DNA from: Streptomyces deccanensis
GTDB taxonomy: Bacteria; Actinomycetota; Actinomycetes; Streptomycetales; Streptomycetaceae
DNA length: 64,000 bases
NCBI RefSeq assembly: GCF_022385335.1
Contig: NZ_CP092431.1
Location: forward strand, 2,852,001-2,916,000
Direction of reading: 5' to 3'
Positions 1-64,000 of this stretch are shown here, one piece after another. The translations under genes and the position numbers were made by a program. Under the pieces are notes generated by a model. The model was not told the DNA's origin. It did not search any database and saw only the letters and a program-made list of their open reading frames with translations. Position 1 is the first letter of the stretch; every line of letters starts with the position of its first letter.

Positions 1-2
1 AC

Positions 3-476
3 ACCGGGGTGCACTTCCTGCCGGGCAGTTTCGACGTGGTGCTCTGTCACGGGGTCCTGATGTACGTCGAGGAGCCCGACGCCCTGCTGGCCGGGCTGGC
101 GCGGATGCTGGCGCCGGGCGGGCTGCTGTCGCTGCTCGTGCGCAACGGTGACGCGCTAGCGATGCGGGCGGGGCTCGCCGGGGACTGGGCCGGGGCGCTG
201 GCCGCGTTCGACACCACCGCGTACCGGAATCGGCTCGGGCTGGATGTGCGGGCGGATCGGCTGGACGTGCTGACGGATGCGCTCGCGGGGATCGGGGCGC
301 CGTTGCACGCGTGGTACGGGGTGCGGGTGTTCACGGATCTGGCGGCGGATGACGCGGGGGTGCCGGAGGGGGTGGGGGATCTTGAGGTGTTGCTCGCGGC
401 GGAGGAGCGGGCTGGGCGGACGGATCCCTATCGGCAGGTGGCGGCGTTGTTGCACCTGTGTGGTGTGCGCGGCTGA
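3..476 (+). CDS. SAM-dependent methyltransferase, CmoM/SmtA-like, 5' end outside window
   Basis: Only the C-terminal ~157 residues are in the window; the reading frame is open to its left edge. The visible part starts inside a class I methyltransferase fold (FDVVLCHGVLMYVEEP, then LAPGGLLSLLVRN). It continues with a tail (YGVRVFTDL, then LLAAEERAGRTDPYRQVA) that resembles CmoM/SmtA, the enzyme that methylates carboxymethoxyuridine in the tRNA wobble position. The SAM-binding glycine motif would lie upstream and cannot be checked. Methyltransferase identity is secure; the CmoM assignment rests on tail similarity recalled from the E. coli protein, so a different small-molecule substrate is possible. 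A dispersed repeat follows the stop immediately. Confidence 0.75.
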   Translation, partial: TGVHFLPGSFDVVLCHGVLMYVEEPDALLAGLARMLAPGGLLSLLVRNGDALAMRAGLAGDWAGALAAFDTTAYRNRLGLDVRADRLDVLTDALAGIGAPLHAWYGVRVFTDLAADDAGVPEGVGDLEVLLAAEERAGRTDPYRQVAALLHLCGVRG

Positions 477-477
477 G

Positions 478-710
478 TCTTTCTCGCCCCCGCCGCCCCT
501 ACCCGTCCCATCCTCAAGGGGCTGCGCCCCTTTGACCCCCAAGCGTCCCTTCGGTGGGGGCTGGTCGCGCAGTTCCCCGCGCCCCTGGAAAAGCGGGGCT
601 GCGCCCCAGCTTTTCCAGGCCCGCAGGGCCTGGAGCTTTTAGGGGCGCGGGGAACTGCGCGAGAAGCCCCACTCACCCGCACCCGCCGACGAACCCCGAA
701 CCCCGAGCTC
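478..710. repeat. Dispersed modular inverted repeat, copy 1
   Basis: This fills the gap between two genes. It begins with a module rich in CCCCGCCGCCCCTACCC that is almost identical to one at 60190. Then come the core CGCGCAGTTCCCCGCGCCCCT (566-586), a small hairpin around GGGGCTGCGCCCC, a second hairpin CCAGGCCCGCAGGGCCTGG (615-633), and the reverse complement of the core (641-661). It ends near CCCCGAGCT (701-709). The two inverted cores would fold into a long stem. It starts one or two bases after the stop codon of the preceding gene. Confidence 0.85.
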
Positions 711-765
711 TTCCGCGGAGATCGGGGCGGAGCCCCGAGTAGAGGCCCCGCCCCGTCGCGGAGCG

Positions 766-969
766 CTACGCGTGCAGGCTCATCGGGCCGTAGATCTCCG
801 TCGCGTCCTCGAAGAGGCGAACCTGGTCGGCCCCGCCCTCCAGAAGCGCTTTCCAGTGTTCGCCGATCCACGACTCGGCATCCCCCTGGGTCGTGAACTC
901 CTCGGGCTGGACCGCGGGCTGGACCTCCGTCCCGTCGGCCTTCTCGAAACGCCACGTCCATGCCGCCAT
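766..969 (-). CDS. Conserved small hypothetical protein (67 aa)
   Basis: This short protein starts MAAWTWRFEKADGTEV and ends GPMSLHA. It is acidic, with two tryptophans near the N-terminus and no signal peptide or membrane segment, so it is probably cytoplasmic. The ATG has a good ribosome binding site (GGAGG about 5-9 bases upstream), which supports it over longer readings of the same frame. It is divergent from cobU, about 125 bp away. I do not recognise a domain; it looks like one of the small proteins conserved across Streptomyces with no known role. Confidence 0.7.
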   Translation of the reverse strand: MAAWTWRFEKADGTEVQPAVQPEEFTTQGDAESWIGEHWKALLEGGADQVRLFEDATEIYGPMSLHA

Positions 970-1093
970 GTGAGCCTCCGTAAGTACCGGCCCGGCACCG
1001 CACACGGCGCCGAGCAAGATCCGGTTCCCCCCTGAGCCTAGTCGGACGCGCAAGACCTGCGGGTGTTCATCGCGACGCGGGAAAATCGATGCT

Positions 1094-2296
1094 GTGGAAC
1101 TGACTTTGCTCGGCACCGGCGCCCCCGCGGGGCTTCCCCGCCCCGACTGTCCGTGCGCGGCGTGCGCGACCGCGCTCGGCCCCGCCGCGCGCGGGGCGAC
1201 CGCGCTCCTTGTGGACGGCGCACTCCTGCTCGACCTCACGCCGGGCGCCGCCCTCGCCGCCGCGCGCGCCGGGCGCACGCTCACCGGGGTGCGGCAGGTA
1301 CTGCTGTCGCACCCGCACGACGGACCCGCCGTGGAGGTGCCGGCGGGGTTGCCGCAGCCGGTGCGGGTGCCGGACGGTCGGGAGCTGACGCTGCTGACCG
1401 GGCACCGGGTGCGGGCGCAGGCCCTGGACGCGCCCGGCACCGGGTACGCGGTGACCGGTCCGGGCGGCCAGCGGCTGCTGTATCTGCCGCCGGGGGGCGC
1501 CCCCGCCGGTGTGGAGGAGCGGTCGGAGCCGTACGACATGGTCCTCCTCGATGTGCTGGGGCGGCCCGACGCGCTGGCCCGGCTGCGCGCGGCGGGGGCC
1601 GTCGGCCCGACGACCGATGTCGTGGCCGTGCACATCGACCACGACGTGCCGCCGGACGGCGAGTTGCCGCGGCGGCTCGCGGCGGCGGGCGCGCGCACCG
1701 TGCCGGACGGGACGACGCTGGCGGTCGGCGCCTACGAGGACGTCCCCGACGTACCGCGCCGCACGCTGGTGCTCGGCGGGGCGCGGTCGGGCAAGTCGGT
1801 GGAGGCCGAGCGGCGGCTGGAGGCGTTCCCGGACGTCCTGTACGTGGCGACCGGGGGGCTGCGGGGCGGCGACGGGGAGTGGGCCGAGCGGGTCGCCGCC
1901 CACCGTGAGCGGCGGCCGGGGTCGTGGCGCACCGTCGAGACCTGCGACCTCGTCCCGCTGCTGAAGGACGACGACGGGGCGCCGCTCCTCATCGACTGTC
2001 TCTCGCTGTGGTTGACGGACGCCATGGACGCGGTGGGGGCGTGGGACGACGCGGAGTGGGCCGGGGGCGGGGAGCGCGCGCTCCGGGCGCGTGTCACCGA
2101 ACTCACCGACGCCGTACGGCACACGCGCCGCACGCTGGTCGCCGTCTCCAACGAGGTCGGCTCCGGCATCGTCCCCGCCACCGCCTCCGGGCGCCGCTAC
2201 CGCGATGAACTCGGCCGTCTGAACGCGGCCTTCGCGAACGAGTGCGAGCACGTGCTGTTGGTGGTGGCGGGGCAGGCTCTGGCACTACGGGGTTGA
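1094..2296 (+). CDS. cobU: Bifunctional adenosylcobinamide kinase / guanylyltransferase with N-terminal MBL-like domain
   Basis: The C-terminal ~175 residues are CobU, which phosphorylates adenosylcobinamide and transfers GMP to it in late B12 synthesis. The P-loop GGARSGKS lies near residue 230, followed by YVATGG, the segment RVAAHRERRPGSWRTVE, LIDCLSLWLTD and SNEVGSGIVP. The N-terminal ~220 residues resemble a PhnP-type metallo-beta-lactamase fold (LLGTGAPAGLPRP with a CxxC-like PDCPCAAC). The usual HxHxDH metal site reads SHPHDGP, so it has lost at least one ligand. The start is GTG. The stop overlaps the end of the convergent methyltransferase gene by 12 bp. cobT and cobS follow within 5 kb. 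Confidence 0.9.
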   Translation: MELTLLGTGAPAGLPRPDCPCAACATALGPAARGATALLVDGALLLDLTPGAALAAARAGRTLTGVRQVLLSHPHDGPAVEVPAGLPQPVRVPDGRELTLLTGHRVRAQALDAPGTGYAVTGPGGQRLLYLPPGGAPAGVEERSEPYDMVLLDVLGRPDALARLRAAGAVGPTTDVVAVHIDHDVPPDGELPRRLAAAGARTVPDGTTLAVGAYEDVPDVPRRTLVLGGARSGKSVEAERRLEAFPDVLYVATGGLRGGDGEWAERVAAHRERRPGSWRTVETCDLVPLLKDDDGAPLLIDCLSLWLTDAMDAVGAWDDAEWAGGGERALRARVTELTDAVRHTRRTLVAVSNEVGSGIVPATASGRRYRDELGRLNAAFANECEHVLLVVAGQALALRG

Positions 2297-3157
2297 GGGG
2301 GCGGTCGGTGGTGCGGTGCGGCGCGCGAGGATGCGGTGTGCGCGGGGCGGGAGAGGGGTGCACGGGCGGGCCGTGAGGATCTCGAAGCCCAGCGAGCGCA
2401 GTTCGGCGAGCAGGTTGCGCAGCGGCACGAGGTGCAGCGGGCGGGGACGGTCGTGCGGCTTCCACAGGCGTCGGTTCCTGCCGGGCAGCGCGCCGAACGG
2501 GCGTGCCGGGTCCGGGACTTCGAGGAGCAGATGGCCCCCGGGACGCAGGACGGCGCGGGCGGCACGCAACTCCTCGCGGGGGTCCGCGGTGTGTTCGAGG
2601 TGGTGGAACATGCTCACCACGTCGTAGCGGGCACGCAGCCGCGCGGTGATCTCGGGGTCGGTGAGCAGGCCCCGGTACGCCTCCTCCACGCGCCCGGCCT
2701 CCCAGGCCCGGTCGACGCGCGGGGTCGGGTCGAGGCCGTCGAAGGAGGTGTACGGGTGAATCTCGCGCGCGGCCTCCGGGAAGTGGCCGTGTCCGGTGCC
2801 GACGTCGAGCCAGCTCTCCGGTTCGGGGTACGGCAGCAGCACTCGGGCGGCGCCCCGCAGATGCCGGCGGCGCCGTCTCCCGACGGGGTCCGCGCCGGGG
2901 TCGTCCTCGACGGCGTGCCGGTGGTACCGGAGCAGCAGCCCGTCCGCCGTGGGCCGCGGGTTCTGGAAGGCGTGCGCGCAGTCCCGGCATTCGTCCACCA
3001 CGAACGTGCCCGGCGTGCGCCGCCTCCCCTCCGGCGCGCGCACCCGCGTACGCAATTGCCGCGAGCCGCACCACGGACAGTCGTCCCGGCGCGGTTCGTG
3101 GAAGGGGTCGACTCCCGGCGCGAGGGGACCGGGCTCCGGCCGCGAGGTGGGGGACAT
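2285..3157 (-). CDS. Class I SAM-dependent methyltransferase with N-terminal zinc ribbon
   Basis: The 290-residue protein has an N-terminal CPWCGS...CRDC pair typical of a zinc ribbon. A Rossmann methyltransferase domain follows with the SAM motif LDVGTGHGHFPEAA, then VSMFHHLEHTADP and LRPGGHLLLEVPDP. This architecture is common in proteins linked to sugar or natural-product methylation, but nothing nearby reveals the substrate. The ATG at 3157 has AGGAG about 6 bases upstream and is preferred to a longer frame starting at 3229. The gene lies between cobU and cobT on the opposite strand and is divergent from cobT. Confidence 0.85.
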   Translation of the reverse strand: MSPTSRPEPGPLAPGVDPFHEPRRDDCPWCGSRQLRTRVRAPEGRRRTPGTFVVDECRDCAHAFQNPRPTADGLLLRYHRHAVEDDPGADPVGRRRRRHLRGAARVLLPYPEPESWLDVGTGHGHFPEAAREIHPYTSFDGLDPTPRVDRAWEAGRVEEAYRGLLTDPEITARLRARYDVVSMFHHLEHTADPREELRAARAVLRPGGHLLLEVPDPARPFGALPGRNRRLWKPHDRPRPLHLVPLRNLLAELRSLGFEILTARPCTPLPPRAHRILARRTAPPTAPSTP

Positions 3158-3201
3158 GGCGGCTCCTGGGGGCGACGTAGGGACATTCGCCCCAAAAAGG
3201 T

Positions 3202-3261
3202 ACGTACGTGAGCCTGGTCGTCGGTGCAATGACGTGCCGGTGGCGCGGTGGGACGTACGTG
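3202..3261. promoter_or_regulatory. Paired ACGTACGTG repeats between divergent genes
   Basis: The 163-bp gap between the methyltransferase (minus) and cobT (plus) holds ACGTACGTG twice, at 3202-3210 and 3253-3261. Each lies within a self-complementary GTACGTAC or ACGTACGT core. Two copies about 51 bp apart in a divergent promoter region could be operator sites. This is inference; no known regulator motif is recognised. Confidence 0.3.
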
Positions 3262-3320
3262 CGTCGCGGGGTCATGGTGTGGCGCCGTCGTGTTCGATCC
3301 CTGCCGGTACTGTTCGGCGA

Positions 3321-4427
3321 ATGAGCTCGCTTAATCTCGACGACTTCACCGATCTGATCGAGCGCCCCGACGGCGGGGTGCGCCGCGACGCCGAGGCGCG
3401 GCGGGAGAGGCAGATCGTGCCGCCCGGGGCGCTGGGCCGCCTCGACGAACTGGGTGAGTGGCTGGCGGCGGCGCAGTCGGCCGTGCCGGTGCGGCCGATC
3501 GAACGGCCCCGGGCGCTGCTGTTCGCGGGTGACCACGGGATCGCCGAACTCGGTGTCTCCGCACGGGCCGCGGGCACCGCGGACCAGTTGGTGCGGGGCG
3601 TTCTGGACGGCAGCAGCCCGGTGGCGGTGCTGGCCCGGCAGCTCGGTGTCCCCGTCCGGGTGGTGGACCTCGCGCTCGACTGCGACCCGGAGGCGTTGCC
3701 CGCCGAGGTCGTACGGCATCGGGTGCGGCGCGGGTCCGGCCGTATCGACGTCGAGGACGCGTTGACGGCCGAGGAGGCGGAGGAGGCGTTCCGGGTGGGC
3801 GTCGCCCTCGCGGACGAGGAGGCGGACTCCGGGACCGACCTCGTCGTCCTCGGTGATGTGAGTGTCGGGGGGACCACGGCGGCGGCGGTCCTGGTCGCCG
3901 CGCTCTGCGGGACCGACGCGTCCGTGGTGACCGGGCGGGGCGGGCGGGCGATTGACGACCTGGCGTGGATGCGCAAGTGCGCGGCCGTACGGGACGCCCT
4001 GCGGCGGGCCCGGCCGGTGCTCGGGGACCAGTTGCAGTTGCTGGCGACCGTGGGTGGGGCGGACCTCGCCGCCATGACCGGGTTCCTGCTGCAGAGCGCG
4101 GTGCGGAAGACGCCGGTGATCCTCGACGGTGTGGTGTCGGCGGCGTCTGCGCTGGTCGCCCAGCGGGTCGCGTTCCGGGCGCCGGACTGGTGGCTGGCCG
4201 GGCAGGGCAGCGGGGAGCCGGCGCAGGCCAAGGCGCTGGACCGGATGGCGATCGAACCGCTGCTCGACCATGGGGTGAAGGTGGGCGAAGGGGCGGGCGC
4301 GCTGCTGGCATTGCCGCTGGTGCGGGCCGCGGCGGCGTTGGCGGCGGAGCTCCCCGAGGGGGAAGGCGCGGCCGCGCCGGAGAAGTCGGCCGAGAACCAC
4401 GCCGGGGAGGACTACGACGCGACCTAG
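3321..4427 (+). CDS. cobT: Nicotinate-nucleotide--dimethylbenzimidazole phosphoribosyltransferase
   Basis: CobT makes alpha-ribazole phosphate from dimethylbenzimidazole and nicotinate mononucleotide, the lower-ligand branch of cobalamin assembly. Visible family features are LGRLDELGEWLAA near the N-terminus, LLFAGDHGIAELGVS, the glycine/threonine run VSVGGTTAAAV, VILDGVVSAASALVA, and KVGEGAGALLALPLV near residue 320, which carries the expected catalytic glutamate. At 368 aa it is of typical length; the C-terminus is a short low-complexity acidic tail. The chosen ATG places the family N-terminus correctly. It works with cobU and cobS in this window to complete the nucleotide loop. Confidence 0.95.
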   Translation: MSSLNLDDFTDLIERPDGGVRRDAEARRERQIVPPGALGRLDELGEWLAAAQSAVPVRPIERPRALLFAGDHGIAELGVSARAAGTADQLVRGVLDGSSPVAVLARQLGVPVRVVDLALDCDPEALPAEVVRHRVRRGSGRIDVEDALTAEEAEEAFRVGVALADEEADSGTDLVVLGDVSVGGTTAAAVLVAALCGTDASVVTGRGGRAIDDLAWMRKCAAVRDALRRARPVLGDQLQLLATVGGADLAAMTGFLLQSAVRKTPVILDGVVSAASALVAQRVAFRAPDWWLAGQGSGEPAQAKALDRMAIEPLLDHGVKVGEGAGALLALPLVRAAAALAAELPEGEGAAAPEKSAENHAGEDYDAT

Positions 4428-4566
4428 GGTTCGGGGGCCGGGGGGGCGCGTTGTCGGGTGCGGGTGCGTGGGGCTTCTCGCGCAGTTCCCCGCGCCCCTG
4501 AAAAGCAGGGGCTGCGCCCCGTGCTTTTCATCGCCCCCACCCACCCGCATCCGACGCCGAACCCGG
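4428..4566. repeat. Dispersed modular inverted repeat, copy 2 (half element)
   Basis: This begins right after the cobT stop. It has the GTCGGGTGCGGGTGCG module, the core CGCGCAGTTCCCCGCGCCCCT (4479-4499) and the hairpin AAAAGCAGGGGCTGCGCCCC with its GTGCTTTT partner (4501-4528). The inverted second core is absent; a remnant of the terminal C-rich module follows (CACCCACCCGCATCCG). Confidence 0.8.
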
Positions 4567-4671
4567 AGTAATCGGGATCACTCGGGCGGCGCTCAACTTC
4601 CTTCCCCCTCGGGCGGTCTTCGGACGTGGCGGTGGGCTCACCGCACGTATCGAGGTCGCACGGAGCACGGC

Positions 4672-5430
4672 GTGGGGATGGACCGGACGCAGACGGGCAG
4701 GGCACTCCGATGGGCCCGCGCCGAGTGGGGGCTGCTGTACGCCACCGTGCGGCCACCCCTTGTGCGCCGTCGGCTGAGGGCCGTGCCGATGACCGTCGCC
4801 GCCGTCTGTCTCGCGGCCGTCGTCCACGTCGTGCACCACCAGTCCTGGGGCTACCGGTTCGTCGAGCACGCCGGTGCCGTACGGGCGGAGGACCCGTTCT
4901 GGACGGCGTTGGCGCGGACTCCGCTCTCCCTCTTCGTGCCGGCGCTGGACCTGCCGGTGTGGGGCGCGCTGGCGCAGATCCTGATCGTGTTCGGCACCGC
5001 GGAGATCTGCCTGGGCCGGCGGCGGACCCTGGCGATCGCGTACCTGGCCACCCTGGCCGGCACGCTGTACGCGCGTGTGGGCGTCGCGCTCGGCCCGGAC
5101 GTCCCGCTCCTGGGGCTGCCCGCGTCGGACGCGCGGGTCGTGGACACCGGGCCGTCGGCGGCCGTGGTCGGGCTCGCCGTGTACGTCGGATGGCGGTACC
5201 GGGCGTACGTCACGGCGTGCGCGGTGGTCGTGGCGATGGTCGTCGAGGTGCTGGTGAAGGAGAACCTCGCGGGCAAGGAGCATCTGGCGGCCATCGCGGC
5301 GGTGCTGGTGGTGTGCGCGGCGACGGCCGTACGTCAGTGGCGCTCCGGGGTCGCGCCCGGGGTCGGGTCGGGCGTGCCGCCGATCCAGTCCTGGAGGCGC
5401 CGACTGGGGCCCGCCCAGCGGCGGTCGTGA
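4672..5430 (+). CDS. Rhomboid-like integral membrane protein
   Basis: About 250 residues with roughly six hydrophobic segments (for example VPMTVAAVCLAAVVHVVHH, then LPVWGALAQILIVFGTAEI). A DTGPSAAVVGLAVYVGW segment occupies the place of the rhomboid GxSG active-site loop, so the serine is present in a non-canonical GPSA context. It may be a rhomboid-fold protein without proven protease activity. The start is uncertain: GTG at 4672 has GGAG six bases upstream, and ATG at 4678 is the alternative. Its last 97 bp overlap the convergent gene at 5334-6101. Confidence 0.7.
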   Translation: MGMDRTQTGRALRWARAEWGLLYATVRPPLVRRRLRAVPMTVAAVCLAAVVHVVHHQSWGYRFVEHAGAVRAEDPFWTALARTPLSLFVPALDLPVWGALAQILIVFGTAEICLGRRRTLAIAYLATLAGTLYARVGVALGPDVPLLGLPASDARVVDTGPSAAVVGLAVYVGWRYRAYVTACAVVVAMVVEVLVKENLAGKEHLAAIAAVLVVCAATAVRQWRSGVAPGVGSGVPPIQSWRRRLGPAQRRS

Positions 5431-6101
5431 CGGTAGGAACGCTTCCAGGCCCGGGCGCGGGCGCGCGGTCTGCGGCGGTAGAAGCGGCGGGCCCAGGCGG
5501 AGGTGGGCCGGGCCAGCCTGATGGCGCCGACGACGGCGACGACCGGGATGATCACGCCGAAGATCGCGGTGCGGGCCTTGCCCTTGGCGAGGGCGACCAG
5601 GGCGATGAGGAAGTTCGTCCCCATGGTGACCAGGACGGCTCCCCGGTCCTGGAGTTCCTCCTCGTCGAGGTCGTTGACGCCGAAGGGCAGGAAGCCGACC
5701 AGCATCAGCCCCACCAGGGCGGCCGTCAGCACGACCATCTCGACGCTCTTGCGGCCGGCCTCGCTCCAGTACACGTCGTCGAGGTGCAGGATCAGCGCGA
5801 ACTCGTCCAGCACCAGACCCGCGCCCATGCCGAAGAGCACGGCGGAGATCAGCGCGCCGAAGCCGTGCCCGTCACTGGCCACCGCGCCGAAGCCCCCCGC
5901 GACGGTGAGCACGACACCGGGGACGACGTGGTGGATGTGGACGCCACCGCTGCCGCTGATGTTGCGGAACGGTCCCTTGCCCGCGCGGATGAGACGGGTG
6001 ACGACCCGGGTGATCAGGAACGTCAGGACGAACGCGGCGAGTGCGAGCAGCAGCGGCAGTTTGCCCGGCTCGATGATGTTCCGCTCCCACCAGTGACCCA
6101 T
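5334..6101 (-). CDS. Conserved integral membrane protein, unknown function
   Basis: The 255-residue protein has about six membrane segments. It starts MGHWWERNIIEPGKLPLLLA and carries a polar conserved-looking block SGGVHIHHVVPG and an acidic LDEFALILHLDDVYW between helices. The C-terminal ~60 residues are Arg-rich and cytoplasmic-looking. The histidines (HIHH) and acidic residues inside the membrane part could bind metal, but I do not know the family's function. It is divergent from cobS with 70 bp between them, and its 3' end overlaps the rhomboid-like gene on the other strand by 97 bp. Confidence 0.8.
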   Translation of the reverse strand: MGHWWERNIIEPGKLPLLLALAAFVLTFLITRVVTRLIRAGKGPFRNISGSGGVHIHHVVPGVVLTVAGGFGAVASDGHGFGALISAVLFGMGAGLVLDEFALILHLDDVYWSEAGRKSVEMVVLTAALVGLMLVGFLPFGVNDLDEEELQDRGAVLVTMGTNFLIALVALAKGKARTAIFGVIIPVVAVVGAIRLARPTSAWARRFYRRRPRARARAWKRSYRHDRRWAGPSRRLQDWIGGTPDPTPGATPERH

Positions 6102-6171
6102 ATGCGAACTTTATCCATGACTGCTCCCGACCGCCGCCGAGCCGGTCCGCCCCGGCGGATAGCCTGCGCCG

Positions 6172-6981
6172 GTGTCCACGACCCCCGAGCCCCCCGCCTC
6201 CTCCAGCCCGACGCTCGCCGACGGCCTGCGTTTCGCCTTCGGCACCCTGACCGTGCTGCCGGTGACCGTGCGCCGCTGGGACCGTGAGGCGGCGCGCGTC
6301 GGGATGCTCTGCGCGCCCGTCGCCGGGCTGGTCGTCGGCCTGGGCGCGGCCCTGCTCGGCGGTCTCCTGCTGCTCCTGGGCGCCGGGCCGCTGCTCGCCG
6401 CCGTGGCCTCCGTCGCCGTACCGGCCGCCCTCACCCGGGGCCTCCACCTGGACGGGCTCGCCGACACCGCCGACGGCCTGGGCAGCGGCAGGCCCGCCGA
6501 GGACGCCCTGCGGATCATGAAGCAGTCGGACATCGGGCCGTTCGGGGTCGTCACCCTCGTCCTCGTCCTGCTGGCCCAGGTCGCCGCGCTCACCGAGGCG
6601 TACGGCGAGTCCTGGGCGGTGGGCGCGCTCGCGGCGGCCGTCGGCGCGACCGCCGCCCGGCTGGCCCTGACCCTGGCCGCGCGGGCCGGCGTGCCCGCCG
6701 CCCGGCCGGAGGGGTTGGGGGCGGCGGTGGCCGGGGTCGTGCCGGTGCGCGGCGCGCTGCTGGTGGCCGCCCTGACCGGGTGCGCGGCGGCGGGTGTCGG
6801 GGCATTGTTCGGGCCGTTCGACATCGGTCGTACGGTCCTCGCGGTCGTCCTCGCCTGTGGGGCCGCCGAGCTGCTCCTGCGTCACTGCGTACGGCGGTTC
6901 GGGGGCGTCACCGGGGATGTGTTCGGCGGACTCGCGGAGACGGCGGCGACGGCGGCGCTGGTGGCGTTCACCTTCGGCTGA
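6172..6981 (+). CDS. cobS: Adenosylcobinamide-GDP ribazoletransferase
   Basis: CobS joins GDP-cobinamide to alpha-ribazole (phosphate), the last step of cobalamin synthesis, in the membrane. The 269-residue protein begins with a Ser/Pro tail and then LADGLRFAFGTLTVLPV. It has the family signature GLHLDGLADTADGLGSG near residue 90, followed by an acidic RPAEDALRIMKQSDIGPFGV segment that binds the metal-nucleotide, and several hydrophobic helices. It starts at GTG. The 15-residue GDVFGGLAETAATAA near the end is also typical. The Cob partners cobU and cobT lie 2-5 kb upstream; they are not in one operon. Confidence 0.93.
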   Translation: MSTTPEPPASSSPTLADGLRFAFGTLTVLPVTVRRWDREAARVGMLCAPVAGLVVGLGAALLGGLLLLLGAGPLLAAVASVAVPAALTRGLHLDGLADTADGLGSGRPAEDALRIMKQSDIGPFGVVTLVLVLLAQVAALTEAYGESWAVGALAAAVGATAARLALTLAARAGVPAARPEGLGAAVAGVVPVRGALLVAALTGCAAAGVGALFGPFDIGRTVLAVVLACGAAELLLRHCVRRFGGVTGDVFGGLAETAATAALVAFTFG

Positions 6982-6996
6982 GCGTCTCCCCCAGGG

Positions 6997-7806
6997 TCAG
7001 CAGGCCTTCCGCCACACCCCCAGCTCCCACTTCTTCAGCAGGGAGCTGAGCTCCAGACGGCGGGCCTCGGGGCAGAAGTCGCCCGTCTCCATCTCGTACT
7101 CGACGTGGAAGACGGCCTTGCCGGCCTCGATGAACGGCGTGAGGTCCTCGCACTCCTCGTACTGGGCGCACTGTTCGTTGACCGCGAAGTCGAAGTCGTC
7201 GACGAGTTCGGGTATCTGGTCGAGGTCGTTCTTCAGGCCGACCGCCAGGCCTCGTTCGTGGGCGAGGCGGGCGACGAGACGGTTGTAGCGGAGCTGGTCG
7301 GCGGCCGTGAGGGGGAAGCCCGTCTTGTTGCGGTAGCCGTCCATGTTGTCGGGCTCGACCGCGTCGAAGCCCTTCTCCGCGCACATGTCGATGCGGGCGG
7401 CCATCAGGGGTTCGAGGACGTCGGTCGCGCGGATGTCGAGCCAGTACTCGCCCTCCCAGCCGTTGCTCTCGCCTATCACCGCCTTCGGGAAGTCGTCGGC
7501 GTCCGGGCGCCAGTCCTCCCAGGCGCCGGTGGAGAGGTAGCAGATGACCTTGCGGCCGTCGTCGTGCAGCTCGGCGACCGTGTCGGCCGACTGGTCGAAG
7601 CCGTCGATGTCGTAGACGGGGACGTCGACGGAGGTGTCCAGGCGCCCGCTGAGCTGCCACTGCCACTCGGTGCCCGGTTCCGGTCGCCAGCGGGCGGCCT
7701 CGGCCGTCCCGCGTCCGGTGCCCGGCTCGTCGTCGGGGGCGCCCGTGCACCCGGCCATCAGCAGAAGGAGGGGCAGCAGGGTGCTGCGGGCGCGGACGCG
7801 GTTCAT
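6997..7806 (-). CDS. GH114-like endo-alpha-1,4-polygalactosaminidase lipoprotein
   Basis: The 269-residue precursor has an N-terminal lipoprotein signal (LLPLLLLMAGC, Cys near residue 20), so it is probably anchored outside the cell. The mature part matches glycoside hydrolase family 114: WQWQLSG, VPVYDIDGFD, KVICYLSTGAWEDWRP, FDAVEPDNMDGY and VNEQCAQYEECE. GH114 enzymes cleave alpha-1,4-linked galactosamine polymers (fungal Ega3, hydrolase domain of bacterial PelA). It is the last gene of a minus-strand run and its ATG overlaps the preceding stop by 4 bp (ATGA). The likely role is trimming or release of the polymer made by the locus; substrate is inferred. Confidence 0.85.
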   Translation of the reverse strand: MNRVRARSTLLPLLLLMAGCTGAPDDEPGTGRGTAEAARWRPEPGTEWQWQLSGRLDTSVDVPVYDIDGFDQSADTVAELHDDGRKVICYLSTGAWEDWRPDADDFPKAVIGESNGWEGEYWLDIRATDVLEPLMAARIDMCAEKGFDAVEPDNMDGYRNKTGFPLTAADQLRYNRLVARLAHERGLAVGLKNDLDQIPELVDDFDFAVNEQCAQYEECEDLTPFIEAGKAVFHVEYEMETGDFCPEARRLELSSLLKKWELGVWRKAC

Positions 7807-8504
7807 CGTCGGGGCTCCAAGGCGTGCGGCAACGTACCCCAGGGATGATCCCCCACGCCGGGCACCGCGCAGTGCACGGAGGCGCCCCGGGCGCGGGCGA
7901 CACCCTCGACGTCGGTGCCCGGCGGCACTCCGTGCACCAGATGGCACACCCGCGCCCCGAGGCCCCCGCTGCCGCCGGGCCAGGGCTCGGGCGGCTGGTC
8001 CCGGTACGTCTCCCAGGTGCCCTCGAACGTGACGACGAGGTCGGCGATCCGGGCGTACGCGGGGTGGGGCGGGGTGCCGGGGTTGAGGGCGAGGGTGGCG
8101 GGGCCGGCGCCCCAGACGGCCGCGGCGAGCCGTCGGTAGTGGTCGAACGCGCCGTATTCGGCGGCCGCTTGGTCGAGGAAGACGCCGTCGGTGCCGTACC
8201 AGGCGTGGTGGCGGGTCAGCTCCCGTACGACGTCGGTGACGGGTCTGCGGCCGTAGTCGGTGTCGGCGTACCCGAGGAGCCGTACGCCGGCCGCCCGCAG
8301 CCGGCCCGCGACCCGGATGAACGCCGGGTCGGGGCCGTCGCCCGGCCCGTTCGCCGGGTTGAGGACGACGCCGTAGAGGCGGGGCGCGGCCTCGACGAGG
8401 GCGTCCCATGCGGCGGGGCGGTCGCGGGGGTGCTCGTAATAGGGGACCAGGAGGGACGGCGAGGAGAGCTCGGTCGCCCGGCGCGCTGTTCCGTATGCGG
8501 TCAT
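7803..8504 (-). CDS. Spherulin-4 / GH135-like glycoside hydrolase
   Basis: The 233-residue protein has the spherulation-specific family 4 pattern: LLVPYYEHP at the N-terminus, VVLNPANGPG, LLGYADTDYGRRP, YGTDGVFLDQAAAEYGAFDHY, LALNPGTPPHP and LVVTFEGTW. Family members such as fungal Sph3 (GH135) hydrolyse galactosaminogalactan and are needed for its production. No signal peptide is evident, so it may act in the cytoplasm or leave by another route, which is odd for a polymer hydrolase. The start is coupled to the upstream membrane-protein gene (4-bp overlap, 8501-8504) and its stop overlaps the GH114 gene. Confidence 0.82.
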   Translation of the reverse strand: MTAYGTARRATELSSPSLLVPYYEHPRDRPAAWDALVEAAPRLYGVVLNPANGPGDGPDPAFIRVAGRLRAAGVRLLGYADTDYGRRPVTDVVRELTRHHAWYGTDGVFLDQAAAEYGAFDHYRRLAAAVWGAGPATLALNPGTPPHPAYARIADLVVTFEGTWETYRDQPPEPWPGGSGGLGARVCHLVHGVPPGTDVEGVARARGASVHCAVPGVGDHPWGTLPHALEPRR

Positions 8505-10006
8505 CGGTGTGCCGTCGCCCTCCCCAACAGGCCGCAGACCAGGCCCGCCTGGAGGGCGGCGGCGACGCCGTACACGAGCAGGCCGATCCCGTGCGGGTCG
8601 CCCGGGTGGGTCACCAGGGCCAGGGTCTGGGCGGCGGCCGTGACGCAGCAGACGACGGCGGCGCCCAGGACCGCGCCGAAGGACTGGAGCAGCAGACCGG
8701 TCCAGAGCACCGCGCCCAGCAGGAGCAGGCCGGCGAGATGGACGCCGTCGAGCTCCGGGGCCCGCGGCCACAGCGCGGCGGTGGCGTGGGCCAGGATCAG
8801 CAGGGTGGCGAGGTAGCCGGCCAGGCACTGGACCAGGGTCACGGAGGTGGCCCGCCAGAAGGCGGCCGGTGTGCTGGTGGAGCGCAGTCCGGCGAGGCCT
8901 CCGCTGCGGAAGCGGTACAGCAGCCATTCGGCGGGGCCCATGCTGAGGGTGAGGGCCACGGCGGCGGGTGCCGCTGCCGTGCCGCCCCCGTGGGCGATGA
9001 CCTCCCCGAGCGTCGCGTACAGCACGAGCACACCGGTGCCGAGGCCGAAGACGGCGTACGGGAGGGAGGCGGCGAGTCGGGGCGCGGCCGGGCCCCGCTC
9101 CGGGACGCCGCCGGGCACGCCGAGGACGGTGACGGATCCGGGCCGGCGGCTCCGGGCGCCCGACTCCCGCAGGGCGGGCGCCACTTCGTGGACGGCGAGG
9201 AGCACGACCGCCACCAGGGAGGCGGTCAGCAGGGTGAGCCCGGACCAGTCGGGCACCGGCCGGGCCAGGGCGAACAGCGCGCCCGCCGTCATGGGCGTCA
9301 GACAGTGCAGCAGGGCCCGTTCGCGGCCGAGGACGAGCAGGACGGTCGCGGCGCCCAGGTAGCAGGCCTCGCCGGCGGCGAAGGCCACCGCGCCCGGGTC
9401 GCCGCCGCCGGCCGCCAGACAGGCGACCGTGGTGCACAGCAGGGCGCCCGCCGGCGCTCCGCGGGCCAGTGAGCGGCGGCACGCGTCGCGGTCGCCCAAC
9501 GCGAGCCAGGAGTAGGCCCGGTGGGCGAGACCCTGGTTCCACATCCAGCCGCACAGGGCGCCGGCCAGCAGCGGGACCGTGCCGGCGGGCAGGCCGGAGC
9601 CGTCGCGGGGGCCTGCCAGGAGGGGTGCGCCGAGGACGTAGGCGAGGCCGGGGAGGGCGAAGACGACGCCTCTGAGGAGGCAGCCGAGCAGGCCGATCCG
9701 CCAGGGGTCGGGCGCAGGCCCCGCCGGTTCGGGGTGGGCGCGCTCGACGCGTTCGTACAACTCCTCGGCGAGGGCGAAGGAGTTGCGGCAGCCGTAGCGG
9801 GCGCGGGTCCGGTCGTCGGAGATGCCGTCGGACTCCAGCAGGGCGGCGATCTCGTCCGGGTGGACGGCGGCGGCGATGAACTCCCGGTGTTGTTCGGCGA
9901 GTCGGTCGATGGGATCGGGTTCGGCCCGGCGGGGCCTGCGCGGGCGGGGCACGGCGGGGAGCGGGGCCGGCCGTGCGCCCGGGGGCGGGGTCGGGTGGCC
10001 GCTCAC
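8501..10006 (-). CDS. Polytopic membrane protein of the exopolysaccharide locus
   Basis: About 501 residues. A Pro/Arg-rich N-terminal ~40 residues is followed by a soluble helical part (DPIDRLAEQHREFIAAAV, then an ELYERVERAHPE segment). About twelve hydrophobic segments spread from residue ~110 to the end. I do not recognise a named family. Size and helix number fit a polysaccharide transporter of the PelG/MOP kind, and its place between a PelF-like glycosyltransferase and a hydrolase suggests export of the polymer, but homology to PelG is not shown. The GTG start at 10006 overlaps the glycosyltransferase stop by 4 bp. Confidence 0.8.
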   Translation of the reverse strand: MSGHPTPPPGARPAPLPAVPRPRRPRRAEPDPIDRLAEQHREFIAAAVHPDEIAALLESDGISDDRTRARYGCRNSFALAEELYERVERAHPEPAGPAPDPWRIGLLGCLLRGVVFALPGLAYVLGAPLLAGPRDGSGLPAGTVPLLAGALCGWMWNQGLAHRAYSWLALGDRDACRRSLARGAPAGALLCTTVACLAAGGGDPGAVAFAAGEACYLGAATVLLVLGRERALLHCLTPMTAGALFALARPVPDWSGLTLLTASLVAVVLLAVHEVAPALRESGARSRRPGSVTVLGVPGGVPERGPAAPRLAASLPYAVFGLGTGVLVLYATLGEVIAHGGGTAAAPAAVALTLSMGPAEWLLYRFRSGGLAGLRSTSTPAAFWRATSVTLVQCLAGYLATLLILAHATAALWPRAPELDGVHLAGLLLLGAVLWTGLLLQSFGAVLGAAVVCCVTAAAQTLALVTHPGDPHGIGLLVYGVAAALQAGLVCGLLGRATAHR

Positions 10007-11526
10007 CGGTCGGTTCCGTCCGTCGTGCCGGTCCGGTACCAAGGGTCGCGCAGTTCGGCGGTCCAGTCGGCGACCGTGGCCGGCGCGGGCTCGTACACGA
10101 TGTCGACCCGGCCCGCGAGTTCCTGGTAGATCATGCGGAAGGCGTCCACGGACCGGCGCAGGGTGAACCGGTCGATCACCCGCCGCCGTGCCGACTCCCC
10201 GAGGCCGCGGCGGCGTTCGTCGTCGCGCAGGAGGCCGAGCGCGGCGTCGGCCATCGCCTCCGGCTCGCGGGGCGGCACGACGATCCCGGTGTCGCCGACC
10301 GCCTCGCGGACCCCTCCGACATCGGTCGACACGGTCGTACGGCCGCAGGACATGGCCTCGATGAGGGAGTACGGGAAGCCCTCCGAGATCGAGGAGAGCA
10401 TCACGACGTGCCCGGCGGCGTAGGCCCGCCACACCTCGCTGATGCGGCCCTCGAAGGTGAGCCCGTCGGTGACGCCCAGTTCGGCGGCGAGCTTCTCCAG
10501 CTCGGTGCGGTACTCCTCGCCGCCCGGTGGCACGGGCCCGAACAGCCGGAGCCTGGTGCCGGGGAGCTCGGCGCGGACCATGGCGTAGGCGTGGAGCAGT
10601 GTCTCCAGGTCCTTGATGGGGTCGACGCGTCCGCACCAGGTGAGGGTGGGCACCTCGGGTTCGGGGCCGGCGTGCGGGAAGGCGGCCGGGTCGACGCCGT
10701 TGTAGACCGTGCGGATCCTGTCGGCGTCGGCGCCGCCCCGCTCCTCCCAGCGGCGGTTGTACCGGTTGCAGGGGGTGATGAGGTCGGCGGCGCGGTAGCC
10801 GAGCCTGGTCAGCTCGCGGTGGAAGCCGAGCATGAAGGCCTTCACGGGCCAGCGCTGGTCGGCGGTGCGGTGGCCGAGGTAGCGCTCGCGCAGATAGATG
10901 CCGTGCTCGGTGAGGAGGAACGGTACGCCGTCCAACTCGCGGGCGGCGAGCGCGGGCAGCGTGGCGAGGCCGCCGCTGACCGCGTGGGCCACACAGTCCT
11001 CGGGGATCCGGGCGCCGAGCGGCCGCAGGGAGTGTTCCAGCAGATCGGTCGCGGTGAGCGCGTCGTGGACCGTGGGGCGCGCGGCGGCCGTCGGCAGGTG
11101 CGGCATCGTCCAGATCCACATCAGCGAACGGAGCGCGGACTCGGTGCGCAGGGCCGCCGACAGGCGCCCGTCGCGGGCGAGTCGGGCCAACTCGTACAGG
11201 GCCTCCTCGAAGCCCTGGGGCGCGTCGGGGTCGAGGACGGAGAGCAGCAGTCGCTCGTAGGCGTCGGTGAAGCGGCGGCGGGCCGCGCCGTACGGGGCGC
11301 GGGCGCGGCCGGGGCGCGGGCCCCAGGTCGGTACGGAGGTGTGCCGGTACACGTTCGGCGGCAGGTCCCAGGTCACGGGTTCGCGGCCGGTTCCGGTGAG
11401 CGACACGAGGTGGAACTCGACGTCGGGCATGCCGTTGACTAGCTGGTCGCACCAGGTGCTGACCCCGCCGTGGACATGCGGGTAGGTGCCTTCGGTGAGC
11501 ATGGTGACATGACTGCCGGTGCGCAT
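10003..11526 (-). CDS. PelF-like family 4 glycosyltransferase
   Basis: The 507-residue protein begins VTMLTEGTYPHVHGGVSTW, the hallmark N-terminus of PelF, the cytoplasmic GT4 enzyme that builds Pel polysaccharide from UDP-activated amino sugars. Further PelF/GT4 signs are FLLTEHGIYLRERYLGHR in the middle, LTWCGRVDPIKDLETLLHA, and the donor-binding EX7E segment ISEGFPYSLIEAMSCG near residue 380, followed by VSTDVGGVREAV. No membrane segment is seen. Its stop overlaps the next gene by 4 bp. Upstream, a 120-bp gap containing a dispersed repeat separates it from the deacetylase gene. Sugar specificity (GalNAc or other) is inferred from the neighbours. Confidence 0.88.
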   Translation of the reverse strand: MRTGSHVTMLTEGTYPHVHGGVSTWCDQLVNGMPDVEFHLVSLTGTGREPVTWDLPPNVYRHTSVPTWGPRPGRARAPYGAARRRFTDAYERLLLSVLDPDAPQGFEEALYELARLARDGRLSAALRTESALRSLMWIWTMPHLPTAAARPTVHDALTATDLLEHSLRPLGARIPEDCVAHAVSGGLATLPALAARELDGVPFLLTEHGIYLRERYLGHRTADQRWPVKAFMLGFHRELTRLGYRAADLITPCNRYNRRWEERGGADADRIRTVYNGVDPAAFPHAGPEPEVPTLTWCGRVDPIKDLETLLHAYAMVRAELPGTRLRLFGPVPPGGEEYRTELEKLAAELGVTDGLTFEGRISEVWRAYAAGHVVMLSSISEGFPYSLIEAMSCGRTTVSTDVGGVREAVGDTGIVVPPREPEAMADAALGLLRDDERRRGLGESARRRVIDRFTLRRSVDAFRMIYQELAGRVDIVYEPAPATVADWTAELRDPWYRTGTTDGTDR

Positions 11527-11569
11527 GGCTGCGCCGCTCCCCCCTGTTGCTGTTACGCGGATGATGTGC

Positions 11570-11645
11570 GGGGAACTGCGGGCCCGGACGCCGACCGCGG
11601 GTCGGTGGGGGTTGATCGCACAGTTCCCCGCGCCCCTTGGGGGGC
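11570..11645. repeat. Dispersed modular inverted repeat, copy 3 (short)
   Basis: This compact copy has a GGGGAACTGCG fragment, then a variant core CGCACAGTTCCCCGCGCCCCT (11616-11636). It lies immediately after the stop of the deacetylase gene and before the PelF-like gene, so it may form a hairpin inside or at the end of the transcript. Confidence 0.7.
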
Positions 11646-11646
11646 T

Positions 11647-13680
11647 CTACGGCAACTTGAGCTTTACGGCTGACTGGAGTGCCGCCGGCGTGGTCCAGGC
11701 CGAGCGGGCTCCCGCGTACGGGGTGCCGAACGTGGCGGTCCCGAGCGGGAGTTGCGTGACGGTCCCCTTCGGTGCCGTCACCGGGATCTCGACCCCCGAC
11801 GGCGCCTTCACCGTCACCGCCGTGCCGATGCGGTACGCCGTGACCGTGCCGTTCGCGATGGCGGTCTGCCAGGCGGCCCGGCGCTTCAGCTCGGTGCCGA
11901 CCGCGCCGTGCCGGGGGTTCTCCAGCGGGGTGTCGGAGGCGAAGAGCGCCCGGTACTCGGCGAGCACCTGGTCCAGGACCGGGTAGAGCAGCCGCTCCTC
12001 GGCCAGGTTGGACTGGTGCGCGTAGTGCGGTCGCGGGTCGTTGCCGACGGCGTGCAGCAGGGCCGTACGGACCTCCTGCGGGACGATGTGCGTCGTGTAC
12101 CCGGTGGCGGGGTCGAGGGGGGCGGGCAGGCAGGTGGAGGTCGCGTTGTTCTCGCAGACGCCGCTGCCGCCGTCGGCCGCCGAGGTGTAGACCCAGTTGT
12201 ACTCGTCGACCATCTCCGCGGCGGTGCCCACGTTGTAGTAGACGTTCATCGGGTGGCGCGGCACGGTCAGCGCGGCGCCCACCGGACGCTGGGCCGGTTC
12301 GCGGGAGTTGTCGGAGGCGATCCATTTGACAGCGTTGTCGGCGAGGGCGCCCGCGAGGTTCGGGTTGTCGTCCGGCTGCTGCGGCAGCGTTTTCAGGCCC
12401 GAGTGCTCGCCCGTCACCAGTTCGTCGCGCCGCACGGGCAGTCCGCGCGCGACCGCCCAGGCGTGGTTGTCGCGGATCTGCGCGGCGATGTCGGCGCGGC
12501 TCAGATAGCGGGTGGTGCCGTCGGCGTTCTTCGCGCAGCTCCACGGGACGGTCGAGGTGTCCTGGAGGCAGCCGAGGTACTGGTGGGTGTAGGTGTGGTT
12601 GATCCAGCGGAACGCGTTCCGGTCGGCGACCAGCCGGTCGGCGAGGGCGTCCGTGCCGCCGTTCGCCTCCTTCCACTCCTCGCCGCTGCCGCCGTTGTAG
12701 ACCATGTCGAGGGTGAGGCCGCTGGACCGCTGCCACTGCTCGGCGTACTCGGCGTCGGCGGCGGTCATCCGGATCGGCTCGGTCTCCGTGCCCTGCCCGC
12801 CGCCGCAGTTGAAGCTGCCGGGCGTGCAGTTGTTCTCGGTGTCCCAGCGGCTGTCGGGCGCGAAGACGTCGTCGATGTGGATGCCGAAGTAGTTCCGGTT
12901 CCGGCCGAGGTGCACGCCGTCCGTCAGCCACTCGACGATGCCCCGGGCCAGCACCCGGAACTGCCGCTGGTGCTGGTTGTGGGCGAAGGTGACGACCAGT
13001 TCGCGGCGCCCGTCGTGGGCGTACTCCCCGACCAGGCTGCCCCGGCCGCTGCCGCCGGGCACCGGGAGGTCGACATAACTGGTGTAGCCGGGGCGGGGCC
13101 GGGCGACGAAGCCGTAACTCTCCTGCGTGGAGGCGGAGTTGTCCTCGAAGGTGAACTGCCCGTCGAGATAGCCGAAGCGGCCCGCCCGGCCGGCGTCGGT
13201 CACCGTGGCCTCCCGGCCGTCGAGGGAGCCGGCCCAGCCGCCCTCGCTGGTGTAGTCGAGGCCGACCCCGGGGTGCGCCCAGGTGTAGGCGTCGACCTGC
13301 GGGATCCCGTACGTCCGCTCGTAGGTCTCCAGCGCGCTCTGCTCGGCCGAACCCGGGCCGAACGGGGCCTCGTTGGGCAGGACCACGCCCTGGAACCTGG
13401 CGCGCGGGGTGCCGCCGACCGTGTCGCTCAGGAAGGCCGCGTCGATGGTCGGGCGGTTCGCGTCGCCGAGGTTCACGCGGGTGTACGGGACGCCGGTGCT
13501 CTTCAGCTCCGCGACGATGGCCTGGACGGGGCTGTCGCCGTTGTCCACCACCAGCACCCGCAGGTCGACGCGCGGTACGACGGCGGCCGACGCTCCCGGT
13601 ATGCCCAGGCCCGCCACCAGCAGACTCGTCGTCGCCACGACTGCGGCGGCGCTCCTCCATCCGGGCACGCTGTACGGCAT
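11647..13680 (-). CDS. Secreted Agd3-like (CE18-type) polysaccharide deacetylase
   Basis: The 677-residue protein has an N-terminal signal peptide (VVATTSLLVAGLGIPGASA). A ~200-residue alpha/beta domain follows (DLRVLVVDNGDSPVQAIVAE), placed like the carbohydrate-binding domain of fungal Agd3. A deacetylase domain then carries a metal-type FGIHIDDVFAPDSRW near residue 265 and an H-x3-H motif in INHTYTHQYLGC near 360. A Cys-rich patch (CTPGSFNCGGG, CENNATSTC) suggests an oxidised, extracellular protein. Agd3/PelA-type enzymes remove acetyl groups from GalNAc polymers, making them cationic and adhesive. The start is chosen at the ATG before the signal peptide. It heads the minus-strand cluster. 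Confidence 0.82.
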   Translation of the reverse strand: MPYSVPGWRSAAAVVATTSLLVAGLGIPGASAAVVPRVDLRVLVVDNGDSPVQAIVAELKSTGVPYTRVNLGDANRPTIDAAFLSDTVGGTPRARFQGVVLPNEAPFGPGSAEQSALETYERTYGIPQVDAYTWAHPGVGLDYTSEGGWAGSLDGREATVTDAGRAGRFGYLDGQFTFEDNSASTQESYGFVARPRPGYTSYVDLPVPGGSGRGSLVGEYAHDGRRELVVTFAHNQHQRQFRVLARGIVEWLTDGVHLGRNRNYFGIHIDDVFAPDSRWDTENNCTPGSFNCGGGQGTETEPIRMTAADAEYAEQWQRSSGLTLDMVYNGGSGEEWKEANGGTDALADRLVADRNAFRWINHTYTHQYLGCLQDTSTVPWSCAKNADGTTRYLSRADIAAQIRDNHAWAVARGLPVRRDELVTGEHSGLKTLPQQPDDNPNLAGALADNAVKWIASDNSREPAQRPVGAALTVPRHPMNVYYNVGTAAEMVDEYNWVYTSAADGGSGVCENNATSTCLPAPLDPATGYTTHIVPQEVRTALLHAVGNDPRPHYAHQSNLAEERLLYPVLDQVLAEYRALFASDTPLENPRHGAVGTELKRRAAWQTAIANGTVTAYRIGTAVTVKAPSGVEIPVTAPKGTVTQLPLGTATFGTPYAGARSAWTTPAALQSAVKLKLP

Positions 13681-14166
13681 GTTCGCCCCTTCCCCCGAGA
13701 AGATCCCCCGGCGGCGACTGAACGGCCGCACCGAGGGGAATCTGTGGAAATGATGCAAGCCGATGAGCTGATCACTCACCGGGCCGGACGAGTGTCACCC
13801 AGGTCAGGGCACATGTGGGCAGGAAAATGACCATGAAGCCACATAGGGGTGAATGCCCGCAGGGGTGAGCGAAATCGGCGGCGGGACGCTACGCGCGGAG
13901 ACCGCCGACGCTACGCGCGAAGACGATGGACCCGTGAGCCCGGAGCCGCGATAAGGGATCCCCCTATGCCTCAGCCATGGGGATCTCCCTGCACGTCCGG
14001 GGCGGAAAGTCGGGGAGGCTGGTCGCAGCGGACGCCATGCGGACGGCGCGGCGCAACCGGCCGATACTCCAGGTCCGATGGGCCGAACAAGGGCCTAGGC
14101 TCGTTCTCGGCACGTCGACCCACCCGTTCGGCCACGAAACTCAATCGGAAGCGAGATTTCACCACC
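13681..14166. other. 486-bp divergent intergenic region with a 22-bp direct repeat
   Basis: This region separates the deacetylase gene (minus) from pepA (plus), so promoters for both should lie here. GACGCTACGCGCG occurs twice, at 13885-13897 and 13907-13919, a 22-bp period that would put both copies on one face of the helix. The segment AGGGGTGAATGCCCGCAGGG next to it is only weakly riboswitch-like. No gene is seen. Confidence 0.45.
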
Positions 14167-15705
<1,539 letters not shown>

Positions 15706-15730
15706 CGATCGCCCGAGAGCTCGGCACCTG

Positions 15731-15795
15731 AGGGGCGCGGGCGGCTGCGGGCCGTCCGAGGCTGCTCGCGCAGTTCCCCGCGCCCCTTCAGGGCC
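15731..15795. repeat. Dispersed modular inverted repeat, copy 4 (short)
   Basis: This lies 25 bp after the pepA stop. AGGGGCGCGGGCGGCTGCGG opens it and the core CGCGCAGTTCCCCGCGCCCCT (15767-15787) closes it, so the two ends can pair. The internal hairpin modules are missing. Confidence 0.7.
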
Positions 15796-15986
15796 CGGCC
15801 TCGTCACATCTGAGCGTGTGGTGTCTCACACCCCGGCCCGGCGTCTCGTTCGCCCGCGACAAGTGCGAAGATGGGGCTCGGCAGGACAGGGCCCCCACCA
15901 CAGGGCCGAAGAAGAGCGGCCGGACACCAGCCGCCGCGCGGGTCTCGGACGACCGGCGTACGGCGCACATGCATGGAGGACGTGAC

Positions 15987-17375
15987 GTGGCGAACGACGC
16001 CAGCACCGTTTTCGACCTAGTGATCCTCGGCGGTGGTAGCGGTGGTTACGCCGCGGCCCTGCGCGGGGCTCAGCTGGGCCTGGACGTCGCCCTGATCGAG
16101 AAGGACAAGGTCGGCGGCACCTGCCTGCACCGGGGATGCATTCCCACGAAGGCCCTGCTCCACGCGGGCGAGATCGCCGACCAGGCCCGCGAGAGCGAGC
16201 AGTTCGGTGTGAAGGCCACCTTCGAGGGCATCGACATCGCCGGGGTGCACAAGTACAAGGACGGCGTGATCTCCGGCCTCTACAAGGGTCTGCAGGGTCT
16301 CGTCGCCTCCCGCAAGGTCACCTACATCGAGGGTGAGGGCCGTCTGTCCTCCCCGACCTCCGTCGATGTGAACGGCCAGCGTGTCCAGGGCCGCCACGTC
16401 CTGCTGGCGACCGGCTCCGTGCCGAAGTCGCTGCCGGGCCTGGAGATCGACGGCAACCGCATCATCTCCTCGGACCACGCCCTCGTCCTGGACCGCGTGC
16501 CCAAGTCCGCGATCATCCTGGGCGGCGGCGTCATCGGCGTCGAGTTCGCCTCCGCGTGGAAGTCCTTCGGCTCCGACGTCACCGTCATCGAGGGCCTGAA
16601 GCACCTGGTCCCCGTCGAGGACGAGAACTCCTCCAAGCTTCTCGAGCGCGCCTTCCGCAAGCGCGGCATCAAGTTCAACCTGGGCACCTTCTTCTCGAAG
16701 GCCGAGTACACCCAGGACGGTGTCAAGGTCACCCTCGCCGACGGCAAGGAGTTCGAGGCCGAGGTCCTGCTCGTCGCGGTGGGCCGCGGCCCCGTCTCCG
16801 CCGGTCTCGGCTACGAGGAGCAGGGCGTCGCGATGGACCGCGGCTACGTCCTGGTCGACGAGTACATGCGCACGAACGTCCCGACCATCTCCGCCGTCGG
16901 TGACCTGGTCCCGACGCTCCAGCTCGCGCACGTCGGCTTCGCCGAGGGCATCCTGGTGGCGGAGCGTCTGGCCGGCCTGAAGACCGTTCCGATCGACTAC
17001 GACGGTGTCCCGCGGGTGACGTACTGCCACCCCGAGGTCGCCTCCGTGGGCATCACCGAGGCCAAGGCCAAGGAGATCTACGGCGCGGACAAGGTCGTCG
17101 CTCTGAAGTACAACCTCGCGGGCAACGGCAAGAGCAAGATCCTGAACACCTCGGGCGAGATCAAGCTCGTCCAGGTCAAGGACGGTGCCGTGGTCGGCGT
17201 CCACATGGTCGGCGACCGCATGGGCGAGCAGGTGGGCGAGGCCCAGCTGATCTACAACTGGGAAGCCCTCCCCGCCGAGGTCGCCCAGCTGATCCACGCC
17301 CACCCGACGCAGAACGAGGCGCTCGGCGAGGCCCACCTGGCCCTCGCGGGCAAGCCGCTGCACTCGCACGACTGA
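15987..17375 (+). CDS. lpdA: Dihydrolipoyl dehydrogenase (E3)
   Basis: E3 reoxidises the lipoyl arms of 2-oxoacid dehydrogenases and the glycine cleavage system. Seen: FAD-binding LVILGGGSGGYAAALRGAQ at the N-terminus, redox-active disulfide VGGTCLHRGCIPTKALL near residues 40-55, NAD-binding IILGGGVIGVEFASAW, FAD motif ISAVGDL, and the C-terminal His-Glu pair in HAHPTQNEALGEA. At 462 aa it is normal length. The GTG start has GGAGGA six bases upstream; an in-frame extension back to 15816 is not supported. It is followed 61 bp later by sucB, so E3 and E2 are probably cotranscribed. Confidence 0.96.
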   Translation: MANDASTVFDLVILGGGSGGYAAALRGAQLGLDVALIEKDKVGGTCLHRGCIPTKALLHAGEIADQARESEQFGVKATFEGIDIAGVHKYKDGVISGLYKGLQGLVASRKVTYIEGEGRLSSPTSVDVNGQRVQGRHVLLATGSVPKSLPGLEIDGNRIISSDHALVLDRVPKSAIILGGGVIGVEFASAWKSFGSDVTVIEGLKHLVPVEDENSSKLLERAFRKRGIKFNLGTFFSKAEYTQDGVKVTLADGKEFEAEVLLVAVGRGPVSAGLGYEEQGVAMDRGYVLVDEYMRTNVPTISAVGDLVPTLQLAHVGFAEGILVAERLAGLKTVPIDYDGVPRVTYCHPEVASVGITEAKAKEIYGADKVVALKYNLAGNGKSKILNTSGEIKLVQVKDGAVVGVHMVGDRMGEQVGEAQLIYNWEALPAEVAQLIHAHPTQNEALGEAHLALAGKPLHSHD

Positions 17376-17436
17376 CCCCCTCGGTCGACGAAGCGACGAT
17401 CCAGACTTCCGCAATCGTTAAGGAGCAACAGAAACC

Positions 17437-19230
17437 ATGGCGGTTTCCGTAACCCTTCCGGCGCTCGGCGAGAGCGTCACCGAGGGCACTGTCACCCGCT
17501 GGCTGAAGGCCGAGGGTGAGCGCGTAGAGGCCGACGAGCCGCTGCTCGAGGTCTCGACCGACAAGGTCGACACCGAGATCCCCTCCCCCGCCGCGGGCAT
17601 CCTGGCGTCCATCAAGGTCGCCGAGGACGAGACCGTCGAGGTCGGCGCCGAGCTGGCGCTGATCGACGACGGCACGGGCGCGCCCGCCGCCGCCCCGGCC
17701 CCCGCCGCAGAGGAGGCTCCGGCCCCGGCCCCCGAGCCCGCCGCTGCCGCGCCCTCCACCGAGCAGGAGACCCCCGCGCCGGCCCCGACCGCCGAGGCGG
17801 CCACCGGCGGCGGCTCCGCCGAGGGCACCGACGTGGTCCTCCCGGCGCTCGGCGAGTCCGTCACCGAGGGCACCGTCACCCGCTGGCTGAAGGAGGTCGG
17901 CGACTCCGTCGAGGCCGACGAGCCGCTGCTCGAGGTCTCCACGGACAAGGTCGACACCGAGATCCCCGCGCCCACCTCCGGTGTGCTGCTGGAGATCACG
18001 GTCGCCGAGGACGAGACGGCCGAGGTCGGCGCCAAGCTGGCCGTCATCGGCGCCCCGGGTGCCGCTCCGGCGGCCGCCCCGGCCCCGGCGGCAGCTCCGG
18101 CCGCTCCGGCTCCGGCGCCCGCCGCCGCTGCCCCGGCCCCGGCTGCGGCTCCGGCCCCCGCGCCGGCCGCCCCCGCCGCGCCTGCTCCGGCGCCCGCCGC
18201 CGCTGCTCCGGCCGCCCCGGCTCCCGCGCCCGCTCCGGCCGCCCCGGCTCCGGCCGCCGCCCCGGCCGCGTCCGCCGCCACCAAGGCCACCGACGAGGGC
18301 GCCTACGTCACCCCGCTGGTGCGCAAGCTCGCCGCCGAGAACGGTGTCGACCTGGGCTCCGTCAAGGGCACCGGCGTCGGCGGTCGTATCCGCAAGCAGG
18401 ACGTCGTCGCGGCCGCCGAGGCCGCGAAGGCCGCCGCCGCCGCGCCGGCCCCGGCCGCCGCCGCCCCGGCTGCCGCCGCCAAGAAGGCGCCGAGCCTGGA
18501 GGCCTCCCCCCTCCGTGGCCAGACCGTCAAGATGCCGCGCATCCGCAAGGTCATCGGCGACAACATGGTCAAGGCGCTGCACGAGCAGGCGCAGCTGTCG
18601 TCGGTCGTCGAGGTCGACGTCACGCGTCTGATGAAGCTGCGTGCCCGGGCCAAGGACTCCTTCGCCGCGCGCGAGGGCGTCAAGCTCTCCCCGATGCCGT
18701 TCTTCGTCAAGGCCGCGGCCCAGGCGCTGAAGGCGCACGCGCCGATCAACGCCAAGATCAACGAGGGCGAAGGCACGATCACCTACTTCGACACCGAGAA
18801 CATCGGTATCGCGGTGGACTCGGAGAAGGGCCTGATGACCCCGGTCATCAAGCACGCCGGTGACCTCAACATCGCCGGTATCGCGAAGGCCACGGCGGAG
18901 CTGGCCGGCAAGGTCCGCGCCAACAAGATCACGCCCGACGAGCTGTCCGGCGCGACCTTCACGATCTCCAACACCGGTTCGCGCGGCGCGCTCTTCGACA
19001 CGATCATCGTGCCGCCGGGCCAGGTCGCGATCCTCGGCATCGGTGCCACGGTCAAGCGCCCGGCGGTCATCGAGACCGAGGAGGGCACGGTCATCGGCGT
19101 CCGCGACATGACGTACCTGACCCTCTCCTACGACCACCGTCTGGTGGACGGCGCCGACGCGGCCCGTTACCTGACGGCCGTCAAGGCGATCCTGGAGGCG
19201 GGCGAGTTCGAGGTCGAGCTCGGGCTGTAG
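17437..19230 (+). CDS. sucB: 2-oxoacid dehydrogenase E2 (dihydrolipoamide acyltransferase), two lipoyl domains
   Basis: The 597-residue E2 has two N-terminal lipoyl domains, each with the [12 protein letters not shown] lipoylation motif (Lys near residues 44 and 173). Two long Ala/Pro linkers follow; the second has nearly 90 residues of Ala-Pro. Then come a peripheral subunit-binding domain ([32 protein letters not shown]) and the catalytic core ending [19 protein letters not shown] near residue 570. In actinobacteria one E2 can serve both pyruvate and 2-oxoglutarate complexes, so the sucB label does not exclude a PDH role. A clear AAGGAG ribosome binding site precedes the ATG. Confidence 0.93.
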
Positions 19231-19251
19231 CCCCTGGACACCCGCACGACG

Positions 19252-19289
19252 GCGGTGCCCCGTCCGGAGTTCTCCGGGCGGGGCACCGC
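19252..19289 (+). terminator. Strong hairpin downstream of sucB
   Basis: GCGGTGCCCCGTCCGGAG pairs with CTCCGGGCGGGGCACCGC with one mismatch and a tiny loop, 21 bp after the sucB stop. No T-run follows, as is usual in Streptomyces. Confidence 0.75.
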
Positions 19290-19487
19290 TGTGTTCGCGC
19301 CGGGTCCGCGTGGAGACCGCGGAGCCTGGCCGGTACGGGTCTTTACAAACCGGCCCTCCGTGGGAGCGTGTAAGTCTCGTCTCACCTGCGCGAAAGCACC
19401 CCCGTGCGCCTCTCCACCGGACGGCCACGGCTTTATTGTCTAGAGGTCAACGCCCTTGGGGCTCTGTCCCCCGCCGAAGGAGCCCGC

Positions 19488-20138
19488 ATGACCACCGCGC
19501 CCGTCGTCCACTCGCTGCGCGAACAGATCCGCGAGCACATCGTGGAGGGGATCGTGAGCGGACGGTGGAAGCCGGGCGAGCGGATCGTGGAGCGGCGGAT
19601 CGCGACGGAGCTGGAGGTCAGCCAGACGCCCGTGCGGGAGGCGCTGCGCGAGCTGGAGTCGCTGCGGTTGATCGAATCCGCGCCGAACAAGGGCGTACGG
19701 GTGCGGAATCTGACGGCGGCCGATCTGGAGGAGAGCTACCCGGTCCGGGCGGGTCTGGAGGCGATCGCGGCGGAGCTGGCGGCGGAGCGGTTGGCGGAGG
19801 ACTGCTCGGCGCTGGAGCCGCATGTGGCCGCGCTGTACGAGGCGGACCGGAACGCGGACGGGACGTCCCAGGTGCGGCACACGGTGGCCTTCCACCGCGA
19901 GCTGGTGCGGGCCGCCGGGAACTCGGTGCTGCTGCACACGTGGGAGGGGCTGGGGATCGAGGTGTTCACGGCGCTGTCGATCCGGTGGCTGGGGACGGTT
20001 CAGCAGTCCTACGCCGAGGAGCACGAGGAGTTGGTGGCGGCGTTCCGTCGGCGTGACCCTCGGATCGCGGACCTGGTGAAGGCGCATGTGTTGGGCTGCG
20101 CGCCGCACACGGACGACGAGCCGGTTCAGGGCGCCTAG
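19488..20138 (+). CDS. GntR-family transcriptional regulator (FadR/FCD type)
   Basis: The 216-residue protein has an N-terminal winged helix (SLREQIREHIVEGIVSG, then ERRIATELEVSQTPVREALRELESLRLI). An all-helical FCD-type effector domain follows (LEESYPVRAGLEAIAAELAAERL, then HRELVRAAGN), where acids usually bind through a metal. The ATG has GAAGGAG eight bases upstream. It lies between sucB and aceE, and a near-perfect palindrome sits before aceE, so control of pyruvate dehydrogenase (comparable to PdhR) is a reasonable guess but not shown. Effector unknown. Confidence 0.88.
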   Translation: MTTAPVVHSLREQIREHIVEGIVSGRWKPGERIVERRIATELEVSQTPVREALRELESLRLIESAPNKGVRVRNLTAADLEESYPVRAGLEAIAAELAAERLAEDCSALEPHVAALYEADRNADGTSQVRHTVAFHRELVRAAGNSVLLHTWEGLGIEVFTALSIRWLGTVQQSYAEEHEELVAAFRRRDPRIADLVKAHVLGCAPHTDDEPVQGA

Positions 20139-20140
20139 CG

Positions 20141-20361
20141 ACTCGGGGGTGCGGGTGCGTCGGCGACTGCGGGTGCGTGGGGGCCGTTCGCGCAGTTCCC
20201 CGCGCCCCTGAAAAGCAGGGGCTGCGCCCCGTGCTTTTCACCCTGCGGCCCCGTCGTCTTTCAGGCCCGCAGGGCCTGGTCTTTGTCTTTTAGGGGCGCG
20301 GGGAACTGCGCGAGCAACCCCCACTCACCCGCACCCGCCAACGCGCCCGAACCCCCGAGCT
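20141..20361. repeat. Dispersed modular inverted repeat, copy 5 (full length)
   Basis: This is the most complete copy. It starts ACTCGGGGGTGCGGGTGCG three bases after the GntR stop and ends CCCGAACCCCCGAGCT, so its termini are inverted repeats of each other. Inside are the core (20189-20209), the AAAAGCAGGGGCTGCGCCCC hairpin, the CAGGCCCGCAGGGCCTG hairpin and the reverse core (20292-20312). About 220 bp; no coding capacity. Confidence 0.9.
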
Positions 20362-20490
20362 GTTGAGCGAACCCCCGCTCAAACGCCGCCCCACCTGCAG
20401 AAACCCGGGACCACCAAGGCACCCGGTGTCTCCGCCGGAGGCACCCCGTGCCGACTTTCTCGTGATCAAGATATTTTGCCCGCAACCCTT

Positions 20491-20507
20491 TGATCGATCA
20501 TCGATCA
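20491..20507. promoter_or_regulatory. Palindromic operator-like site upstream of aceE
   Basis: TGATCGAT-C-ATCGATCA is an inverted repeat with perfect 8-bp arms around one central base, in an AT-rich patch 120 bp before the aceE start. A site of this form fits a dimeric winged-helix repressor, and a GntR-family gene ends 350 bp upstream. The regulator is inferred. Confidence 0.6.
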
Positions 20508-20627
20508 GCGGGTTACAGTCGCCGACGGGCTTCCACCGAAGCCCTCGCCCTGTCCTGCCAAAGACCAAGGGCAACCCCCGAACCCTTACCGATGAGGGAA
20601 CCCCCTTCGACTGAGGAAGGCGGCGCA

Positions 20628-23330
20628 ATGACCGACCCCAACGCCATCCAGCCGAGCGCGCTCGACCAGCTCCCCGACCGCGACCCGGAGGAGACCGCCG
20701 AATGGCAGGCCTCGCTGGACGCCGTCACCAAGGCGGCCGGGCCGCACCGCGCGGCGTACCTGATGCGCCGCACCCTGGAGCGTGCGGAGGGCAACGGCAT
20801 CGCGCTGCCCAAGCTGCTCGAGACGGACTACGTCAACACCATCCCCACCGCCGCCGAGCCGGGCATCCCCGGTGACGAGGCGATGGAGCGCCGTATCACC
20901 GCGTGGAACCGCTGGAACGCGGCCGCGATGGTCAGCCGTGGCTCCAAGTACGGCGTCGGCGGCCACATCGCCACCTTCGCCTCCGCCGCCTGGCTCTACG
21001 AGACGGGCTTCAACCACTTCTTCAAGGGCAAGGAGGCCGACGGCTCGGGCGACCAGCTCTACATCCAGGGCCACGCCTCCCCCGGCATCTACGCCCGCGC
21101 CTTCCTCGACGGCCGGCTGAACGAGTCCCACCTGGACAACTTCCGCCGCGAGTCGGGCGGCGACGGCCTCCCGTCGTACCCGCACCCGCGCCGTCTGCCC
21201 TGGCTGTGGGAGTTCCCGACGGTGAGCATGGGCCTCGGCCCCCTCTCCGCCATCTACCAGGCGCGCTTCAACCGCTATCTCACCAGCCGCGGCATCAAGG
21301 ACGTCTCGAACTCCCACGTCTGGGCGTTCCTCGGCGACGGCGAGATGGACGAGCCGGAGTCGACGGCCGCACTCGCGCTGGCGAGCCGCGAGGGTCTGGA
21401 CAACCTGACCTTCGTCATCAACTGCAACCTGCAGCGCCTCGACGGCCCGGTCCGCGCCAACTTCAAGATCGTGCAGGAGCTGGAGGCCCAGTTCCGGGGC
21501 GCCGGCTGGAACGTCGTCAAGACGCTCTGGGGTTCCGCCTGGGACGAGCTGTTCCAGCTGGACACCACCGGTGCGCTCCTGCGCCGGCTGCGCGAGGTGC
21601 CCGACGCGCAGGTGCAGACGTACCAGACCCGCGACGCCGCCTACATCCGCCAGGACTTCTTCGGCAAGGACCCGGCGCTCGTCGAGATGGCGAAGCTGCT
21701 GAGCGACGACAAGATCCTGGAGTGCTTCCACCTCTCGCGCGGCGGTCACGAGGCGCGCAAGGTGTACGCCGCCTACAAGGCCGCCGTCGAGTTCAAGGGC
21801 GCGCCGACCGTCATCCTGGCCCAGACCGTCAAGGGCTTCACCCTCGGTGAGGGCTTCGCGTCGAAGAACGCCAACCACCAGATGAAGAAGCTGTCGACGG
21901 ACGAGTTCAAGCAGATGCGTGATCTGCTCGAACTCCCCATCAAGGACAGCGACTTCGTCGACGGGGTGGTGCCCTACGGCCACCCGGGCGCCGACTCCCC
22001 CGAGGTCCGCTACCTCCAGGAGCGCCGTGCCGCGCTCGGCGGTCCCGCCCCGGCCCGCCGTACGCACGCGCTGGCTCCGCTGCCGGCCGCCGCCGACAAG
22101 ACCTTCGCCTCTTTCGACAAGGGCTCCGGCTCGCAGAACGTGGCGACGACCATGGCCTTCGTCCGCCTGGTCAAGGACCTGGTCCGCGACAAGCAGACCG
22201 GCCGCCGCTGGGTGCCGATCGTCCCCGACGAGGCGCGCACCTTCGGTATGGAGTCGCTCTTCCCGTCGCTCGGGATCTACTCCCCCAAGGGCCAGACGTA
22301 CGAGCCGGTCGACCGTGACCAGCTGATGTACTACAAGGAGGCCAAGGACGGGCAGATCCTCAACGAGGGGATCACCGAGGCCGGTTCCATGGCCGACTTC
22401 ATCGCCGCCTCGACGTCGTACGCGACGCACGGCGAGGCGATGATCCCGTTCTACATCTTCTACTCGATGTTCGGCTGGCAGCGGACCGCCGACCAGATGT
22501 GGCAGCTCGGCGACCAGCTCGGCCGCGGCTTCCTCGTCGGCGCGACGGCCGGCCGTACGACCCTGACGGGCGAGGGCCTCCAGCACGCCGACGGCCACTC
22601 CCCGGTGATCGCGGCGACGAACCCGGCGGCGCTGACGTACGACCCGGCGTTCGCGTACGAGGTCGCGACGATCGTCAAGGACGGTCTGCGGCGGATGTAC
22701 GGCGAGGCCGCGCCGGACGAGGACCCGAACGTCTTCTACTACCTGACCGTCTACAACGAGCCGCTGCCGCAGCCCGCGAAGCCGGCCGTGGCGGGCGTGG
22801 ACGAGGGCATCGTCAAGGGGCTGTACCGCTTCAACACGGCCGAGACGGCGGGGCTGTCCCCGGTCGCGAACGCGCCGCGCGTGCAGCTGCTCGGCTCCGG
22901 TACGGCGATCCACTGGGCCCTGGAGGCGCAGAAACTCCTCGCGGAGGAGTGGGGGGTGGCGGCCGACGTCTGGTCCGCGACGTCCTGGAGCGAGCTGCGG
23001 CGGGACGCGCTGGAGGCGGACGCGGCGCTGCTGCGCGGGGAGGAGCGGGTGCCGTTCGTGCGGCAGGCGCTGCAGGGGGCGGAGGGGCCGGTGCTGGCCG
23101 TCTCCGACTACATGCGGCAGGTTCCCGACCAGATCGCGCAGTGGGTGGAGCAGGACTACTCGTCGCTCGGGGCGGACGGGTTCGGGCTCTCCGACACCCG
23201 TGAGGCCGCGCGGCGTCACTTCGGGGTCGACGCGCAGTCGATCGTGGTGGCGGTGCTGGCGCAGCTCGCGCGTCGGGGCGAGGTCAAGGCGACGGCCGTC
23301 AAGGAGGCCCGGGAGCGGTACGGGCTGTAG
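20628..23330 (+). CDS. aceE: Pyruvate dehydrogenase E1 component, homodimeric
   Basis: The 900-residue AceE is a thiamine-diphosphate enzyme that decarboxylates pyruvate and acetylates the lipoyl E2. Visible blocks: YGVGGHIATFASAAWLYE, QGHASPGIYARAFLDGRL, RRLPWLWEFPTVSMGLGP, the ThDP/metal motif FLGDGEMDEPES near residue 235, HLSRGGHEARKVYAAYKAA, and in the second half MADFIAASTSYATHGEAMIP and LTGEGLQHADGHSPV. It starts at ATG 20628 with GAGGAAGG upstream. It is probably served by the E2 and E3 encoded just upstream, and has its own leader with a palindromic site, so it is regulated separately. Confidence 0.96.
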   Translation: MTDPNAIQPSALDQLPDRDPEETAEWQASLDAVTKAAGPHRAAYLMRRTLERAEGNGIALPKLLETDYVNTIPTAAEPGIPGDEAMERRITAWNRWNAAAMVSRGSKYGVGGHIATFASAAWLYETGFNHFFKGKEADGSGDQLYIQGHASPGIYARAFLDGRLNESHLDNFRRESGGDGLPSYPHPRRLPWLWEFPTVSMGLGPLSAIYQARFNRYLTSRGIKDVSNSHVWAFLGDGEMDEPESTAALALASREGLDNLTFVINCNLQRLDGPVRANFKIVQELEAQFRGAGWNVVKTLWGSAWDELFQLDTTGALLRRLREVPDAQVQTYQTRDAAYIRQDFFGKDPALVEMAKLLSDDKILECFHLSRGGHEARKVYAAYKAAVEFKGAPTVILAQTVKGFTLGEGFASKNANHQMKKLSTDEFKQMRDLLELPIKDSDFVDGVVPYGHPGADSPEVRYLQERRAALGGPAPARRTHALAPLPAAADKTFASFDKGSGSQNVATTMAFVRLVKDLVRDKQTGRRWVPIVPDEARTFGMESLFPSLGIYSPKGQTYEPVDRDQLMYYKEAKDGQILNEGITEAGSMADFIAASTSYATHGEAMIPFYIFYSMFGWQRTADQMWQLGDQLGRGFLVGATAGRTTLTGEGLQHADGHSPVIAATNPAALTYDPAFAYEVATIVKDGLRRMYGEAAPDEDPNVFYYLTVYNEPLPQPAKPAVAGVDEGIVKGLYRFNTAETAGLSPVANAPRVQLLGSGTAIHWALEAQKLLAEEWGVAADVWSATSWSELRRDALEADAALLRGEERVPFVRQALQGAEGPVLAVSDYMRQVPDQIAQWVEQDYSSLGADGFGLSDTREAARRHFGVDAQSIVVAVLAQLARRGEVKATAVKEARERYGL

Positions 23331-23340
23331 GGGCGCCTCA

Positions 23341-23550
23341 TAGCTCGGGGGCGCGGGTTTCGTCGGCGGGTGCGGGTCCGTGGGGGCTTCTCGCGCAGTT
23401 CCCCGCGCCCCTGAAAAGCAGGGGCTGCGCCCCGTGCTTTTCATGAAGGGCCGAAGGCTCCTTCAGGGGCGCGGGGAACTGCGCGAGAAGCCCCACCGGA
23501 CCCGCACCCGAAGAAACGCACTCGAAGAACGCACCCGACAACGCACCCCC
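23341..23550. repeat. Dispersed modular inverted repeat, copy 6 (full length)
   Basis: It starts TAGCTCGGGGGCGCGGG about 10 bp after the aceE stop. Core at 23392-23412, AAAAGCAGGGGCTGCGCCCC hairpin, a shortened middle, reverse core at 23465-23485, then C-rich terminal module. It fills the gap before the WYL regulator. Confidence 0.88.
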
Positions 23551-23581
23551 TTTTGTAATCCCGGCCCGGCATCATGGCCCC

Positions 23582-24604
23582 ATGCGTGCTGCCCGGCTGA
23601 TCAAGATGGTGTTGTTGCTTCAGTCCCGGCCCTCCATGACCGCCGCCGAACTCGCGCGGGAGCTGGAGGTGTCGGAGCGGACCGTGACGAGGGACGCCCA
23701 GGCGCTGTCGGAGGCGGGCGTGCCGGTCTACGCGGACCGGGGCCGGGCCGGGGGGTACCGGCTGATCGGCGGGTACCGGACGCGGCTGACGGGGCTCGCC
23801 CGCACCGAGGCCGAGGCGTTGTTCCTCAGCGGTGTGCCGGGCGCGCTGCGGGAGATGGGGTTGGAGGACGCGGCCTCCGCCGCCCGGCTGAAGGTCTCGG
23901 CCGCCCTCCTCCCCTCCCTTCGCGACGCCTCCCGTACGGCCTCCCAGCGGTTCCACCTCGACGCGCCGAGCTGGTTCAAGGAGCCGAAGACGCCCGAGCT
24001 GCTGCCCACCGTGGCGGACGCGGTCTGGGACGACCGTCGGATCGTCGCGCGGTACCGCAAGGGATCCACCGAGGTCGAGCGCGCCCTGGAGCCGTACGGT
24101 CTCGTGCTCAAGGCCGGCGTCTGGTACCTGTGCGCCCGGGTCCCCGACGCGGACGCCCCTTCCGGCGCCGGCTCCGGCGCGCGCTCGGGTTCGGGGGTCT
24201 TCCGTACCTACCGCATCGATCGCTTCACCACCGTCGACACCGGCGACGACCGCTTCACGCGGGACGAGGAGTTCGATCTGCCGGCCTACTGGGACGAGCA
24301 GGCGGAACGATTCGCCCGGTCGATCCTGCGCGCCGAGGTCGTCGTGCGGCTGTCGGCGGAGGGGGTGCGGAGGCTGCCGCACGTGGTGGACCCCGTGTCG
24401 GCCCGGGACGCGTTGAGCGCCGTGGCCGACACCCCCGACGAGCACGGCCGGGTGACCCTCGCCCTCCGCGTGGAGTCGGAGGACGTGGCGTACACCCAGC
24501 TCATCGCCTTGGGAGCGGAGGCCGAGGTGCTGGCTCCCGCCGGGCTGCGGGAGCGCTTCGCGGACGACGCGCGCCGGCTGGCCCGGCTGTACGAGTCCCC
24601 ATGA
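23582..24604 (+). CDS. WYL-domain transcriptional regulator
   Basis: The 340-residue protein has an N-terminal winged helix (RLIKMVLLLQSRPSMTAAEL, then LEVSERTVTRDAQALSEAGVP and GYRLIGGYRT). A WYL domain follows, where YRKGSTEVERALEPYGLVLK and GVWYLCARV are the characteristic strands, and then a C-terminal WCX-like extension (VTLALRVESEDVAYTQLIALG). WYL proteins sense ligands, often nucleic acids or nucleotides, and repress or activate nearby genes. No target is obvious here; the next gene, a DUF4240 protein 62 bp downstream, may be cotranscribed. Confidence 0.88.
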   Translation: MRAARLIKMVLLLQSRPSMTAAELARELEVSERTVTRDAQALSEAGVPVYADRGRAGGYRLIGGYRTRLTGLARTEAEALFLSGVPGALREMGLEDAASAARLKVSAALLPSLRDASRTASQRFHLDAPSWFKEPKTPELLPTVADAVWDDRRIVARYRKGSTEVERALEPYGLVLKAGVWYLCARVPDADAPSGAGSGARSGSGVFRTYRIDRFTTVDTGDDRFTRDEEFDLPAYWDEQAERFARSILRAEVVVRLSAEGVRRLPHVVDPVSARDALSAVADTPDEHGRVTLALRVESEDVAYTQLIALGAEAEVLAPAGLRERFADDARRLARLYESP

Positions 24605-24666
24605 GGCAAGAAATGGGTCGTTCTTAACGTGCGTCCCACCCGCTCAGGCCCGATGCTGGACCAGTG

Positions 24667-25185
24667 ATGGACGAGACGGAGTTCTGGGAGCTGGTGGACA
24701 CGGCCCGCGAGGACGCCGAGGGCGATCCGGAGGACCAGGCCGACCTGCTCGTGGAACGGCTCGGCCGACTGGACCCGGAGGCGGTGCTGGACTTCGCCCG
24801 GCACTTCGAGTCCCGTTACAACCGCGCGTACACCTGGGACCTCTGGGGCGCCGCCACGGTGCTGCTGGGCGGTGCCAGCGACGACGCGTTCGACTACTTC
24901 CGGTGCTGGCTGATCGGCCAGGGCCGGGAGGTCTTCGAGGGCGCGGTGCACGACCCCGACGCGCTCGCCGATCTGCTGGACGACTTCGACGAGGAGATCG
25001 ACGGGGACGCCGAGGAGCTGGGATACGCCGCGGACGAGGCGTACGAGCAGCTCACCGGTGTGGTCGCCCCGGACCTCGGCATCCCGCCCCCGCCCGGCGA
25101 ACCCGAGGGCACCCCGCTCGACTTCGAGGACGAGTCCGCGCTCGCGGAACGCTGCCCGAAGCTCTGGGAGCGGTTCCGGGCCTAG
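24667..25185 (+). CDS. DUF4240 domain protein
   Basis: The 172-residue acidic protein starts MDETEFWELVDTARED, the DUF4240 opening. It includes WDLWGAATVLLGGASDDAFDYFRCWLIGQGREVFE split across two helices. It has a Pro-rich hinge (IPPPPGEPEG) before the last helix. No signal or membrane segment. Function unknown; the WGAA...D-F-YFR-WL pattern recalls small proteins associated with bacterial toxin or contact systems, but nothing here supports that. GTG at 24664 is an alternative start with no better ribosome binding site. A 15-bp tandem repeat begins inside its last codons. Confidence 0.82.
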   Translation: MDETEFWELVDTAREDAEGDPEDQADLLVERLGRLDPEAVLDFARHFESRYNRAYTWDLWGAATVLLGGASDDAFDYFRCWLIGQGREVFEGAVHDPDALADLLDDFDEEIDGDAEELGYAADEAYEQLTGVVAPDLGIPPPPGEPEGTPLDFEDESALAERCPKLWERFRA

Positions 25186-25228
25186 CGGTTCCGGGCCCAG
25201 CGGTTCCGGGCCCAGCGGTTCCGGCCCT
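25169..25228. repeat. 15-bp tandem repeat across a stop codon (4 units)
   Basis: AGCGGTTCCGGGCCT/C is repeated four times with period 15. The first unit encodes the C-terminal SerGlyPheArgAla-like end of the DUF4240 gene and the rest lie just after its TAG, so the array appears to have grown from the gene's 3' end. Confidence 0.8.
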
Positions 25229-25250
25229 GGCCGGCCGGGGGCCGTCGGGG

Positions 25251-25535
25251 TCAGCCGCGGAGTTGGCGGTTCGTCGTGCGGGGCAGGTAGGCGTACGGCT
25301 CGGTGGTGTACGGCCCGCCGTGGTGGCGTCGTTCCTTGCCCGGGGCCGGGTGTTCGGGGGCCGAGGCGCCGTGCGGGGGCGCCGAGTTGGCGCGCTCCAG
25401 CGCGGACGCGGTGACGGCGGACGGGCCGAGCACGACGACGGCGGTCGCGCAGGCCACCGTCCACGGGCTCCGCAGCGCCGAGAACCAGGACTTCTTCGGG
25501 TCGCGGGACGCGCGCTTCGTACGGCTGCTGATCAT
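25251..25535 (-). CDS. Hypothetical single-pass membrane or secreted protein (94 aa)
   Basis: A basic N-terminus (SSRTKRASRDPKKSW) is followed by one hydrophobic helix (WTVACATAVVVLGPSAVTASA). Then comes a Pro/His-rich outer segment ending PRTTNRQLRG with no recognisable domain. The helix may be an uncleaved anchor or a signal with an ASA-like cleavage site. The ATG at 25535 has GGAGG nine bases upstream, preferred over a GTG at 25544 that overlaps this site. It lies 111 bp downstream of the amidase gene on the same strand. Unknown function. Confidence 0.65.
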   Translation of the reverse strand: MISSRTKRASRDPKKSWFSALRSPWTVACATAVVVLGPSAVTASALERANSAPPHGASAPEHPAPGKERRHHGGPYTTEPYAYLPRTTNRQLRG

Positions 25536-25645
25536 TTTCCCCACCTCCGGTCGGCGTGACGACCACGAAGGTAGGGCGCGGATCTGGGAGGACTCTGTGA
25601 GCCGACGGCGCGCTGTCTGTGAACCTCATGAGATGTGCCGCCCCG

Positions 25646-26593
25646 CTAGGTCCGGCCCTGGAGGCGGGCCGCCCGTTCGCGGATCGCGGGCAGGCGTTCG
25701 GCGAGGGCCGCGCCGGGGCAGCTGGTCATGTAGCCGTCGCTGTGGCCCGCGAGGGTGGGCAGCAGGACGGTGGTGCCGGCGGCGTAGCGGCTGAGGCTGT
25801 TGCTGGAGGTGAGCCGGACGCTGCCCCGGGGGTCGATGTCGGAGAGCCCCAGCTTCCAGGCGGCCAGCGCGGCGATCGCGTCGGTCATGGCCCGCGGGAC
25901 GGGGACGCCCGCGGTGAAGGTGCCGAGGGCCGCGATACCGGAGGTGCGGTGGTTGAAGCCCTGGGTGTGGGCGCCGACGACGGCGCGGTCGACGCCGCCC
26001 GCGCGGCCCTCGTAGATGGTGCCGCAGCGGTCGACGAGGAAGTTGTAGCCGATGTCGTCCCAGTGCTTGGCGTCGGTCTGGCCGGTGTAGAGGCCGCGGA
26101 TGATGCGGGGCGCGTCGGCGCAGTCGTAGCCGTTCGGGGAGTCCGTGTGGTGGATGAAGACGGCGGCGACCTCGTCGTCGTAGCGGGCGGGCGGCTGGCT
26201 GGGCGCGTCCTTCTCCAGCCAGCGCGACCTGGGCACGATGGGGGGCCGGGGCGCCTGGTGCGGCGGCGCGGGGCGGGTGGTGGCGGGCCCGTCGGCGCGC
26301 TCGGCCGTACCGTCTCCGCCGATCGCGCCCAGCACCAGGGCGAGCACGGCCGCCAGTCCGGCCAGACAGGCCGGCAGCAGGAGGACGGGCCGGGGCAGGT
26401 CCACACGGGCCCGGGCCAGGCGCGTACGCTCGCGGATCCGGCGCACCCGCTCCCGGGCGGGTCGCGTGCGGTCGTGGGACCGGCGTGGCCGCTGTCCGGA
26501 CGGGTCCGGGGCGCGCGGGGTCCGCGCGCGGCGCCGCCACACGCGCGGCAGCCGCCGTATTCGCGCCCCCCGCGACATCCGGAACACACGCAT
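25646..26593 (-). CDS. Membrane-anchored peptidoglycan-recognition (PGRP) type amidase
   Basis: The 315-residue protein has a strongly Arg-rich cytoplasmic N-terminus (~70 residues) and one transmembrane helix (VLLLPACLAGLAAVLALVLG). An extracellular PGRP/amidase_2 domain follows, with zinc ligands visible in AVFIHHTDSPNGYDC (His ~150) and GHSDGYMTSCPG (His and Cys ~292-302). IGYNFLVDRCGTIYEGRAGG and VVGAHTQGFNHRTSGIAALG are typical PGRP blocks. It should cleave or bind the muramyl-L-Ala bond of peptidoglycan at the cell surface. It is divergent from the MarP-like protease gene 222 bp away. Confidence 0.9.
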   Translation of the reverse strand: MRVFRMSRGARIRRLPRVWRRRARTPRAPDPSGQRPRRSHDRTRPARERVRRIRERTRLARARVDLPRPVLLLPACLAGLAAVLALVLGAIGGDGTAERADGPATTRPAPPHQAPRPPIVPRSRWLEKDAPSQPPARYDDEVAAVFIHHTDSPNGYDCADAPRIIRGLYTGQTDAKHWDDIGYNFLVDRCGTIYEGRAGGVDRAVVGAHTQGFNHRTSGIAALGTFTAGVPVPRAMTDAIAALAAWKLGLSDIDPRGSVRLTSSNSLSRYAAGTTVLLPTLAGHSDGYMTSCPGAALAERLPAIRERAARLQGRT

Positions 26594-26815
26594 GGCCCCA
26601 CCGTCACCCGGATGCCCGTCGGCCGCGATGTGGAGTGGGCCACCCGGGGGAAGCGGAAGGAACCAACGCCGTGGTCCGGGACGTTTTTACTTTTCGGGGC
26701 GGACACGACGCGGTACCGGCCGGTCGGCTCGGGTCACCGGGGTGCCGTGCGGCCACAGCTGATCACTGCACCCGTGCCGCGCGTACTACAGGGTCCCTGG
26801 AGAAAGGCGGTCGGA

Positions 26816-28000
26816 GTGGACGTGCTCGACATCCTGCTGATGCTGGTGATCCTGGCCTACGCGGCGTCCGGTTACCGTCGCGGCCTGGTCGCGGGATGTG
26901 TGTCCCTCGCCGGTTTCGTGGGCGGCGCGGCGATAGGCGTCTGGGTGCTGCCCTGGATGATGGAGCTGGTGGAGGCGGGCACCCCGGCGGCGACGGTCAC
27001 GGCGGTGCTGACGGTCCTGGTGCCGGGCGTGATCGGGCACGAGCTGGCGGGCCGGCTGGCGCTGCGGCTGCGCCGGGAGATCGACCGCAGTCCGCTGCGG
27101 GTGGCCGACGGCGTCGGCGGCGCCGCGGCCAACACGGTGGCCGTGCTGATCGTGGCGTGGGTGGCCGCGAGCGTCCTCGGGGCCTCCTCGTCGGCGGTGG
27201 TGACCAACTCGATCCGTAACTCCGCGCTGCTCGGCGCCGTGCAGAACACCATGCCGGAGACCACCCCGGCCTGGTTCTCCAACGCCACCTCGGCGCTCAC
27301 CGAGGCGGGCTTCCCGCAGGTCTTCAACCCCTTCGAGAACGAGGCGACGGCCGAGGTCGCCAAGCCGTCCGGCGACAGCGTCACCGCGGCCGCGACCGCC
27401 GCCGCCAAGCGCAGCACGGTGAAGATCGAGGGCGTCGCGGGCACCCAGGGCCGCGAGGGCAGCGGCTTCGCGTACGCCACCGAGCATGTGATGACCAACG
27501 CCCACGTGGTGGCCGGCATCGACGAGCCGACCGTGCGGGTGGGCGGTGTGGGCAAGGCGTACGAGGCGAAGGTGGTGCTGTTCGATCCGAACAAGGACGT
27601 GGCGGTCCTGTACGTCCCGGGACTGCGGGCTCCGCTGCTGAGCTTCGACGACAGCGCCGGGCGCGGTGACGCGGCGGTGGTGGCCGGCTATCCGGAGGAC
27701 GGCGGCCTGGACCTCCAGGCGGCCACGGTCGCCAGCCGTATCGACGCGACCGGGCGGAACATCTACAACACCGACGCGGTCACCCGCGACATCTACTCCA
27801 TCCGCTCCACCGTGCGCCCCGGCAACTCCGGCGGACCCCTCCTCACCACCGACGGCAAGGTGTTCGGGGTCGTCTTCGCCCGCTCCACCTCGGACGCGGA
27901 GACGGGGTACGTGCTCACCGTGGACGAGGTCGCCCCCGACGCGGAGCGCGCCGCGAACGCGACGGCGCCGGTGGACACGGGCGACCTCGTGACCTCGTGA
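26816..28000 (+). CDS. MarP-family membrane serine protease
   Basis: The 394-residue protein has four N-terminal membrane helices of the CvpA-like type (VDVLDILLMLVILAYAASGY, then LVAGCVSLAGFVGGAAIGVW). A trypsin-like domain follows with the triad visible as TNAHVVAG (His ~229), NKDVAVL (Asp ~260) and RPGNSGGPLL (Ser ~338). This matches mycobacterial MarP (Rv3671c), a periplasmic protease needed for acid and oxidative stress survival through activation of a cell-wall hydrolase. The divergent neighbour is a peptidoglycan amidase, which fits that role. Start GTG at 26816; a second GTG two codons later is possible. Confidence 0.9.
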   Translation: MDVLDILLMLVILAYAASGYRRGLVAGCVSLAGFVGGAAIGVWVLPWMMELVEAGTPAATVTAVLTVLVPGVIGHELAGRLALRLRREIDRSPLRVADGVGGAAANTVAVLIVAWVAASVLGASSSAVVTNSIRNSALLGAVQNTMPETTPAWFSNATSALTEAGFPQVFNPFENEATAEVAKPSGDSVTAAATAAAKRSTVKIEGVAGTQGREGSGFAYATEHVMTNAHVVAGIDEPTVRVGGVGKAYEAKVVLFDPNKDVAVLYVPGLRAPLLSFDDSAGRGDAAVVAGYPEDGGLDLQAATVASRIDATGRNIYNTDAVTRDIYSIRSTVRPGNSGGPLLTTDGKVFGVVFARSTSDAETGYVLTVDEVAPDAERAANATAPVDTGDLVTS

Positions 28001-28047
28001 GCGGTGATCGCTTGCCGGGCGTCTGATCGGGGCCGTTCAGAGCCGCC

Positions 28048-28536
28048 TCAGAGGCGACGGCCCATCAGCACGTCGTCCACGTAGGCCCCGTCGATCAGGA
28101 ACTCCTCCGGCAGGACGCCCTCCACGACGAAGCCCTCGGACTCGTAGAGCTTCCTGGCCGGGGTGTTGTGGCCGAGGACCCGCAGGGTGAGCCGGCGGGC
28201 GCCGCGCCGCCGGCACTCGTCCTGCGCGGCGCGCAGCAGGGCCCGGGCGACGCCCGAGCCGCGTGCCTCGTCCGCGACGGCGAGACCCTGGATCTGGCGG
28301 ACGTGGGCGTGGCAGGCGAGGTTCGAGGGCAGGGCGAGGCGGATGTATCCGACGACACTGCCGCCGAGCTCGGCCACCAGGTGGTCGTGGGGGCCGTACC
28401 GCTCGTTGAAGAAGGGCTCGTGCGGCTGCGTGGGCCGCTCCTGGACGGAGTGCAGGGTGGACCAGGTCTCGCGGTCGAGGCGGCCGAGCGCGTCCTCGTC
28501 GTCCGAGGTCGCGAGGCGTATGTGCGGAACGGGCAT
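28048..28536 (-). CDS. GNAT family N-acetyltransferase
   Basis: The 162-residue single GNAT domain: HIRLATSDDEDALGRLDRE at the N-terminus, VVGYIRLAL, and QIQGLAVADEARGSGVARAL containing the acetyl-CoA pyrophosphate loop (ARGSGVA). It ends with LTLRVLGHNTPARKLYESEG and FVVEGVLPEEFLIDG. The last blocks resemble ribosomal-protein or small-molecule acetyltransferases such as RimI/PhnO relatives; substrate unknown. The ATG at 28536 is chosen because it gives the normal family N-terminus. It is convergent with the MarP-like gene, 47 bp apart. Confidence 0.88.
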   Translation of the reverse strand: MPVPHIRLATSDDEDALGRLDRETWSTLHSVQERPTQPHEPFFNERYGPHDHLVAELGGSVVGYIRLALPSNLACHAHVRQIQGLAVADEARGSGVARALLRAAQDECRRRGARRLTLRVLGHNTPARKLYESEGFVVEGVLPEEFLIDGAYVDDVLMGRRL

Positions 28537-28729
28537 GGCGGCCACTGTACGGCGGTCCCTGCACGGCGGTCCCTGTACGGGCGGCCACGGTGCGGGCGGC
28601 GGCACGGTGATCGGGCGGCCGGGTCCGCTGGTCATCTGTGGCGGCAGCTCCCTCGGCCGGCGGCCGGTTCCCGCCGGTCGACGTGCCCCGGGCCCGCGTT
28701 CGCGCCGGTCGCCGGGCAGGATGGTGGGC

Positions 28730-29650
28730 ATGACCGATGAATCGCCCGTTCCGCCCGGTTCTCGTATCGCGATCGCCGGTGCGTCCGGCCTGATCGGTTC
28801 GGCGCTGGCCCGCTCCCTCACCGAGGACGGCTACGAGGTGCTCCGGCTCGTGCGACGGGAGCCCCGGGCACGGGGCGAGGTGCGCTGGGACCCGGGCGCG
28901 GGACGGGTCGACCTCGCGGGGCTCGCGGGGTGCGCGGCCGTCGTCAACCTCGCCGGCGCGGGGGTCGCGTCCCGCCGCTGGACCGACGCGTACAAGGCGG
29001 CGATCCGCGAGAGCCGGGTGCGCGGCACCCGGACCCTCGCCGAGGCCGCCGCCGCCCTCGACACTCCGCCGAGCGTGTTCGTCAACGGCAGCGCGATCGG
29101 GTTCTACGGCTACACGGGTGACCGCGTGGTCGACGAGTCGGCGGAGCCGGGGTCGGAGTTCCTGTCCGCGCTGTGCGTGGAGTGGGAGGGGGCGGCCGGG
29201 GTCGCGCGGGAGGCCGGGATCCGTACGGCGTTCGCCCGCACGGGGCTGGTGGTGGCCCGGGGCGGGGGTGCCTGGGGGCCGCTGTTTCCGCTGTTCAAGG
29301 CGGGGTTGGGCGGGCGGATGGGGGACGGCCGCCAGTACTGGAGCTTCATCTCCCTGCACGACGAGGTCGCGGCGCTGCGGCATCTGCTCTTCACGCCGTC
29401 GCTGTCCGGGCCGTTCAACCTGACGGCGCCGACGCCGCGCACCAACCGGGAGATCACGGCGGCGATGGGGCGCGTGCTGCACCGGCCCACGGTGTTCACG
29501 GTGCCGGCACCCGCGCTGCGGCTGGTCCTCGGGGGTGTCGCCGGTGATGTGCTGGGGAGCACGCGGGCGGTTCCTTCGCGGTTGCTGGAGTCGGGCTTCA
29601 CGTTCAGACATCCGGAGATCGACGAAGCGATTCGAGCTGCGCTCGGCTGA
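28730..29650 (+). CDS. TIGR01777 family NAD(P)-dependent oxidoreductase
   Basis: The 306-residue SDR-type protein: RIAIAGASGLIGSALARSL (nucleotide-binding GxxGxxG), the family-specific VVNLAGAGVASRRWTDAYK, RVRGTRTLAEA, VFVNGSAIGFYGYTGD, ARTGLVVARGGGAWGPLFP, WSFISLHDEVAALRHLL and FNLTAPTPRTNREITAAMG. These are the ordered TIGR01777 (YfcH-like) motifs. The enzyme's substrate is unknown in general. The start at 28730 is preferred over ATG 28721, since GCAGG would then lie directly against the start. Probably cytosolic and monocistronic; a dispersed repeat follows. Confidence 0.9.
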   Translation: MTDESPVPPGSRIAIAGASGLIGSALARSLTEDGYEVLRLVRREPRARGEVRWDPGAGRVDLAGLAGCAAVVNLAGAGVASRRWTDAYKAAIRESRVRGTRTLAEAAAALDTPPSVFVNGSAIGFYGYTGDRVVDESAEPGSEFLSALCVEWEGAAGVAREAGIRTAFARTGLVVARGGGAWGPLFPLFKAGLGGRMGDGRQYWSFISLHDEVAALRHLLFTPSLSGPFNLTAPTPRTNREITAAMGRVLHRPTVFTVPAPALRLVLGGVAGDVLGSTRAVPSRLLESGFTFRHPEIDEAIRAALG

Positions 29651-29654
29651 CCGG

Positions 29655-29765
29655 GGGGTTCGTTGTGGGGGCGGGGCGTTGTCGGGTGCGGGTGGTTCGT
29701 GGTTGCTCGCGCAGTTCCCCGCGCCCCTGAAAAGCAGGGGCTGCGCCCCGTGCTTTTCGGCCCGC
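29655..29765. repeat. Dispersed modular inverted repeat, copy 7 (half element)
   Basis: It begins 5 bp after the stop with GGTTCGTTGTGGGGGCGG, then GTCGGGTGCGGGTGG, core at 29708-29728 and the AAAAGCAGGGGCTGCGCCCC hairpin with GTGCTTTTC. The inverted core is missing. The rest of the 301-bp gap up to 29951 shows no gene. Confidence 0.8.
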
Positions 29766-29951
29766 GGTCGCCGATGAACTGGCGCCCCCCGAACGCCCGG
29801 CGCACACGCACCCCGCCCATGCCCCCGTGCGAGGTCACACGCTCCTTCCCCGGACCCGGCCCCCACCTTCACTCTCGTGCCGAACTCAGGTATTTCAGAT
29901 GGGTGTTGGGGGCATAACGTCCCCGCAGCCGCGCGACCTCGGGAGGGGCAC

Positions 29952-31349
29952 GTGCTTGAGTCGGTGCACCAGTCGGCGTACCAGGCGGACACGCGGGACG
30001 TGGACGTCATCGTCGTAGGAGCCGGCGTGGCCGGCCTCGCTGCGGCCGGACATCTGACCAGGGCGGGTCTGCGGGCCCTCGTCCTGGAGGCCGCCCCCGC
30101 CGTCGGCGGCCGTATGTCCACCGAGAAGATCGACGGCTTCCGCCTCGACCGGACGACGCATCTGCTGTCCACGTCGTACCCGGAACTGCGCCGCACCCCG
30201 GGTATGGAAACCCTGCCCCTGCGCCCGTTCGCCCCCGGCGTCCTGCTGCACTCCGACGGCCGTCATCAGCGGGCCGGCGCCACCCCGGTGCTGCGGAGCG
30301 CGAGGGGCGCACTCACGGCCGCACGCGCCCTCGCAAGCGCCCCCAGGCTCCCTCGGAACCAGGGTCGCGCCCAGGCCAGGGCCACGGGCACCCGACCGGG
30401 TCGGCTGGGTGCCCCCGCCGACCAGTCCCGACTGGCCATGGCCCTGGCCCGGCTCGCCGCGACCGCGCCCGAACGGCTCCTCACCCGGGCCGAGGTCCCG
30501 GCCTCCCAGGCCCTGGCGACCCGGGGCTTCCCACCCCGGACGATCGACGGTTTCGTCCGTCCCCTGCTGACCGCGCTGCTCGCCGACCCGGCGCTGGCGA
30601 CCTCCAGCCGCTGCGCCGACCTGGCCCTGCACACCTACGCGACAGGCCGGCTCTGCGTCCCGGAGGGCGGCGCCGACACCCTTCCCGAACTCCTCGCGGC
30701 CGCGCTGCCGCCGGGGTCGGTCCGTACGGGGGTGCGGGTGACCGCCATCAGCACGACCTCGGTGACCACGGCGGACCACGGTGAACTCGCCTGCCGGGCC
30801 GTGGTGCTGGCCACGGACGCCCGGTCCGCCGCCGAACTGCTCCCCGGTTTGCGCGTGCCGGGGTTCCACCCGGTGACGGTCCTGCACCACGCCACGGACG
30901 AACCCCCGTTGACGGAACCGGCGTTGCTCCTCGACGCCGACCGCGGCGGGCCCGTCTCGCACACGGCGGTGATCAGCCAGGTCGACCCGAGCCGGGCGCC
31001 GGCGGGCCGCGCCCTGATCACCTCCACGGTGCTCGGTACTCCCCCGGACGCCGCGCACCTCGACGCCACGGTCCGCGCCCAACTGGCCCGCCTCTACCGC
31101 ACGTCGACGACCCGTTGGGAGCTGCTGGCCGCGTACCACGTTCCCGAGGCGGTCCCCGCGATGCCCGCGCCGCACGATCTGCGCCGCCCGGTGCGGCTCC
31201 TCGCCGGCCTCTACGTCTGCGGCGACCACCGCGACACCAGCACCGTGCAGGGCGCGCTCCACTCCGCCCGCCGGGCCGCCCACGCCGTCCTGACCGACCT
31301 GGACGCCCACCCCACGTTCCTGGAGGAACCGCTGGAAACGGCCGCGTGA
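29952..31349 (+). CDS. FAD-dependent amine-oxidase/phytoene-desaturase-like oxidoreductase
   Basis: The 465-residue protein opens with the dinucleotide fold VDVIVVGAGVAGLAAAGHL and the second-shell motif EAAPAVGGRMSTEKIDGFRL. The C-terminal FAD motif is YVCGDHRDTSTVQGALHSARRAA. The middle is long and variable with no membrane helix. This is the NAD(P)/FAD amine oxidase superfamily, which includes protoporphyrinogen oxidases and carotenoid desaturases; the sequence gives no substrate. It starts at GTG with GGGAGGGG just upstream. It ends at a strong shared terminator facing the NsdA-like gene. Confidence 0.86.
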   Translation: MLESVHQSAYQADTRDVDVIVVGAGVAGLAAAGHLTRAGLRALVLEAAPAVGGRMSTEKIDGFRLDRTTHLLSTSYPELRRTPGMETLPLRPFAPGVLLHSDGRHQRAGATPVLRSARGALTAARALASAPRLPRNQGRAQARATGTRPGRLGAPADQSRLAMALARLAATAPERLLTRAEVPASQALATRGFPPRTIDGFVRPLLTALLADPALATSSRCADLALHTYATGRLCVPEGGADTLPELLAAALPPGSVRTGVRVTAISTTSVTTADHGELACRAVVLATDARSAAELLPGLRVPGFHPVTVLHHATDEPPLTEPALLLDADRGGPVSHTAVISQVDPSRAPAGRALITSTVLGTPPDAAHLDATVRAQLARLYRTSTTRWELLAAYHVPEAVPAMPAPHDLRRPVRLLAGLYVCGDHRDTSTVQGALHSARRAAHAVLTDLDAHPTFLEEPLETAA

Positions 31350-31442
31350 GACCGCGCGGGGCCACCGGGACCCGTGGGGGCCCGTGGAGACCCGTCCACG
31401 GCCCCAGGGGCCTCGTGGAGCGGCGTGGACGGCCTGAACGGC

Positions 31443-31478
31443 ACAGGGGCGCCCGGAGTTTCCTCCGGGCGCCCCTGT
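31443..31478. terminator. Bidirectional terminator hairpin
   Basis: ACAGGGGCGCCCGGA pairs perfectly (15 bp) with TCCGGGCGCCCCTGT around a GTTTCC loop, between two convergent genes. It can serve both. Confidence 0.85.
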
Positions 31479-31492
31479 CGTGTGCCGCGCGC

Positions 31493-32932
31493 CTACAGCA
31501 GCGCCGCCACCTTGTCCCGGTAGCCCCGTACGGGGGCCGCGTCCCGGTACGGCTCCAGTCGGCGTTCGAAGTCGCGGACGTACTCCACGGCCCTGACCGA
31601 CCGCATCTCGGCGGCCTGGCCCGCGGCCTCCGCGCCGAGCTGGCAGGCCTGGTCGAGTTCGCCGAGGCCGAGGCGGGCGGAGGCGAGGACGACACGGCAG
31701 AAGAGGCGGCTGCGGGCGTAGGCGGGTGCCCTCAACTGCAGCGAGCGTTCCGCGTGTTGGGCGGCCGCGCGGTACTGCTGGAGGTCGCGGTGGCTGTGGC
31801 CGAACTCGTCGGCGAGCTGCGCCTCGTCGAAGAACCGCGCCCAGTACGGGACTTCGTCCCCGGGGCGGGCCGTCTCCAGGGCGCGTTCGGCGCGGACCAG
31901 CGCGGCCGTGGAGGCCCGGACCTCGCCCAGCACCGCGTGGCCGCGCGCCTCGACGGAGTGCAGCAGCGACTGCACCACCGGCGGCACGGCCGACCCGACA
32001 CCCTGCTGGGCGACGCGCGCGAGCTGCACGGCCTCCCGGCCGTGCCCCAGATAGACCGCCTGACGGCTCATCGTGACGAGCACGTACGCCCCGTACGCCC
32101 GGTCCCCCGCCGCCTGCGCCAGCCTGAGCGCCTGCACGAAGTACCGCTGGGCGAGGCCGTGCGCCCCGATGTCGTACGAGGTCCAGCCGGCCAGCCGGGT
32201 CAGGTCGGCGGCGGCCGCGAACAGCCGTCGGCCGATCTGTTCGCCGTAGGCGCCGCGCAGCATGGGCTCGGCCTCGTGCTCCAGGTAGCGCACGAGGGCC
32301 TGGCGGGCGTGGCCGCCGCCGTAGGCGTCGTCGAGGGCGCGGAACAGCTCGCCCACCGAGCGGAGGGCGGCGATGTCCCCGCCGGTGACCTTCTGGCCGG
32401 GGCCGCGCTCGGTCTGGCTGCGCTGCCGGGGGACGACCGGGCGGCCCTGCGGGGGGACCCGGGTGGCCGCCGGATCACCGCGCCCCACCCGGTCGTCGGC
32501 CCGGCCGATCAGCCAGTCGCGGCTGGGGACGACCAGCCCGGCGGGCGTGAACGCGATCTTGCGGAGCTCGGCGTGGCTGCCGGAGTCCTTGCGCCACAGG
32601 CCGCCGACGATGTCGATGGCCTCCTCGGGGGTCGCGGCGAACTCCAGGCCCGCGTAGACGGGGGCGCAGGCGTCCAGGCCGAGGTCCTGGGCGGTGAGGC
32701 GGCGGCCGAGGCGGCGGGTGAACACCTCGGCGATGAGTGCGGGTGTCGTCCCCCGGGGCTGCTGACCGCGCAGCCAGCGGGTGACCGACGTCTTGTCGTA
32801 TCTGAGGTCGAGGCCGTGTTCGAGACCGAGCTGGTCCACACGGCGCGCTAGTCCCGCGTTCGAGAACCCCGCTTCTGCGATGAGGGCGGCGAGCTGGCGG
32901 TTGGGGGTGCGCTGCGCGGGTCGTTCCGTCAT
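31493..32932 (-). CDS. NsdA-like regulatory protein with TPR-type helices
   Basis: The 479-residue protein starts with a helix-turn-helix-like part (NRQLAALIAEAGFSNAGLAR, then DKTSVTRWLRGQQPRGTTPA). Long helical repeats follow (LGHGREAVQLARVAQQGV, HRDLQQYRAAAQHAERSL, GELDQACQLGAEAAGQAAEM) typical of TPR-containing Streptomyces regulators such as NsdA, a negative regulator of sporulation and antibiotics. I cannot say whether it is an NsdA orthologue or a paralogue. The ATG at 32932 is chosen at the domain boundary; upstream is a 398-bp gap shared with lipB. Confidence 0.8.
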   Translation of the reverse strand: MTERPAQRTPNRQLAALIAEAGFSNAGLARRVDQLGLEHGLDLRYDKTSVTRWLRGQQPRGTTPALIAEVFTRRLGRRLTAQDLGLDACAPVYAGLEFAATPEEAIDIVGGLWRKDSGSHAELRKIAFTPAGLVVPSRDWLIGRADDRVGRGDPAATRVPPQGRPVVPRQRSQTERGPGQKVTGGDIAALRSVGELFRALDDAYGGGHARQALVRYLEHEAEPMLRGAYGEQIGRRLFAAAADLTRLAGWTSYDIGAHGLAQRYFVQALRLAQAAGDRAYGAYVLVTMSRQAVYLGHGREAVQLARVAQQGVGSAVPPVVQSLLHSVEARGHAVLGEVRASTAALVRAERALETARPGDEVPYWARFFDEAQLADEFGHSHRDLQQYRAAAQHAERSLQLRAPAYARSRLFCRVVLASARLGLGELDQACQLGAEAAGQAAEMRSVRAVEYVRDFERRLEPYRDAAPVRGYRDKVAALL

Positions 32933-33330
32933 CTGCGGTGCGGTCTCCTGCCTTCCGGGTGTCGGCGGGGTTTCCCGGATTGCCTGGTGAGAAGCCTTTT
33001 GCGGCCTTGTGAACGGCGCGAATGTAGCGGAGAGTAAGCGTCCGATCGCACACTTCCGCGTCCATTCATCCGATCGTGTGAGGATTTGCCGCACGGCTGA
33101 CGTGGACGGCCTCCGACACGCGCCGGCTGAGCCCCTCGTACGCCCGGCGGCCGCGGCGTACGACGAGCGTCGGCCCGCACCCCCGCGCCGCGTACGGCGG
33201 CGGGCGGAGGCCGCTCGAACAGGTCGCGGTCGTACGGTCGTACAGTGGCTTGGGCGCTGCACGCGCCTGACAGAGCCACAGGGCTATCGCGGTCCGCCGC
33301 CCGGCGGTACCGCCGAGGGAGGCGCTTGCC
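32933..33330. other. 398-bp divergent intergenic region
   Basis: Between the NsdA-like gene and lipB. It contains an interrupted inverted repeat CTCGTACGCC...GGCGTACGACGAG (33135-33167) and a short direct repeat GGTCGTAC near 33230-33245. Either could be an operator. No convincing ORF with a ribosome binding site is seen. Confidence 0.4.
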
Positions 33331-34122
33331 GTGAGTGGGTTGCGGTTCGTCCGCATGGGGTTCGGCGCGGAGATGGTCGAGTACCAGGAGGCGTGGGACG
33401 AGCAGCGCCGGGTGCACGCGGCGCGCTTCGCCGACGAGGTCCCCGACACCGTGCTGCTCCTGGAGCACCCGCCGGTCTACACGGCCGGGCGGCGCACGGC
33501 CGACAACGAGCGCCCCCTCGACGGCACGCCCGTGATCGACGTCGACCGCGGCGGCAAGATCACCTGGCACGGCCCCGGCCAGCTGGTGGGCTACCCGATC
33601 CAGAAGCTGCCCCGCCCGGTGGACGTGGTGGCCCACGTACGGCGGCTCGAGGAGGCCCTGATCCGTACGTGCGCGGAGTTCGGCGTCGAGACGACCCGGG
33701 TCGAGGGCCGCAGCGGTGTCTGGGTGCTCGGCGATCCGGTCGAGCAGCGGCTCGGCGGGCTGTCGCTGGACCTCGACCCCCGGATGACCGACGACGAGTT
33801 CGACCCCCGGATGAACGGGCCGGAGTACGCGCCCTCCAACGCCGGGCAGCGGCGCGAGGACCGCAAGATCGCGGCGATCGGGATCCGGGTGGCGAAGGGG
33901 GTCACGATGCACGGCTTCGCGCTCAACGTGAACCCCGACAACAAGTGGTTCGACCGGATCATCCCGTGCGGCATCCGTGACGCAGGGGTGGCGTCGCTCG
34001 CGGGCGAGCTGGGTCGGGACGTGACGATCACCGAGGTGTTGCCGGTGGTCGAGCGCCACCTGCGGGACGTTCTGGAGAACGCGGACCTGCAGCCGCGGGT
34101 GGTGGAACGGGCGTCGGCGTAG
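33331..34122 (+). CDS. lipB: Lipoyl(octanoyl) transferase
   Basis: LipB moves octanoate from acyl carrier protein to the lipoyl domains of E2 and GcvH. The 263-residue protein has the family signature [17 protein letters not shown] near residue 75, the [10 protein letters not shown] block with the conserved Lys near 180, [12 protein letters not shown] and FDRIIPCGI with the catalytic Cys near 213. The start is GTG at 33331 with GGGAGG about 10 bases upstream. lipA follows after 296 bp holding a dispersed repeat, so the two are neighbours but may be expressed separately. Confidence 0.95.
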
Positions 34123-34123
34123 C

Positions 34124-34330
34124 CGGGGGCGGGGCGCGTCGGCGGGTGCGGGTCCGGTGGGAGCTGGTCGCGCAGTTCCCCGCGCCCCTTGAAAACCCCG
34201 GGCGCGCCCCATGCCGGTAAGGGGCGCGGGGAACTGCGCGAGAAGCCCCACCGGACGGACGCCCGGGGGTCGAAGGGGCGCAGCCCCTGGGATGGGACGG
34301 GTAGGGGCGGCGGGGCGGGGAATGCCGCCT
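34124..34330. repeat. Dispersed modular inverted repeat, copy 8, with inverted outer module
   Basis: It starts 2 bp after the lipB stop. Core 34169-34189, short centre, reverse core 34220-34240. Then comes the reverse complement of the CCCCGCCGCCCCTACCC module seen in forward orientation at 478 and 60190 (here GGGACGGGTAGGGGCGGCGG). This shows that outer modules also occur on either side. Confidence 0.85.
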
Positions 34331-34418
34331 CGAAGCCGAAGGTTGCCCACCCCGGGGACCGAGAACCGTACGGGCGTACCCTGGTGGACGCCGAAGAATC
34401 GAAGCACAGGGAGCCAAT

Positions 34419-35384
34419 GTGTCCGCAGTCGCACCCGACGGACGCAAGATGCTGCGCCTGGAGGTCCGCAACAGCCAGACCCCCATCGAGCGCAAGCCCG
34501 AGTGGATCAAGACCCGGGCGAAAATGGGCCCCGAGTACACGAAGATGCAGGGCCTCGTGAAGAGCGAGGGGCTCCACACCGTCTGTCAGGAAGCCGGATG
34601 CCCCAACATCTATGAGTGCTGGGAGGACCGCGAGGCCACGTTCCTCATCGGCGGCGACCAGTGCACCCGCCGCTGCGACTTCTGCCAGATCGACACCGGC
34701 AAGCCGGAGGCGCTGGACCGCGACGAGCCCCGCCGCGTCGGCGAGTCCGTCGTCACCATGGACCTGAACTACGCCACCATCACCGGCGTCGCCCGCGACG
34801 ACCTGGAGGACGGCGGCGCCTGGCTGTACGCGGAGACCGTGCGCCAGATCCACCAGCAGACCGCGCAGCGCGCGGACGGCCAGACCAAGGTCGAGCTGCT
34901 GGCGCCCGACTTCAACGCCGTCCCGGAGCTGCTGGAGGAGGTCTTCGCCTCCCGCCCCGAGGTCTTCGCGCACAACGTCGAGACGGTCCCGAGGATCTTC
35001 AAGCGCATCCGCCCCGGCTTCCGCTACGAGCGCTCCCTGAAGGTCATCACCGAGGCCCGTGACTACGGTCTGGTCACGAAGTCGAACCTCATCCTGGGCA
35101 TGGGCGAGACCCGCGAGGAGGTCAGCGAGGCGCTCAAGCAGCTGCACGACGCGGGCTGCGAGCTGGTGACCATCACGCAGTACCTGCGCCCGAGCGTCCG
35201 GCACCACCCCGTGGAGCGCTGGGTCAAGCCGCAGGAGTTCGTCGAGCTGAAGCAGGAGGCCGACGAGATCGGCTTCTCCGGCGTGATGTCCGGCCCGCTG
35301 GTCCGTTCCTCGTACCGCGCCGGCCGCCTGTACCAGATGGCCGTCGAGAAGCGGGGCGCGTACGTCGCGTCGCAGGCCGTCTGA
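34419..35384 (+). CDS. lipA: Lipoyl synthase
   Basis: This radical SAM enzyme inserts two sulfurs into octanoyl-E2. The 321-residue protein has the auxiliary cluster [13 protein letters not shown] near residues 56-67, the radical SAM cluster CTRRCDFC near 82-89, [24 protein letters not shown] and the C-terminal RSSYRAG serine that ligates the auxiliary cluster. Start GTG at 34419; an ATG two bases upstream is out of frame. It completes lipoate assembly with LipB for the E2 encoded ~15 kb away. Confidence 0.97.
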
Positions 35385-35675
35385 CCCCGCGCGACCCCCT
35401 CTCCGACCCTTACGCCGAATGGCACGGAGTGCCACCCGATTCGTGTGAATCTGAGCACAAGAGGCTACTCGCCGGTAATGGCCGATTGACCGCGGTCCTG
35501 ACCGTCCTCGCAGATGAGGGCAGCGTCAGGGCCGCGTCGAGGTTTAAAAGCCGCGTATCAAGGCTTCACTGGCGTTTGACCGGCCGGTCACGCCCTGGTA
35601 ACACCAATCAGTGACCCTGGTTTCACGCCCGGTACAGGGTCCTAGCCAGAGCAGCCATCCCGAGGGGGACCTCTC

Positions 35676-35879
35676 ATGCAGGCCGCGCCCGTTCGCGCCA
35701 CAGCGATCCCGTCGTTCACCGATGCACTCCGTGCCGTCGAGTCGCTGCTCATGAGCAGCGGCCAGCGCACCGCCCGTCGCAACGCCTGGACCTCCGTCCT
35801 GGAGGACCGCCGCCGTGCCAAGGACCGCGTCGAGACCGAGCGCGTCCTCGAGGCGGTCGTCGCCTCGCGCACCTCCTGA
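35676..35879 (+). CDS. Conserved small hypothetical protein (67 aa)
   Basis: The basic, helical 67-residue protein starts MQAAPVRATAIPSFTDALRA and ends VLEAVVASRTS, with a central SGQRTARRNAWTSVLEDRRR. The ATG has GAGGGGG upstream. It has no membrane or signal segment. It lies between lipA and the DUF4191 gene. The 290-bp stretch before it contains GTCAC-N6-GTAAC, which only partly resembles a GlnR site. Function unknown. Confidence 0.72.
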   Translation: MQAAPVRATAIPSFTDALRAVESLLMSSGQRTARRNAWTSVLEDRRRAKDRVETERVLEAVVASRTS

Positions 35880-36006
35880 CGCAGACCGCCGCACCACGCC
35901 GGCACCGCCGCCGCCCGGCGTCGCTTCCCCCAGCGCAGCCGCCGGTCCCCGGTCCCCACCGGCACCGCCGTCGTCCTCGCTTTCGCGGACACGTAGACTT
36001 CGTGCC

Positions 36007-36708
36007 ATGGCGAGGAAGGAACCCGCAGCGGACGCTGCGAACCCCGGGCGACTCAAGCAGATCGCTCTGACGTACAAGATGACCCGCAGGGCCGACAAGA
36101 AGATCGGTCTTGTACTCGCGGCTGTCGGAATCATCACCTTCGGTGTCTTCCTCGCGATCGGTTTCTTGATCGGTCACCCCATCTATCTCGGCATCCTGGG
36201 CTTCCTGCTCGCCTTCCTCGCGACGGCGATCGTGTTCGGACGGCGGGCCGAGCGGGCCGCGTTCGGGCAGATGGAAGGCCAGCCGGGTGCCGCCGCGGCG
36301 GTCCTGGACAACGTGGGCCGTGGCTGGACCACGACGCCCGCGGTGGCGATGAACCGCAGCCAGGACGTGGTGCACCGGGCCGTCGGCAAGGCCGGCATCG
36401 TCCTGGTCGCCGAGGGCAACCCGAACCGGGTCAAGAGCCTGCTGGCCGCCGAGAAGCGGAAGATGGCCCGCATCGTGGCGGACGTCCCCGTGCACGACCT
36501 GGTCGTGGGCACGGGCGAGGGCCAGATCGAGCTGAAGAAGCTCCGCACGACCATGCTCAAGCTGCCGCGCGTCCTCTCCGGCCCCCAGGTGACCGCCACC
36601 AACGACCGGCTGCGCGCCATGGGCGACCTGATGAGCAACATGCCGCTCCCCAAGGGCCCGATGCCCAAGGGCATGCGCATGCCGAAGGGCGGCCCGAAGG
36701 CCCGCTGA
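36007..36708 (+). CDS. DUF4191 integral membrane protein
   Basis: The 233-residue protein has a basic N-terminus (RLKQIALTYKMTRRADKKIG) and a two-helix hairpin (LVLAAVGIITFGVFLAIGFL and IYLGILGFLLAFLATAIVFG). A soluble domain with VLDNVGRGWTTTPAVAMNRS and VHDLVVGTGEGQIEL follows, then a Met/Pro/Lys-rich tail (LPKGPMPKGMRMPKGG). This is the actinobacterial DUF4191 family, usually encoded next to lipA and an RDD protein as here; function unknown. It ends at a very strong terminator. Confidence 0.9.
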   Translation: MARKEPAADAANPGRLKQIALTYKMTRRADKKIGLVLAAVGIITFGVFLAIGFLIGHPIYLGILGFLLAFLATAIVFGRRAERAAFGQMEGQPGAAAAVLDNVGRGWTTTPAVAMNRSQDVVHRAVGKAGIVLVAEGNPNRVKSLLAAEKRKMARIVADVPVHDLVVGTGEGQIELKKLRTTMLKLPRVLSGPQVTATNDRLRAMGDLMSNMPLPKGPMPKGMRMPKGGPKAR

Positions 36709-36717
36709 CGACATGAG

Positions 36718-36765
36718 TACGACGATGGGGGCGCCCGGATCACTCCGGGCGCCCCCATCGTCGTA
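36718..36765. terminator. Very long bidirectional terminator hairpin
   Basis: About 22 perfect base pairs (TACGACGATGGGGGCGCCCG... with its complement) around a TCAC loop, between the convergent DUF4191 and RDD genes. Confidence 0.9.
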
Positions 36766-36781
36766 CGGCCTCGTCGAGGCG

Positions 36782-37279
36782 CTAGATCCGCACCTCCACC
36801 GTGCGGGCCAGGCGGTCGTGGAGGCCGCGGCCGTCGCGGTCCCAGACCAGGGCCGGGATGGCGAGGCAGAGGAGGGCGGAGCGGGCCAGGGCGCGCCACG
36901 GGACGACCGTGCCGGTGTCCTGGGCGACGACGCGCAGGCCGAAGAGGCGCTTACCGGGAGTGAAGCCGACCGTGCCCAGCGTCAGGGCGTGGAGCAGGAA
37001 GAAGATGAGCAGGGCCCAGTTGCTGGTGGCCTGGTCGTAGCCGTCGGTGATCAGGCCGTATGCGATCAAGAGGCAGAGGCCCCAGTCGACGGCGAGTGCG
37101 CCGAGACGGCGGCCGGGGCGGGCGATGGAGCCGGGCCCCTCCTCCGGCAGACCGAGCTGCTCTCCCCTGTATCCGAAGTCGACTCCGGCCGCCTCCGCGG
37201 CGTCACGGGGGCCGGAGAGCCACGATCCGATTGCTTGCCTCTTGTCCACTCGAACACGGTACTGCGACCGTTCTGCCAT
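36782..37279 (-). CDS. RDD family membrane protein
   Basis: The 165-residue protein has a cytoplasmic N-terminus, then IARPGRRLGALAVDWGLCLL (RDD signature Arg and Asp in the first helix). A second helix NWALLIFFLLHALTLGTVG, the conserved GFTPGKRLFGLRVV loop and a final helix follow. RDD proteins are small transport-related or stress-related membrane proteins of unclear function. It is divergent from glnA; the GlnR box lies 34-71 bp upstream of its start, so nitrogen control of this gene is possible. Confidence 0.9.
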   Translation of the reverse strand: MAERSQYRVRVDKRQAIGSWLSGPRDAAEAAGVDFGYRGEQLGLPEEGPGSIARPGRRLGALAVDWGLCLLIAYGLITDGYDQATSNWALLIFFLLHALTLGTVGFTPGKRLFGLRVVAQDTGTVVPWRALARSALLCLAIPALVWDRDGRGLHDRLARTVEVRI

Positions 37280-37312
37280 ACGGACAGGTGGGGTGCCGGG
37301 CGGGATGTCCGG

Positions 37313-37350
37313 TTAACTTGTGCGAAACAAATGGGTCACGTACGAGAAAT
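37313..37350 (+). promoter_or_regulatory. GlnR box of glnA
   Basis: Four half-sites at exact 11-bp spacing: TTAAC-N6-GAAAC-N6-GTCAC-N6-GAAAT. This matches the actinobacterial GlnR consensus gTnAc-n6-GaAAc repeated twice. It lies 98 bp upstream of glnA and also faces the RDD gene. Confidence 0.9.
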
Positions 37351-37447
37351 CACCCGTCCCTAGTGTCGAGAGCAGCGTGTGCCACCGCACTGGCCGCACG
37401 AACGAACTACCACCCCGGCAGGAGACGTCGGGAGTAGGAGGAGCTGG

Positions 37448-38857
37448 ATGTTCCAGAACGCCGACGAGGCCAAGAAGTTCATCGCGGACGAGGACGTCAA
37501 GTTCGTCGACGTCCGCTTCTGCGACCTGCCGGGTGTGATGCAGCACTTCACGATCCCGGCCGAGGCCTTCGACCCGGCCGAGGAGCTCGCGTTCGACGGC
37601 TCCTCGATCCGCGGCTTCCAGGCCATCCACGAGTCCGACATGGCGCTGCGCGCCGACCTGACGACCGCGCGCGTCGACCCGTTCCGCCGCGACAAGACGG
37701 TCAACATCAACTTCTTCATCCACGACCCGATCACCGGCGAGCAGTACTCCCGTGACCCGCGGAACGTGGCGAAGAAGGCCGAGGCCTACCTCGCGTCGAC
37801 CGGTATCGCGGACACCGCGTACTTCGGTCCCGAGGCCGAGTTCTACGTCTTCGACAGCGTGCGCTTCAAGACCTCGGAGAACGAGTCCTTCTACCACATC
37901 GACTCCGAGGCGGGCGCCTGGAACACCGGTGCGCTGGAGGACAACCGCGGTTACAAGGTCCGCTACAAGGGCGGTTACTTCCCGACCCCGCCGGTCGACC
38001 ACTTCGCCGACCTGCGTGCGGAGATCTCCCTGGAGCTGGCCAAGTCCGGCCTCCAGGTCGAGCGTCAGCACCACGAGGTGGGCACCGCCGGCCAGGCCGA
38101 GATCAACTACAAGTTCAACACGCTGCTCGCCGCGGCCGACGACCTGCAGCTCTTCAAGTACATCGTGAAGAACGTGGCCTGGCGCAACGGCAAGACCGCG
38201 ACGTTCATGCCGAAGCCGATCTTCGGTGACAACGGCTCGGGCATGCACGTCCACCAGTCGCTGTGGTCGGGCGGCTCGCCCCTCTTCTACGACGAGGCCG
38301 GTTACGCGGGCCTGTCGGACACCGCCCGCTACTACATCGGCGGCATCCTCAAGCACGCCCCGTCGCTGCTGGCGTTCACCAACCCGACGGTGAACTCGTA
38401 CCACCGCCTGGTGCCGGGCTTCGAGGCCCCGGTGAACCTGGTCTACTCGCAGCGCAACCGCTCCGCGGCCATGCGTATCCCGATCACGGGTTCGAACCCG
38501 AAGGCCAAGCGTGTGGAGTTCCGCGCGCCCGACTCCTCCGGCAACCCGTACCTCGCCTTCTCGGCCCTGCTGCTCGCGGGCCTCGACGGCATCAAGAACA
38601 AGATCGAGCCGGCCGAGCCGATCGACAAGGACCTCTACGAGCTGGCCCCCGAGGAGCACGCGGGCGTCCCGCAGGTCCCGACCTCCCTCCCGGCCGTCCT
38701 CGACTCGCTGGAGCGCGACCACGAGTTCCTCCTCCAGGGCGACGTCTTCACGCCGGACCTGATCGAGACGTGGATCGACTACAAGCGCACCAACGAGATC
38801 GCCCCGCTCCAGCTGCGCCCGCACCCGCACGAGTTCGAGCTGTACTTCGACGTGTGA
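37448..38857 (+). CDS. glnA: Glutamine synthetase type I
   Basis: The 469-residue dodecameric GSI makes glutamine from glutamate and ammonia with ATP. Visible motifs: [28 protein letters not shown], the NKF-type [14 protein letters not shown], and [10 protein letters not shown]. The adenylylation site is [10 protein letters not shown], with Tyr at residue 397, so it can be inactivated by GlnE. The ATG at 37448 lies behind GGAGGAGCT. A GlnR box is upstream and a hairpin terminator downstream. The second, heat-labile type GSII is encoded at 50328. Confidence 0.98.
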
Positions 38858-38888
38858 TCGACGCGTAGTCCGTACGCCTTCACGGCGG

Positions 38889-38920
38889 CGCCCCCGTTCC
38901 CGTTTCTCGGGACGGGGGCG
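38889..38920 (+). terminator. Terminator hairpin after glnA
   Basis: CGCCCCCGTTCCCG pairs with CGGGACGGGGGCG (one bulged base) around TTTCT, 31 bp past the stop codon. Confidence 0.75.
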
Positions 38921-38974
38921 TCGTCGTATGGTTCTGGCACGGCTGTTCGAGAGAGATGACGGGGAGACATGGGG

Positions 38975-39232
38975 ATGCCCGAACAGGACGACGACGAGCG
39001 GGAGTTCGACATCAAGTGGGCGGACGGCGCCGAGCACAAGGAGCCCTCCGCGCGGGCCCGGATGCTCGCGGCCCGCTGGAAGGAGAACCCGCCCGCACCG
39101 CAGCCCTTCCGCGCCGATCCGGGGCCGAGGGAGCCGCGCCGGTCGTCCTGGGTGTCGACGGTGATCGTGTTCGGGTGCGTGGCGGGACTGATCGCGCTGA
39201 TCGGATACGTCAACTACCGGTCTTCGTACTGA
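38975..39232 (+). CDS. Small tail-anchored-type membrane protein (85 aa)
   Basis: An acidic N-terminal half (MPEQDDDEREFDIKWADG), a helical middle (ARARMLAARWKENPP) and one C-terminal hydrophobic helix (STVIVFGCVAGLIALIGYV) ending NYRSSY. It should sit in the membrane with the acidic part inside. The ATG at 38975 has GGGGAG eight bases upstream; ATG 38969 is two codons longer but too close to that site. It is 8 bp from the HEAT-repeat gene and may be cotranscribed with it. No known function. Confidence 0.72.
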   Translation: MPEQDDDEREFDIKWADGAEHKEPSARARMLAARWKENPPAPQPFRADPGPREPRRSSWVSTVIVFGCVAGLIALIGYVNYRSSY

Positions 39233-39240
39233 GGCCGTAC

Positions 39241-40671
39241 ATGCGCGAGGACCTCCGGGGCGGGGGCGAGGCCGCGCTGCGGCTCGTGCGGGGCGGGGAG
39301 CTGCGGGACTCGGTCGACTTCACCGCCCCGGGCGCCTGGCTCGACCTGGACGCGGGCACGCGCTGCTGGGTCGCCCGGGACCTGTTGCCGACGCGGGACG
39401 AGGTGGAGGGCCGGCGCACCTGGCCCGGCGTCCTCGCCCGCCGGGCGGAACCGACCGAGGCGCGCCTCGCACTCGCCCTGTGCCACCACGACGGCAGGGT
39501 GCGTGAGGCGGCGCTGCGGCCTGCCACGGCCTACCCGGATCTGCTGCCGCTGGTCGTCGTCCGGGCCGCCGACTGGGCCGGGCCGGTGCGGGAGCGGGCC
39601 CGCTCCCTGCTGCGTGCGGCGCTCGACGCGGACGCGGCGGTCACCCTCGCCCCTCTGGTCCTGCTCGTCGGCCGCCGCGACCGGGGCGCCTTCGCCGTCG
39701 GGCTGCTCGCCGAGGTGCTCCGCCGGGCCCCGCTGGACCGGTTCGCGCCCCTGTTCACGGCGCCGGACCCCGCCGTCCGCCGCTTCGCCTACCGGCTGGC
39801 GATCGAGGAACGGCTCCTCTCCCCCGCCGGGCTCGCCCGTGCCGCCGCCCGGGACGGCGACGTCGTCGTCCAGGACCTGTGCGCGGACGCCGCGCTGGCC
39901 GCCGTAGCGGAGGAGTCGTACGACGACGTGCTCGGACCGCTCCTCGGCGCCCGCAACCCCCGCGCCCGCTCCACCGGGGTCACCGCGCTGCGGCGGGCCG
40001 GGCGGCCGGAGGGTGCGGTGGCGTTCCTGGGCGACCGGTCCGCCCTGGTACGGGCCTGCGCGCGGTATGTCGTACGGCGGTACGGGACCGATCCGGCGCC
40101 GCTGTACCGGGCCTGGTGCGCGGCGGCGGACGACCCGGCGTTGCGGCCGGGGAACGTCATCGGGCTCGCCGAGTGCGGGGAGCGGGCGGACGCGGGGCTG
40201 CTGTGGCCGCTGCTGGCCCATCCGGCGGCCGGCGTACGGGCCCGTGCCGTGGCGGCCCTGCGGCTGCTGGACGTGTCCGACGTACGGCTGCTGCGGCCCC
40301 TGCTCGACGATCCCGAACCCGGGGTCGTGCGCGAGGCGACCGCCGCGCTGTTGCCGTCGGCGGAACGGCTGCCCGAGGAGTGGCTGGCGGAACGGCTCGG
40401 GGCCGAGCGGCCACGGCACGCACGGGTGGCCGCCTTCCGGTTGCTGGACGCGCGCGGTGGCGTCGCACGGCTGCGGGCGGCCGTCGCGCTGCTGGACGAC
40501 GAGGACGACAGGCTGCGGACCTGGGCCGGGCAGTCCGTGCAGGGGTGGGGTCCGTCGGCGGACGTGCGGCTCGGGGACCCGGAGGTGGGCGCGTTGCTCG
40601 ATCGTGGCCGTCACCTCTTCAGCGACCACGTCCTGCGGCTGCGGAAGCGGGAGGCCGGGCTCGGCGCCTGA
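39241..40671 (+). CDS. HEAT-repeat-like protein
   Basis: The 476-residue protein has an N-terminal beta-rich part (ALRLVRGGELRDSVDFTAPG) followed by tandem two-helix units. Examples are VRERARSLLRAALDADAAV, VRRFAYRLAIEERLL, ARSTGVTALRRAGRPEGAV, GVRARAVAALRLLDVSDVRL and VVREATAALLPSAERLPEEW. Such Arg/Ala/Leu solenoids usually mediate protein-protein contacts; no catalytic domain is seen. The ATG at 39241 has GAGG seven bases upstream and starts 8 bp after the small membrane protein gene. Confidence 0.82.
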   Translation: MREDLRGGGEAALRLVRGGELRDSVDFTAPGAWLDLDAGTRCWVARDLLPTRDEVEGRRTWPGVLARRAEPTEARLALALCHHDGRVREAALRPATAYPDLLPLVVVRAADWAGPVRERARSLLRAALDADAAVTLAPLVLLVGRRDRGAFAVGLLAEVLRRAPLDRFAPLFTAPDPAVRRFAYRLAIEERLLSPAGLARAAARDGDVVVQDLCADAALAAVAEESYDDVLGPLLGARNPRARSTGVTALRRAGRPEGAVAFLGDRSALVRACARYVVRRYGTDPAPLYRAWCAAADDPALRPGNVIGLAECGERADAGLLWPLLAHPAAGVRARAVAALRLLDVSDVRLLRPLLDDPEPGVVREATAALLPSAERLPEEWLAERLGAERPRHARVAAFRLLDARGGVARLRAAVALLDDEDDRLRTWAGQSVQGWGPSADVRLGDPEVGALLDRGRHLFSDHVLRLRKREAGLGA

Positions 40672-40840
40672 CCGGGCCGGCGGCGACACCGGGTTCGACC
40701 GAGCGAGCGACCGGGCCCGGGTTTACGGAAACGCGGAGAGTCCTTTGCCCTGGTGGGGGCCGATCGCGACCGGTTCATGGGGCTGCCCGGGCGCACAATG
40801 GAAGCGGGACGAGCTGCTGCCTGAGTGCGGGGTGGTACGG

Positions 40841-41860
40841 ATGTCTGAGCGGTTCCGGAGTGATCCTCGGCTGGCCCTGCGGATGACGGTCACGTTGTTT
40901 CTGCTCGGGTTGCTCTATGTCGTGTTCGTGGCCGTGCTGATCGCGCTGCTGAGGTCCTGGGTGCTGGTCGTGGTGATCGCGGCGGGACTGCTGGGGGCGC
41001 AGTACTGGTACTCGGACCGGGTCGCGCTGTACGCGATGCGCGGGCGGATCGTGGAGCCGGAGGAGTATCCGCTGCTGCACGGGGTCGTGGACCGGCTGTG
41101 CGCGGTCGCGGACGTGCCGAAGCCGCGGGTCGCCGTGGCCGACATGGAGATGCCGAACGCGTTCGCGACCGGGCGGAACGCCGACCACGCCGTGGTGTGC
41201 GTGACGACCGGGCTGCTGCGGCGGCTGGAGCCGGACGAGCTGGAGGGTGTGCTCGCGCACGAGCTGTCCCATGTGGCGCACCGCGATGTCGCCGTCATGA
41301 CGGTCGCCTCGTTCCTCGGGGTGCTCGCCGGGCTCGTCGTCCGGACCGCGTTCTACTCGCACATGTTCGGCGGGCGGCGGGACCAGAACACCGCCGTCGT
41401 GTTCAGCGTGATCATGGGCGTCTCCGCCGCCGTGTACGTCCTGAGCTTCCTGCTGATCCGGGTGCTGTCCCGGTACCGCGAGCTGGCCGCCGACCGGGCG
41501 GGCGCCCTGCTCACCGGGCGGCCCTCGGCGCTCGCCTCCGCCCTCACCAAGGTCACCGGCGACATCGCGCGCATCCCCACCCGGGACCTGCGCACCTCAC
41601 AGGCCTTCAACGCGTTCTACTTCACCCCCGCGCTCGGCGACCACCCCCATCTGGCCCACTTCTTCGCCACCCACCCGCCACTGGAGCAGCGGCTCGACCA
41701 ACTGGCCCGTATCTCGGGCGAGTTGGACGCGGCCGCCGCGCCGGGGTCCGGTGGGTCGGAGGGCGTCGGCGGGTCGGAGGGGGCCGGTGGGTCGGAGGGC
41801 GTCGGCGGGTCGGAGGGGGTCGGCGGGTCCGTGGAGCCCGGGTCCGGGAAGGCGGGCTGA
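40841..41860 (+). CDS. htpX: Zinc metalloprotease HtpX (M48B)
   Basis: HtpX is an inner-membrane protease that degrades misfolded membrane proteins under envelope stress. The 339-residue protein has two N-terminal helices (MTVTLFLLGLLYVVFVAVLI and the next), FATGRNADHAVVCVTTGLLR, the zinc site HELSH at residues 140-144 and the third-ligand region RYRELAADRAGALLTGRP. The C-terminus is an unusual GlySerGlu repeat (units of GGSEGVGGSEGAGG, ~80 bp at 41750-41830) absent from most HtpX proteins. The pspAB remnant starts 4 bp after the stop, so the two were translationally linked. Confidence 0.93.
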   Translation: MSERFRSDPRLALRMTVTLFLLGLLYVVFVAVLIALLRSWVLVVVIAAGLLGAQYWYSDRVALYAMRGRIVEPEEYPLLHGVVDRLCAVADVPKPRVAVADMEMPNAFATGRNADHAVVCVTTGLLRRLEPDELEGVLAHELSHVAHRDVAVMTVASFLGVLAGLVVRTAFYSHMFGGRRDQNTAVVFSVIMGVSAAVYVLSFLLIRVLSRYRELAADRAGALLTGRPSALASALTKVTGDIARIPTRDLRTSQAFNAFYFTPALGDHPHLAHFFATHPPLEQRLDQLARISGELDAAAAPGSGGSEGVGGSEGAGGSEGVGGSEGVGGSVEPGSGKAG

Positions 41861-42307
41861 CGGCATGGGACTGCTGGACATCCTCCTCGGCCGTACGAAG
41901 CCGGTCGCACCCGACCTCGACCGGCTCTTCGCCCTCCCCTCGGCCGCCGTCGCCCTGGAGGCGGCCGGCTCCCTCACCCCCACCGGCACGGGCGCGGTGT
42001 GCTTCGCGACGGTCGAGGGCGCGGCCTTCGACGGCGTACGGCGCGAGGTGCGGGCCCTGCTCGACGCGGACGCGGGGCGGACCGGGCCGCCGGTCGGGGT
42101 CGAGGGACGGCTACCGGGATTCATTCGCAGTGCTCCGGCCTTCAGGCCGGGGTGAAGCGAATCTGATGACGGCGACGCGGAGCGTCGCGGCGTTGCTCCG
42201 GCGTGCCGGACACTGCGGTGGGGACGGGAGGGCGAGAGGGTCAGGGTGATGATTCGTTCACCTGTTCCCTATGGTGACGCGTGTGCGATCTCCCTAGTGT
42301 GATCGTC

Positions 42308-43531
42308 ATGCAGCTCCGGTACAGCTTCCGTCTGTACCCGGATGCCGGTCAGCGCACCGCGCTGGCCAGGGCCTTCGGGTGCGCCCGTGTCGTGTTCAAC
42401 GACGCGGTGCGTGCCCGGGAGGACGCCCGCCGGGCCGGGCAGCCGTTCCCGACGGCGGGAGAGCTGTCGAGGAGGCTGGTCACCGAGGCGAAGCGAACGC
42501 CGGAGCGGTCCTGGCTGGGCGAGGTCTCCGCAGTTGTCCTGCAGCAGTCCCTGCGGGATGCCGAGAGCGCGTACCGCAACTTCTTCGCCTCCTTCAAGGG
42601 CGCCCGCAAGGGACCGAAGGTCGGCACGCCCCGCTTCAAGTCCCGCAAGGACAACCGGCAGTCGATCCGGTTCACCGCCAACGCCCGCTGGAGCATCACC
42701 GGCAGCGGACGGCTGAGCCTGCCGAAGATCGGCACGGTGAAGGTGAAATGGTCCCGCACGCTGCCTGTCACGCCCACCTCCGTCACCGTTATCAAGGACG
42801 CGGCCGGCCGGTATTTCGCGTCCTTCGTCATCAACACCGACCCCGCCACCGACGCCGCCCGGATGCCCGACACCGGCACCACCATCGGCATCGACCTCGG
42901 CCTGACCCACTTCGCCGTCCTGTCCACCGGAGAGAAGATCGAATCCCCGCGCTTCCTACGGCGCGCGGAGAAGAAGCTGAAGAGGGCCCAGCGCGAGCTG
43001 TCCCGCAAGCAGAAGGGGTCCAAGAACCGGGCCAAGGCCCGCCTGAAGGTCGCCCGCGCGCACGCCAAGGTCGCCGACGCACGCCGTGAGTTCCACCACC
43101 AGCTCTCCACCAGGCTGATCTCCGAGAACCAAGGAATCGCCGTGGAGGACCTGTCGGTGGCGGGACTGGCCCGCACCAGGCTGGCCAAGTCCGTGCACGA
43201 TGCCGGATGGTCCTCGTTCACCAGCATGCTGAAGTACAAAGCGGCCAGGTACGGACGCACCCTGATCACGATCGGCCGGTTCACCCCGACCTCGCAGACC
43301 TGCTCGACCTGCGGCGCGGTGGACGGGCCCAAACCCCTGCACGTGCGGGAATGGACGTGTACTGCCTGCGGCGCGGTCCACGACCGGGACATCAACGCCG
43401 CGATCAACGTGAAGACGGCCGCCGGACTGGCGGTATCGGCCTGCGGAGCGCCGGTAAGACCGGGAGCAATTCCGGCACAGCGCGAAGAAACAGGAAGCCA
43501 CGGATTCCCGACCGGAAACCGTGCCGCGTAG
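42308..43531 (+). CDS. tnpB: TnpB family RNA-guided nuclease / IS1341-type protein
   Basis: The 407-residue protein has the OrfB N-terminal helix-turn-helix (QLRYSFRLYPDAGQRTALAR). The split RuvC nuclease has acidic residues in GIDLGLTHFAVLS (Asp196), VEDLSVAGL (Glu280) and HDRDINAAINVK (Asp361), and a zinc finger with CSTC (332-335) and CTAC (351-354). All catalytic residues are present, so it is predicted active. TnpB proteins cut DNA guided by an RNA made from the element's right end. It starts at ATG 42308. Upstream 183 bp of the element contain no ORF with a ribosome binding site. Confidence 0.93.
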   Translation: MQLRYSFRLYPDAGQRTALARAFGCARVVFNDAVRAREDARRAGQPFPTAGELSRRLVTEAKRTPERSWLGEVSAVVLQQSLRDAESAYRNFFASFKGARKGPKVGTPRFKSRKDNRQSIRFTANARWSITGSGRLSLPKIGTVKVKWSRTLPVTPTSVTVIKDAAGRYFASFVINTDPATDAARMPDTGTTIGIDLGLTHFAVLSTGEKIESPRFLRRAEKKLKRAQRELSRKQKGSKNRAKARLKVARAHAKVADARREFHHQLSTRLISENQGIAVEDLSVAGLARTRLAKSVHDAGWSSFTSMLKYKAARYGRTLITIGRFTPTSQTCSTCGAVDGPKPLHVREWTCTACGAVHDRDINAAINVKTAAGLAVSACGAPVRPGAIPAQREETGSHGFPTGNRAA

Positions 43532-43594
43532 CGGCACAGCAACCAGTCGAGAAGGCCAGAATCCTCGGGCATCAGCCCGAGGATGCAAGTCAAT
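43430..43594 (+). ncRNA. Predicted omega RNA (TnpB guide RNA scaffold), right end of the element
   Basis: In this family the guide RNA overlaps the tnpB 3' end and runs to the right end of the element, with the guide copied from flanking DNA. Here the 3' hairpin 43561-43584 lies 10 bases before the junction. The predicted guide is the flank starting CGTGGCTGGTCTCCCC at 43595. The 5' limit is a guess. Confidence 0.45.
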
Positions 43595-44032
43595 CGTGGC
43601 TGGTCTCCCCCGGGGGACCCGGGGGGCAGTGGGATCTGCGGGACCTGCCCGCGCTGGTGAGCGATCTGCACGCGGTCAACAGCGCTCTGGAGGGCGGCGG
43701 GTTCGGGCCTCAACTGCTGTGCTCGGTCGTCGGTTTCCGCCGTGCGGGCGGGAGTGAGGACGGAGTCGGGCACGTCGGTGAGGGTGACCGTGACGGGACC
43801 CGGCTCGGGATCGTCTATCTCTACAAGCGCGGGACGTTCTATCCGTTCGCGCCGCTGCCGGGTGCCGGGCAGCGGCGCGACAACGCGCTCGAGCTACGGG
43901 TCCGGGCGGTGCTCGGGGACGAGCTGCGGGTCGAACCCGAGCTGAGCCGGTGGTTCCCGGTCTGGGGTGCCCCGGGGCTGTGACCTCGGCCCCGGGACAC
44001 CGCCGGACGTTGCTCCTTGTCGCTGTTCGTCG

Positions 44033-44326
44033 CTACTTCTTGCTCTTGTCGCGCTCCTGCCGACGGGTCTCGAAAGGCCGTTCGCGGCGGTAGCGGCGCT
44101 CCCACTTCGCCTGCTGGTCACGGCGATCGCGGTACGCGCGGTAGGAGGCGGGCTGGGCCGAGCCGCCGCTCGCCGGGGAACCCGACGAGGACGCCGCCGA
44201 GCCTCCCCCCGTGCGGCCGTAGCGGACGTACAGGTAGAGCAGGGCGACTGCGGCCAGCCAGAGGATCTGGTTCGAGAAACCCATGACGACCAGAACGGCG
44301 GTCGCCGAAAGGATCAAGGTGCCCAT
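44033..44326 (-). CDS. Small membrane protein with basic C-terminus (97 aa)
   Basis: Two adjacent hydrophobic segments (MGTLILSATAVLVVMGF and ILWLAAVALLYLYVRYG) are followed by a Ser/Gly linker. A highly charged tail (RRDQQAKWERRYRRERPF, ending RQERDKSKK) completes it. The ATG has GAGGAG about 8 bases upstream. It is convergent with the pspAB remnant, whose stop is 50 bp away. A small membrane protein next to htpX and pspAB could belong to the same stress-response neighbourhood, but no family is recognised. Confidence 0.75.
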   Translation of the reverse strand: MGTLILSATAVLVVMGFSNQILWLAAVALLYLYVRYGRTGGGSAASSSGSPASGGSAQPASYRAYRDRRDQQAKWERRYRRERPFETRRQERDKSKK

Positions 44327-44541
44327 GACGGGACTCCTCGGGGCGTGGCGTGGGTGATGACTGTGCGGGGAAGAGTAGCCCCGGGGCCGGAAAGTGGTGC
44401 CCGTCGTGCACGGGCCCGGTCTTCCGGGGGCCTTCGCTCCGCGTTTCCAGGATGCTCGTGTGACGGGTGCGGGGGCATCCCATTTATCGGGAGCCGGCTC
44501 CTTGTCGGAGACCTCCGCTCCTCGTCGGGGATGCTGACCGC

Positions 44542-45477
44542 ATGACATTCGACGATCAGGAGTGGGCAGCGACCCGCGCGTGGGTGGCCGAGCAGCTCCC
44601 CGCGGGCCGCTCCGTGCGGAACTCGACCGATCTGCGCGGCGGTTGGACGTCGCGGATGCGTCGGCTGGAACTCGACGACGGTACGGATCTGGTCCTGCGG
44701 TCGTTCGTGAAACCGTTCTTCCGGCTGCACGCGCCGGGGCTGTTGCGCCGCGAGGCCGACATGCTCACCCTGCTCGCCGACCATGACGACATTCCCGCGC
44801 CCCTTCTGCACGCCGTCGACCCGACGGCCGAACTCGCCGACCACCCCTCGCTGTTGATGTCCCTGTTGCCGGGGTCCGTGCGGGTCGCGGAGGACGCGGA
44901 CCTGGAGAGCCGGCTGGACCTGCTCGCCGGGCAGCTCGCCCGGATCCACGCGGTCGTACCGGAGGAACGGCCTCGCGCCTACCAGGCCTGGACCTCGCCC
45001 GAACGGGTCACCACGCCCGGCGGTCCCCTGTGGGAACGGGCCGTGGACGTGATCCGGCGGGAGGCGCCCGCGTACGAGGGGTGCTTTCTGCACCGGGACT
45101 TCCATCCGGGGAACGTGCTGTTCACGGGCGCGGGCGCGCGGGGTGATCTGCGGATCGGCGGGGTCGTGGACTGGGTCGAGACCTCGTGGGGGCCCGCCGA
45201 TCTGGACGTGGCGCACTGTTCGACGGCGGTGGCGCTGCTGTACGGGGCCGCGTACGGGGCGGGGTTCCGGGCGCGGTACGAGGCGCGGGGCGGGCGCCCG
45301 CTGGCGCGGAACCGGGACCACGCGTACTGGCTGCTGCTGGACGCGCTCGCGTACGCGCCGGACGCGGAGAAGCTGGCGGGTCCCTGGCGTGAGCTGGGGC
45401 GCACGGATCTGACGCCGGAGGTGCTGGGGGCACGGCTGGAGGCGTACGTGGGCGGGGTGGTGGAGCGGTACGCGTAG
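44542..45477 (+). CDS. Aminoglycoside-phosphotransferase-family (APH) kinase-like protein
   Basis: The 311-residue protein has the APH kinase fold. It shows GGWTSRMRRLELDDGTDLVL at the nucleotide-binding strands, LRREADMLTLLADH, the catalytic loop CFLHRDFHPGNVLF near residues 180-193 with Brenner Asp and Asn, and VVDWVETSWGPADLDVAH with the second metal Asp. The family phosphorylates antibiotics, sugars, choline or proteins. Nothing here points to resistance, so I leave the substrate open. Starts at ATG 44542, ends 8 bp before the weakly defined upstream part of the next gene. Confidence 0.85.
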   Translation: MTFDDQEWAATRAWVAEQLPAGRSVRNSTDLRGGWTSRMRRLELDDGTDLVLRSFVKPFFRLHAPGLLRREADMLTLLADHDDIPAPLLHAVDPTAELADHPSLLMSLLPGSVRVAEDADLESRLDLLAGQLARIHAVVPEERPRAYQAWTSPERVTTPGGPLWERAVDVIRREAPAYEGCFLHRDFHPGNVLFTGAGARGDLRIGGVVDWVETSWGPADLDVAHCSTAVALLYGAAYGAGFRARYEARGGRPLARNRDHAYWLLLDALAYAPDAEKLAGPWRELGRTDLTPEVLGARLEAYVGGVVERYA

Positions 45478-45651
45478 GGACTGTCAGTGGGGACCGGGAG
45501 GATGTGGTCAGGGGGCTGTTGTTCGGTGGTGTGCGGGGCCCTCGGTGGATGTGATGGGCTCGCGGGGGCGGAGAGCTTCGCGGCTCGGCGGGCGGGACGC
45601 GGCGTGTGGGTGGAGGCGGTCGGTGTGGGTGACGGGCGGCGGTATGTCGGG

Positions 45652-46815
45652 GTGGGCGAGCGGCGCGTGCGGTTGGGGCTGCGGCACCGGTTGGCCGGAT
45701 CGGCGCGGTCGGCGGGTCCCGAGGAGGTGGCCGGCGCGCTCGTCGCCCTGCACGGCTCGGATCCCGCGACGGTGTTCCTGGCCGTGGGCGCACGGCTCGC
45801 CGACGCCGCGCGGACGGTGACCGAGACCGAGCGGGCGCTCTACGCGGACCGGACGCTCGTCCGGATGCACGGCATGCGGCACACGGTGTTCGTGTTCCCC
45901 ACGGAGCTCGCCGCCGTGGTGCACGCCTCGACCGGCCTCACGGTCGCCGCGCGGGAGCGGGCCGCGCTGCTGAAGGAGATGGCGACGGCCGGCGCCCCGG
46001 ACGCGGCCTGGCTGAAGGACGTCGAGGAGGCGGCGCTGGCCGCGCTGGCCCGCCGGGGCCAGGCCACGGCGTCCGAACTCGCCGAGGACGAACCGAGGTT
46101 GAGGGAGCGGTTCGTGTACGCGGCCGGCAAGAGCTACGAGGGGACGCACAGCGTCTCGACCCGGCTGCTCAGGGTGCTGGGGGTGGAGGGCAGGGTCGTA
46201 CGGGGACGGCCGCTCGGCTCCTGGACGTCGAGCCAGTTCCGTTGGGCCGTGGCACCCGCCCATCCCGAGTTGGACGCGGCCGAGGCCCAGGCGTCGCTGC
46301 TGGGCCGGTGGTTGGCGGCCTGCGGTCCGGCGACCGAGGCGGACCTCAAGTGGTGGACGGGGTGGAAGGTCACCGAGGTGCGGCGGGCGCTGGCGGCGAT
46401 CGGGGCGCGGGCCGTGACGCTGGACGAGGGCACGGGGTTCGTGACCGCCGAGGACGAGGAACCGGTCCCCGACCCCGGCGAGCCCTGGGCCGCCCTGCTC
46501 CCGGCGCTCGACCCGACGGCCATGGGGTGGCGCGACCGCGACTGGTACCTCGCCCCCGGGGTACGGGCCGCGCTCTTCGACTACAGCGGCAACATCGGCC
46601 CGACGGTGTGGTGGAACGGCCGGGTGGTGGGCGGGTGGGCCCAGCGGGCGGACGGGGAGGTCGTGTGGCGGTTGCTGGACACGGACGGGGTGGGACGGGA
46701 GGCCGAGGAGGCGATCCACGAGGAGACCGCACGGCTTCAGGGGTGGGTCGGGGGCACGCGCGTCACACCGCGCTTCCGGACCCCGCTGGAGAAGGAGTTG
46801 GTGTCGGGCGGGTGA
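45652..46815 (+). CDS. Winged-helix protein of the YcaQ/AlkZ (HTH_42) family
   Basis: About 387 residues: LHGSDPATVFLAVGARL at the N-terminus, RTLVRMHGMRHTVFVFPTEL, a winged-helix segment (ALARRGQATASELAEDEPRL), ADLKWWTGWKVTEVRRALA, LLPALDPTAMGWRDRDWYL and GNIGPTVWWNGRVVGGWAQR. This is the order seen in YcaQ/AlkZ proteins, DNA glycosylases that unhook crosslinks, and in their non-catalytic relatives. A glutamine pair of the AlkZ active site is not evident (LHGSDPAT instead of QxQ), so it may be an AlkX-type or inactive member. Start uncertain: GTG 45652 gives the family N-terminus; GTG 45625 is possible. Confidence 0.82.
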   Translation: MGERRVRLGLRHRLAGSARSAGPEEVAGALVALHGSDPATVFLAVGARLADAARTVTETERALYADRTLVRMHGMRHTVFVFPTELAAVVHASTGLTVAARERAALLKEMATAGAPDAAWLKDVEEAALAALARRGQATASELAEDEPRLRERFVYAAGKSYEGTHSVSTRLLRVLGVEGRVVRGRPLGSWTSSQFRWAVAPAHPELDAAEAQASLLGRWLAACGPATEADLKWWTGWKVTEVRRALAAIGARAVTLDEGTGFVTAEDEEPVPDPGEPWAALLPALDPTAMGWRDRDWYLAPGVRAALFDYSGNIGPTVWWNGRVVGGWAQRADGEVVWRLLDTDGVGREAEEAIHEETARLQGWVGGTRVTPRFRTPLEKELVSGG

Positions 46816-47052
46816 GGGGGCGCCTGATAGCTCGGGGGTACGGGCGCGTCGGCGGGTGCGGGATGGGGCGCCTATCAGCTCGGGGGTACGGGTGCGTTGG
46901 CGGGTGCGGGATGGGGCGCCTATCAGCTCGGGGGTACGGGTGCGTTGGCGGGTGCGGGGTGGGACGCCTATCAGCTCGGGGGTTCGGTGCGTTGGCGGGT
47001 GCGGGATGGGGCGCCTGATAGCTCGGGGGTGGGGTTCGTCGGCGGGTGCGGG
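46813..47052. repeat. 48-bp tandem array (about 5 units) of the dispersed repeat's outer module
   Basis: Units start near 46813, 46861, 46909, 46957 and 47004. Each reads about GGGCGCCTATCAGCTCGGGG followed by a GTGCGTTGGCGGGTGCG part. One such unit is found singly at the left end of dispersed repeat copies 5 and 6, so this is a local amplification of that module. It starts at the stop codon of the YcaQ-like gene. Confidence 0.9.
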
Positions 47053-47185
47053 TGGGTTGTGGTTGCTCGCGCAGTTCCCCGCGCCCCTGAAAAGCAGGGG
47101 CTGCGCCCCGTGCTTTTCAGGCCCGCAGGGCCTGGGCTTTTAGGGGCGCGGGGAACTGCGCGAGAAGCCCCACCGGCCCGCGGAC
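47029..47185. repeat. Dispersed modular inverted repeat, copy 9 (full length)
   Basis: Joined directly to the 48-bp array. Core 47068-47088, AAAAGCAGGGGCTGCGCCCC hairpin, CAGGCCCGCAGGGCCTG hairpin (from 47119), reverse core 47142-47162, ending GAGAAGCCCCACCGG. Confidence 0.88.
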
Positions 47186-47210
47186 GAGATGCCGGCCCGT
47201 GGACGAAGTG

Positions 47211-47381
47211 CCGACACATCCGCCGGGTGCCCGCGCAGCAAAAGCCCGGCGAGCGCCAGGTGCCCGCGCAGCGAAAGGCCGACACAAGCACCGGGTGCCG
47301 CGCAGCAAAAGGCCGGCCCGAGCACCCGGTGCCCGCGCAGCGAAAGGCCGACACGAGCGCCGGGTGGCCGCGCAGCGACGG
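47211..47381. repeat. 33-35-bp tandem repeat (5 units)
   Basis: Five units of the form CCGACACGAGCGCCGGGTG followed by CCCGCGCAGCGAAAGG, of 35, 33, 34, 35 and 34 bp. They end 18 bp before the stop of the convergent DUF4360 gene. Unrelated in sequence to the dispersed repeat next to it. Lengths are not multiples of three and no gene is seen here. Confidence 0.85.
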
Positions 47382-47399
47382 CGCACCCGGCGTCGCGGC

Positions 47400-48047
47400 T
47401 CACTTCTCCGGGCACTCCTTCCAGGCCAAGTGGTAGATCGTGCTGATGTCACCGTCCGTCGAGTCCATGGTCATGAAGCTCGTGCTGCCCGCCGGCGACG
47501 ACCCCCGGTTGACCCGCAGCTCGGTGTTGATGTTGAAGTTCCGCTCGACCCCACAGGGCGCCCACACCAGTTGGGCCCAGTCGGTCTCGTCCGTGGCCTG
47601 CCAGTTGTCCTCGAGGGGGCCGTTGAACGTGTGGGTCCGCGCGGCCGTGTCGGGCGACCCCTGGAAGTAGTACGAGGCCTTCTCCACGCCGCTCGCACCG
47701 CGCTGGAGCGAGGCGAAGCCTCGGTAGTCCACGCTGGCGATGGCGTACGTGAAGCCGCCAGGCACATGGACGATCAGGTTGAGCTGGCAGTTCTTGCGGA
47801 ACGCGGTGGACGGGGCGCCACCGCCGACCTGGGCGAGGTAGTCGCTGTAGGTCACCGTGAACGCGGTGTTGTCCGGCGAGACGGCGACCGCGGCCGTGCC
47901 CGCCGGACAGCCGGAGCCGTTCACCGTGGCGACCTTGATGACGATCTTGTCCGGGGGCGGGTCCTCGAAGGGGGAATCGGCCTGCGCGGGAAGCGCGGAG
48001 GCGAAGAGGGCGGCGACCGCGCCGCCCAGGAGGAGACCTCGAACCAT
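47400..48047 (-). CDS. DUF4360 secreted protein
   Basis: The 215-residue precursor has a signal peptide (VRGLLLGGAVAALFASALPAQA). The DUF4360 pattern follows: KIVIKVATVNGSGCPAGTAA, AVSPDNTAFTVTYSDYLAQV, KNCQLNLIVHVPGGFTYAI, DYRGFASLQRGASG, VWAPCGVERNFNINTELRVN. Four cysteines are in positions for two disulfides. The family is secreted and common in actinobacteria and fungi; its function is unknown. The ATG has AGGAG nine bases upstream and follows a T-rich hairpin. Confidence 0.9.
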   Translation of the reverse strand: MVRGLLLGGAVAALFASALPAQADSPFEDPPPDKIVIKVATVNGSGCPAGTAAVAVSPDNTAFTVTYSDYLAQVGGGAPSTAFRKNCQLNLIVHVPGGFTYAIASVDYRGFASLQRGASGVEKASYYFQGSPDTAARTHTFNGPLEDNWQATDETDWAQLVWAPCGVERNFNINTELRVNRGSSPAGSTSFMTMDSTDGDISTIYHLAWKECPEK

Positions 48048-48201
48048 GGGGGGTTCTCCTATCAGGGTCATGCACATGTCAACAAACATGCGCGAGGACC
48101 CCACGGTCCGCGAGAAACACAGCCATGCGGGCACAGTCTGTGAAACACCTGTGAAGACCGAGGGGCGACCGCATCGTATGGACCCCGGGCGGGCAGGGCT
48201 A

Positions 48202-48247
48202 GGGCGATCTCCGGCCAACCCTGGCGGCCGGAGATCGCCCATTTTTC
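48202..48247 (+). terminator. Intrinsic-type hairpin with T-run
   Basis: GGGCGATCTCCGGCC pairs perfectly with GGCCGGAGATCGCCC, followed by ATTTTTC: a rare classical rho-independent form for this genome. Its T-run points to the plus strand, where no gene ends. On the minus strand it lies between two genes, where it could separate transcripts. Confidence 0.65.
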
Positions 48248-48328
48248 AAGCACCCGAGCACCGAGCACCCGAGCACCCGAGCACCCGGGCGGCGTCAGCG
48301 GTCGTACCGCGTCAGCCGCCCCACCGCG

Positions 48329-48643
48329 TCAGCGGCTGTAGCGCATCAGCGCCCGCACCATGTGGCACGTGGTGTCCGACGGCGGGTGCACCCCGATGAC
48401 CTCCGCCGTGCTCCGGATCGTCTCGTTGCGCGCCTGGTTCGGCGTGTGGACACCGGAGTCGAGCAGGGCGATCGCGAGGCGCATGGCCTTCAGGCGCCGG
48501 TTGTGGGTGATGTACCACTCGCGCGGGCGGCCCGGCGGCAGCGTGTGCTTCACCACCGGGGCGTAGGGCAGGTCGAGCAGTACGGGGTGCTGGACGGTGG
48601 ACTGGGTGGGCAGCGGCTTCGACTTCAGTGCGGCAGCGGGCAA
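48329..48643 (-). CDS. Conserved hypothetical protein (104 aa), TTG start
   Basis: The protein reads PAAALKSKPLPTQSTVQHPV, then KHTLPPGRPREWYITHNRRL, SGVHTPNQARNETIRSTAEV and ends HMVRALMRYSR. It is basic and soluble. The start is TTG at 48643: AGGAGG lies six bases before it, and the ATG two bases further upstream is out of frame and stops quickly. I do not recognise the family; the segment NRRLKAMRLAIALLDSG could be a short DNA- or RNA-binding helix. It is divergent from the ArsC-like gene. Confidence 0.65.
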   Translation of the reverse strand: MPAAALKSKPLPTQSTVQHPVLLDLPYAPVVKHTLPPGRPREWYITHNRRLKAMRLAIALLDSGVHTPNQARNETIRSTAEVIGVHPPSDTTCHMVRALMRYSR

Positions 48644-48819
48644 GACATCCTCCTGTCGCGGTCTGGGCGCCGCCGGAAATCCCCCGTCGGCAACCCTCGA
48701 ACACTGCTTCTATTTTACTACCCACCACTGACAATCGCCCCTGGCCAGAAGGGTTCTGAGGGTCCTGTGACAGAGGTGGAACACGGGTTTTTCCGGCCCG
48801 GTTGGCTACGGTGGGCGGC

Positions 48820-49179
48820 ATGGAGATCTGGATCAATCCGGCCTGTTCCAAGTGCCGCAGCGCCCTCAGCCTGCTCGACGCCGAGGGCGCCGACTACACC
48901 GTCCGCCGCTATCTGGAGGACGTCCCGAGCGAGGACGAGATCCGTGCCGTACTGGAGCGGCTCGGGCTCGAACCGTGGGACATCACCCGCACCCAGGAGG
49001 CCGCCGCCAAGGAGCTCGGCCTCAAGGAGTGGGCCCGGGACGCCGGGACGCGCGACCGGTGGGTCAAGGCACTCGCCGAGCACCCGAAGCTCATCCAGCG
49101 GCCGATCATCACCGCGGACGACGGCACAGCGGTGGTGGGGCGCACGGACGAGGCGGTACGGGACGCCCTGTCCAGGTAA
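48820..49179 (+). CDS. ArsC/Spx-family thioredoxin-fold protein
   Basis: The 119-residue protein: MEIWINPACSKCRSALSLLD (redox motif CSKC), YLEDVPSEDEIRAVLERLGL, LIQRPIITADDGTAVVGR. It matches the arsenate reductase (glutaredoxin-type)/Spx fold. The arginine expected in the RPI motif is present (QRPI). It may reduce arsenate, but most actinobacterial members of this group have no known substrate and no ars genes are nearby. ATG 48820 is chosen; GTG 48811 is possible. Confidence 0.85.
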   Translation: MEIWINPACSKCRSALSLLDAEGADYTVRRYLEDVPSEDEIRAVLERLGLEPWDITRTQEAAAKELGLKEWARDAGTRDRWVKALAEHPKLIQRPIITADDGTAVVGRTDEAVRDALSR

Positions 49180-49311
49180 CTGCAGTGTGACGTCCGTTAC
49201 TTGAGAGTTTCCTGTGACCGTTGAGTAACCTCGTTCGGGATCTCGTACATAGCGGCGTACTCGTCCGATCCGATGGCCCCGGCGAGGGTCCACCAGGAAC
49301 AGGAGGCGCGC

Positions 49312-50028
49312 ATGTCGCGTAGGAGAACGCTCGGCACGAAGAAGAAGGTCGCGCTGTTCGTGACCGCGGCGGCGGTGGCGGGAGGCGGGGCCTTCGCCAT
49401 GGCGGCCACGTCGAACGCGGCGCAGTCCGCGGCGGATTCCAGTGTCTGCCAGGGTCTGGCCACCGCTCTCGGCAACAACGAGCGGTTCATCGCGGACCAG
49501 AAGGCGAAACCCGACGCCCAGTCGGCGGCCCGGATCGCCAACCGTGAGGCGGTCATCGCCCAGATCAAGGTCCAGCAGGAGGCGTCGGACTGCGTCGTCG
49601 GGGAGTCGGCTCAGGGCTCCCAGGCGGCACAGCCCGCACAGCCGTCCGCGCCGGCCGCGGAGACCGGGGGGTCGGCTCAGGACCCCCAGGGCGACGAGGC
49701 CGCGGGGAACGCGGGCGGCACGGGGGACGCGGGCGGCGCCGGAGAGGCGGCCGGCGGGAACGCGGGGAACGCCGGTGCGGGCGAGCAGGTCTGCAACGGC
49801 TCCACCGTCACCCTCTCCGGCGAGGGCGGCGCCCCGGCCGCGTCCAGCAACGAGTTCCCGGCGGGGACCAAGCTGCGGGTGACCAACCTGGACAACAACA
49901 AGTCCACCACCGTGGAGGTCACCTCCGTCTCCGGCAGCTGTGTCCTGTTGAACAACTCGGCCTTCGAACAGGTCCGGGAACCCGGCAAGTTCCTGATCCG
50001 CCGCGCGCTGATCGAGAAGGTGGGGTGA
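49312..50028 (+). CDS. Secreted protein with RlpA-like double-psi beta-barrel end
   Basis: The 238-residue precursor starts with a basic N-terminus and signal peptide (KKKVALFVTAAAVAGGGAFA). A helical segment (VCQGLATALGNNERFIADQK) and a low-complexity Gly/Ala/Asn linker (AGNAGGTGDAGGAGEAAGG) follow. A C-terminal domain (VCNGSTVTLSG, NEFPAGTKLRVTNLDNNKST, TVEVTSVSGSCVLLNNSAFE) resembles the DPBB fold of RlpA lytic transglycosylases. The conserved NDRGP-type acidic site is replaced by VSGSC, so it may bind rather than cut glycan. The ATG has AGGAGG seven bases upstream. Cell-wall role is inferred. Confidence 0.78.
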   Translation: MSRRRTLGTKKKVALFVTAAAVAGGGAFAMAATSNAAQSAADSSVCQGLATALGNNERFIADQKAKPDAQSAARIANREAVIAQIKVQQEASDCVVGESAQGSQAAQPAQPSAPAAETGGSAQDPQGDEAAGNAGGTGDAGGAGEAAGGNAGNAGAGEQVCNGSTVTLSGEGGAPAASSNEFPAGTKLRVTNLDNNKSTTVEVTSVSGSCVLLNNSAFEQVREPGKFLIRRALIEKVG

Positions 50029-50096
50029 GCCCGGCCGGACCGGCGGGCCGGACCCGCTCGTTACGGTGAGGTGAAGGGCAGGCGATCGCCGCCCAC

Positions 50097-50133
50097 GGAG
50101 GCCGGCCGCCGCGCACAGCGGTGGCCGGCCTCC
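50097..50133. terminator. Terminator hairpin between secreted-protein gene and glnII
   Basis: GGAGGCCGGCC pairs perfectly with GGCCGGCCTCC around a 15-base loop, 69 bp past the upstream stop codon. Confidence 0.7.
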
Positions 50134-50190
50134 CCCGCGCTTACGACCAGCGGGTCCACCGGGACGTGAGTCACGCCACAGAGGTACCAG

Positions 50191-50228
50191 GTAACACGGG
50201 GTTCACATTCGAGCAATGACCGGGAAAT
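50191..50228 (+). promoter_or_regulatory. GlnR box of glnII
   Basis: Half-sites at 11-bp spacing: GTAAC-N6-TTCAC-N6-GCAAT-N6-GAAAT, ending 100 bp before glnII. Same architecture as the glnA box but with weaker middle half-sites. Confidence 0.8.
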
Positions 50229-50327
50229 CGCAGGTTGACAGGCTGCCCGGCATCAGCGGCGTTTCAGTGCCGCAGCGCCGCAGCACCCGCACATGCGCCT
50301 AGTGACCCACCCCGAAGGATGTGTCCC

Positions 50328-51359
50328 GTGACCTTCAAGGCTGAGTACATCTGGATCGACGGCACCGAGCCGACGGCCAAGCTCCGCTCCAAGACCAAGA
50401 TCATCGCGGGTGAGCCCGCCGGTCTGGACGCGCTGCCGATCTGGGGCTTCGACGGGTCCTCCACCAACCAGGCCGAGGGGCACTCCTCGGACCGTGTGCT
50501 CCAGCCGGTCTTCACCTGCCCGGACCCGATCCGCGGCGGCGACGACGTCCTCGTGCTCTGCGAGGTCCTCAACATCGACATGACGCCGCACGAGTCCAAC
50601 ACCCGTGCCGCGCTGCGTGAGGTCGCCGAGAAGTTCGCCGCGCAGGAGCCGATCTTCGGCATCGAGCAGGAGTACACGTTCTTCCAGGACGGCACCCCGC
50701 TCGGCTTCCCCAAGGGCGGCTTCCCGGCCCCCCAGGGCGGCTACTACTGCGGTGTCGGCGCCGACGAGATCTTCGGTCGTGACATCGTCGAGGCCCACCT
50801 GGAGAACTGCCTGGCCGCCGGTCTCGGCATCTCCGGCATCAACGCCGAGGTCATGCCCGGCCAGTGGGAGTTCCAGGTCGGCCCGCTGGCCCCGCTGGAC
50901 GTCTCGGACCAGCTGTGGGTGGCCCGCTGGCTGCTCTACCGCACCGCCGAGGACTTCGACGTCGCCGCCACCCTGGACCCCAAGCCGGCCAAGGGTGACT
51001 GGAACGGCGCCGGTGCGCACACCAACTTCTCCACCAAGGCGATGCGCGAGGGCTACGACGCGATCATCACCGCGTGCGAGTCGCTGGGCGAGGGCTCGAA
51101 GCCGCTCGACCACGTCAAGAACTACGGCGCCGGCATCGACGACCGTCTGACCGGTCTGCACGAGACCGCCCCGTGGAACGAGTACTCCTACGGTGTCTCC
51201 AACCGTGGCGCCTCGGTCCGTATCCCGTGGCAGGTCGAGAAGGACGGCAAGGGCTACATCGAGGACCGTCGACCCAACGCCAACGTCGACCCGTACGTCG
51301 TCACGCGCCTGATCGTCGACACCTGCTGCACCGCGCTCGACAAGGCCGGCCAGGTCTGA
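50328..51359 (+). CDS. glnII: Glutamine synthetase type II
   Basis: The 343-residue eukaryotic-type GSII: TFKAEYIWIDGTEPTAKLRS, LPIWGFDGSSTNQAEGHSSD, PIFGIEQEYTFFQDG, GGYYCGVGADEIFGRDI, VMPGQWEFQVGP, GAGAHTNFSTKAMREG, GVSNRGASVRIP, EDRRPNANVDPYVV. It makes the same product as GlnA but is not adenylylated; Streptomyces carry both. The GTG at 50328 gives the usual VTFKAEYIW start. GlnR box upstream and a terminator downstream. Confidence 0.97.
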   Translation: MTFKAEYIWIDGTEPTAKLRSKTKIIAGEPAGLDALPIWGFDGSSTNQAEGHSSDRVLQPVFTCPDPIRGGDDVLVLCEVLNIDMTPHESNTRAALREVAEKFAAQEPIFGIEQEYTFFQDGTPLGFPKGGFPAPQGGYYCGVGADEIFGRDIVEAHLENCLAAGLGISGINAEVMPGQWEFQVGPLAPLDVSDQLWVARWLLYRTAEDFDVAATLDPKPAKGDWNGAGAHTNFSTKAMREGYDAIITACESLGEGSKPLDHVKNYGAGIDDRLTGLHETAPWNEYSYGVSNRGASVRIPWQVEKDGKGYIEDRRPNANVDPYVVTRLIVDTCCTALDKAGQV

Positions 51360-51387
51360 TCCTCGGCAGCCGCACAGCGTTTCCCGT

Positions 51388-51418
51388 GAGGGCGTCCACC
51401 GGTTCGGTGGGCGCCCTC
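51388..51418 (+). terminator. Terminator hairpin after glnII
   Basis: GAGGGCGTCCACCG pairs with CGGTGGGCGCCCTC (one mismatch) around GTT, 29 bp past the stop. Confidence 0.75.
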
Positions 51419-51452
51419 CGGCGTTGTCAGTGGGACGTGTCAGGGTGGGGGC

Positions 51453-52433
51453 ATGAAGATCGACGGGGGCGACCCGAACGACATGGCCGACCGCACCGAC
51501 CCGGCCGGACTGGCCGTCAAGGTCGAGACGGAGTACGGGGAGAAGCACGCCCGGATCACGGCGGGGCGGCTGCGTGAGTTGGTGTGCCGGATCGGGGACC
51601 ACGGCGACCGCTTCCTGGTCGTGCAGCGGATACCGGACGTGCCGGACGTCTTCGTCCAGGTCTGGCACCAGCGGGCCGACGACGGCACCGACGGCGAGTA
51701 CCAGCTGGAGCACCGTGAGGGCCGCGACCGGTTCTTCGGGGCCGTCCTCACCGACCCGGAGCGGGTCGCCGAGGCCATGACCGGCTGGGCGCGGCGGGCG
51801 GAGGGCTGGGACACCGGCATCGAGTGGACCCCCGTCGAGCACGACGCCCCCGAGGAGGTGCCGGAGCTCGACGACGACGTACGGGAGCAGACCGAGGAGC
51901 GGGTACGGGAGTTGCTGCGCTGCGGATACGACGACCGGGCGCGGCTCAGCGAGGCCGCCGAGGAGTACCTGGTCGAGGGCGACCACCGGCCCGTCTCCCC
52001 CGCGCAGGCCCGGCAGCTCGTCGACCGGCTCTGGGTGGACCGGCTCGCCGAGCAGGACACGTGGGACGGGGTCACCGACCCCGAGCGGCTCACCCGTGCC
52101 TTCGAGGCCCTCCAGAGGGCGCACGGCATCACCGCCCGGGAGAACTTCACGTGCTGCCGCACCTGCGGTACGAGCGAGATAGGCGCCGAAGGGCCCCCGG
52201 ACGCCCGTGGGTTCGTGTTCTTCCACTCCCAGTGCACCGAGGGCGCCGCCGCCGGACACGGGCTGATGCTGCTCTACGGCGGCTTCGACGGCTCCGCCGG
52301 GACCACGACGGCGGTGGGCCGGGAGGTCGTCGCGGCCCTCGCGGCCGAGGGCTTGTCCACGGAGTGGGACGGCGATCCCGGCACGGCCATCACCGTCACC
52401 CCGCTGGATTGGCGGAAACGCCTGGTCGGCTGA
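51453..52433 (+). CDS. Conserved hypothetical protein (326 aa) with Cys-rich motif
   Basis: The soluble protein starts MKIDGGDPNDMADRTDPAGL. An N-terminal part (LVVQRIPDVPDVFVQVWHQR) is followed by a helical middle (REQTEERVRELLRCGYDD). The C-terminal half begins with ENFTCCRTCGTSEIGAEG and includes GFVFFHSQCTEGAAAGHGL and LMLLYGGFDG. The cysteines (CCRTC and a later Cys with His) could bind zinc. It looks like a known actinobacterial domain of unknown function (I think DUF6891 for the second half), but I cannot confirm it. It starts 35 bp after the glnII terminator. Confidence 0.8.
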   Translation: MKIDGGDPNDMADRTDPAGLAVKVETEYGEKHARITAGRLRELVCRIGDHGDRFLVVQRIPDVPDVFVQVWHQRADDGTDGEYQLEHREGRDRFFGAVLTDPERVAEAMTGWARRAEGWDTGIEWTPVEHDAPEEVPELDDDVREQTEERVRELLRCGYDDRARLSEAAEEYLVEGDHRPVSPAQARQLVDRLWVDRLAEQDTWDGVTDPERLTRAFEALQRAHGITARENFTCCRTCGTSEIGAEGPPDARGFVFFHSQCTEGAAAGHGLMLLYGGFDGSAGTTTAVGREVVAALAAEGLSTEWDGDPGTAITVTPLDWRKRLVG

Positions 52434-52522
52434 GGGCACGACAGACTCCCGTCATGTTCAAGAAGCGTCCAAGCAGTGAGAGGAGGCTCCTGCGACGGGC
52501 GTGTGTCTGCTTCAATGGGGCC

Positions 52523-52645
52523 ATGGCCAGCTTCCAGAACCGACGTGCGACGGGTCGCCATGACCTCGAGCCCTTCTGGCCTTCCCGTCAGCACCACGAC
52601 TTCGACCGGGTGTGTTGCCGCGCGATGAACGCGCCGGCCCTCTAA
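52523..52645 (+). CDS. Small leader-type peptide (40 aa) upstream of a winged-helix regulator
   Basis: The peptide MASFQNRRATGRHDLEPF... ends RQHHDFDRVCCRAMNAPAL. The last part has the pattern R-x-H-x-D-F-x-R-V-x-C that I recall from Streptomyces putative leader peptides thought to attenuate downstream genes, often in response to cysteine; it has two adjacent Cys codons. It stops 122 bp before the regulator start at 52768. A longer in-frame start (MFKKRPSSERRLLRRACVCF) at about 52454 is possible. Expression and role are unproven. Confidence 0.55.
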   Translation: MASFQNRRATGRHDLEPFWPSRQHHDFDRVCCRAMNAPAL

Positions 52646-52767
52646 AGCCGTACACCCCGGCCTTCGGTCGGCGCGGAACGACGTACGTCCCTCGGCGGGT
52701 CCCCGACCACGAACTCGGCCGCCGAGGTCTCCCGGACGAACCTCTCGCGCGAAAGAGCTGACCCCTC

Positions 52768-53406
52768 ATGGCGAACACCCGTTCTCTGTCGACCGCCGCC
52801 CCGCTGACCGCCGCGTCGGGCTCCTCCCCCGTCGCCGTCCCCTCCCCCGGGCCCGCGCCCCGCCACCGGCTGCGTGCCGTGGGCCGGGACGAGGTCGTGG
52901 ACATCACCGACTTCCTGCCGCCGGGGGCCACCTGGCTGCCCGCCCCCCAGCACACCCTGCCCACGCTGCCGGGCCGGCCGCCGATGATCGGCTACCTGGT
53001 GCTCGTGCCGGCCGACCAGCAGCCGCCGGTGCCGCCGTTCGCGATCGCGGACGACGCCACTCCCACTTCCGCTTCCGCTTCCGCTTCCGCTTCCGCTTCC
53101 GTCGAGGTCGGGGACGAGCTGGTCCGCGTGGACACGGCGCAGCGCACCGCGCGGGTCGACGGGCGGCCGCTCGACCTCACCTACCTGGAGTTCGAACTCC
53201 TCGCCCATCTGGTCGCGCACCCGGGCCGGGTGCACACCCGCGACCAGTTGGTCACCACGGTGTGGGGCTACGGGCATGTGGGCGACGGGCGGACCGTCGA
53301 CGTCCACATCGCCCGGCTGCGGCGCAAGCTCGGCGCGGAGTTCCGTCAGGCGATCCAGACGGTGCGGCGGGTCGGGTACAAGTACACACCGCCGCTGGCC
53401 CGTTGA
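52768..53406 (+). CDS. Orphan OmpR-type winged-helix DNA-binding protein
   Basis: The 212-residue protein ends in a clear Trans_reg_C domain: RVDGRPLDLTYLEFELLAHL, HTRDQLVTTVWGYGHVGDGR, TVDVHIARLRRKLGAEF, VRRVGYKYTPP. No receiver domain precedes it. Instead there is a Pro/Ala-rich region, VGRDEVVDITDFLPPGATWL, and a (SerAla)n tract encoded by a TTCCGC hexanucleotide repeat (53065-53100), which could vary in length. Such orphan regulators respond to something other than phosphorylation. Starts at ATG 52768 behind GAAAGAG. A leader-type ORF lies upstream. Confidence 0.88.
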   Translation: MANTRSLSTAAPLTAASGSSPVAVPSPGPAPRHRLRAVGRDEVVDITDFLPPGATWLPAPQHTLPTLPGRPPMIGYLVLVPADQQPPVPPFAIADDATPTSASASASASASVEVGDELVRVDTAQRTARVDGRPLDLTYLEFELLAHLVAHPGRVHTRDQLVTTVWGYGHVGDGRTVDVHIARLRRKLGAEFRQAIQTVRRVGYKYTPPLAR

Positions 53407-53469
53407 CTGCGGATCGCCTGAGAGCAGATTCCCGTCCGTAGCCGCCGCCCGGCGGGCAGAGTCGTCGGT

Positions 53470-54492
53470 ATGAGACTTCTGATGCTGGGTGGTACGGAGT
53501 TCGTGGGCCGCGCCGTCGTGGAGTCGGCGCGCGCCCGCGGCTGGGAGGTGACCGTCTTCCACCGGGGACGGCACGCACCTCCGGCCGGGGTGCGGTCGTT
53601 GCTGGGCGACCGCACCGCACCGGACGGGCTCGCGGCGCTCGTCGAGGCCTCCACCGCCGGTTCCGGTTCCGGCGGGGGCGGGTGGGATGTCGTCGTCGAC
53701 ACGTGGTCGGCGGCGCCGCGAGCCGTTCGGGACACCGCGCGGCTGCTGGCCGACAAGGTCGAACGGTATGTGTACGTGTCGAGTTGCTCGGTGTACGCCT
53801 GGCCCCCGGCCGCCGGGTACGACGAGGGGGCGCCCTTGGTGGAGGGCGCGTCGGCCGACGCGGAGCAGACCGACTACGCCCGTGACAAGCGGGGTGGTGA
53901 GCTCGCCGCGGTCGAGGCGTTCGGCGCCGACCGCTCGCTCCTCGTGCGCTCCGGGCTGATCCTCGGCCCGTACGAGAACATCGGCCGACTGCCCTGGTGG
54001 CTCAACCGTGTCGCCCGGGGCGGACCGGTCCTGGCGCCCGGCCCCCGGGACCTCCCCCTCCAGTACGTCGACGTCCGCGATCTCGCCGACTGGTTGCTCG
54101 GCGCGGCGGAACGAGGGCTGGGCGGCGCCTACAACCTGGCCGGTCCCCCGGGCACGACCAGCATGGGGGAACTGCTCGACGCCTGCGTGCGGGTGACCGG
54201 CGGACGGGCCGAACTCCGCTGGACCGCACCGGAGTTGATCCTCGACGCAGGGATCGAGCCGTGGACGGGCCTGCCGGTGTGGGTGCCGGAGGGCAGCGAC
54301 CTGCACGACGCGCTGCACCGGGCGGACGTGTCACGGGCGGTGCGGGACGGACTGCGCTGCCGGGACGTCACGGAGACCGTGCGGGACACCTGGGAGTGGC
54401 TGACGGGACTCGGCGGCATCGCACCGCACCGGCCCGACCGGCCGCCGGTGGGTCTGGACCCGGCGCTGGAGGCGAAGGTGCTCGGCCGGTAG
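53470..54492 (+). CDS. NAD-dependent epimerase/dehydratase family protein
   Basis: The 340-residue extended SDR: MRLLMLGGTEFVGRAVVESA (nucleotide-binding GGTxFVG), VFHRGRHAPP, VVVDTWSAAPRAVRD, YVYVSSCSVYAWPPAAGY, DYARDKRGGELAAVEAFG (YxxxK active site), LVRSGLILGPYENIGRLPWW, YVDVRDLADWLLGAAERG and GAYNLAGPPGTTSMGELLD. The GGTxFVG variant marks the atypical SDR group (sugar epimerase or reductase-like). Substrate unknown. It is separated from the upstream regulator by 63 bp and may be cotranscribed. Confidence 0.86.
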   Translation: MRLLMLGGTEFVGRAVVESARARGWEVTVFHRGRHAPPAGVRSLLGDRTAPDGLAALVEASTAGSGSGGGGWDVVVDTWSAAPRAVRDTARLLADKVERYVYVSSCSVYAWPPAAGYDEGAPLVEGASADAEQTDYARDKRGGELAAVEAFGADRSLLVRSGLILGPYENIGRLPWWLNRVARGGPVLAPGPRDLPLQYVDVRDLADWLLGAAERGLGGAYNLAGPPGTTSMGELLDACVRVTGGRAELRWTAPELILDAGIEPWTGLPVWVPEGSDLHDALHRADVSRAVRDGLRCRDVTETVRDTWEWLTGLGGIAPHRPDRPPVGLDPALEAKVLGR

Positions 54493-54795
54493 CGCCGGGG
54501 GGGCGGTTCGGCGGCAGAACGGGCAATCGGCACGCGGGCGGCGGTTCTCGCGTATCTTGACCAGGGCCGCCGAAACGTTCCCTTCACGGACCCCGCCCGG
54601 GACCCTCACCGCGCACACGCCGTAGACGGGCGGCAACTCCCGGTGTTCCGTGGGGTGTTGAAACCAGTTTGTCCCACGAATCTCTCAGCAATTTCTGAGT
54701 CGCCTGAACACTCCTGGGACTCACCGCGTATCTGATGGAGCCGCTTCACTCCTGTCGGGCGCCTCGATGCCCCGCAAGGAAGTCAGAGGAGTTCC
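54493..54795. other. 303-bp intergenic region upstream of the DUF1996 gene
   Basis: This contains an unusually AT-rich stretch (GTTTGTCCCACGAATCTCTC, then AGCAATTTCTGAGTCGCC) at about 54668-54705. That is a plausible promoter region for the secreted protein gene; no consensus can be assigned. The ribosome binding site GAGGAG lies just before the ATG. No gene seen. Confidence 0.4.
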
Positions 54796-56382
54796 ATGGG
54801 ACGCAACACACGCAAACGACGTTCGCCGCTGGCCGTCCGGGCCATCGCCGCATCCGCGGCGCTCGCGGTCGCGGGCGGCGGCCTGGTCTGGGCGAACTTC
54901 TACGCCTCAGCGGGCGAGTCGGAGTCCGGGCAGAACAGCACGCTGGCCTCCGCGCAGGTGGCCACGATCGACTGCCCGGACGTCGGTCAGCAGCTGACGA
55001 ACGTGCCCGAGAGGGCACGCAAGGGTGTCGCCAAGGAGCTGGCGCTGCTGGACCAGCAGATCACCGAGGCCTACAAGCGCCTCGCTGACACGCGCCAGGC
55101 CCAGGCGGGAGACGCCGGCTTCGTCAACAACGCCATCATCGGCCCGCTCAAGTCCAAGCGAGTGGCCACCCTCGACCGGATCGGCATCAACATCCGGAAC
55201 GCGGGCGGACAGACTCCGCAGGGCATGGACCAGCTCGCCGGCTGCAAGGGCGTCGCTGACCCGAACCAGACCAACGCGGGTGGCGGCCAGGACCAGGGCG
55301 GCAACAACGACGGTCAGGACCAGAACCAGGACGGTGACGGTCAGAACCAGGGTGACGGCCAGAACCAGGGCGGCGACGGCCAGAACCAGGGTGACGGTCA
55401 GAACCAGGGCGGCGACGGTCAGAACCAGGGTGGCGGCGGCCAGGGCGGCAACGGTCCGGTCGCGGGCGACTTCATCGACATCAACCAGGTCCAGCCGAAC
55501 GGCGGCCCGAAGGGTGTCGGCGGCAACGGCCTCGCGGCCAACGGCGACAGCGGTTCGACGGGTACCTTCACCACGAACTGCGGCACCAACGAGAACGAGC
55601 TCCGCAACTCGGACAACGTGATCGTCGCCCCCGGTGTCAGCAACGGCGCCCAGCACCAGCACGACTACGTCGGCAACCAGAGCAACAACGCCTTCGCGAG
55701 CGACCAGGACCTGGCCAACGCGCAGACCACCTGCCAGAACCAGGGCGACAAGTCCTCCTACTTCTGGCCGGTCATCCGTCTGCAGGACGGCACCAACGAC
55801 ATCGACGCCAACGCGCCCGGCGGTGGCCAGGACGGCAACGTCGGCAAGATCGTCGAGCCGAGCCAGGCCGAGCTGAAGTTCGTCGGCAACAAGCAGGGCG
55901 ACGTCGTCGCGATGCCGACCGCGCTGCGCATCATCACCGGTGACGCTAAGTCCTTCGTGAACGGTCTGAACAACGCCAACACGAACTGGAGCTGCACGGG
56001 CTTCGAGGACCGTGTGGTGACGGACAAGTACCCGATCTGCCCGCAGGGCAGCTCCGTGGTCCGGACGTCCTTCTTCCAGAGCTGCTGGGACGGCCAGAAC
56101 ATCGACAGCGCCAACCACCGCACGCACGTCGACTTCGTCGAGCAGGACGGCAGCTGCTCCAACGGCTTCCAGGCCATCCCGCAGCTCCAGGTCCGCCTGG
56201 TCTACGACATCCCGGCCCCGTCCATCCAGAACGGGCAGCTGCAGAACGCGTACGCGATCGACTCCTTCCCGGACCAGCTGCACAAGGCCATCACCGACCA
56301 CAACGACTTCATCAACTTCTTCGACGAGAACACGATGAACCAGGTGGTCGACTGCATCAACAGTGGCCAGGACTGCCAGTAG
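54796..56382 (+). CDS. Secreted DUF1996 protein with Q/N/G-rich linker
   Basis: The 528-residue precursor has a signal-type N-terminus ([20 protein letters not shown]). A helical domain ([20 protein letters not shown]) is followed by a ~70-residue tract of Gln, Asn, Gly and Asp (repeats of [13 protein letters not shown]). The DUF1996 domain then shows [15 protein letters not shown] [56 protein letters not shown] and a C-terminal HNDFINFF segment. DUF1996 proteins are extracellular in fungi and actinobacteria and of unknown function. The repeat tract is prion-like in composition. Confidence 0.9.
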
Positions 56383-56421
56383 TCCTGAAGCAGCCACAGT
56401 CATCCTGAAGCGGTGACGAGG

Positions 56422-56452
56422 AAGCCGGCGGTGGGAATCCCACCGCCGGCTT
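56422..56452. terminator. Bidirectional terminator between convergent genes
   Basis: AAGCCGGCGGTGGG pairs perfectly with CCCACCGCCGGCTT around AAT; TTCC follows on the plus strand. It lies between the DUF1996 gene and the convergent lipoprotein gene. Confidence 0.85.
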
Positions 56453-56491
56453 TCCGTTTCCCTCGCGGTCGGTCGGCCGCCGGGGCCGCCG

Positions 56492-56944
56492 TCAGCCGCT
56501 GTGGTTGCCGTTGTTGTGGCTGCCGCCGGGGTTCATGTGCGCGGACCCCTCCTGCACCTCTCCGCCGAGCGTGCCCTGCAGCCCGCCCACGGTCTTCTTC
56601 TCCCCTACGGCGACCCACTTGCGGCCGACGAGGTAGTACCCGCCGTAGTCCTTGGCGCCGGCGAGCCACTCCGCCTGGCCCCGGTCGGTGGCGAAGGTCG
56701 CGAGGACGAACTTGCCGTCGAAGTCGCCGTCCTTGTTGGTGCACAGGGCCTGCCGGATGGTGTCCGCGTCCGTCTGCATGTCCGGCTTGCAGCCGACCTC
56801 GCCCGCGATGTGCTCCAGCGTCCCGGTCGCCGTCTTCGGAACGGCGGCCTCGGCGTCGTCGCCCGAGCCGCAGCCGGTCAGCAGCAGCAGGGCGGCGACC
56901 GTGCCGGCCGCGCTCCCCGCAAGGCTCTTCCTCGTCAAACTCAT
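56492..56944 (-). CDS. Lipoprotein, unknown function
   Basis: The 150-residue precursor has a typical lipobox (ALLLLTGCGSG). A small mature domain follows: LEHIAGEVGCKPDMQTDADT, IRQALCTNKDGDFDGKFVLA and DRGQAEWLAGAKDYGGYYLV. It ends with a His/Asn/Gly-rich tail (MNPGGSHNNGNHSG) that could bind metal. Two cysteines in the mature part may form a disulfide. ATG 56944 has GGAGG five bases upstream. It is divergent from the GH89 gene (115 bp). No family recognised. Confidence 0.85.
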   Translation of the reverse strand: MSLTRKSLAGSAAGTVAALLLLTGCGSGDDAEAAVPKTATGTLEHIAGEVGCKPDMQTDADTIRQALCTNKDGDFDGKFVLATFATDRGQAEWLAGAKDYGGYYLVGRKWVAVGEKKTVGGLQGTLGGEVQEGSAHMNPGGSHNNGNHSG

Positions 56945-57059
56945 CCGTACCTCCGCGTCCATTCCGGCGACGTGAACTCGCCAGCTCCGTGCGCACCGTT
57001 GTTCACGGACGGTCGCCCAGTTAGCGTGCCGCCACTGTCGACACAGGGGGCACACAGAC

Positions 57060-60000
57060 ATGAACAGTCCGTCGCGACGCACGGTGCTGGGCTCGGCCGG
57101 TGTCATCGGCCTCGGAACCTACCTGCAGTGGTCGGCCCCGGCCCACGCCGCAGAGAGCCCCGGCGAGGGCCCCGTCTTCGATACGGCTCCCGCGCGCTCC
57201 GCGCTCAATCGGCTGCTGCCCGGCCACGCCGGACAGTTCCGGCTCAGTCTGCTCGACCGCAGCGGCACCGTCGACCGTTTCCGGGTCACGGGCACCACCG
57301 GGAGCATCCGGGTCCAGGCCACGACTCCCGCCACCCTGCTCATGGGCGTCCACTGGTACCTCAAGTACGTCTGCGGGGCGCACCTCGCCTGGAACGGCAG
57401 CCAGCTCGACCTGCCGAAGCGCCTGCCCGCGCCGGCCCGCCCCCTGGAGAGATCCACCGCCCTCCCCCACCGCTTCGCGCTCAACGACACCAACGACGGC
57501 TACACCGCCCCGTACGCGGACTGGCCGTACTGGGAGCACCAGATCGACCTGCTGGCGGCGCACGGCTGCAACGAGGTGCTGGTCATCGCGGGGATGGAGG
57601 CCGTCTACCACCGGCTGCTGAAGGACTTCGGCTACTCCGACGAGGAGTCCCGGGCCTGGCTGCCCGCGCCCTCGCACCAGCCCTGGTGGCTGCTGCAGAA
57701 CCTCTCCGGCTACGGCGGCCCCCTCTCCCCCGAGCTGATCGCCCGCCGGGCCGCCCTGGGCCGGCGGATCGCCGACCGGCTGCGCGAACTGGGCATGTCG
57801 CCGGTGCTGCCCGGCTACTACGGGCATGTGCCCAAGGAGTTCGTCCAGCGCAACGGCGGTGACGCGCACGTCGTCCCGCAGGGCATCTGGCACGGCTTCG
57901 AACGCCCCGACTGGCTCGACCCGCGCACCGACACCTTCGCCCGGGTCGCCGCCTCCTTCTACGGCCACCTCCAGGACGTGTACGGCGAGGCGTCCCTCTT
58001 CAAGATGGACCTGCTGCACGAGGGCGGCACCGCGGGCGACGTGCCGGTGCCGGACGCCGCGCAGGGCGTGGAGCGCGCCCTCCAGAAGGCCCGTCCGGGC
58101 GCCACCTGGGTGATCCTTGGCTGGCAGGAGAACCCGCTGCCCGAACTCCTGGACGCCATCGACCGGTCGAAGATGCTGATCGTGGACGGGGTGTCCGACC
58201 GCTACAGCAGCGTCACGAACCGCGAGCGCGACTGGGGCGGCACCCCGTACTGCTTCGGCACAATCCCCAACTTCGGCGGCCGGACGACCATCGGGGCCCG
58301 CGCGCACCTGTGGAACGACAAGTTCTTCGCCTGGCGGGACAAGGCCGACAGCGCGCTCGTCGGTACGGCGTTCATGCCGGAGGCCACCGACCGCGACCCG
58401 GCGGCCTTCGAGCTCTTCTCCGAACTGGCCTGGACACCGAAGAAGATCGACCGGGCCGCCTGGTTCTCCTCGTACGCCGACTTCCGCTACGGCGGCCGCG
58501 ACGAGGGTGCCCGCAAGGCGTGGCGGGCGCTGCACGACACCGCCTACCAGCAGCGGGCCGTGGAGCGCAGCGACCCGCACGACTCGCTCTTCTGCGCCCG
58601 CCCCGACCTGGCGGCGGACCGGGCCGCCGAGTACGCGCCGAGGACCCTGACGTACGACCCGGGCCGCTTCGACGCGGCGCTCGCGGGCCTGCTGGGCGTG
58701 GCGAGCGGGCTGCGCCGCAGCCCGGCGTACCGGTACGACGTGGTGGACGTGGCCCGGCAGGCGCTCGCGCACCGGAGCCGGCAGTACCTGCCGCAGCTGC
58801 GGGCGGCCTACCGGCGGGGCGATCTCGCGACGTTCCGTGCCCTGTCCACGCTCTGGCTGCGGCTGATGCGCTTGTCGGACGAGGTGACGGGGACGAACTC
58901 GGCGTTCCTGCTCGGGCCGTGGGTGAACGACGCGCGGGCGATGGCCACGAACGACGCCGAGCGGGCGGAGTTCGAGCGGACGGCGAAGGTGCTGATCACG
59001 GTGTGGGGCGGGCGGGCCACGTCCGACACGGGGAATCTGCACGAGTACGGCAACCGGGAGTGGAACGGTCTCATGGCCGACTTCTATGTGCCGCGCTGGC
59101 AGAAGTGGCTGGACACGCTGGAGGACGCGCTCGCCACGGGGACCGCTCCGGCGGCCGTGGACTGGTTCGCGTTCGAGGAGCCGTGGACGCGGGAGCGGAA
59201 GGACTATCCGGCGCGGCCGGTGGGGGACGCGCACCGGGCGGCGGTGCGGGTGCGGGACGTGCTGGCGCGGGCGCCGTACCAGGGGTCGCTGACCGTCACC
59301 GCCGACCCGCCGGTGCTGCCGCCGGGCGGGCGGGCTCGGCTGTCGGCGGTGTTCCGCAACGTCAACGGGCTGCGGGCCACCGGGCGGGTGGACTTCGCGC
59401 TCGGCGGCTTCGCCGGGACGGCCGAGCCGGAGGGGTCGACATCGTTGCCGAGCGTCCCCGCGGCGGGCTCCGGGACGGTGCGGTGGCGCGCGGACCCGCC
59501 GGACGCGCCGCTCGACCGGCCGTTGCGGCCGCTGCCGTACACGGTGACGGTGAAGTACGGGCCGCGTGGTGAGGGCCGGGTCGAGGGGCGGTTCGACGGC
59601 ACGCTCTTCGAGGCCGGGACGTTGGCTTCCGGGTGGCGTACCTACACCAACAATGGCGCCGTCTTCGGACAGTTGGGGGATCGGTTCGGGATCGACGGGG
59701 GCGGGGCTGACCTGTGGCGGGGGACGTCGGAGTTCGGCACGGTCTATCGGGCGGGGGCGCTGCGGGACGGGACGGCCGTGACGCTGCGGGTCGACTCCCA
59801 GGCGGCGACCGGGAACTGGGCGCGGGCGGGGATCGTGGTGCGGAACAGTCTCGGGACGGCCGGGTCGGCGGGGTTCCTGAATCTGGCGGTCACTCCGGGG
59901 AACGGGGTGGTGTTGTCGTACGACAGCACGGGGGACGGGACGCTCGACACGTATCGGCGGATCACGGGGGTGAAGGCGCCGGTGGTGTTGCGGTTGCGGC

Positions 60001-60188
60001 GGACGGGGGTGGGGGCGTACACGGGGGAGTGTTCTACGGATGAGGGGGCGACGTGGCGGGTGGTGGCGTCGGTGGGGGTGCCGGGGGGCTTGGCCGGGGG
60101 GCAGGATGTGGGGCTCTTCATGAGTGCGACGAATGGGGGGAGCGGGGCTCGGGGGTTGGTCGAGTTCAGTGGGTGGTCGTTGGACTGA
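57060..60188 (+). CDS. Alpha-N-acetylglucosaminidase (GH89), Tat-secreted, with C-terminal lectin-like domain
   Basis: The 1042-residue protein begins with a twin-arginine signal (SPSRRTVLGSAGVIGLGTYL). GH89 blocks follow: LMGVHWYLKYVCGAHLAWNG, RFALNDTNDGYTAPYADWPY, WWLLQNLSGYGGPLSPELI, VPQGIWHGFERPDWLDPRTD, FKMDLLHEGGTAGDVPV, WVILGWQENPLPELLDAI, FGTIPNFGGRTTIGARAHLW. The enzyme removes terminal alpha-linked GlcNAc from glycans, as human NAGLU does for heparan sulfate. A beta-rich C-terminal region (~730-1042) with an Ig-like part and a concanavalin-like module (FEAGTLASGWRTYTNNGAVF) is probably for binding. Codon choice drifts to GGG-rich in the last 200 codons. Confidence 0.9.
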   Translation: MNSPSRRTVLGSAGVIGLGTYLQWSAPAHAAESPGEGPVFDTAPARSALNRLLPGHAGQFRLSLLDRSGTVDRFRVTGTTGSIRVQATTPATLLMGVHWYLKYVCGAHLAWNGSQLDLPKRLPAPARPLERSTALPHRFALNDTNDGYTAPYADWPYWEHQIDLLAAHGCNEVLVIAGMEAVYHRLLKDFGYSDEESRAWLPAPSHQPWWLLQNLSGYGGPLSPELIARRAALGRRIADRLRELGMSPVLPGYYGHVPKEFVQRNGGDAHVVPQGIWHGFERPDWLDPRTDTFARVAASFYGHLQDVYGEASLFKMDLLHEGGTAGDVPVPDAAQGVERALQKARPGATWVILGWQENPLPELLDAIDRSKMLIVDGVSDRYSSVTNRERDWGGTPYCFGTIPNFGGRTTIGARAHLWNDKFFAWRDKADSALVGTAFMPEATDRDPAAFELFSELAWTPKKIDRAAWFSSYADFRYGGRDEGARKAWRALHDTAYQQRAVERSDPHDSLFCARPDLAADRAAEYAPRTLTYDPGRFDAALAGLLGVASGLRRSPAYRYDVVDVARQALAHRSRQYLPQLRAAYRRGDLATFRALSTLWLRLMRLSDEVTGTNSAFLLGPWVNDARAMATNDAERAEFERTAKVLITVWGGRATSDTGNLHEYGNREWNGLMADFYVPRWQKWLDTLEDALATGTAPAAVDWFAFEEPWTRERKDYPARPVGDAHRAAVRVRDVLARAPYQGSLTVTADPPVLPPGGRARLSAVFRNVNGLRATGRVDFALGGFAGTAEPEGSTSLPSVPAAGSGTVRWRADPPDAPLDRPLRPLPYTVTVKYGPRGEGRVEGRFDGTLFEAGTLASGWRTYTNNGAVFGQLGDRFGIDGGGADLWRGTSEFGTVYRAGALRDGTAVTLRVDSQAATGNWARAGIVVRNSLGTAGSAGFLNLAVTPGNGVVLSYDSTGDGTLDTYRRITGVKAPVVLRLRRTGVGAYTGECSTDEGATWRVVASVGVPGGLAGGQDVGLFMSATNGGSGARGLVEFSGWSLD

Positions 60189-60189
60189 C

Positions 60190-60412
60190 CTTTTCTCGCC
60201 CCCGCCGCCCCTACCCGTCCCATCCTCAAGGGGCTGCGCCCCTTTGACCCCCATGCGTCCGTCCGGTGGGGGCTGGTCGCGCAGTTCCCCGCGCCCCTGA
60301 AAAGCCGGGGCTGCGCCCCGCGCTTTTCAGGCCCGCAGGGCCTGGTCTTTCAGGGGCGCGGGGAACTGCGCGAGAAGCCCCACTCACCCGCAGCCGCCGA
60401 CGAAACCCGTAC
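60190..60412. repeat. Dispersed modular inverted repeat, copy 10 (full length with outer module)
   Basis: It starts right after the GH89 stop with CTCGCCCCCGCCGCCCCTAC, nearly identical to copy 1. Then come the core (60278-60298), AAAAGCCGGGGCTGCGCCCC hairpin, CAGGCCCGCAGGGCCTG hairpin, reverse core (60352-60372) and C-rich terminal module. Together with copy 1 it defines the longest form. Confidence 0.9.
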
Positions 60413-60551
60413 ACCCATCCCACTGGGCGCCCCGGCCCACCCCAGTGGAACGGCGGCGTGGTGACCATCTGACCTATCGCTCGTTTTGTTGAACGTGCAG
60501 TCACAGGATGTCGCCCCGCGCCCCGCAGCTTCCCGCGTTCAGGAGTCGGTC

Positions 60552-62447
60552 GTGGATGTCGAGCAGGCGGAGGCCGCGCTCGTCGAGCACTACCCGCGTC
60601 TGGTGCGGCTCGCCTATCTGACGTTGCCGCCGAGCCTGGGCCGCAACCGCCGTGTCCTGACGGCGCACGCGCTGACGCAGCGGGCGCTGCCGAGGGGACG
60701 CAAGTCGGCCCCGCTGATCCCGGCCCAGGCGACGGGCACGGGAACCGTGGCGGGGCGCGAGCGCAACCCCGGGTACGCCTACGTCCGGCTCCAAGTGGTC
60801 CGCACCGCCCTGGAGGCCGGACTGCCGCTGCGGCGCAGGGCGTGGCCGAAGCGGTCCCAACTGCCGCCGCTGCTCCCGAGGGTGTGGGGGCTGCGGCTCT
60901 TCCCCCGCTCGGGCGGCGCCGACGAACTGGCCCTGGACCAGCGGCTGTCGGCGCTCTCTTCGCCGGCCCGCGCCGCCTATGTCCTGCGGGGACTGGAGAA
61001 GCTCCCCGACCCGGTGATCCGGACGCTCCTCGAAGAGGCCGGGGCCGATGATCCGGCCGCCGCGCTGCGGGAGGCCGACTCGGTGCCGGCGCGGCTGCAC
61101 GCGCTGCTCCTCTCCCCCGAGTACGACCCCTGCTCACTGCACGCCCGCCCCACCGATCTCATGCGCCGCCGCCAGCACACCAAGGCCGCGCTGGCCGCCA
61201 CGGCCGCCGTGGTGGTGTGCGGGGCGCTCCTCGGCCTGCCCGGGGAGGGATGGGGCCCGGACGGCGCGGCGGCGCCCCCGTACGCGCTCAACCCGGCGGC
61301 CCAGGAGGCGCTCGATCCGGGCCGATTGGCGAAGGCGTCGGCCACGGCGTGGCAGGCGACGGGGCGGACCGACTTCACCACCTGGCCCGCGCGCGGCGAT
61401 CTCGTCGAGGACAAGGCGCTGTTGCGGCGGGCCCTCGCGGTCTGGGCCCGCCCCGGCGAGTCCGTGCAGGTCGCGGTCACCCTCGGCACCCAGGCCGGTC
61501 CCCCGCCCGGCCCGCCGCGGTTGCTGTACGCGGGCAAGGTCGACAACCTCAGGGTCGTCCTGCTCCACGACGGCCTGCGGATCGCCCGGTACGCCGAGCC
61601 GCTCGACGACCCGGGCATGGCGGCCCTCGACCTGACCCGGGTGGACGGGGCGACCGGCGCCGGCGCGAGCGCCCTGGTGCTGGGCCGGGTCGACGGCAAC
61701 GTCCGCTATCTGACGGCTCCTTGGGTGCGCGCGGCGGCCGTACGGGATCTGACGAAGACCGACGGCGAGGTGCGGAGGCTGGCACTGGCGAAGGACGGGA
61801 CGACGGCCCCGTTCGCCAGTCCGGCGGTGCGGACCGGGACGTGCGAGTCGTGGGACGTCCTTCAGCTGACCGACGCCACGGGCCGTACCCGGCTGTTGAG
61901 CGATCTGGCGGAGGTGGTTCCCGCGCACCTCACCGTGGGCCGCCCGTCGACCGCGCCCGCCCGTGACGCGTCCGCCGCCCCCGCCGCCTGGGCTCCCTTC
62001 GCCTGCTCCCTCGCCGCCGTGCGGTCGCAGGGTGTGCGGACCGTCAACGCCTGGCAGTTCGCCCGCCAGCCGCTGCCCGACGGCAGCGGCACGGCCGACT
62101 GGGTGTGCACCCGCACCGAGACCTGGCGGGGCGCGGGCACCCGGGCGATGACCCAGTTCAACACCCCGGCCGGCGCGTACGTCACGGCCGCCGCCGACGA
62201 GGTCCCCGCCTGCGGCCCGGCCGACCCCCATGTCCTCGCCGTGGGGCCCTGGAAGTCCGCGGCAGGCACCTCCTATCTGCTGGCCGCCGGCGGCAAGGAC
62301 ACCGTCTCCGTCGAACTGAGCGGCGGGGTGAACGGATCGGCGCAGGGCAACCTGCTCGCCGTACCGGCCGAGGACGGCGCGCGGGCGGAGTTGAAGGGGA
62401 CGCTGGCGAACGGCCGGGAGATCAACGGGCTTCAGCCCGCCCGGTGA
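60552..62447 (+). CDS. Sigma-factor-like domain fused to a membrane anchor and extracytoplasmic domain
   Basis: The 631-residue protein. The first ~200 residues look like a divergent ECF sigma or SigE-like region (VEQAEAALVEHYPRLVRLAY at the start, LDQRLSALSSPARAAYVLRG and LPDPVIRTLLEEAGADDPAA in region 4 positions). A single hydrophobic helix (HTKAALAATAAVVVCGALLG) follows near residue 212. A ~400-residue outer part (RTDFTTWPARGDLVEDKALL, CESWDVLQLTDATGRTRLLS) contains four cysteines. I do not recognise the outer domain. GTG 60552 has AGGAG six bases upstream and is preferred to upstream TTG/GTG codons. Confidence 0.78.
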   Translation: MDVEQAEAALVEHYPRLVRLAYLTLPPSLGRNRRVLTAHALTQRALPRGRKSAPLIPAQATGTGTVAGRERNPGYAYVRLQVVRTALEAGLPLRRRAWPKRSQLPPLLPRVWGLRLFPRSGGADELALDQRLSALSSPARAAYVLRGLEKLPDPVIRTLLEEAGADDPAAALREADSVPARLHALLLSPEYDPCSLHARPTDLMRRRQHTKAALAATAAVVVCGALLGLPGEGWGPDGAAAPPYALNPAAQEALDPGRLAKASATAWQATGRTDFTTWPARGDLVEDKALLRRALAVWARPGESVQVAVTLGTQAGPPPGPPRLLYAGKVDNLRVVLLHDGLRIARYAEPLDDPGMAALDLTRVDGATGAGASALVLGRVDGNVRYLTAPWVRAAAVRDLTKTDGEVRRLALAKDGTTAPFASPAVRTGTCESWDVLQLTDATGRTRLLSDLAEVVPAHLTVGRPSTAPARDASAAPAAWAPFACSLAAVRSQGVRTVNAWQFARQPLPDGSGTADWVCTRTETWRGAGTRAMTQFNTPAGAYVTAAADEVPACGPADPHVLAVGPWKSAAGTSYLLAAGGKDTVSVELSGGVNGSAQGNLLAVPAEDGARAELKGTLANGREINGLQPAR

Positions 62448-62530
62448 CGAGAGACCGGTGACCGAGAGGCCCGTGACCGAGAGGCCCGTGACCGAGAAGT
62501 CGGTGACCGAGAAGTCGGTGACCAAAGGCT
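62444..62530. repeat. 15-bp tandem repeat after a stop codon (about 5 units)
   Basis: Units of GTGACCGAGAGGCCC or GTGACCGAGAAGTCG, beginning with the GTGA that includes the TGA stop of the sigma-like gene. Two unit types come as adjacent pairs, indicating recent duplication. It lies in the promoter region of the TetR gene. Confidence 0.85.
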
Positions 62531-62589
62531 CGAACACCTATACGCTATCCAGCCGATGACCGGCCGGAATGAATCGGTAAGGTGTTCGT

Positions 62590-63282
62590 ATGCGAACCGG
62601 TGTGCGCCGCAGGATGGGTGTGGAGGAGCGGCGGCAGCAGTTGATCGGGGTGGCCCTCGAACTGTTCAGCCGGCGCTCGCCCGACGAGGTCTCCATCGAC
62701 GAGATAGCGTCGGCGGCGGGCATCTCCCGCCCGCTCGTCTACCACTACTTCCCCGGCAAACTCAGCCTGTACGAGGCCGCGTTGCAGCGTGCCTCCGATG
62801 ATCTGGCGAACCGTTTCGTGGAGCCCCGGGAGGGCCCGCTCGGCGCCCGGCTGCTCCGGGTCACCCACCGGTTCTTCGACTTCGTCGACGCACACGGCCC
62901 CGGGTTCTCGGCCCTGATGCGGGGCGGCCCGGCCGTCGGCTCGTCCCGTACCAACGCCCTCGTCGACGGCGTACGGCAGGCCGCCTATGTCCAGATCCTT
63001 TCGCACCTGGACGTCGACGCCCCGCCGGCCCGCCTCGAACTCGTCGTCCGCTCCTGGATCTCGCTCGCCGAGTCCACGGCCCTCATCTGGCTGGACGGCC
63101 GCCGTATCCCGAGACAGGAGCTGGAGCTCCAACTCGTCCATGACTTCGCGGCCCTGGCGGCTGTCAGCGCCGCCCAGGACGAGGACATGGCGGCCCTGCT
63201 CCGCCGCGTCCTCGCCGACGAGCCTTCGGACGGCCCGTTCAGCGAACTGGCGGGCCGCCTGGTGGCTCTGGCCCGCGGCTGA
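62590..63282 (+). CDS. TetR-family transcriptional regulator
   Basis: The 230-residue protein has an N-terminal HTH (RRQQLIGVALELFSRRSPDE, VSIDEIASAAGISRPLVYHY, FPGKLSLYEAALQRA). An all-helical ligand domain follows with RFFDFVDAHGPGFSALMRGG and VRSWISLAESTALIWLDG, a pattern seen in regulators of lipid or fatty-acid-related genes. The ATG follows AAGGTG weakly. It is convergent with the CHMI-like gene, 7 bp away, so its target is not obvious from position; the divergent gene is the sigma-like fusion's 3' end. Confidence 0.9.
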   Translation: MRTGVRRRMGVEERRQQLIGVALELFSRRSPDEVSIDEIASAAGISRPLVYHYFPGKLSLYEAALQRASDDLANRFVEPREGPLGARLLRVTHRFFDFVDAHGPGFSALMRGGPAVGSSRTNALVDGVRQAAYVQILSHLDVDAPPARLELVVRSWISLAESTALIWLDGRRIPRQELELQLVHDFAALAAVSAAQDEDMAALLRRVLADEPSDGPFSELAGRLVALARG

Positions 63283-63289
63283 TCGTCGG

Positions 63290-63646
63290 CTAGACCTCGA
63301 ACTTCCGGTACGACGGATCCAGGTCCCGCACCTCCGCCGACGCGTGGAACGCGAGCCCCTCCCGCACCTTCACGTGCTCCCGGAGCAGCCCGAGCACGTT
63401 CTCCGTCAGCGTCACCTTCGTCTCGTCGGTCCGTCCGGCGAGCAGCCCCAGCGTGACGTGCACGATCGCGTGGCCGTCCGTGTCGGGCCCGACGACCGTG
63501 TCCTCGGTGGCCCGGAACTGCGTCTTGCAGGCCTCCGGCTTCGCGGCGGCCGTCCGTACGACCTCCTCGTGCAGGGCCTTGGCGAACGCGGGCCGGTCGA
63601 AGCCGTCGGAGAGGACGGCGGAGTAGTCAACAGTGATCTGCGGCAT
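63290..63646 (-). CDS. 5-carboxymethyl-2-hydroxymuconate isomerase (CHMI)-like protein
   Basis: The 118-residue protein: PQITVDYSAVLSDGFDRPAF with the N-terminal catalytic proline after Met, FRATEDTVVGPDTDGHAIVH, VTLGLLAGRTDETKVTLTEN and LAFHASAEVRDLDPSYRK. This is the tautomerase-fold CHMI family, which acts in homoprotocatechuate breakdown; no other genes of that pathway are visible, so the physiological substrate is open. It starts 4 bp after the stop of the upstream phosphatase gene. Confidence 0.85.
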   Translation of the reverse strand: MPQITVDYSAVLSDGFDRPAFAKALHEEVVRTAAAKPEACKTQFRATEDTVVGPDTDGHAIVHVTLGLLAGRTDETKVTLTENVLGLLREHVKVREGLAFHASAEVRDLDPSYRKFEV

Positions 63647-63650
63647 GCGG

Positions 63651-64000
63651 TCACCCTAACCGCAGCCGCAACGCCAGCATCGCGATGTCGTCCTCCCGGT
63701 CCCGGCCGAAGCAGTGCAGCAAGGTGTCGCACAACGCGACCGCCCCGGTCGGGGCGTCCGCCGCGGCGGCCCGCAGTTGCTCCAGGGAGAGCGACAGATC
63801 GATGCCGCGGGTCTCGACGAGCCCGTCGGTGACCATGAGCAGCCGGTCCGTCGGCCACAGCACCGTCTCCGTGGGCTCGGGCCGTTCGAGCCCGAGCCCG
63901 AGGAGCGGCCCGGCGGCCTTCATGTACTCGGCGTCGCCGGAGTCGCGGACGATCAACGGCGGGATGTGACCCGCGTTGGCGACCCGCACCCGCCCGCTGT
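63651..64000 (-). CDS. SpoIIE-type PP2C phosphatase, C-terminal part (cut by window edge)
   Basis: The ~116 visible residues are the end of a PP2C-like phosphatase: RVANAGHIPPLIVRDSGDAE (metal-site AGH), LGLGLERPEPTETVLWPTDR, LLMVTDGLVETRGIDLS (metal Asp/Gly) and the final DREDDIAMLALRL (DD metal pair). These enzymes dephosphorylate anti-sigma antagonists. The N-terminal sensor domains lie beyond the window. It overlaps nothing and is closely followed by the CHMI-like gene, suggesting one transcript. Confidence 0.88.
   Translation of the reverse strand, partial: SGRVRVANAGHIPPLIVRDSGDAEYMKAAGPLLGLGLERPEPTETVLWPTDRLLMVTDGLVETRGIDLSLSLEQLRAAAADAPTGAVALCDTLLHCFGRDREDDIAMLALRLRLG

Follow-up and report, generated by a model that had tools for sequence, protein, structure and literature searches.

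A putative Pel/galactosaminogalactan-like exopolysaccharide locus in Streptomyces deccanensis

Results

Organization of locus A

All coordinates refer to the window, the stretch of 64,000 nt of Streptomyces deccanensis DNA (NZ_CP092431.1) that was analysed. Five genes, here designated locus A, were located on the minus strand in the order proposed in the initial annotation. These encode a CE18-type (Agd3-like) secreted polysaccharide de-N-acetylase (11647..13680, 677 aa), a PelF-type GT4 glycosyltransferase as the putative synthase (10003..11526, 507 aa), a 12-helix MOP-fold membrane protein that is the probable polymer exporter (8501..10006, 501 aa, GTG start), a GH135/spherulin-4-type endo-alpha-1,4-N-acetylgalactosaminidase homologue without a signal peptide (7803..8504, 233 aa) and a GH114 (Ega3-type) endo-alpha-1,4-galactosaminidase lipoprotein (6997..7806, 269 aa). 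Among the last four genes, each of the three start/stop junctions is a 4-bp overlap (10003/10006, 8501/8504 and 7803/7806), as had also been described, and a gap of 120 bp separates the CE18 and PelF genes. The locus is flanked on the plus strand by a cobS-like gene (6172..6981), as found beside A-type loci, and by a putative leucyl aminopeptidase-like pepA (13849..15705); both lie outside the system and serve as synteny anchors. The ORF list and Pfam revealed no epimerase gene among the five genes, and three GalE-type genes above the curated cut-off were found elsewhere in the genome.

Enzyme families and catalytic residues

Profile searches matched all four enzymes to the families that had been proposed for them, the CE18 protein through a family profile and a predicted structure. 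The Agd3_CE model (PF25115) matched the CE18 protein at E 6.8e-4 and 19.2 bits, which is below the Pfam cut-off of 27.6; 16 of 25 family members matched at E ≤0.01, and relatives in Deinococcus ficus, Thermus and one further genome (G095) exceeded the cut-off. A phmmer search of the PDB with the window protein gave no match, and the family profile alone retrieved Agd3 (6nwz, E 1.9e-12), the significant part being the N-terminal stretch 43-284 (deacetylase half, i-E 2.9). Agd3 was also ranked first by Foldseek with the predicted structure (E 1.3e-26, TM 0.69/0.70), the model reproducing the fold and three-domain architecture of 6nwz at an rmsd of 5.4 over 766 alignment columns. The weak Pfam call was therefore made firm by the family profile and the predicted structure. 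Residues D270/D271, H362/H366, R475 and H555 correspond to D377/D378, H510/H514, R613 and H668 of Agd3 (PMC7229062). The catalytic motifs CM1-CM4 (DD, HxxxH, R, H) were present, with R475 conserved in 86 of 88 relatives and the other five residues in all 88; these and the following residue counts include two loci (L168 and L090) that seem to be one contig. A methionine given as conserved in Agd3 (M666; PMC7229062) is a tyrosine in the window protein. By profile and model, the protein is a CE18/Agd3-type deacetylase whose putative substrate is alpha-1,4-GalNAc.

The PelF protein was matched by DUF3492 (PF11997, E 5.3e-56) and by the NCBIfam PelF equivalog model (NF038011, 164.5 bits against a cut-off of 100), and the EX7E glutamates 382/390 and R300/K305, which we take to be catalytic, were conserved in all 80 relatives. 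The GH135 protein was matched by Spherulin4/GH135 (PF12138, E 2e-32) and by Sph3 (5d6t, E 1.8e-17), with the catalytic Asp/Glu pair D111 and E161 present in 69/69 relatives. The GH114 protein was matched by PF03537 (E 5.2e-93) and by fungal Ega3 (6ojb, E 1.2e-59); its catalytic D153 was found in 62/62 relatives and E211 in 60/62, the remaining two having gaps.

Export was assessed by hydropathy, a crude window test with heuristic starts rather than SignalP, applied to two pooled samples of related loci (the CE18-query and Streptomyces samples described below). The CE18 and GH114 proteins look exported, with 37 of 139 CE18 and 22 of 104 GH114 proteins falling below the strict threshold. No signal-like stretch was seen in 118 of 120 GH135 proteins (13 of 120 pass at a looser threshold), and the window protein had no signal peptide whichever of its eight candidate starts, located at 8504 or further upstream, was used. 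GH135 is therefore probably cytosolic, as judged from sequence.

Gene order in other genomes

Relatives of the locus were collected with the CE18 protein as query, and the best 80 of 502 were taken; 20 of the 80 had no full flank and were left out. This sample favours Actinobacteria and says little on CE18 genes outside the cluster, and part of the training material for the HMMs used to read the loci came from similar loci. CE18, PelF and the membrane protein were adjacent in 59 of the 60 well-flanked loci, GH135 was present in 56 and GH114 in 52. One locus of the sample (L211) carried CE18 alone, the other cluster genes being absent within 19.9 kb. A Kocuria rosea plasmid carried the identical five-gene order.

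A second sample, 68 Streptomyces loci among the matches listed, was picked by a match to the membrane protein; because the two samples share some genomes, their counts were kept apart. Forty loci were A-type, with CE18 in 37 (the other three are truncated by contig ends), PelF in 39, GH135 in 38 and GH114 in 29, and pepA or cobS adjoined 39 of the 40. The other 28 were B-type (see below), with CE18 in 27, PelF in 28, GH135 in 27 and GH114 in 19. Outside the 68 are fragments mostly at contig edges (G388, G318:C108, G407) and several B-like matches (e.g. G133, G143, G243, G269 and G293). GH114 is thus not essential, being absent from 11/40 A-type and 9/28 B-type loci. The expected co-occurrence of these genes was borne out, and their conserved order in other genomes excludes a chance arrangement.

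These data bear on an alternative in which the enzymes act in an interaction between fungus and bacterium, degrading or remodelling the galactosaminogalactan or Pel of other organisms, while PelF and the membrane protein serve a different glycan. The very close match of GH114 to Ega3 and the apparent export of GH114 and CE18 are in keeping with this, but a GH135 without a signal-like stretch is unlikely to reach a foreign polymer, CE18 has PelF and the membrane protein as neighbours in nearly every well-flanked locus, and GH114, the most obvious degradative enzyme of the set, is absent from 8/60 CE18-query loci and from 20/68 Streptomyces loci among the matches listed. Foreign-polymer degradation is accordingly regarded as highly improbable.

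The membrane protein and its relation to PelG

The membrane protein, annotated initially as having about 12 helices, indeed has 12 predicted, and a helical cytosolic domain at its N-terminus (approximately residues 32-86) is conserved. Pfam searches with 36 relatives gave single-member matches only, at E 0.015 or worse, and a profile of the family found no useful match in the PDB. The predicted fold is MOP (MATE/Wzx-like) and has the 12 helices of that superfamily; Foldseek TM-scores to MOP proteins were approximately 0.37-0.46 in the top rows, and the assignment, resting on a model, is of moderate strength. The MOP fold is common to drug exporters and lipid-sugar flippases, so polymer export is not proven by the fold. 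PelF might thus make a short lipid-linked glycan of a wall glycopolymer or glycolipid pathway, flipped by the MOP protein, with no free exopolysaccharide. This is unlikely, as a long polymer is indicated by the endo-acting nature of the hydrolase families and by the preference of the CE18 enzyme Agd3 for long chains (PMC7229062), and neither an initiating phosphoglycosyltransferase nor a polymerase is present among the five genes.

A 12-helix MOP fold is also expected of a polymer exporter such as PelG. An alternative reading of locus A is accordingly a genuine Gram-positive pel operon (pelDEADAFG) in which PelG has diverged and PelD is lost or distant; the match of PelF to the equivalog model, the deacetylase and hydrolase functions and the predicted fold of the membrane protein would all fit. 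However, hhalign of 18 membrane-protein sequences against six PelGs gave a probability of 0.1 (the PelG profile is shallow and a remote common origin is possible). The PelG model PF16933, which gave a match in its control, found none in the S. deccanensis genome; the PelD model PF16963 was silent in this genome and in its control genomes alike. PelG was present in none of 155 loci with the membrane protein, these having been picked for the membrane protein or CE18 and read with a PelG HMM built from the same six loci that it then finds. In the PelF tree, a quick search in which long branches were flagged (G281, Cetobacterium, Thermus), PelFs from these loci lay across a branch of support 100 from PelG-linked PelFs. 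The deacetylase of locus A belongs to CE18, and PelADA to CE26 (PMC13254593). The transporter has a predicted MOP fold and a conserved N-terminal cytosolic domain, and no sequence relation between it and PelG could be detected; this argues against a pel operon, and we consider the pel reading very unlikely. The candidate assignment of the membrane protein as a PelG homologue was dropped on the hhalign result, and a kinship of fold was retained.

Two further versions of the locus

The genome contains two further versions of the gene kit, locus B and locus C. Locus B includes three sugar-nucleotide genes, found at the same place in 28/28 sampled Streptomyces B loci (among the matches listed), and locus C was found in 33/33 Streptomyces regions read. 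The initial annotation had included neither these paralogous loci nor the likely cytosolic location of GH135 or the MOP-fold transporter.

Discussion

The initial proposal, in which the locus is responsible for synthesis, trimming and deacetylation of an alpha-linked galactosamine-type polymer, is supported by the profile matches, the predicted structure and the synteny, and the combination of fungal-type processing enzymes (CE18, GH135, GH114) with a Pel-type synthase (PelF) in one locus was upheld. We consider it likely that locus A directs a synthase-dependent, Pel/galactosaminogalactan-like pathway whose product, an alpha-1,4-GalNAc/GalN exopolysaccharide, is exported, trimmed and partially de-N-acetylated. 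Cytosolic PelF would polymerise GalNAc from UDP-GalNAc, supplied, it is assumed, by housekeeping 4-epimerases, and may dock on the membrane protein at the latter's N-terminal domain. The MOP-fold bundle of the membrane protein would carry the chain outwards across the membrane in place of the PelD/PelE/PelG set. GH135 would cleave the acetylated chain inside the cell, either for length control or for clearing stalled polymer. Outside, secreted CE18 would strip N-acetyl groups to give a cationic, sticky polymer, the deacetylated stretches of which may be cleaved by the membrane-anchored GH114 lipoprotein. The product may have a role in hyphal adhesion or pelleting.

A broader scheme is advanced tentatively. 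Kits A and B may produce two chemically different Pel/GAG-like polymers in one streptomycete, with kit C genus-wide. Kit A would build a GalNAc/GalN polymer from housekeeping UDP-sugar. The monomer for kit B would be a dedicated NDP-6-deoxy-amino sugar, either QuiNAc or a 6-deoxy-GalNAc such as FucNAc, supplied by a nucleotidyltransferase, a LegB-like 4,6-dehydratase and a 4-ketoreductase encoded in locus B. In each kit, a novel N-terminal domain on the MOP exporter would dock PelF, replacing PelD/PelE/PelG and c-di-GMP control, and GH135 would trim inside the cell. The dedicated 6-deoxy amino sugar of locus B is itself probable.

If these proposals are correct, a cationic GalN polymer may underlie hyphal aggregation in a genus of central importance to industry, and the enzymes able to dissolve biofilms of fungi and Pseudomonas may act on it too. 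There would also be a class of PelF exporter that may not depend on c-di-GMP. As a pair, the A and B loci offer a direct test of monomer switching within one synthase family. Earlier reports of galactosamine in the walls of Streptomyces and of an endogalactosaminidase in S. griseus are cited in PMC7229062; the open-licence PMC literature yielded neither a tested Streptomyces genetic system for a galactosamine polymer nor a publication on Streptomyces locus A itself.

The gene combination has been outlined in print before. The bacterial agd3 operons of Bamford et al. (2020; PMC7229062) share the cytoplasmic glycosyltransferase, the multi-spanning membrane protein and GH114, with spherulin-4 in some Actinobacteria, and the available text of that paper contains no A/B/C split, sugar-nucleotide genes, MOP fold, N-terminal domain or missing signal peptide. 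What appears new is the occurrence of three parallel versions in one genome, the MOP transporter, the predicted cytosolic GH135 and the probable 6-deoxy amino sugar in B. From the available text of Whitfield et al. (2020; PMC7112168), the Gram-positive pelDEADAFG operon shares with locus A the PelF synthase, a deacetylase and the lack of outer-membrane parts; locus A differs in having CE18 rather than PelADA, in the addition of GH135 and GH114, and in that PelG and PelD were not found (the PelD control being silent). Members of the MOP superfamily (MATE, WzxE, MurJ) have the predicted 12-helix fold in common with the membrane protein, which has the extra conserved N-terminal cytosolic domain and is 5 to 14% identical to them in the rows listed. 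The Aspergillus GAG cluster (Uge3, Gtb3, Sph3, Ega3, Agd3) likewise groups CE18, GH114 and GH135 and combines synthesis, trimming and partial deacetylation. It encodes the epimerase Uge3 and the integral-membrane synthase Gtb3, whereas locus A has no epimerase gene and a separate PelF and MOP-fold protein; the GH135 of locus A carries no signal-like stretch.

Organization and enzyme families of the cluster

The window lies in a genome of 10.1 Mb assembled as a single contig, and the nearest relatives of its proteins were found in Streptomyces. Five minus-strand genes were confirmed in the order initially annotated: a CE18-like gene (13680-11647), then, 120 bp downstream, genes for PelF (11526-10003), a membrane protein (10006-8501), GH135 (8504-7803) and GH114 (7806-6997), the last four linked by 4-bp overlaps. 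This cluster, type A, is bordered by a cobS-like gene on one side and a leucyl aminopeptidase-like gene on the other.

GH114 was strikingly near to fungal Ega3 (E 1.2e-59), with further matches to fungal 9ep6 (E 5.8e-28) and to 9ep5 (E 9.3e-5), and its family is unambiguous. GH135 matched Sph3 (E 1.8e-17) and PelF scored above the NCBIfam equivalog cut-off. The deacetylase was a weak sequence match, the profile search being significant on its own for the N-terminal half only, and its predicted structure (pLDDT 86.7) had Agd3 as top PDB match. The Agd3 residues named in PMC7229062 (D377, D378, H510, H514, R613 and H668) correspond to D270, D271, H362, H366, R475 and H555, each conserved in all 88 relatives except R475 (86). 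Presumed catalytic residues were conserved in GH135 (69/69), GH114 (62/62 and 60/62) and PelF (80/80). Families, conserved residues and gene order support the initial interpretation of a Pel- or galactosaminogalactan (GAG)-like locus.

The next structural match of the deacetylase (11647-13680) was human heparan sulfate N-deacetylase/N-sulfotransferase 1 (E 1.2e-17), also matched by the CE18 profile (E 0.005), which hints that CE18 and NDST are kin. Separately, one member of the CE18 alignment carried fibronectin III and another (L088) He_PIG repeats, and region L087 held a second, weaker GH135 match.

A signal-like hydrophobic N-terminal stretch was present in 102 of 139 CE18 and 82 of 104 GH114 proteins, and in 2 of 120 GH135 proteins, where it resembles the domain's own first strand. 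The window GH135 frame is open upstream to 9554. A signal-like stretch follows none of its eight candidate starts from 8504 upstream (highest hydropathy 0.22); the missing signal is therefore no start-site error. The initial five-gene picture stands except for GH135, which lacks a signal-like stretch and is probably cytosolic.

Distribution and further versions

Among 68 Streptomyces loci carrying the membrane protein, 40 were type A, with CE18 in 37 (the other three are cut by contig ends), PelF in 39, GH135 in 38 and GH114 in 29; pepA or cobS adjoined 39. The 28 type B loci held CE18 (27), PelF (28), GH135 (27) and GH114 (19), none beside pepA or cobS. Type A occurs in at least 35 of 121 genomes, the window's own counted, and type B in at least 25.

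The best 80 of 502 CE18 relatives included loci from Kocuria, Dermacoccus, Propioniciclava, Kutzneria, Actinomadura, Lentzea, Dactylosporangium and Kitasatospora. Both flanks were present in 60, of which 59 had CE18, PelF and the membrane protein as neighbours in that order, 56 GH135, 52 GH114 and none PelG. Versions also occur on Deinococcus and Thermus plasmids, and the exact five-gene order was found on a Kocuria rosea plasmid. That copy (L095:4511-13579) is flanked by two transposase genes sharing one protein accession, an arrangement like a composite transposon.

The window's genome has three versions of the cluster, type A in the window and loci B and C elsewhere. Locus C (L075, about 6.80 Mb on contig C1) reads PelF-TM-epimerase-GH135, TM being the membrane protein, without CE18 or GH114. 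All 33 Streptomyces regions read had it, always next to a moeZ-like gene (L075, L161-L165 and L254-L280; five from the genus sample and, from the class sample, every one of its 28 Streptomyces genomes). GH135 was present in 30 of them, and the locus looks like a core trait of Streptomyces. Elsewhere in the window's genome (L076:6640-8583, about 5.4976-5.4996 Mb on C1), a Ser/Thr protein kinase domain at the N terminus (PF00069, 2.4e-39) and a GH114 domain at the C terminus (PF03537, 1.9e-47) are joined in one 647-aa protein, which could be a receptor kinase sensing galactosamine polymer.

Sugar-nucleotide genes of locus B

Locus B (L074, C1 about 1.004-1.014 Mb) reads CE18-PelF-TM-LegB-NTase-NADox-GH135-GH114, and the TM-LegB-NTase-NADox run was present in all 28 sampled Streptomyces B loci. 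Its LegB-like protein scored 451.6 bits against the LegB 4,6-dehydratase model, slightly below the cut-off of 475, and contains TSTSETYG, whose T-x-E arrangement we take to be typical of 4,6-dehydratases and not of 4-epimerases. The set formed by this protein, the nucleotidyltransferase and an RmlD/epimerase-like reductase resembles a pathway for an NDP-6-deoxy-amino sugar. A divergent version (L089, genome G095) has a nucleotide sugar dehydrogenase (TIGR03026, 7e-87) and an extra epimerase after the nucleotidyltransferase, which suggests a uronic or otherwise modified sugar.

Of the 22 genomes with type A but no locus B, 13 had no LegB relative at E <=1e-60 and the other nine had one elsewhere (50-53% identity); a close nucleotidyltransferase (>=86%) was found in only 2 of 26 genomes, the two with locus B. 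By these counts, type A does not need the route.

In a quick PelF tree, some deep forks of which are weak, type A nested among type B, and Deinococcus relatives that also have the sugar genes lay farther out; the pattern is consistent with their loss in the lineage leading to type A. A separate lineage without them (Kocuria, Dermacoccus, Propioniciclava, Dactylosporangium) implies loss or gain more than once.

Proposed mechanism and relation to known systems

Three GalE-type genes above the curated cut-off lie elsewhere in the genome, and one of these is assumed to make UDP-GalNAc. PelF would polymerise GalNAc in the cytosol and the predicted MOP-fold protein would export the chain; GH135 may trim it inside the cell, CE18 would deacetylate it outside and GH114 may cut deacetylated stretches at the membrane. 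By likeness to Aspergillus oryzae GAG, the role in pellet formation or attachment initially proposed for the polymer is reasonable.

A branch with support of 100 split the PelFs of these loci from six PelG-linked PelFs and a stray PelF of genome G281. PelG and this membrane protein never shared a locus (155 loci had the membrane protein, 6 had PelG); selection of the sets was by one of the two proteins, and those six loci supplied the PelG model. New here are the division into types A, B and C, a distinct probable exporter with a conserved N-terminal domain, the lack of a signal peptide on GH135 and, in locus B, dedicated sugar-nucleotide genes; the headline enzyme combination is already in print in outline. 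The cluster probably works like Pel or GAG yet is no pel operon, and is of the same kind as the bacterial agd3 operons described in PMC7229062.
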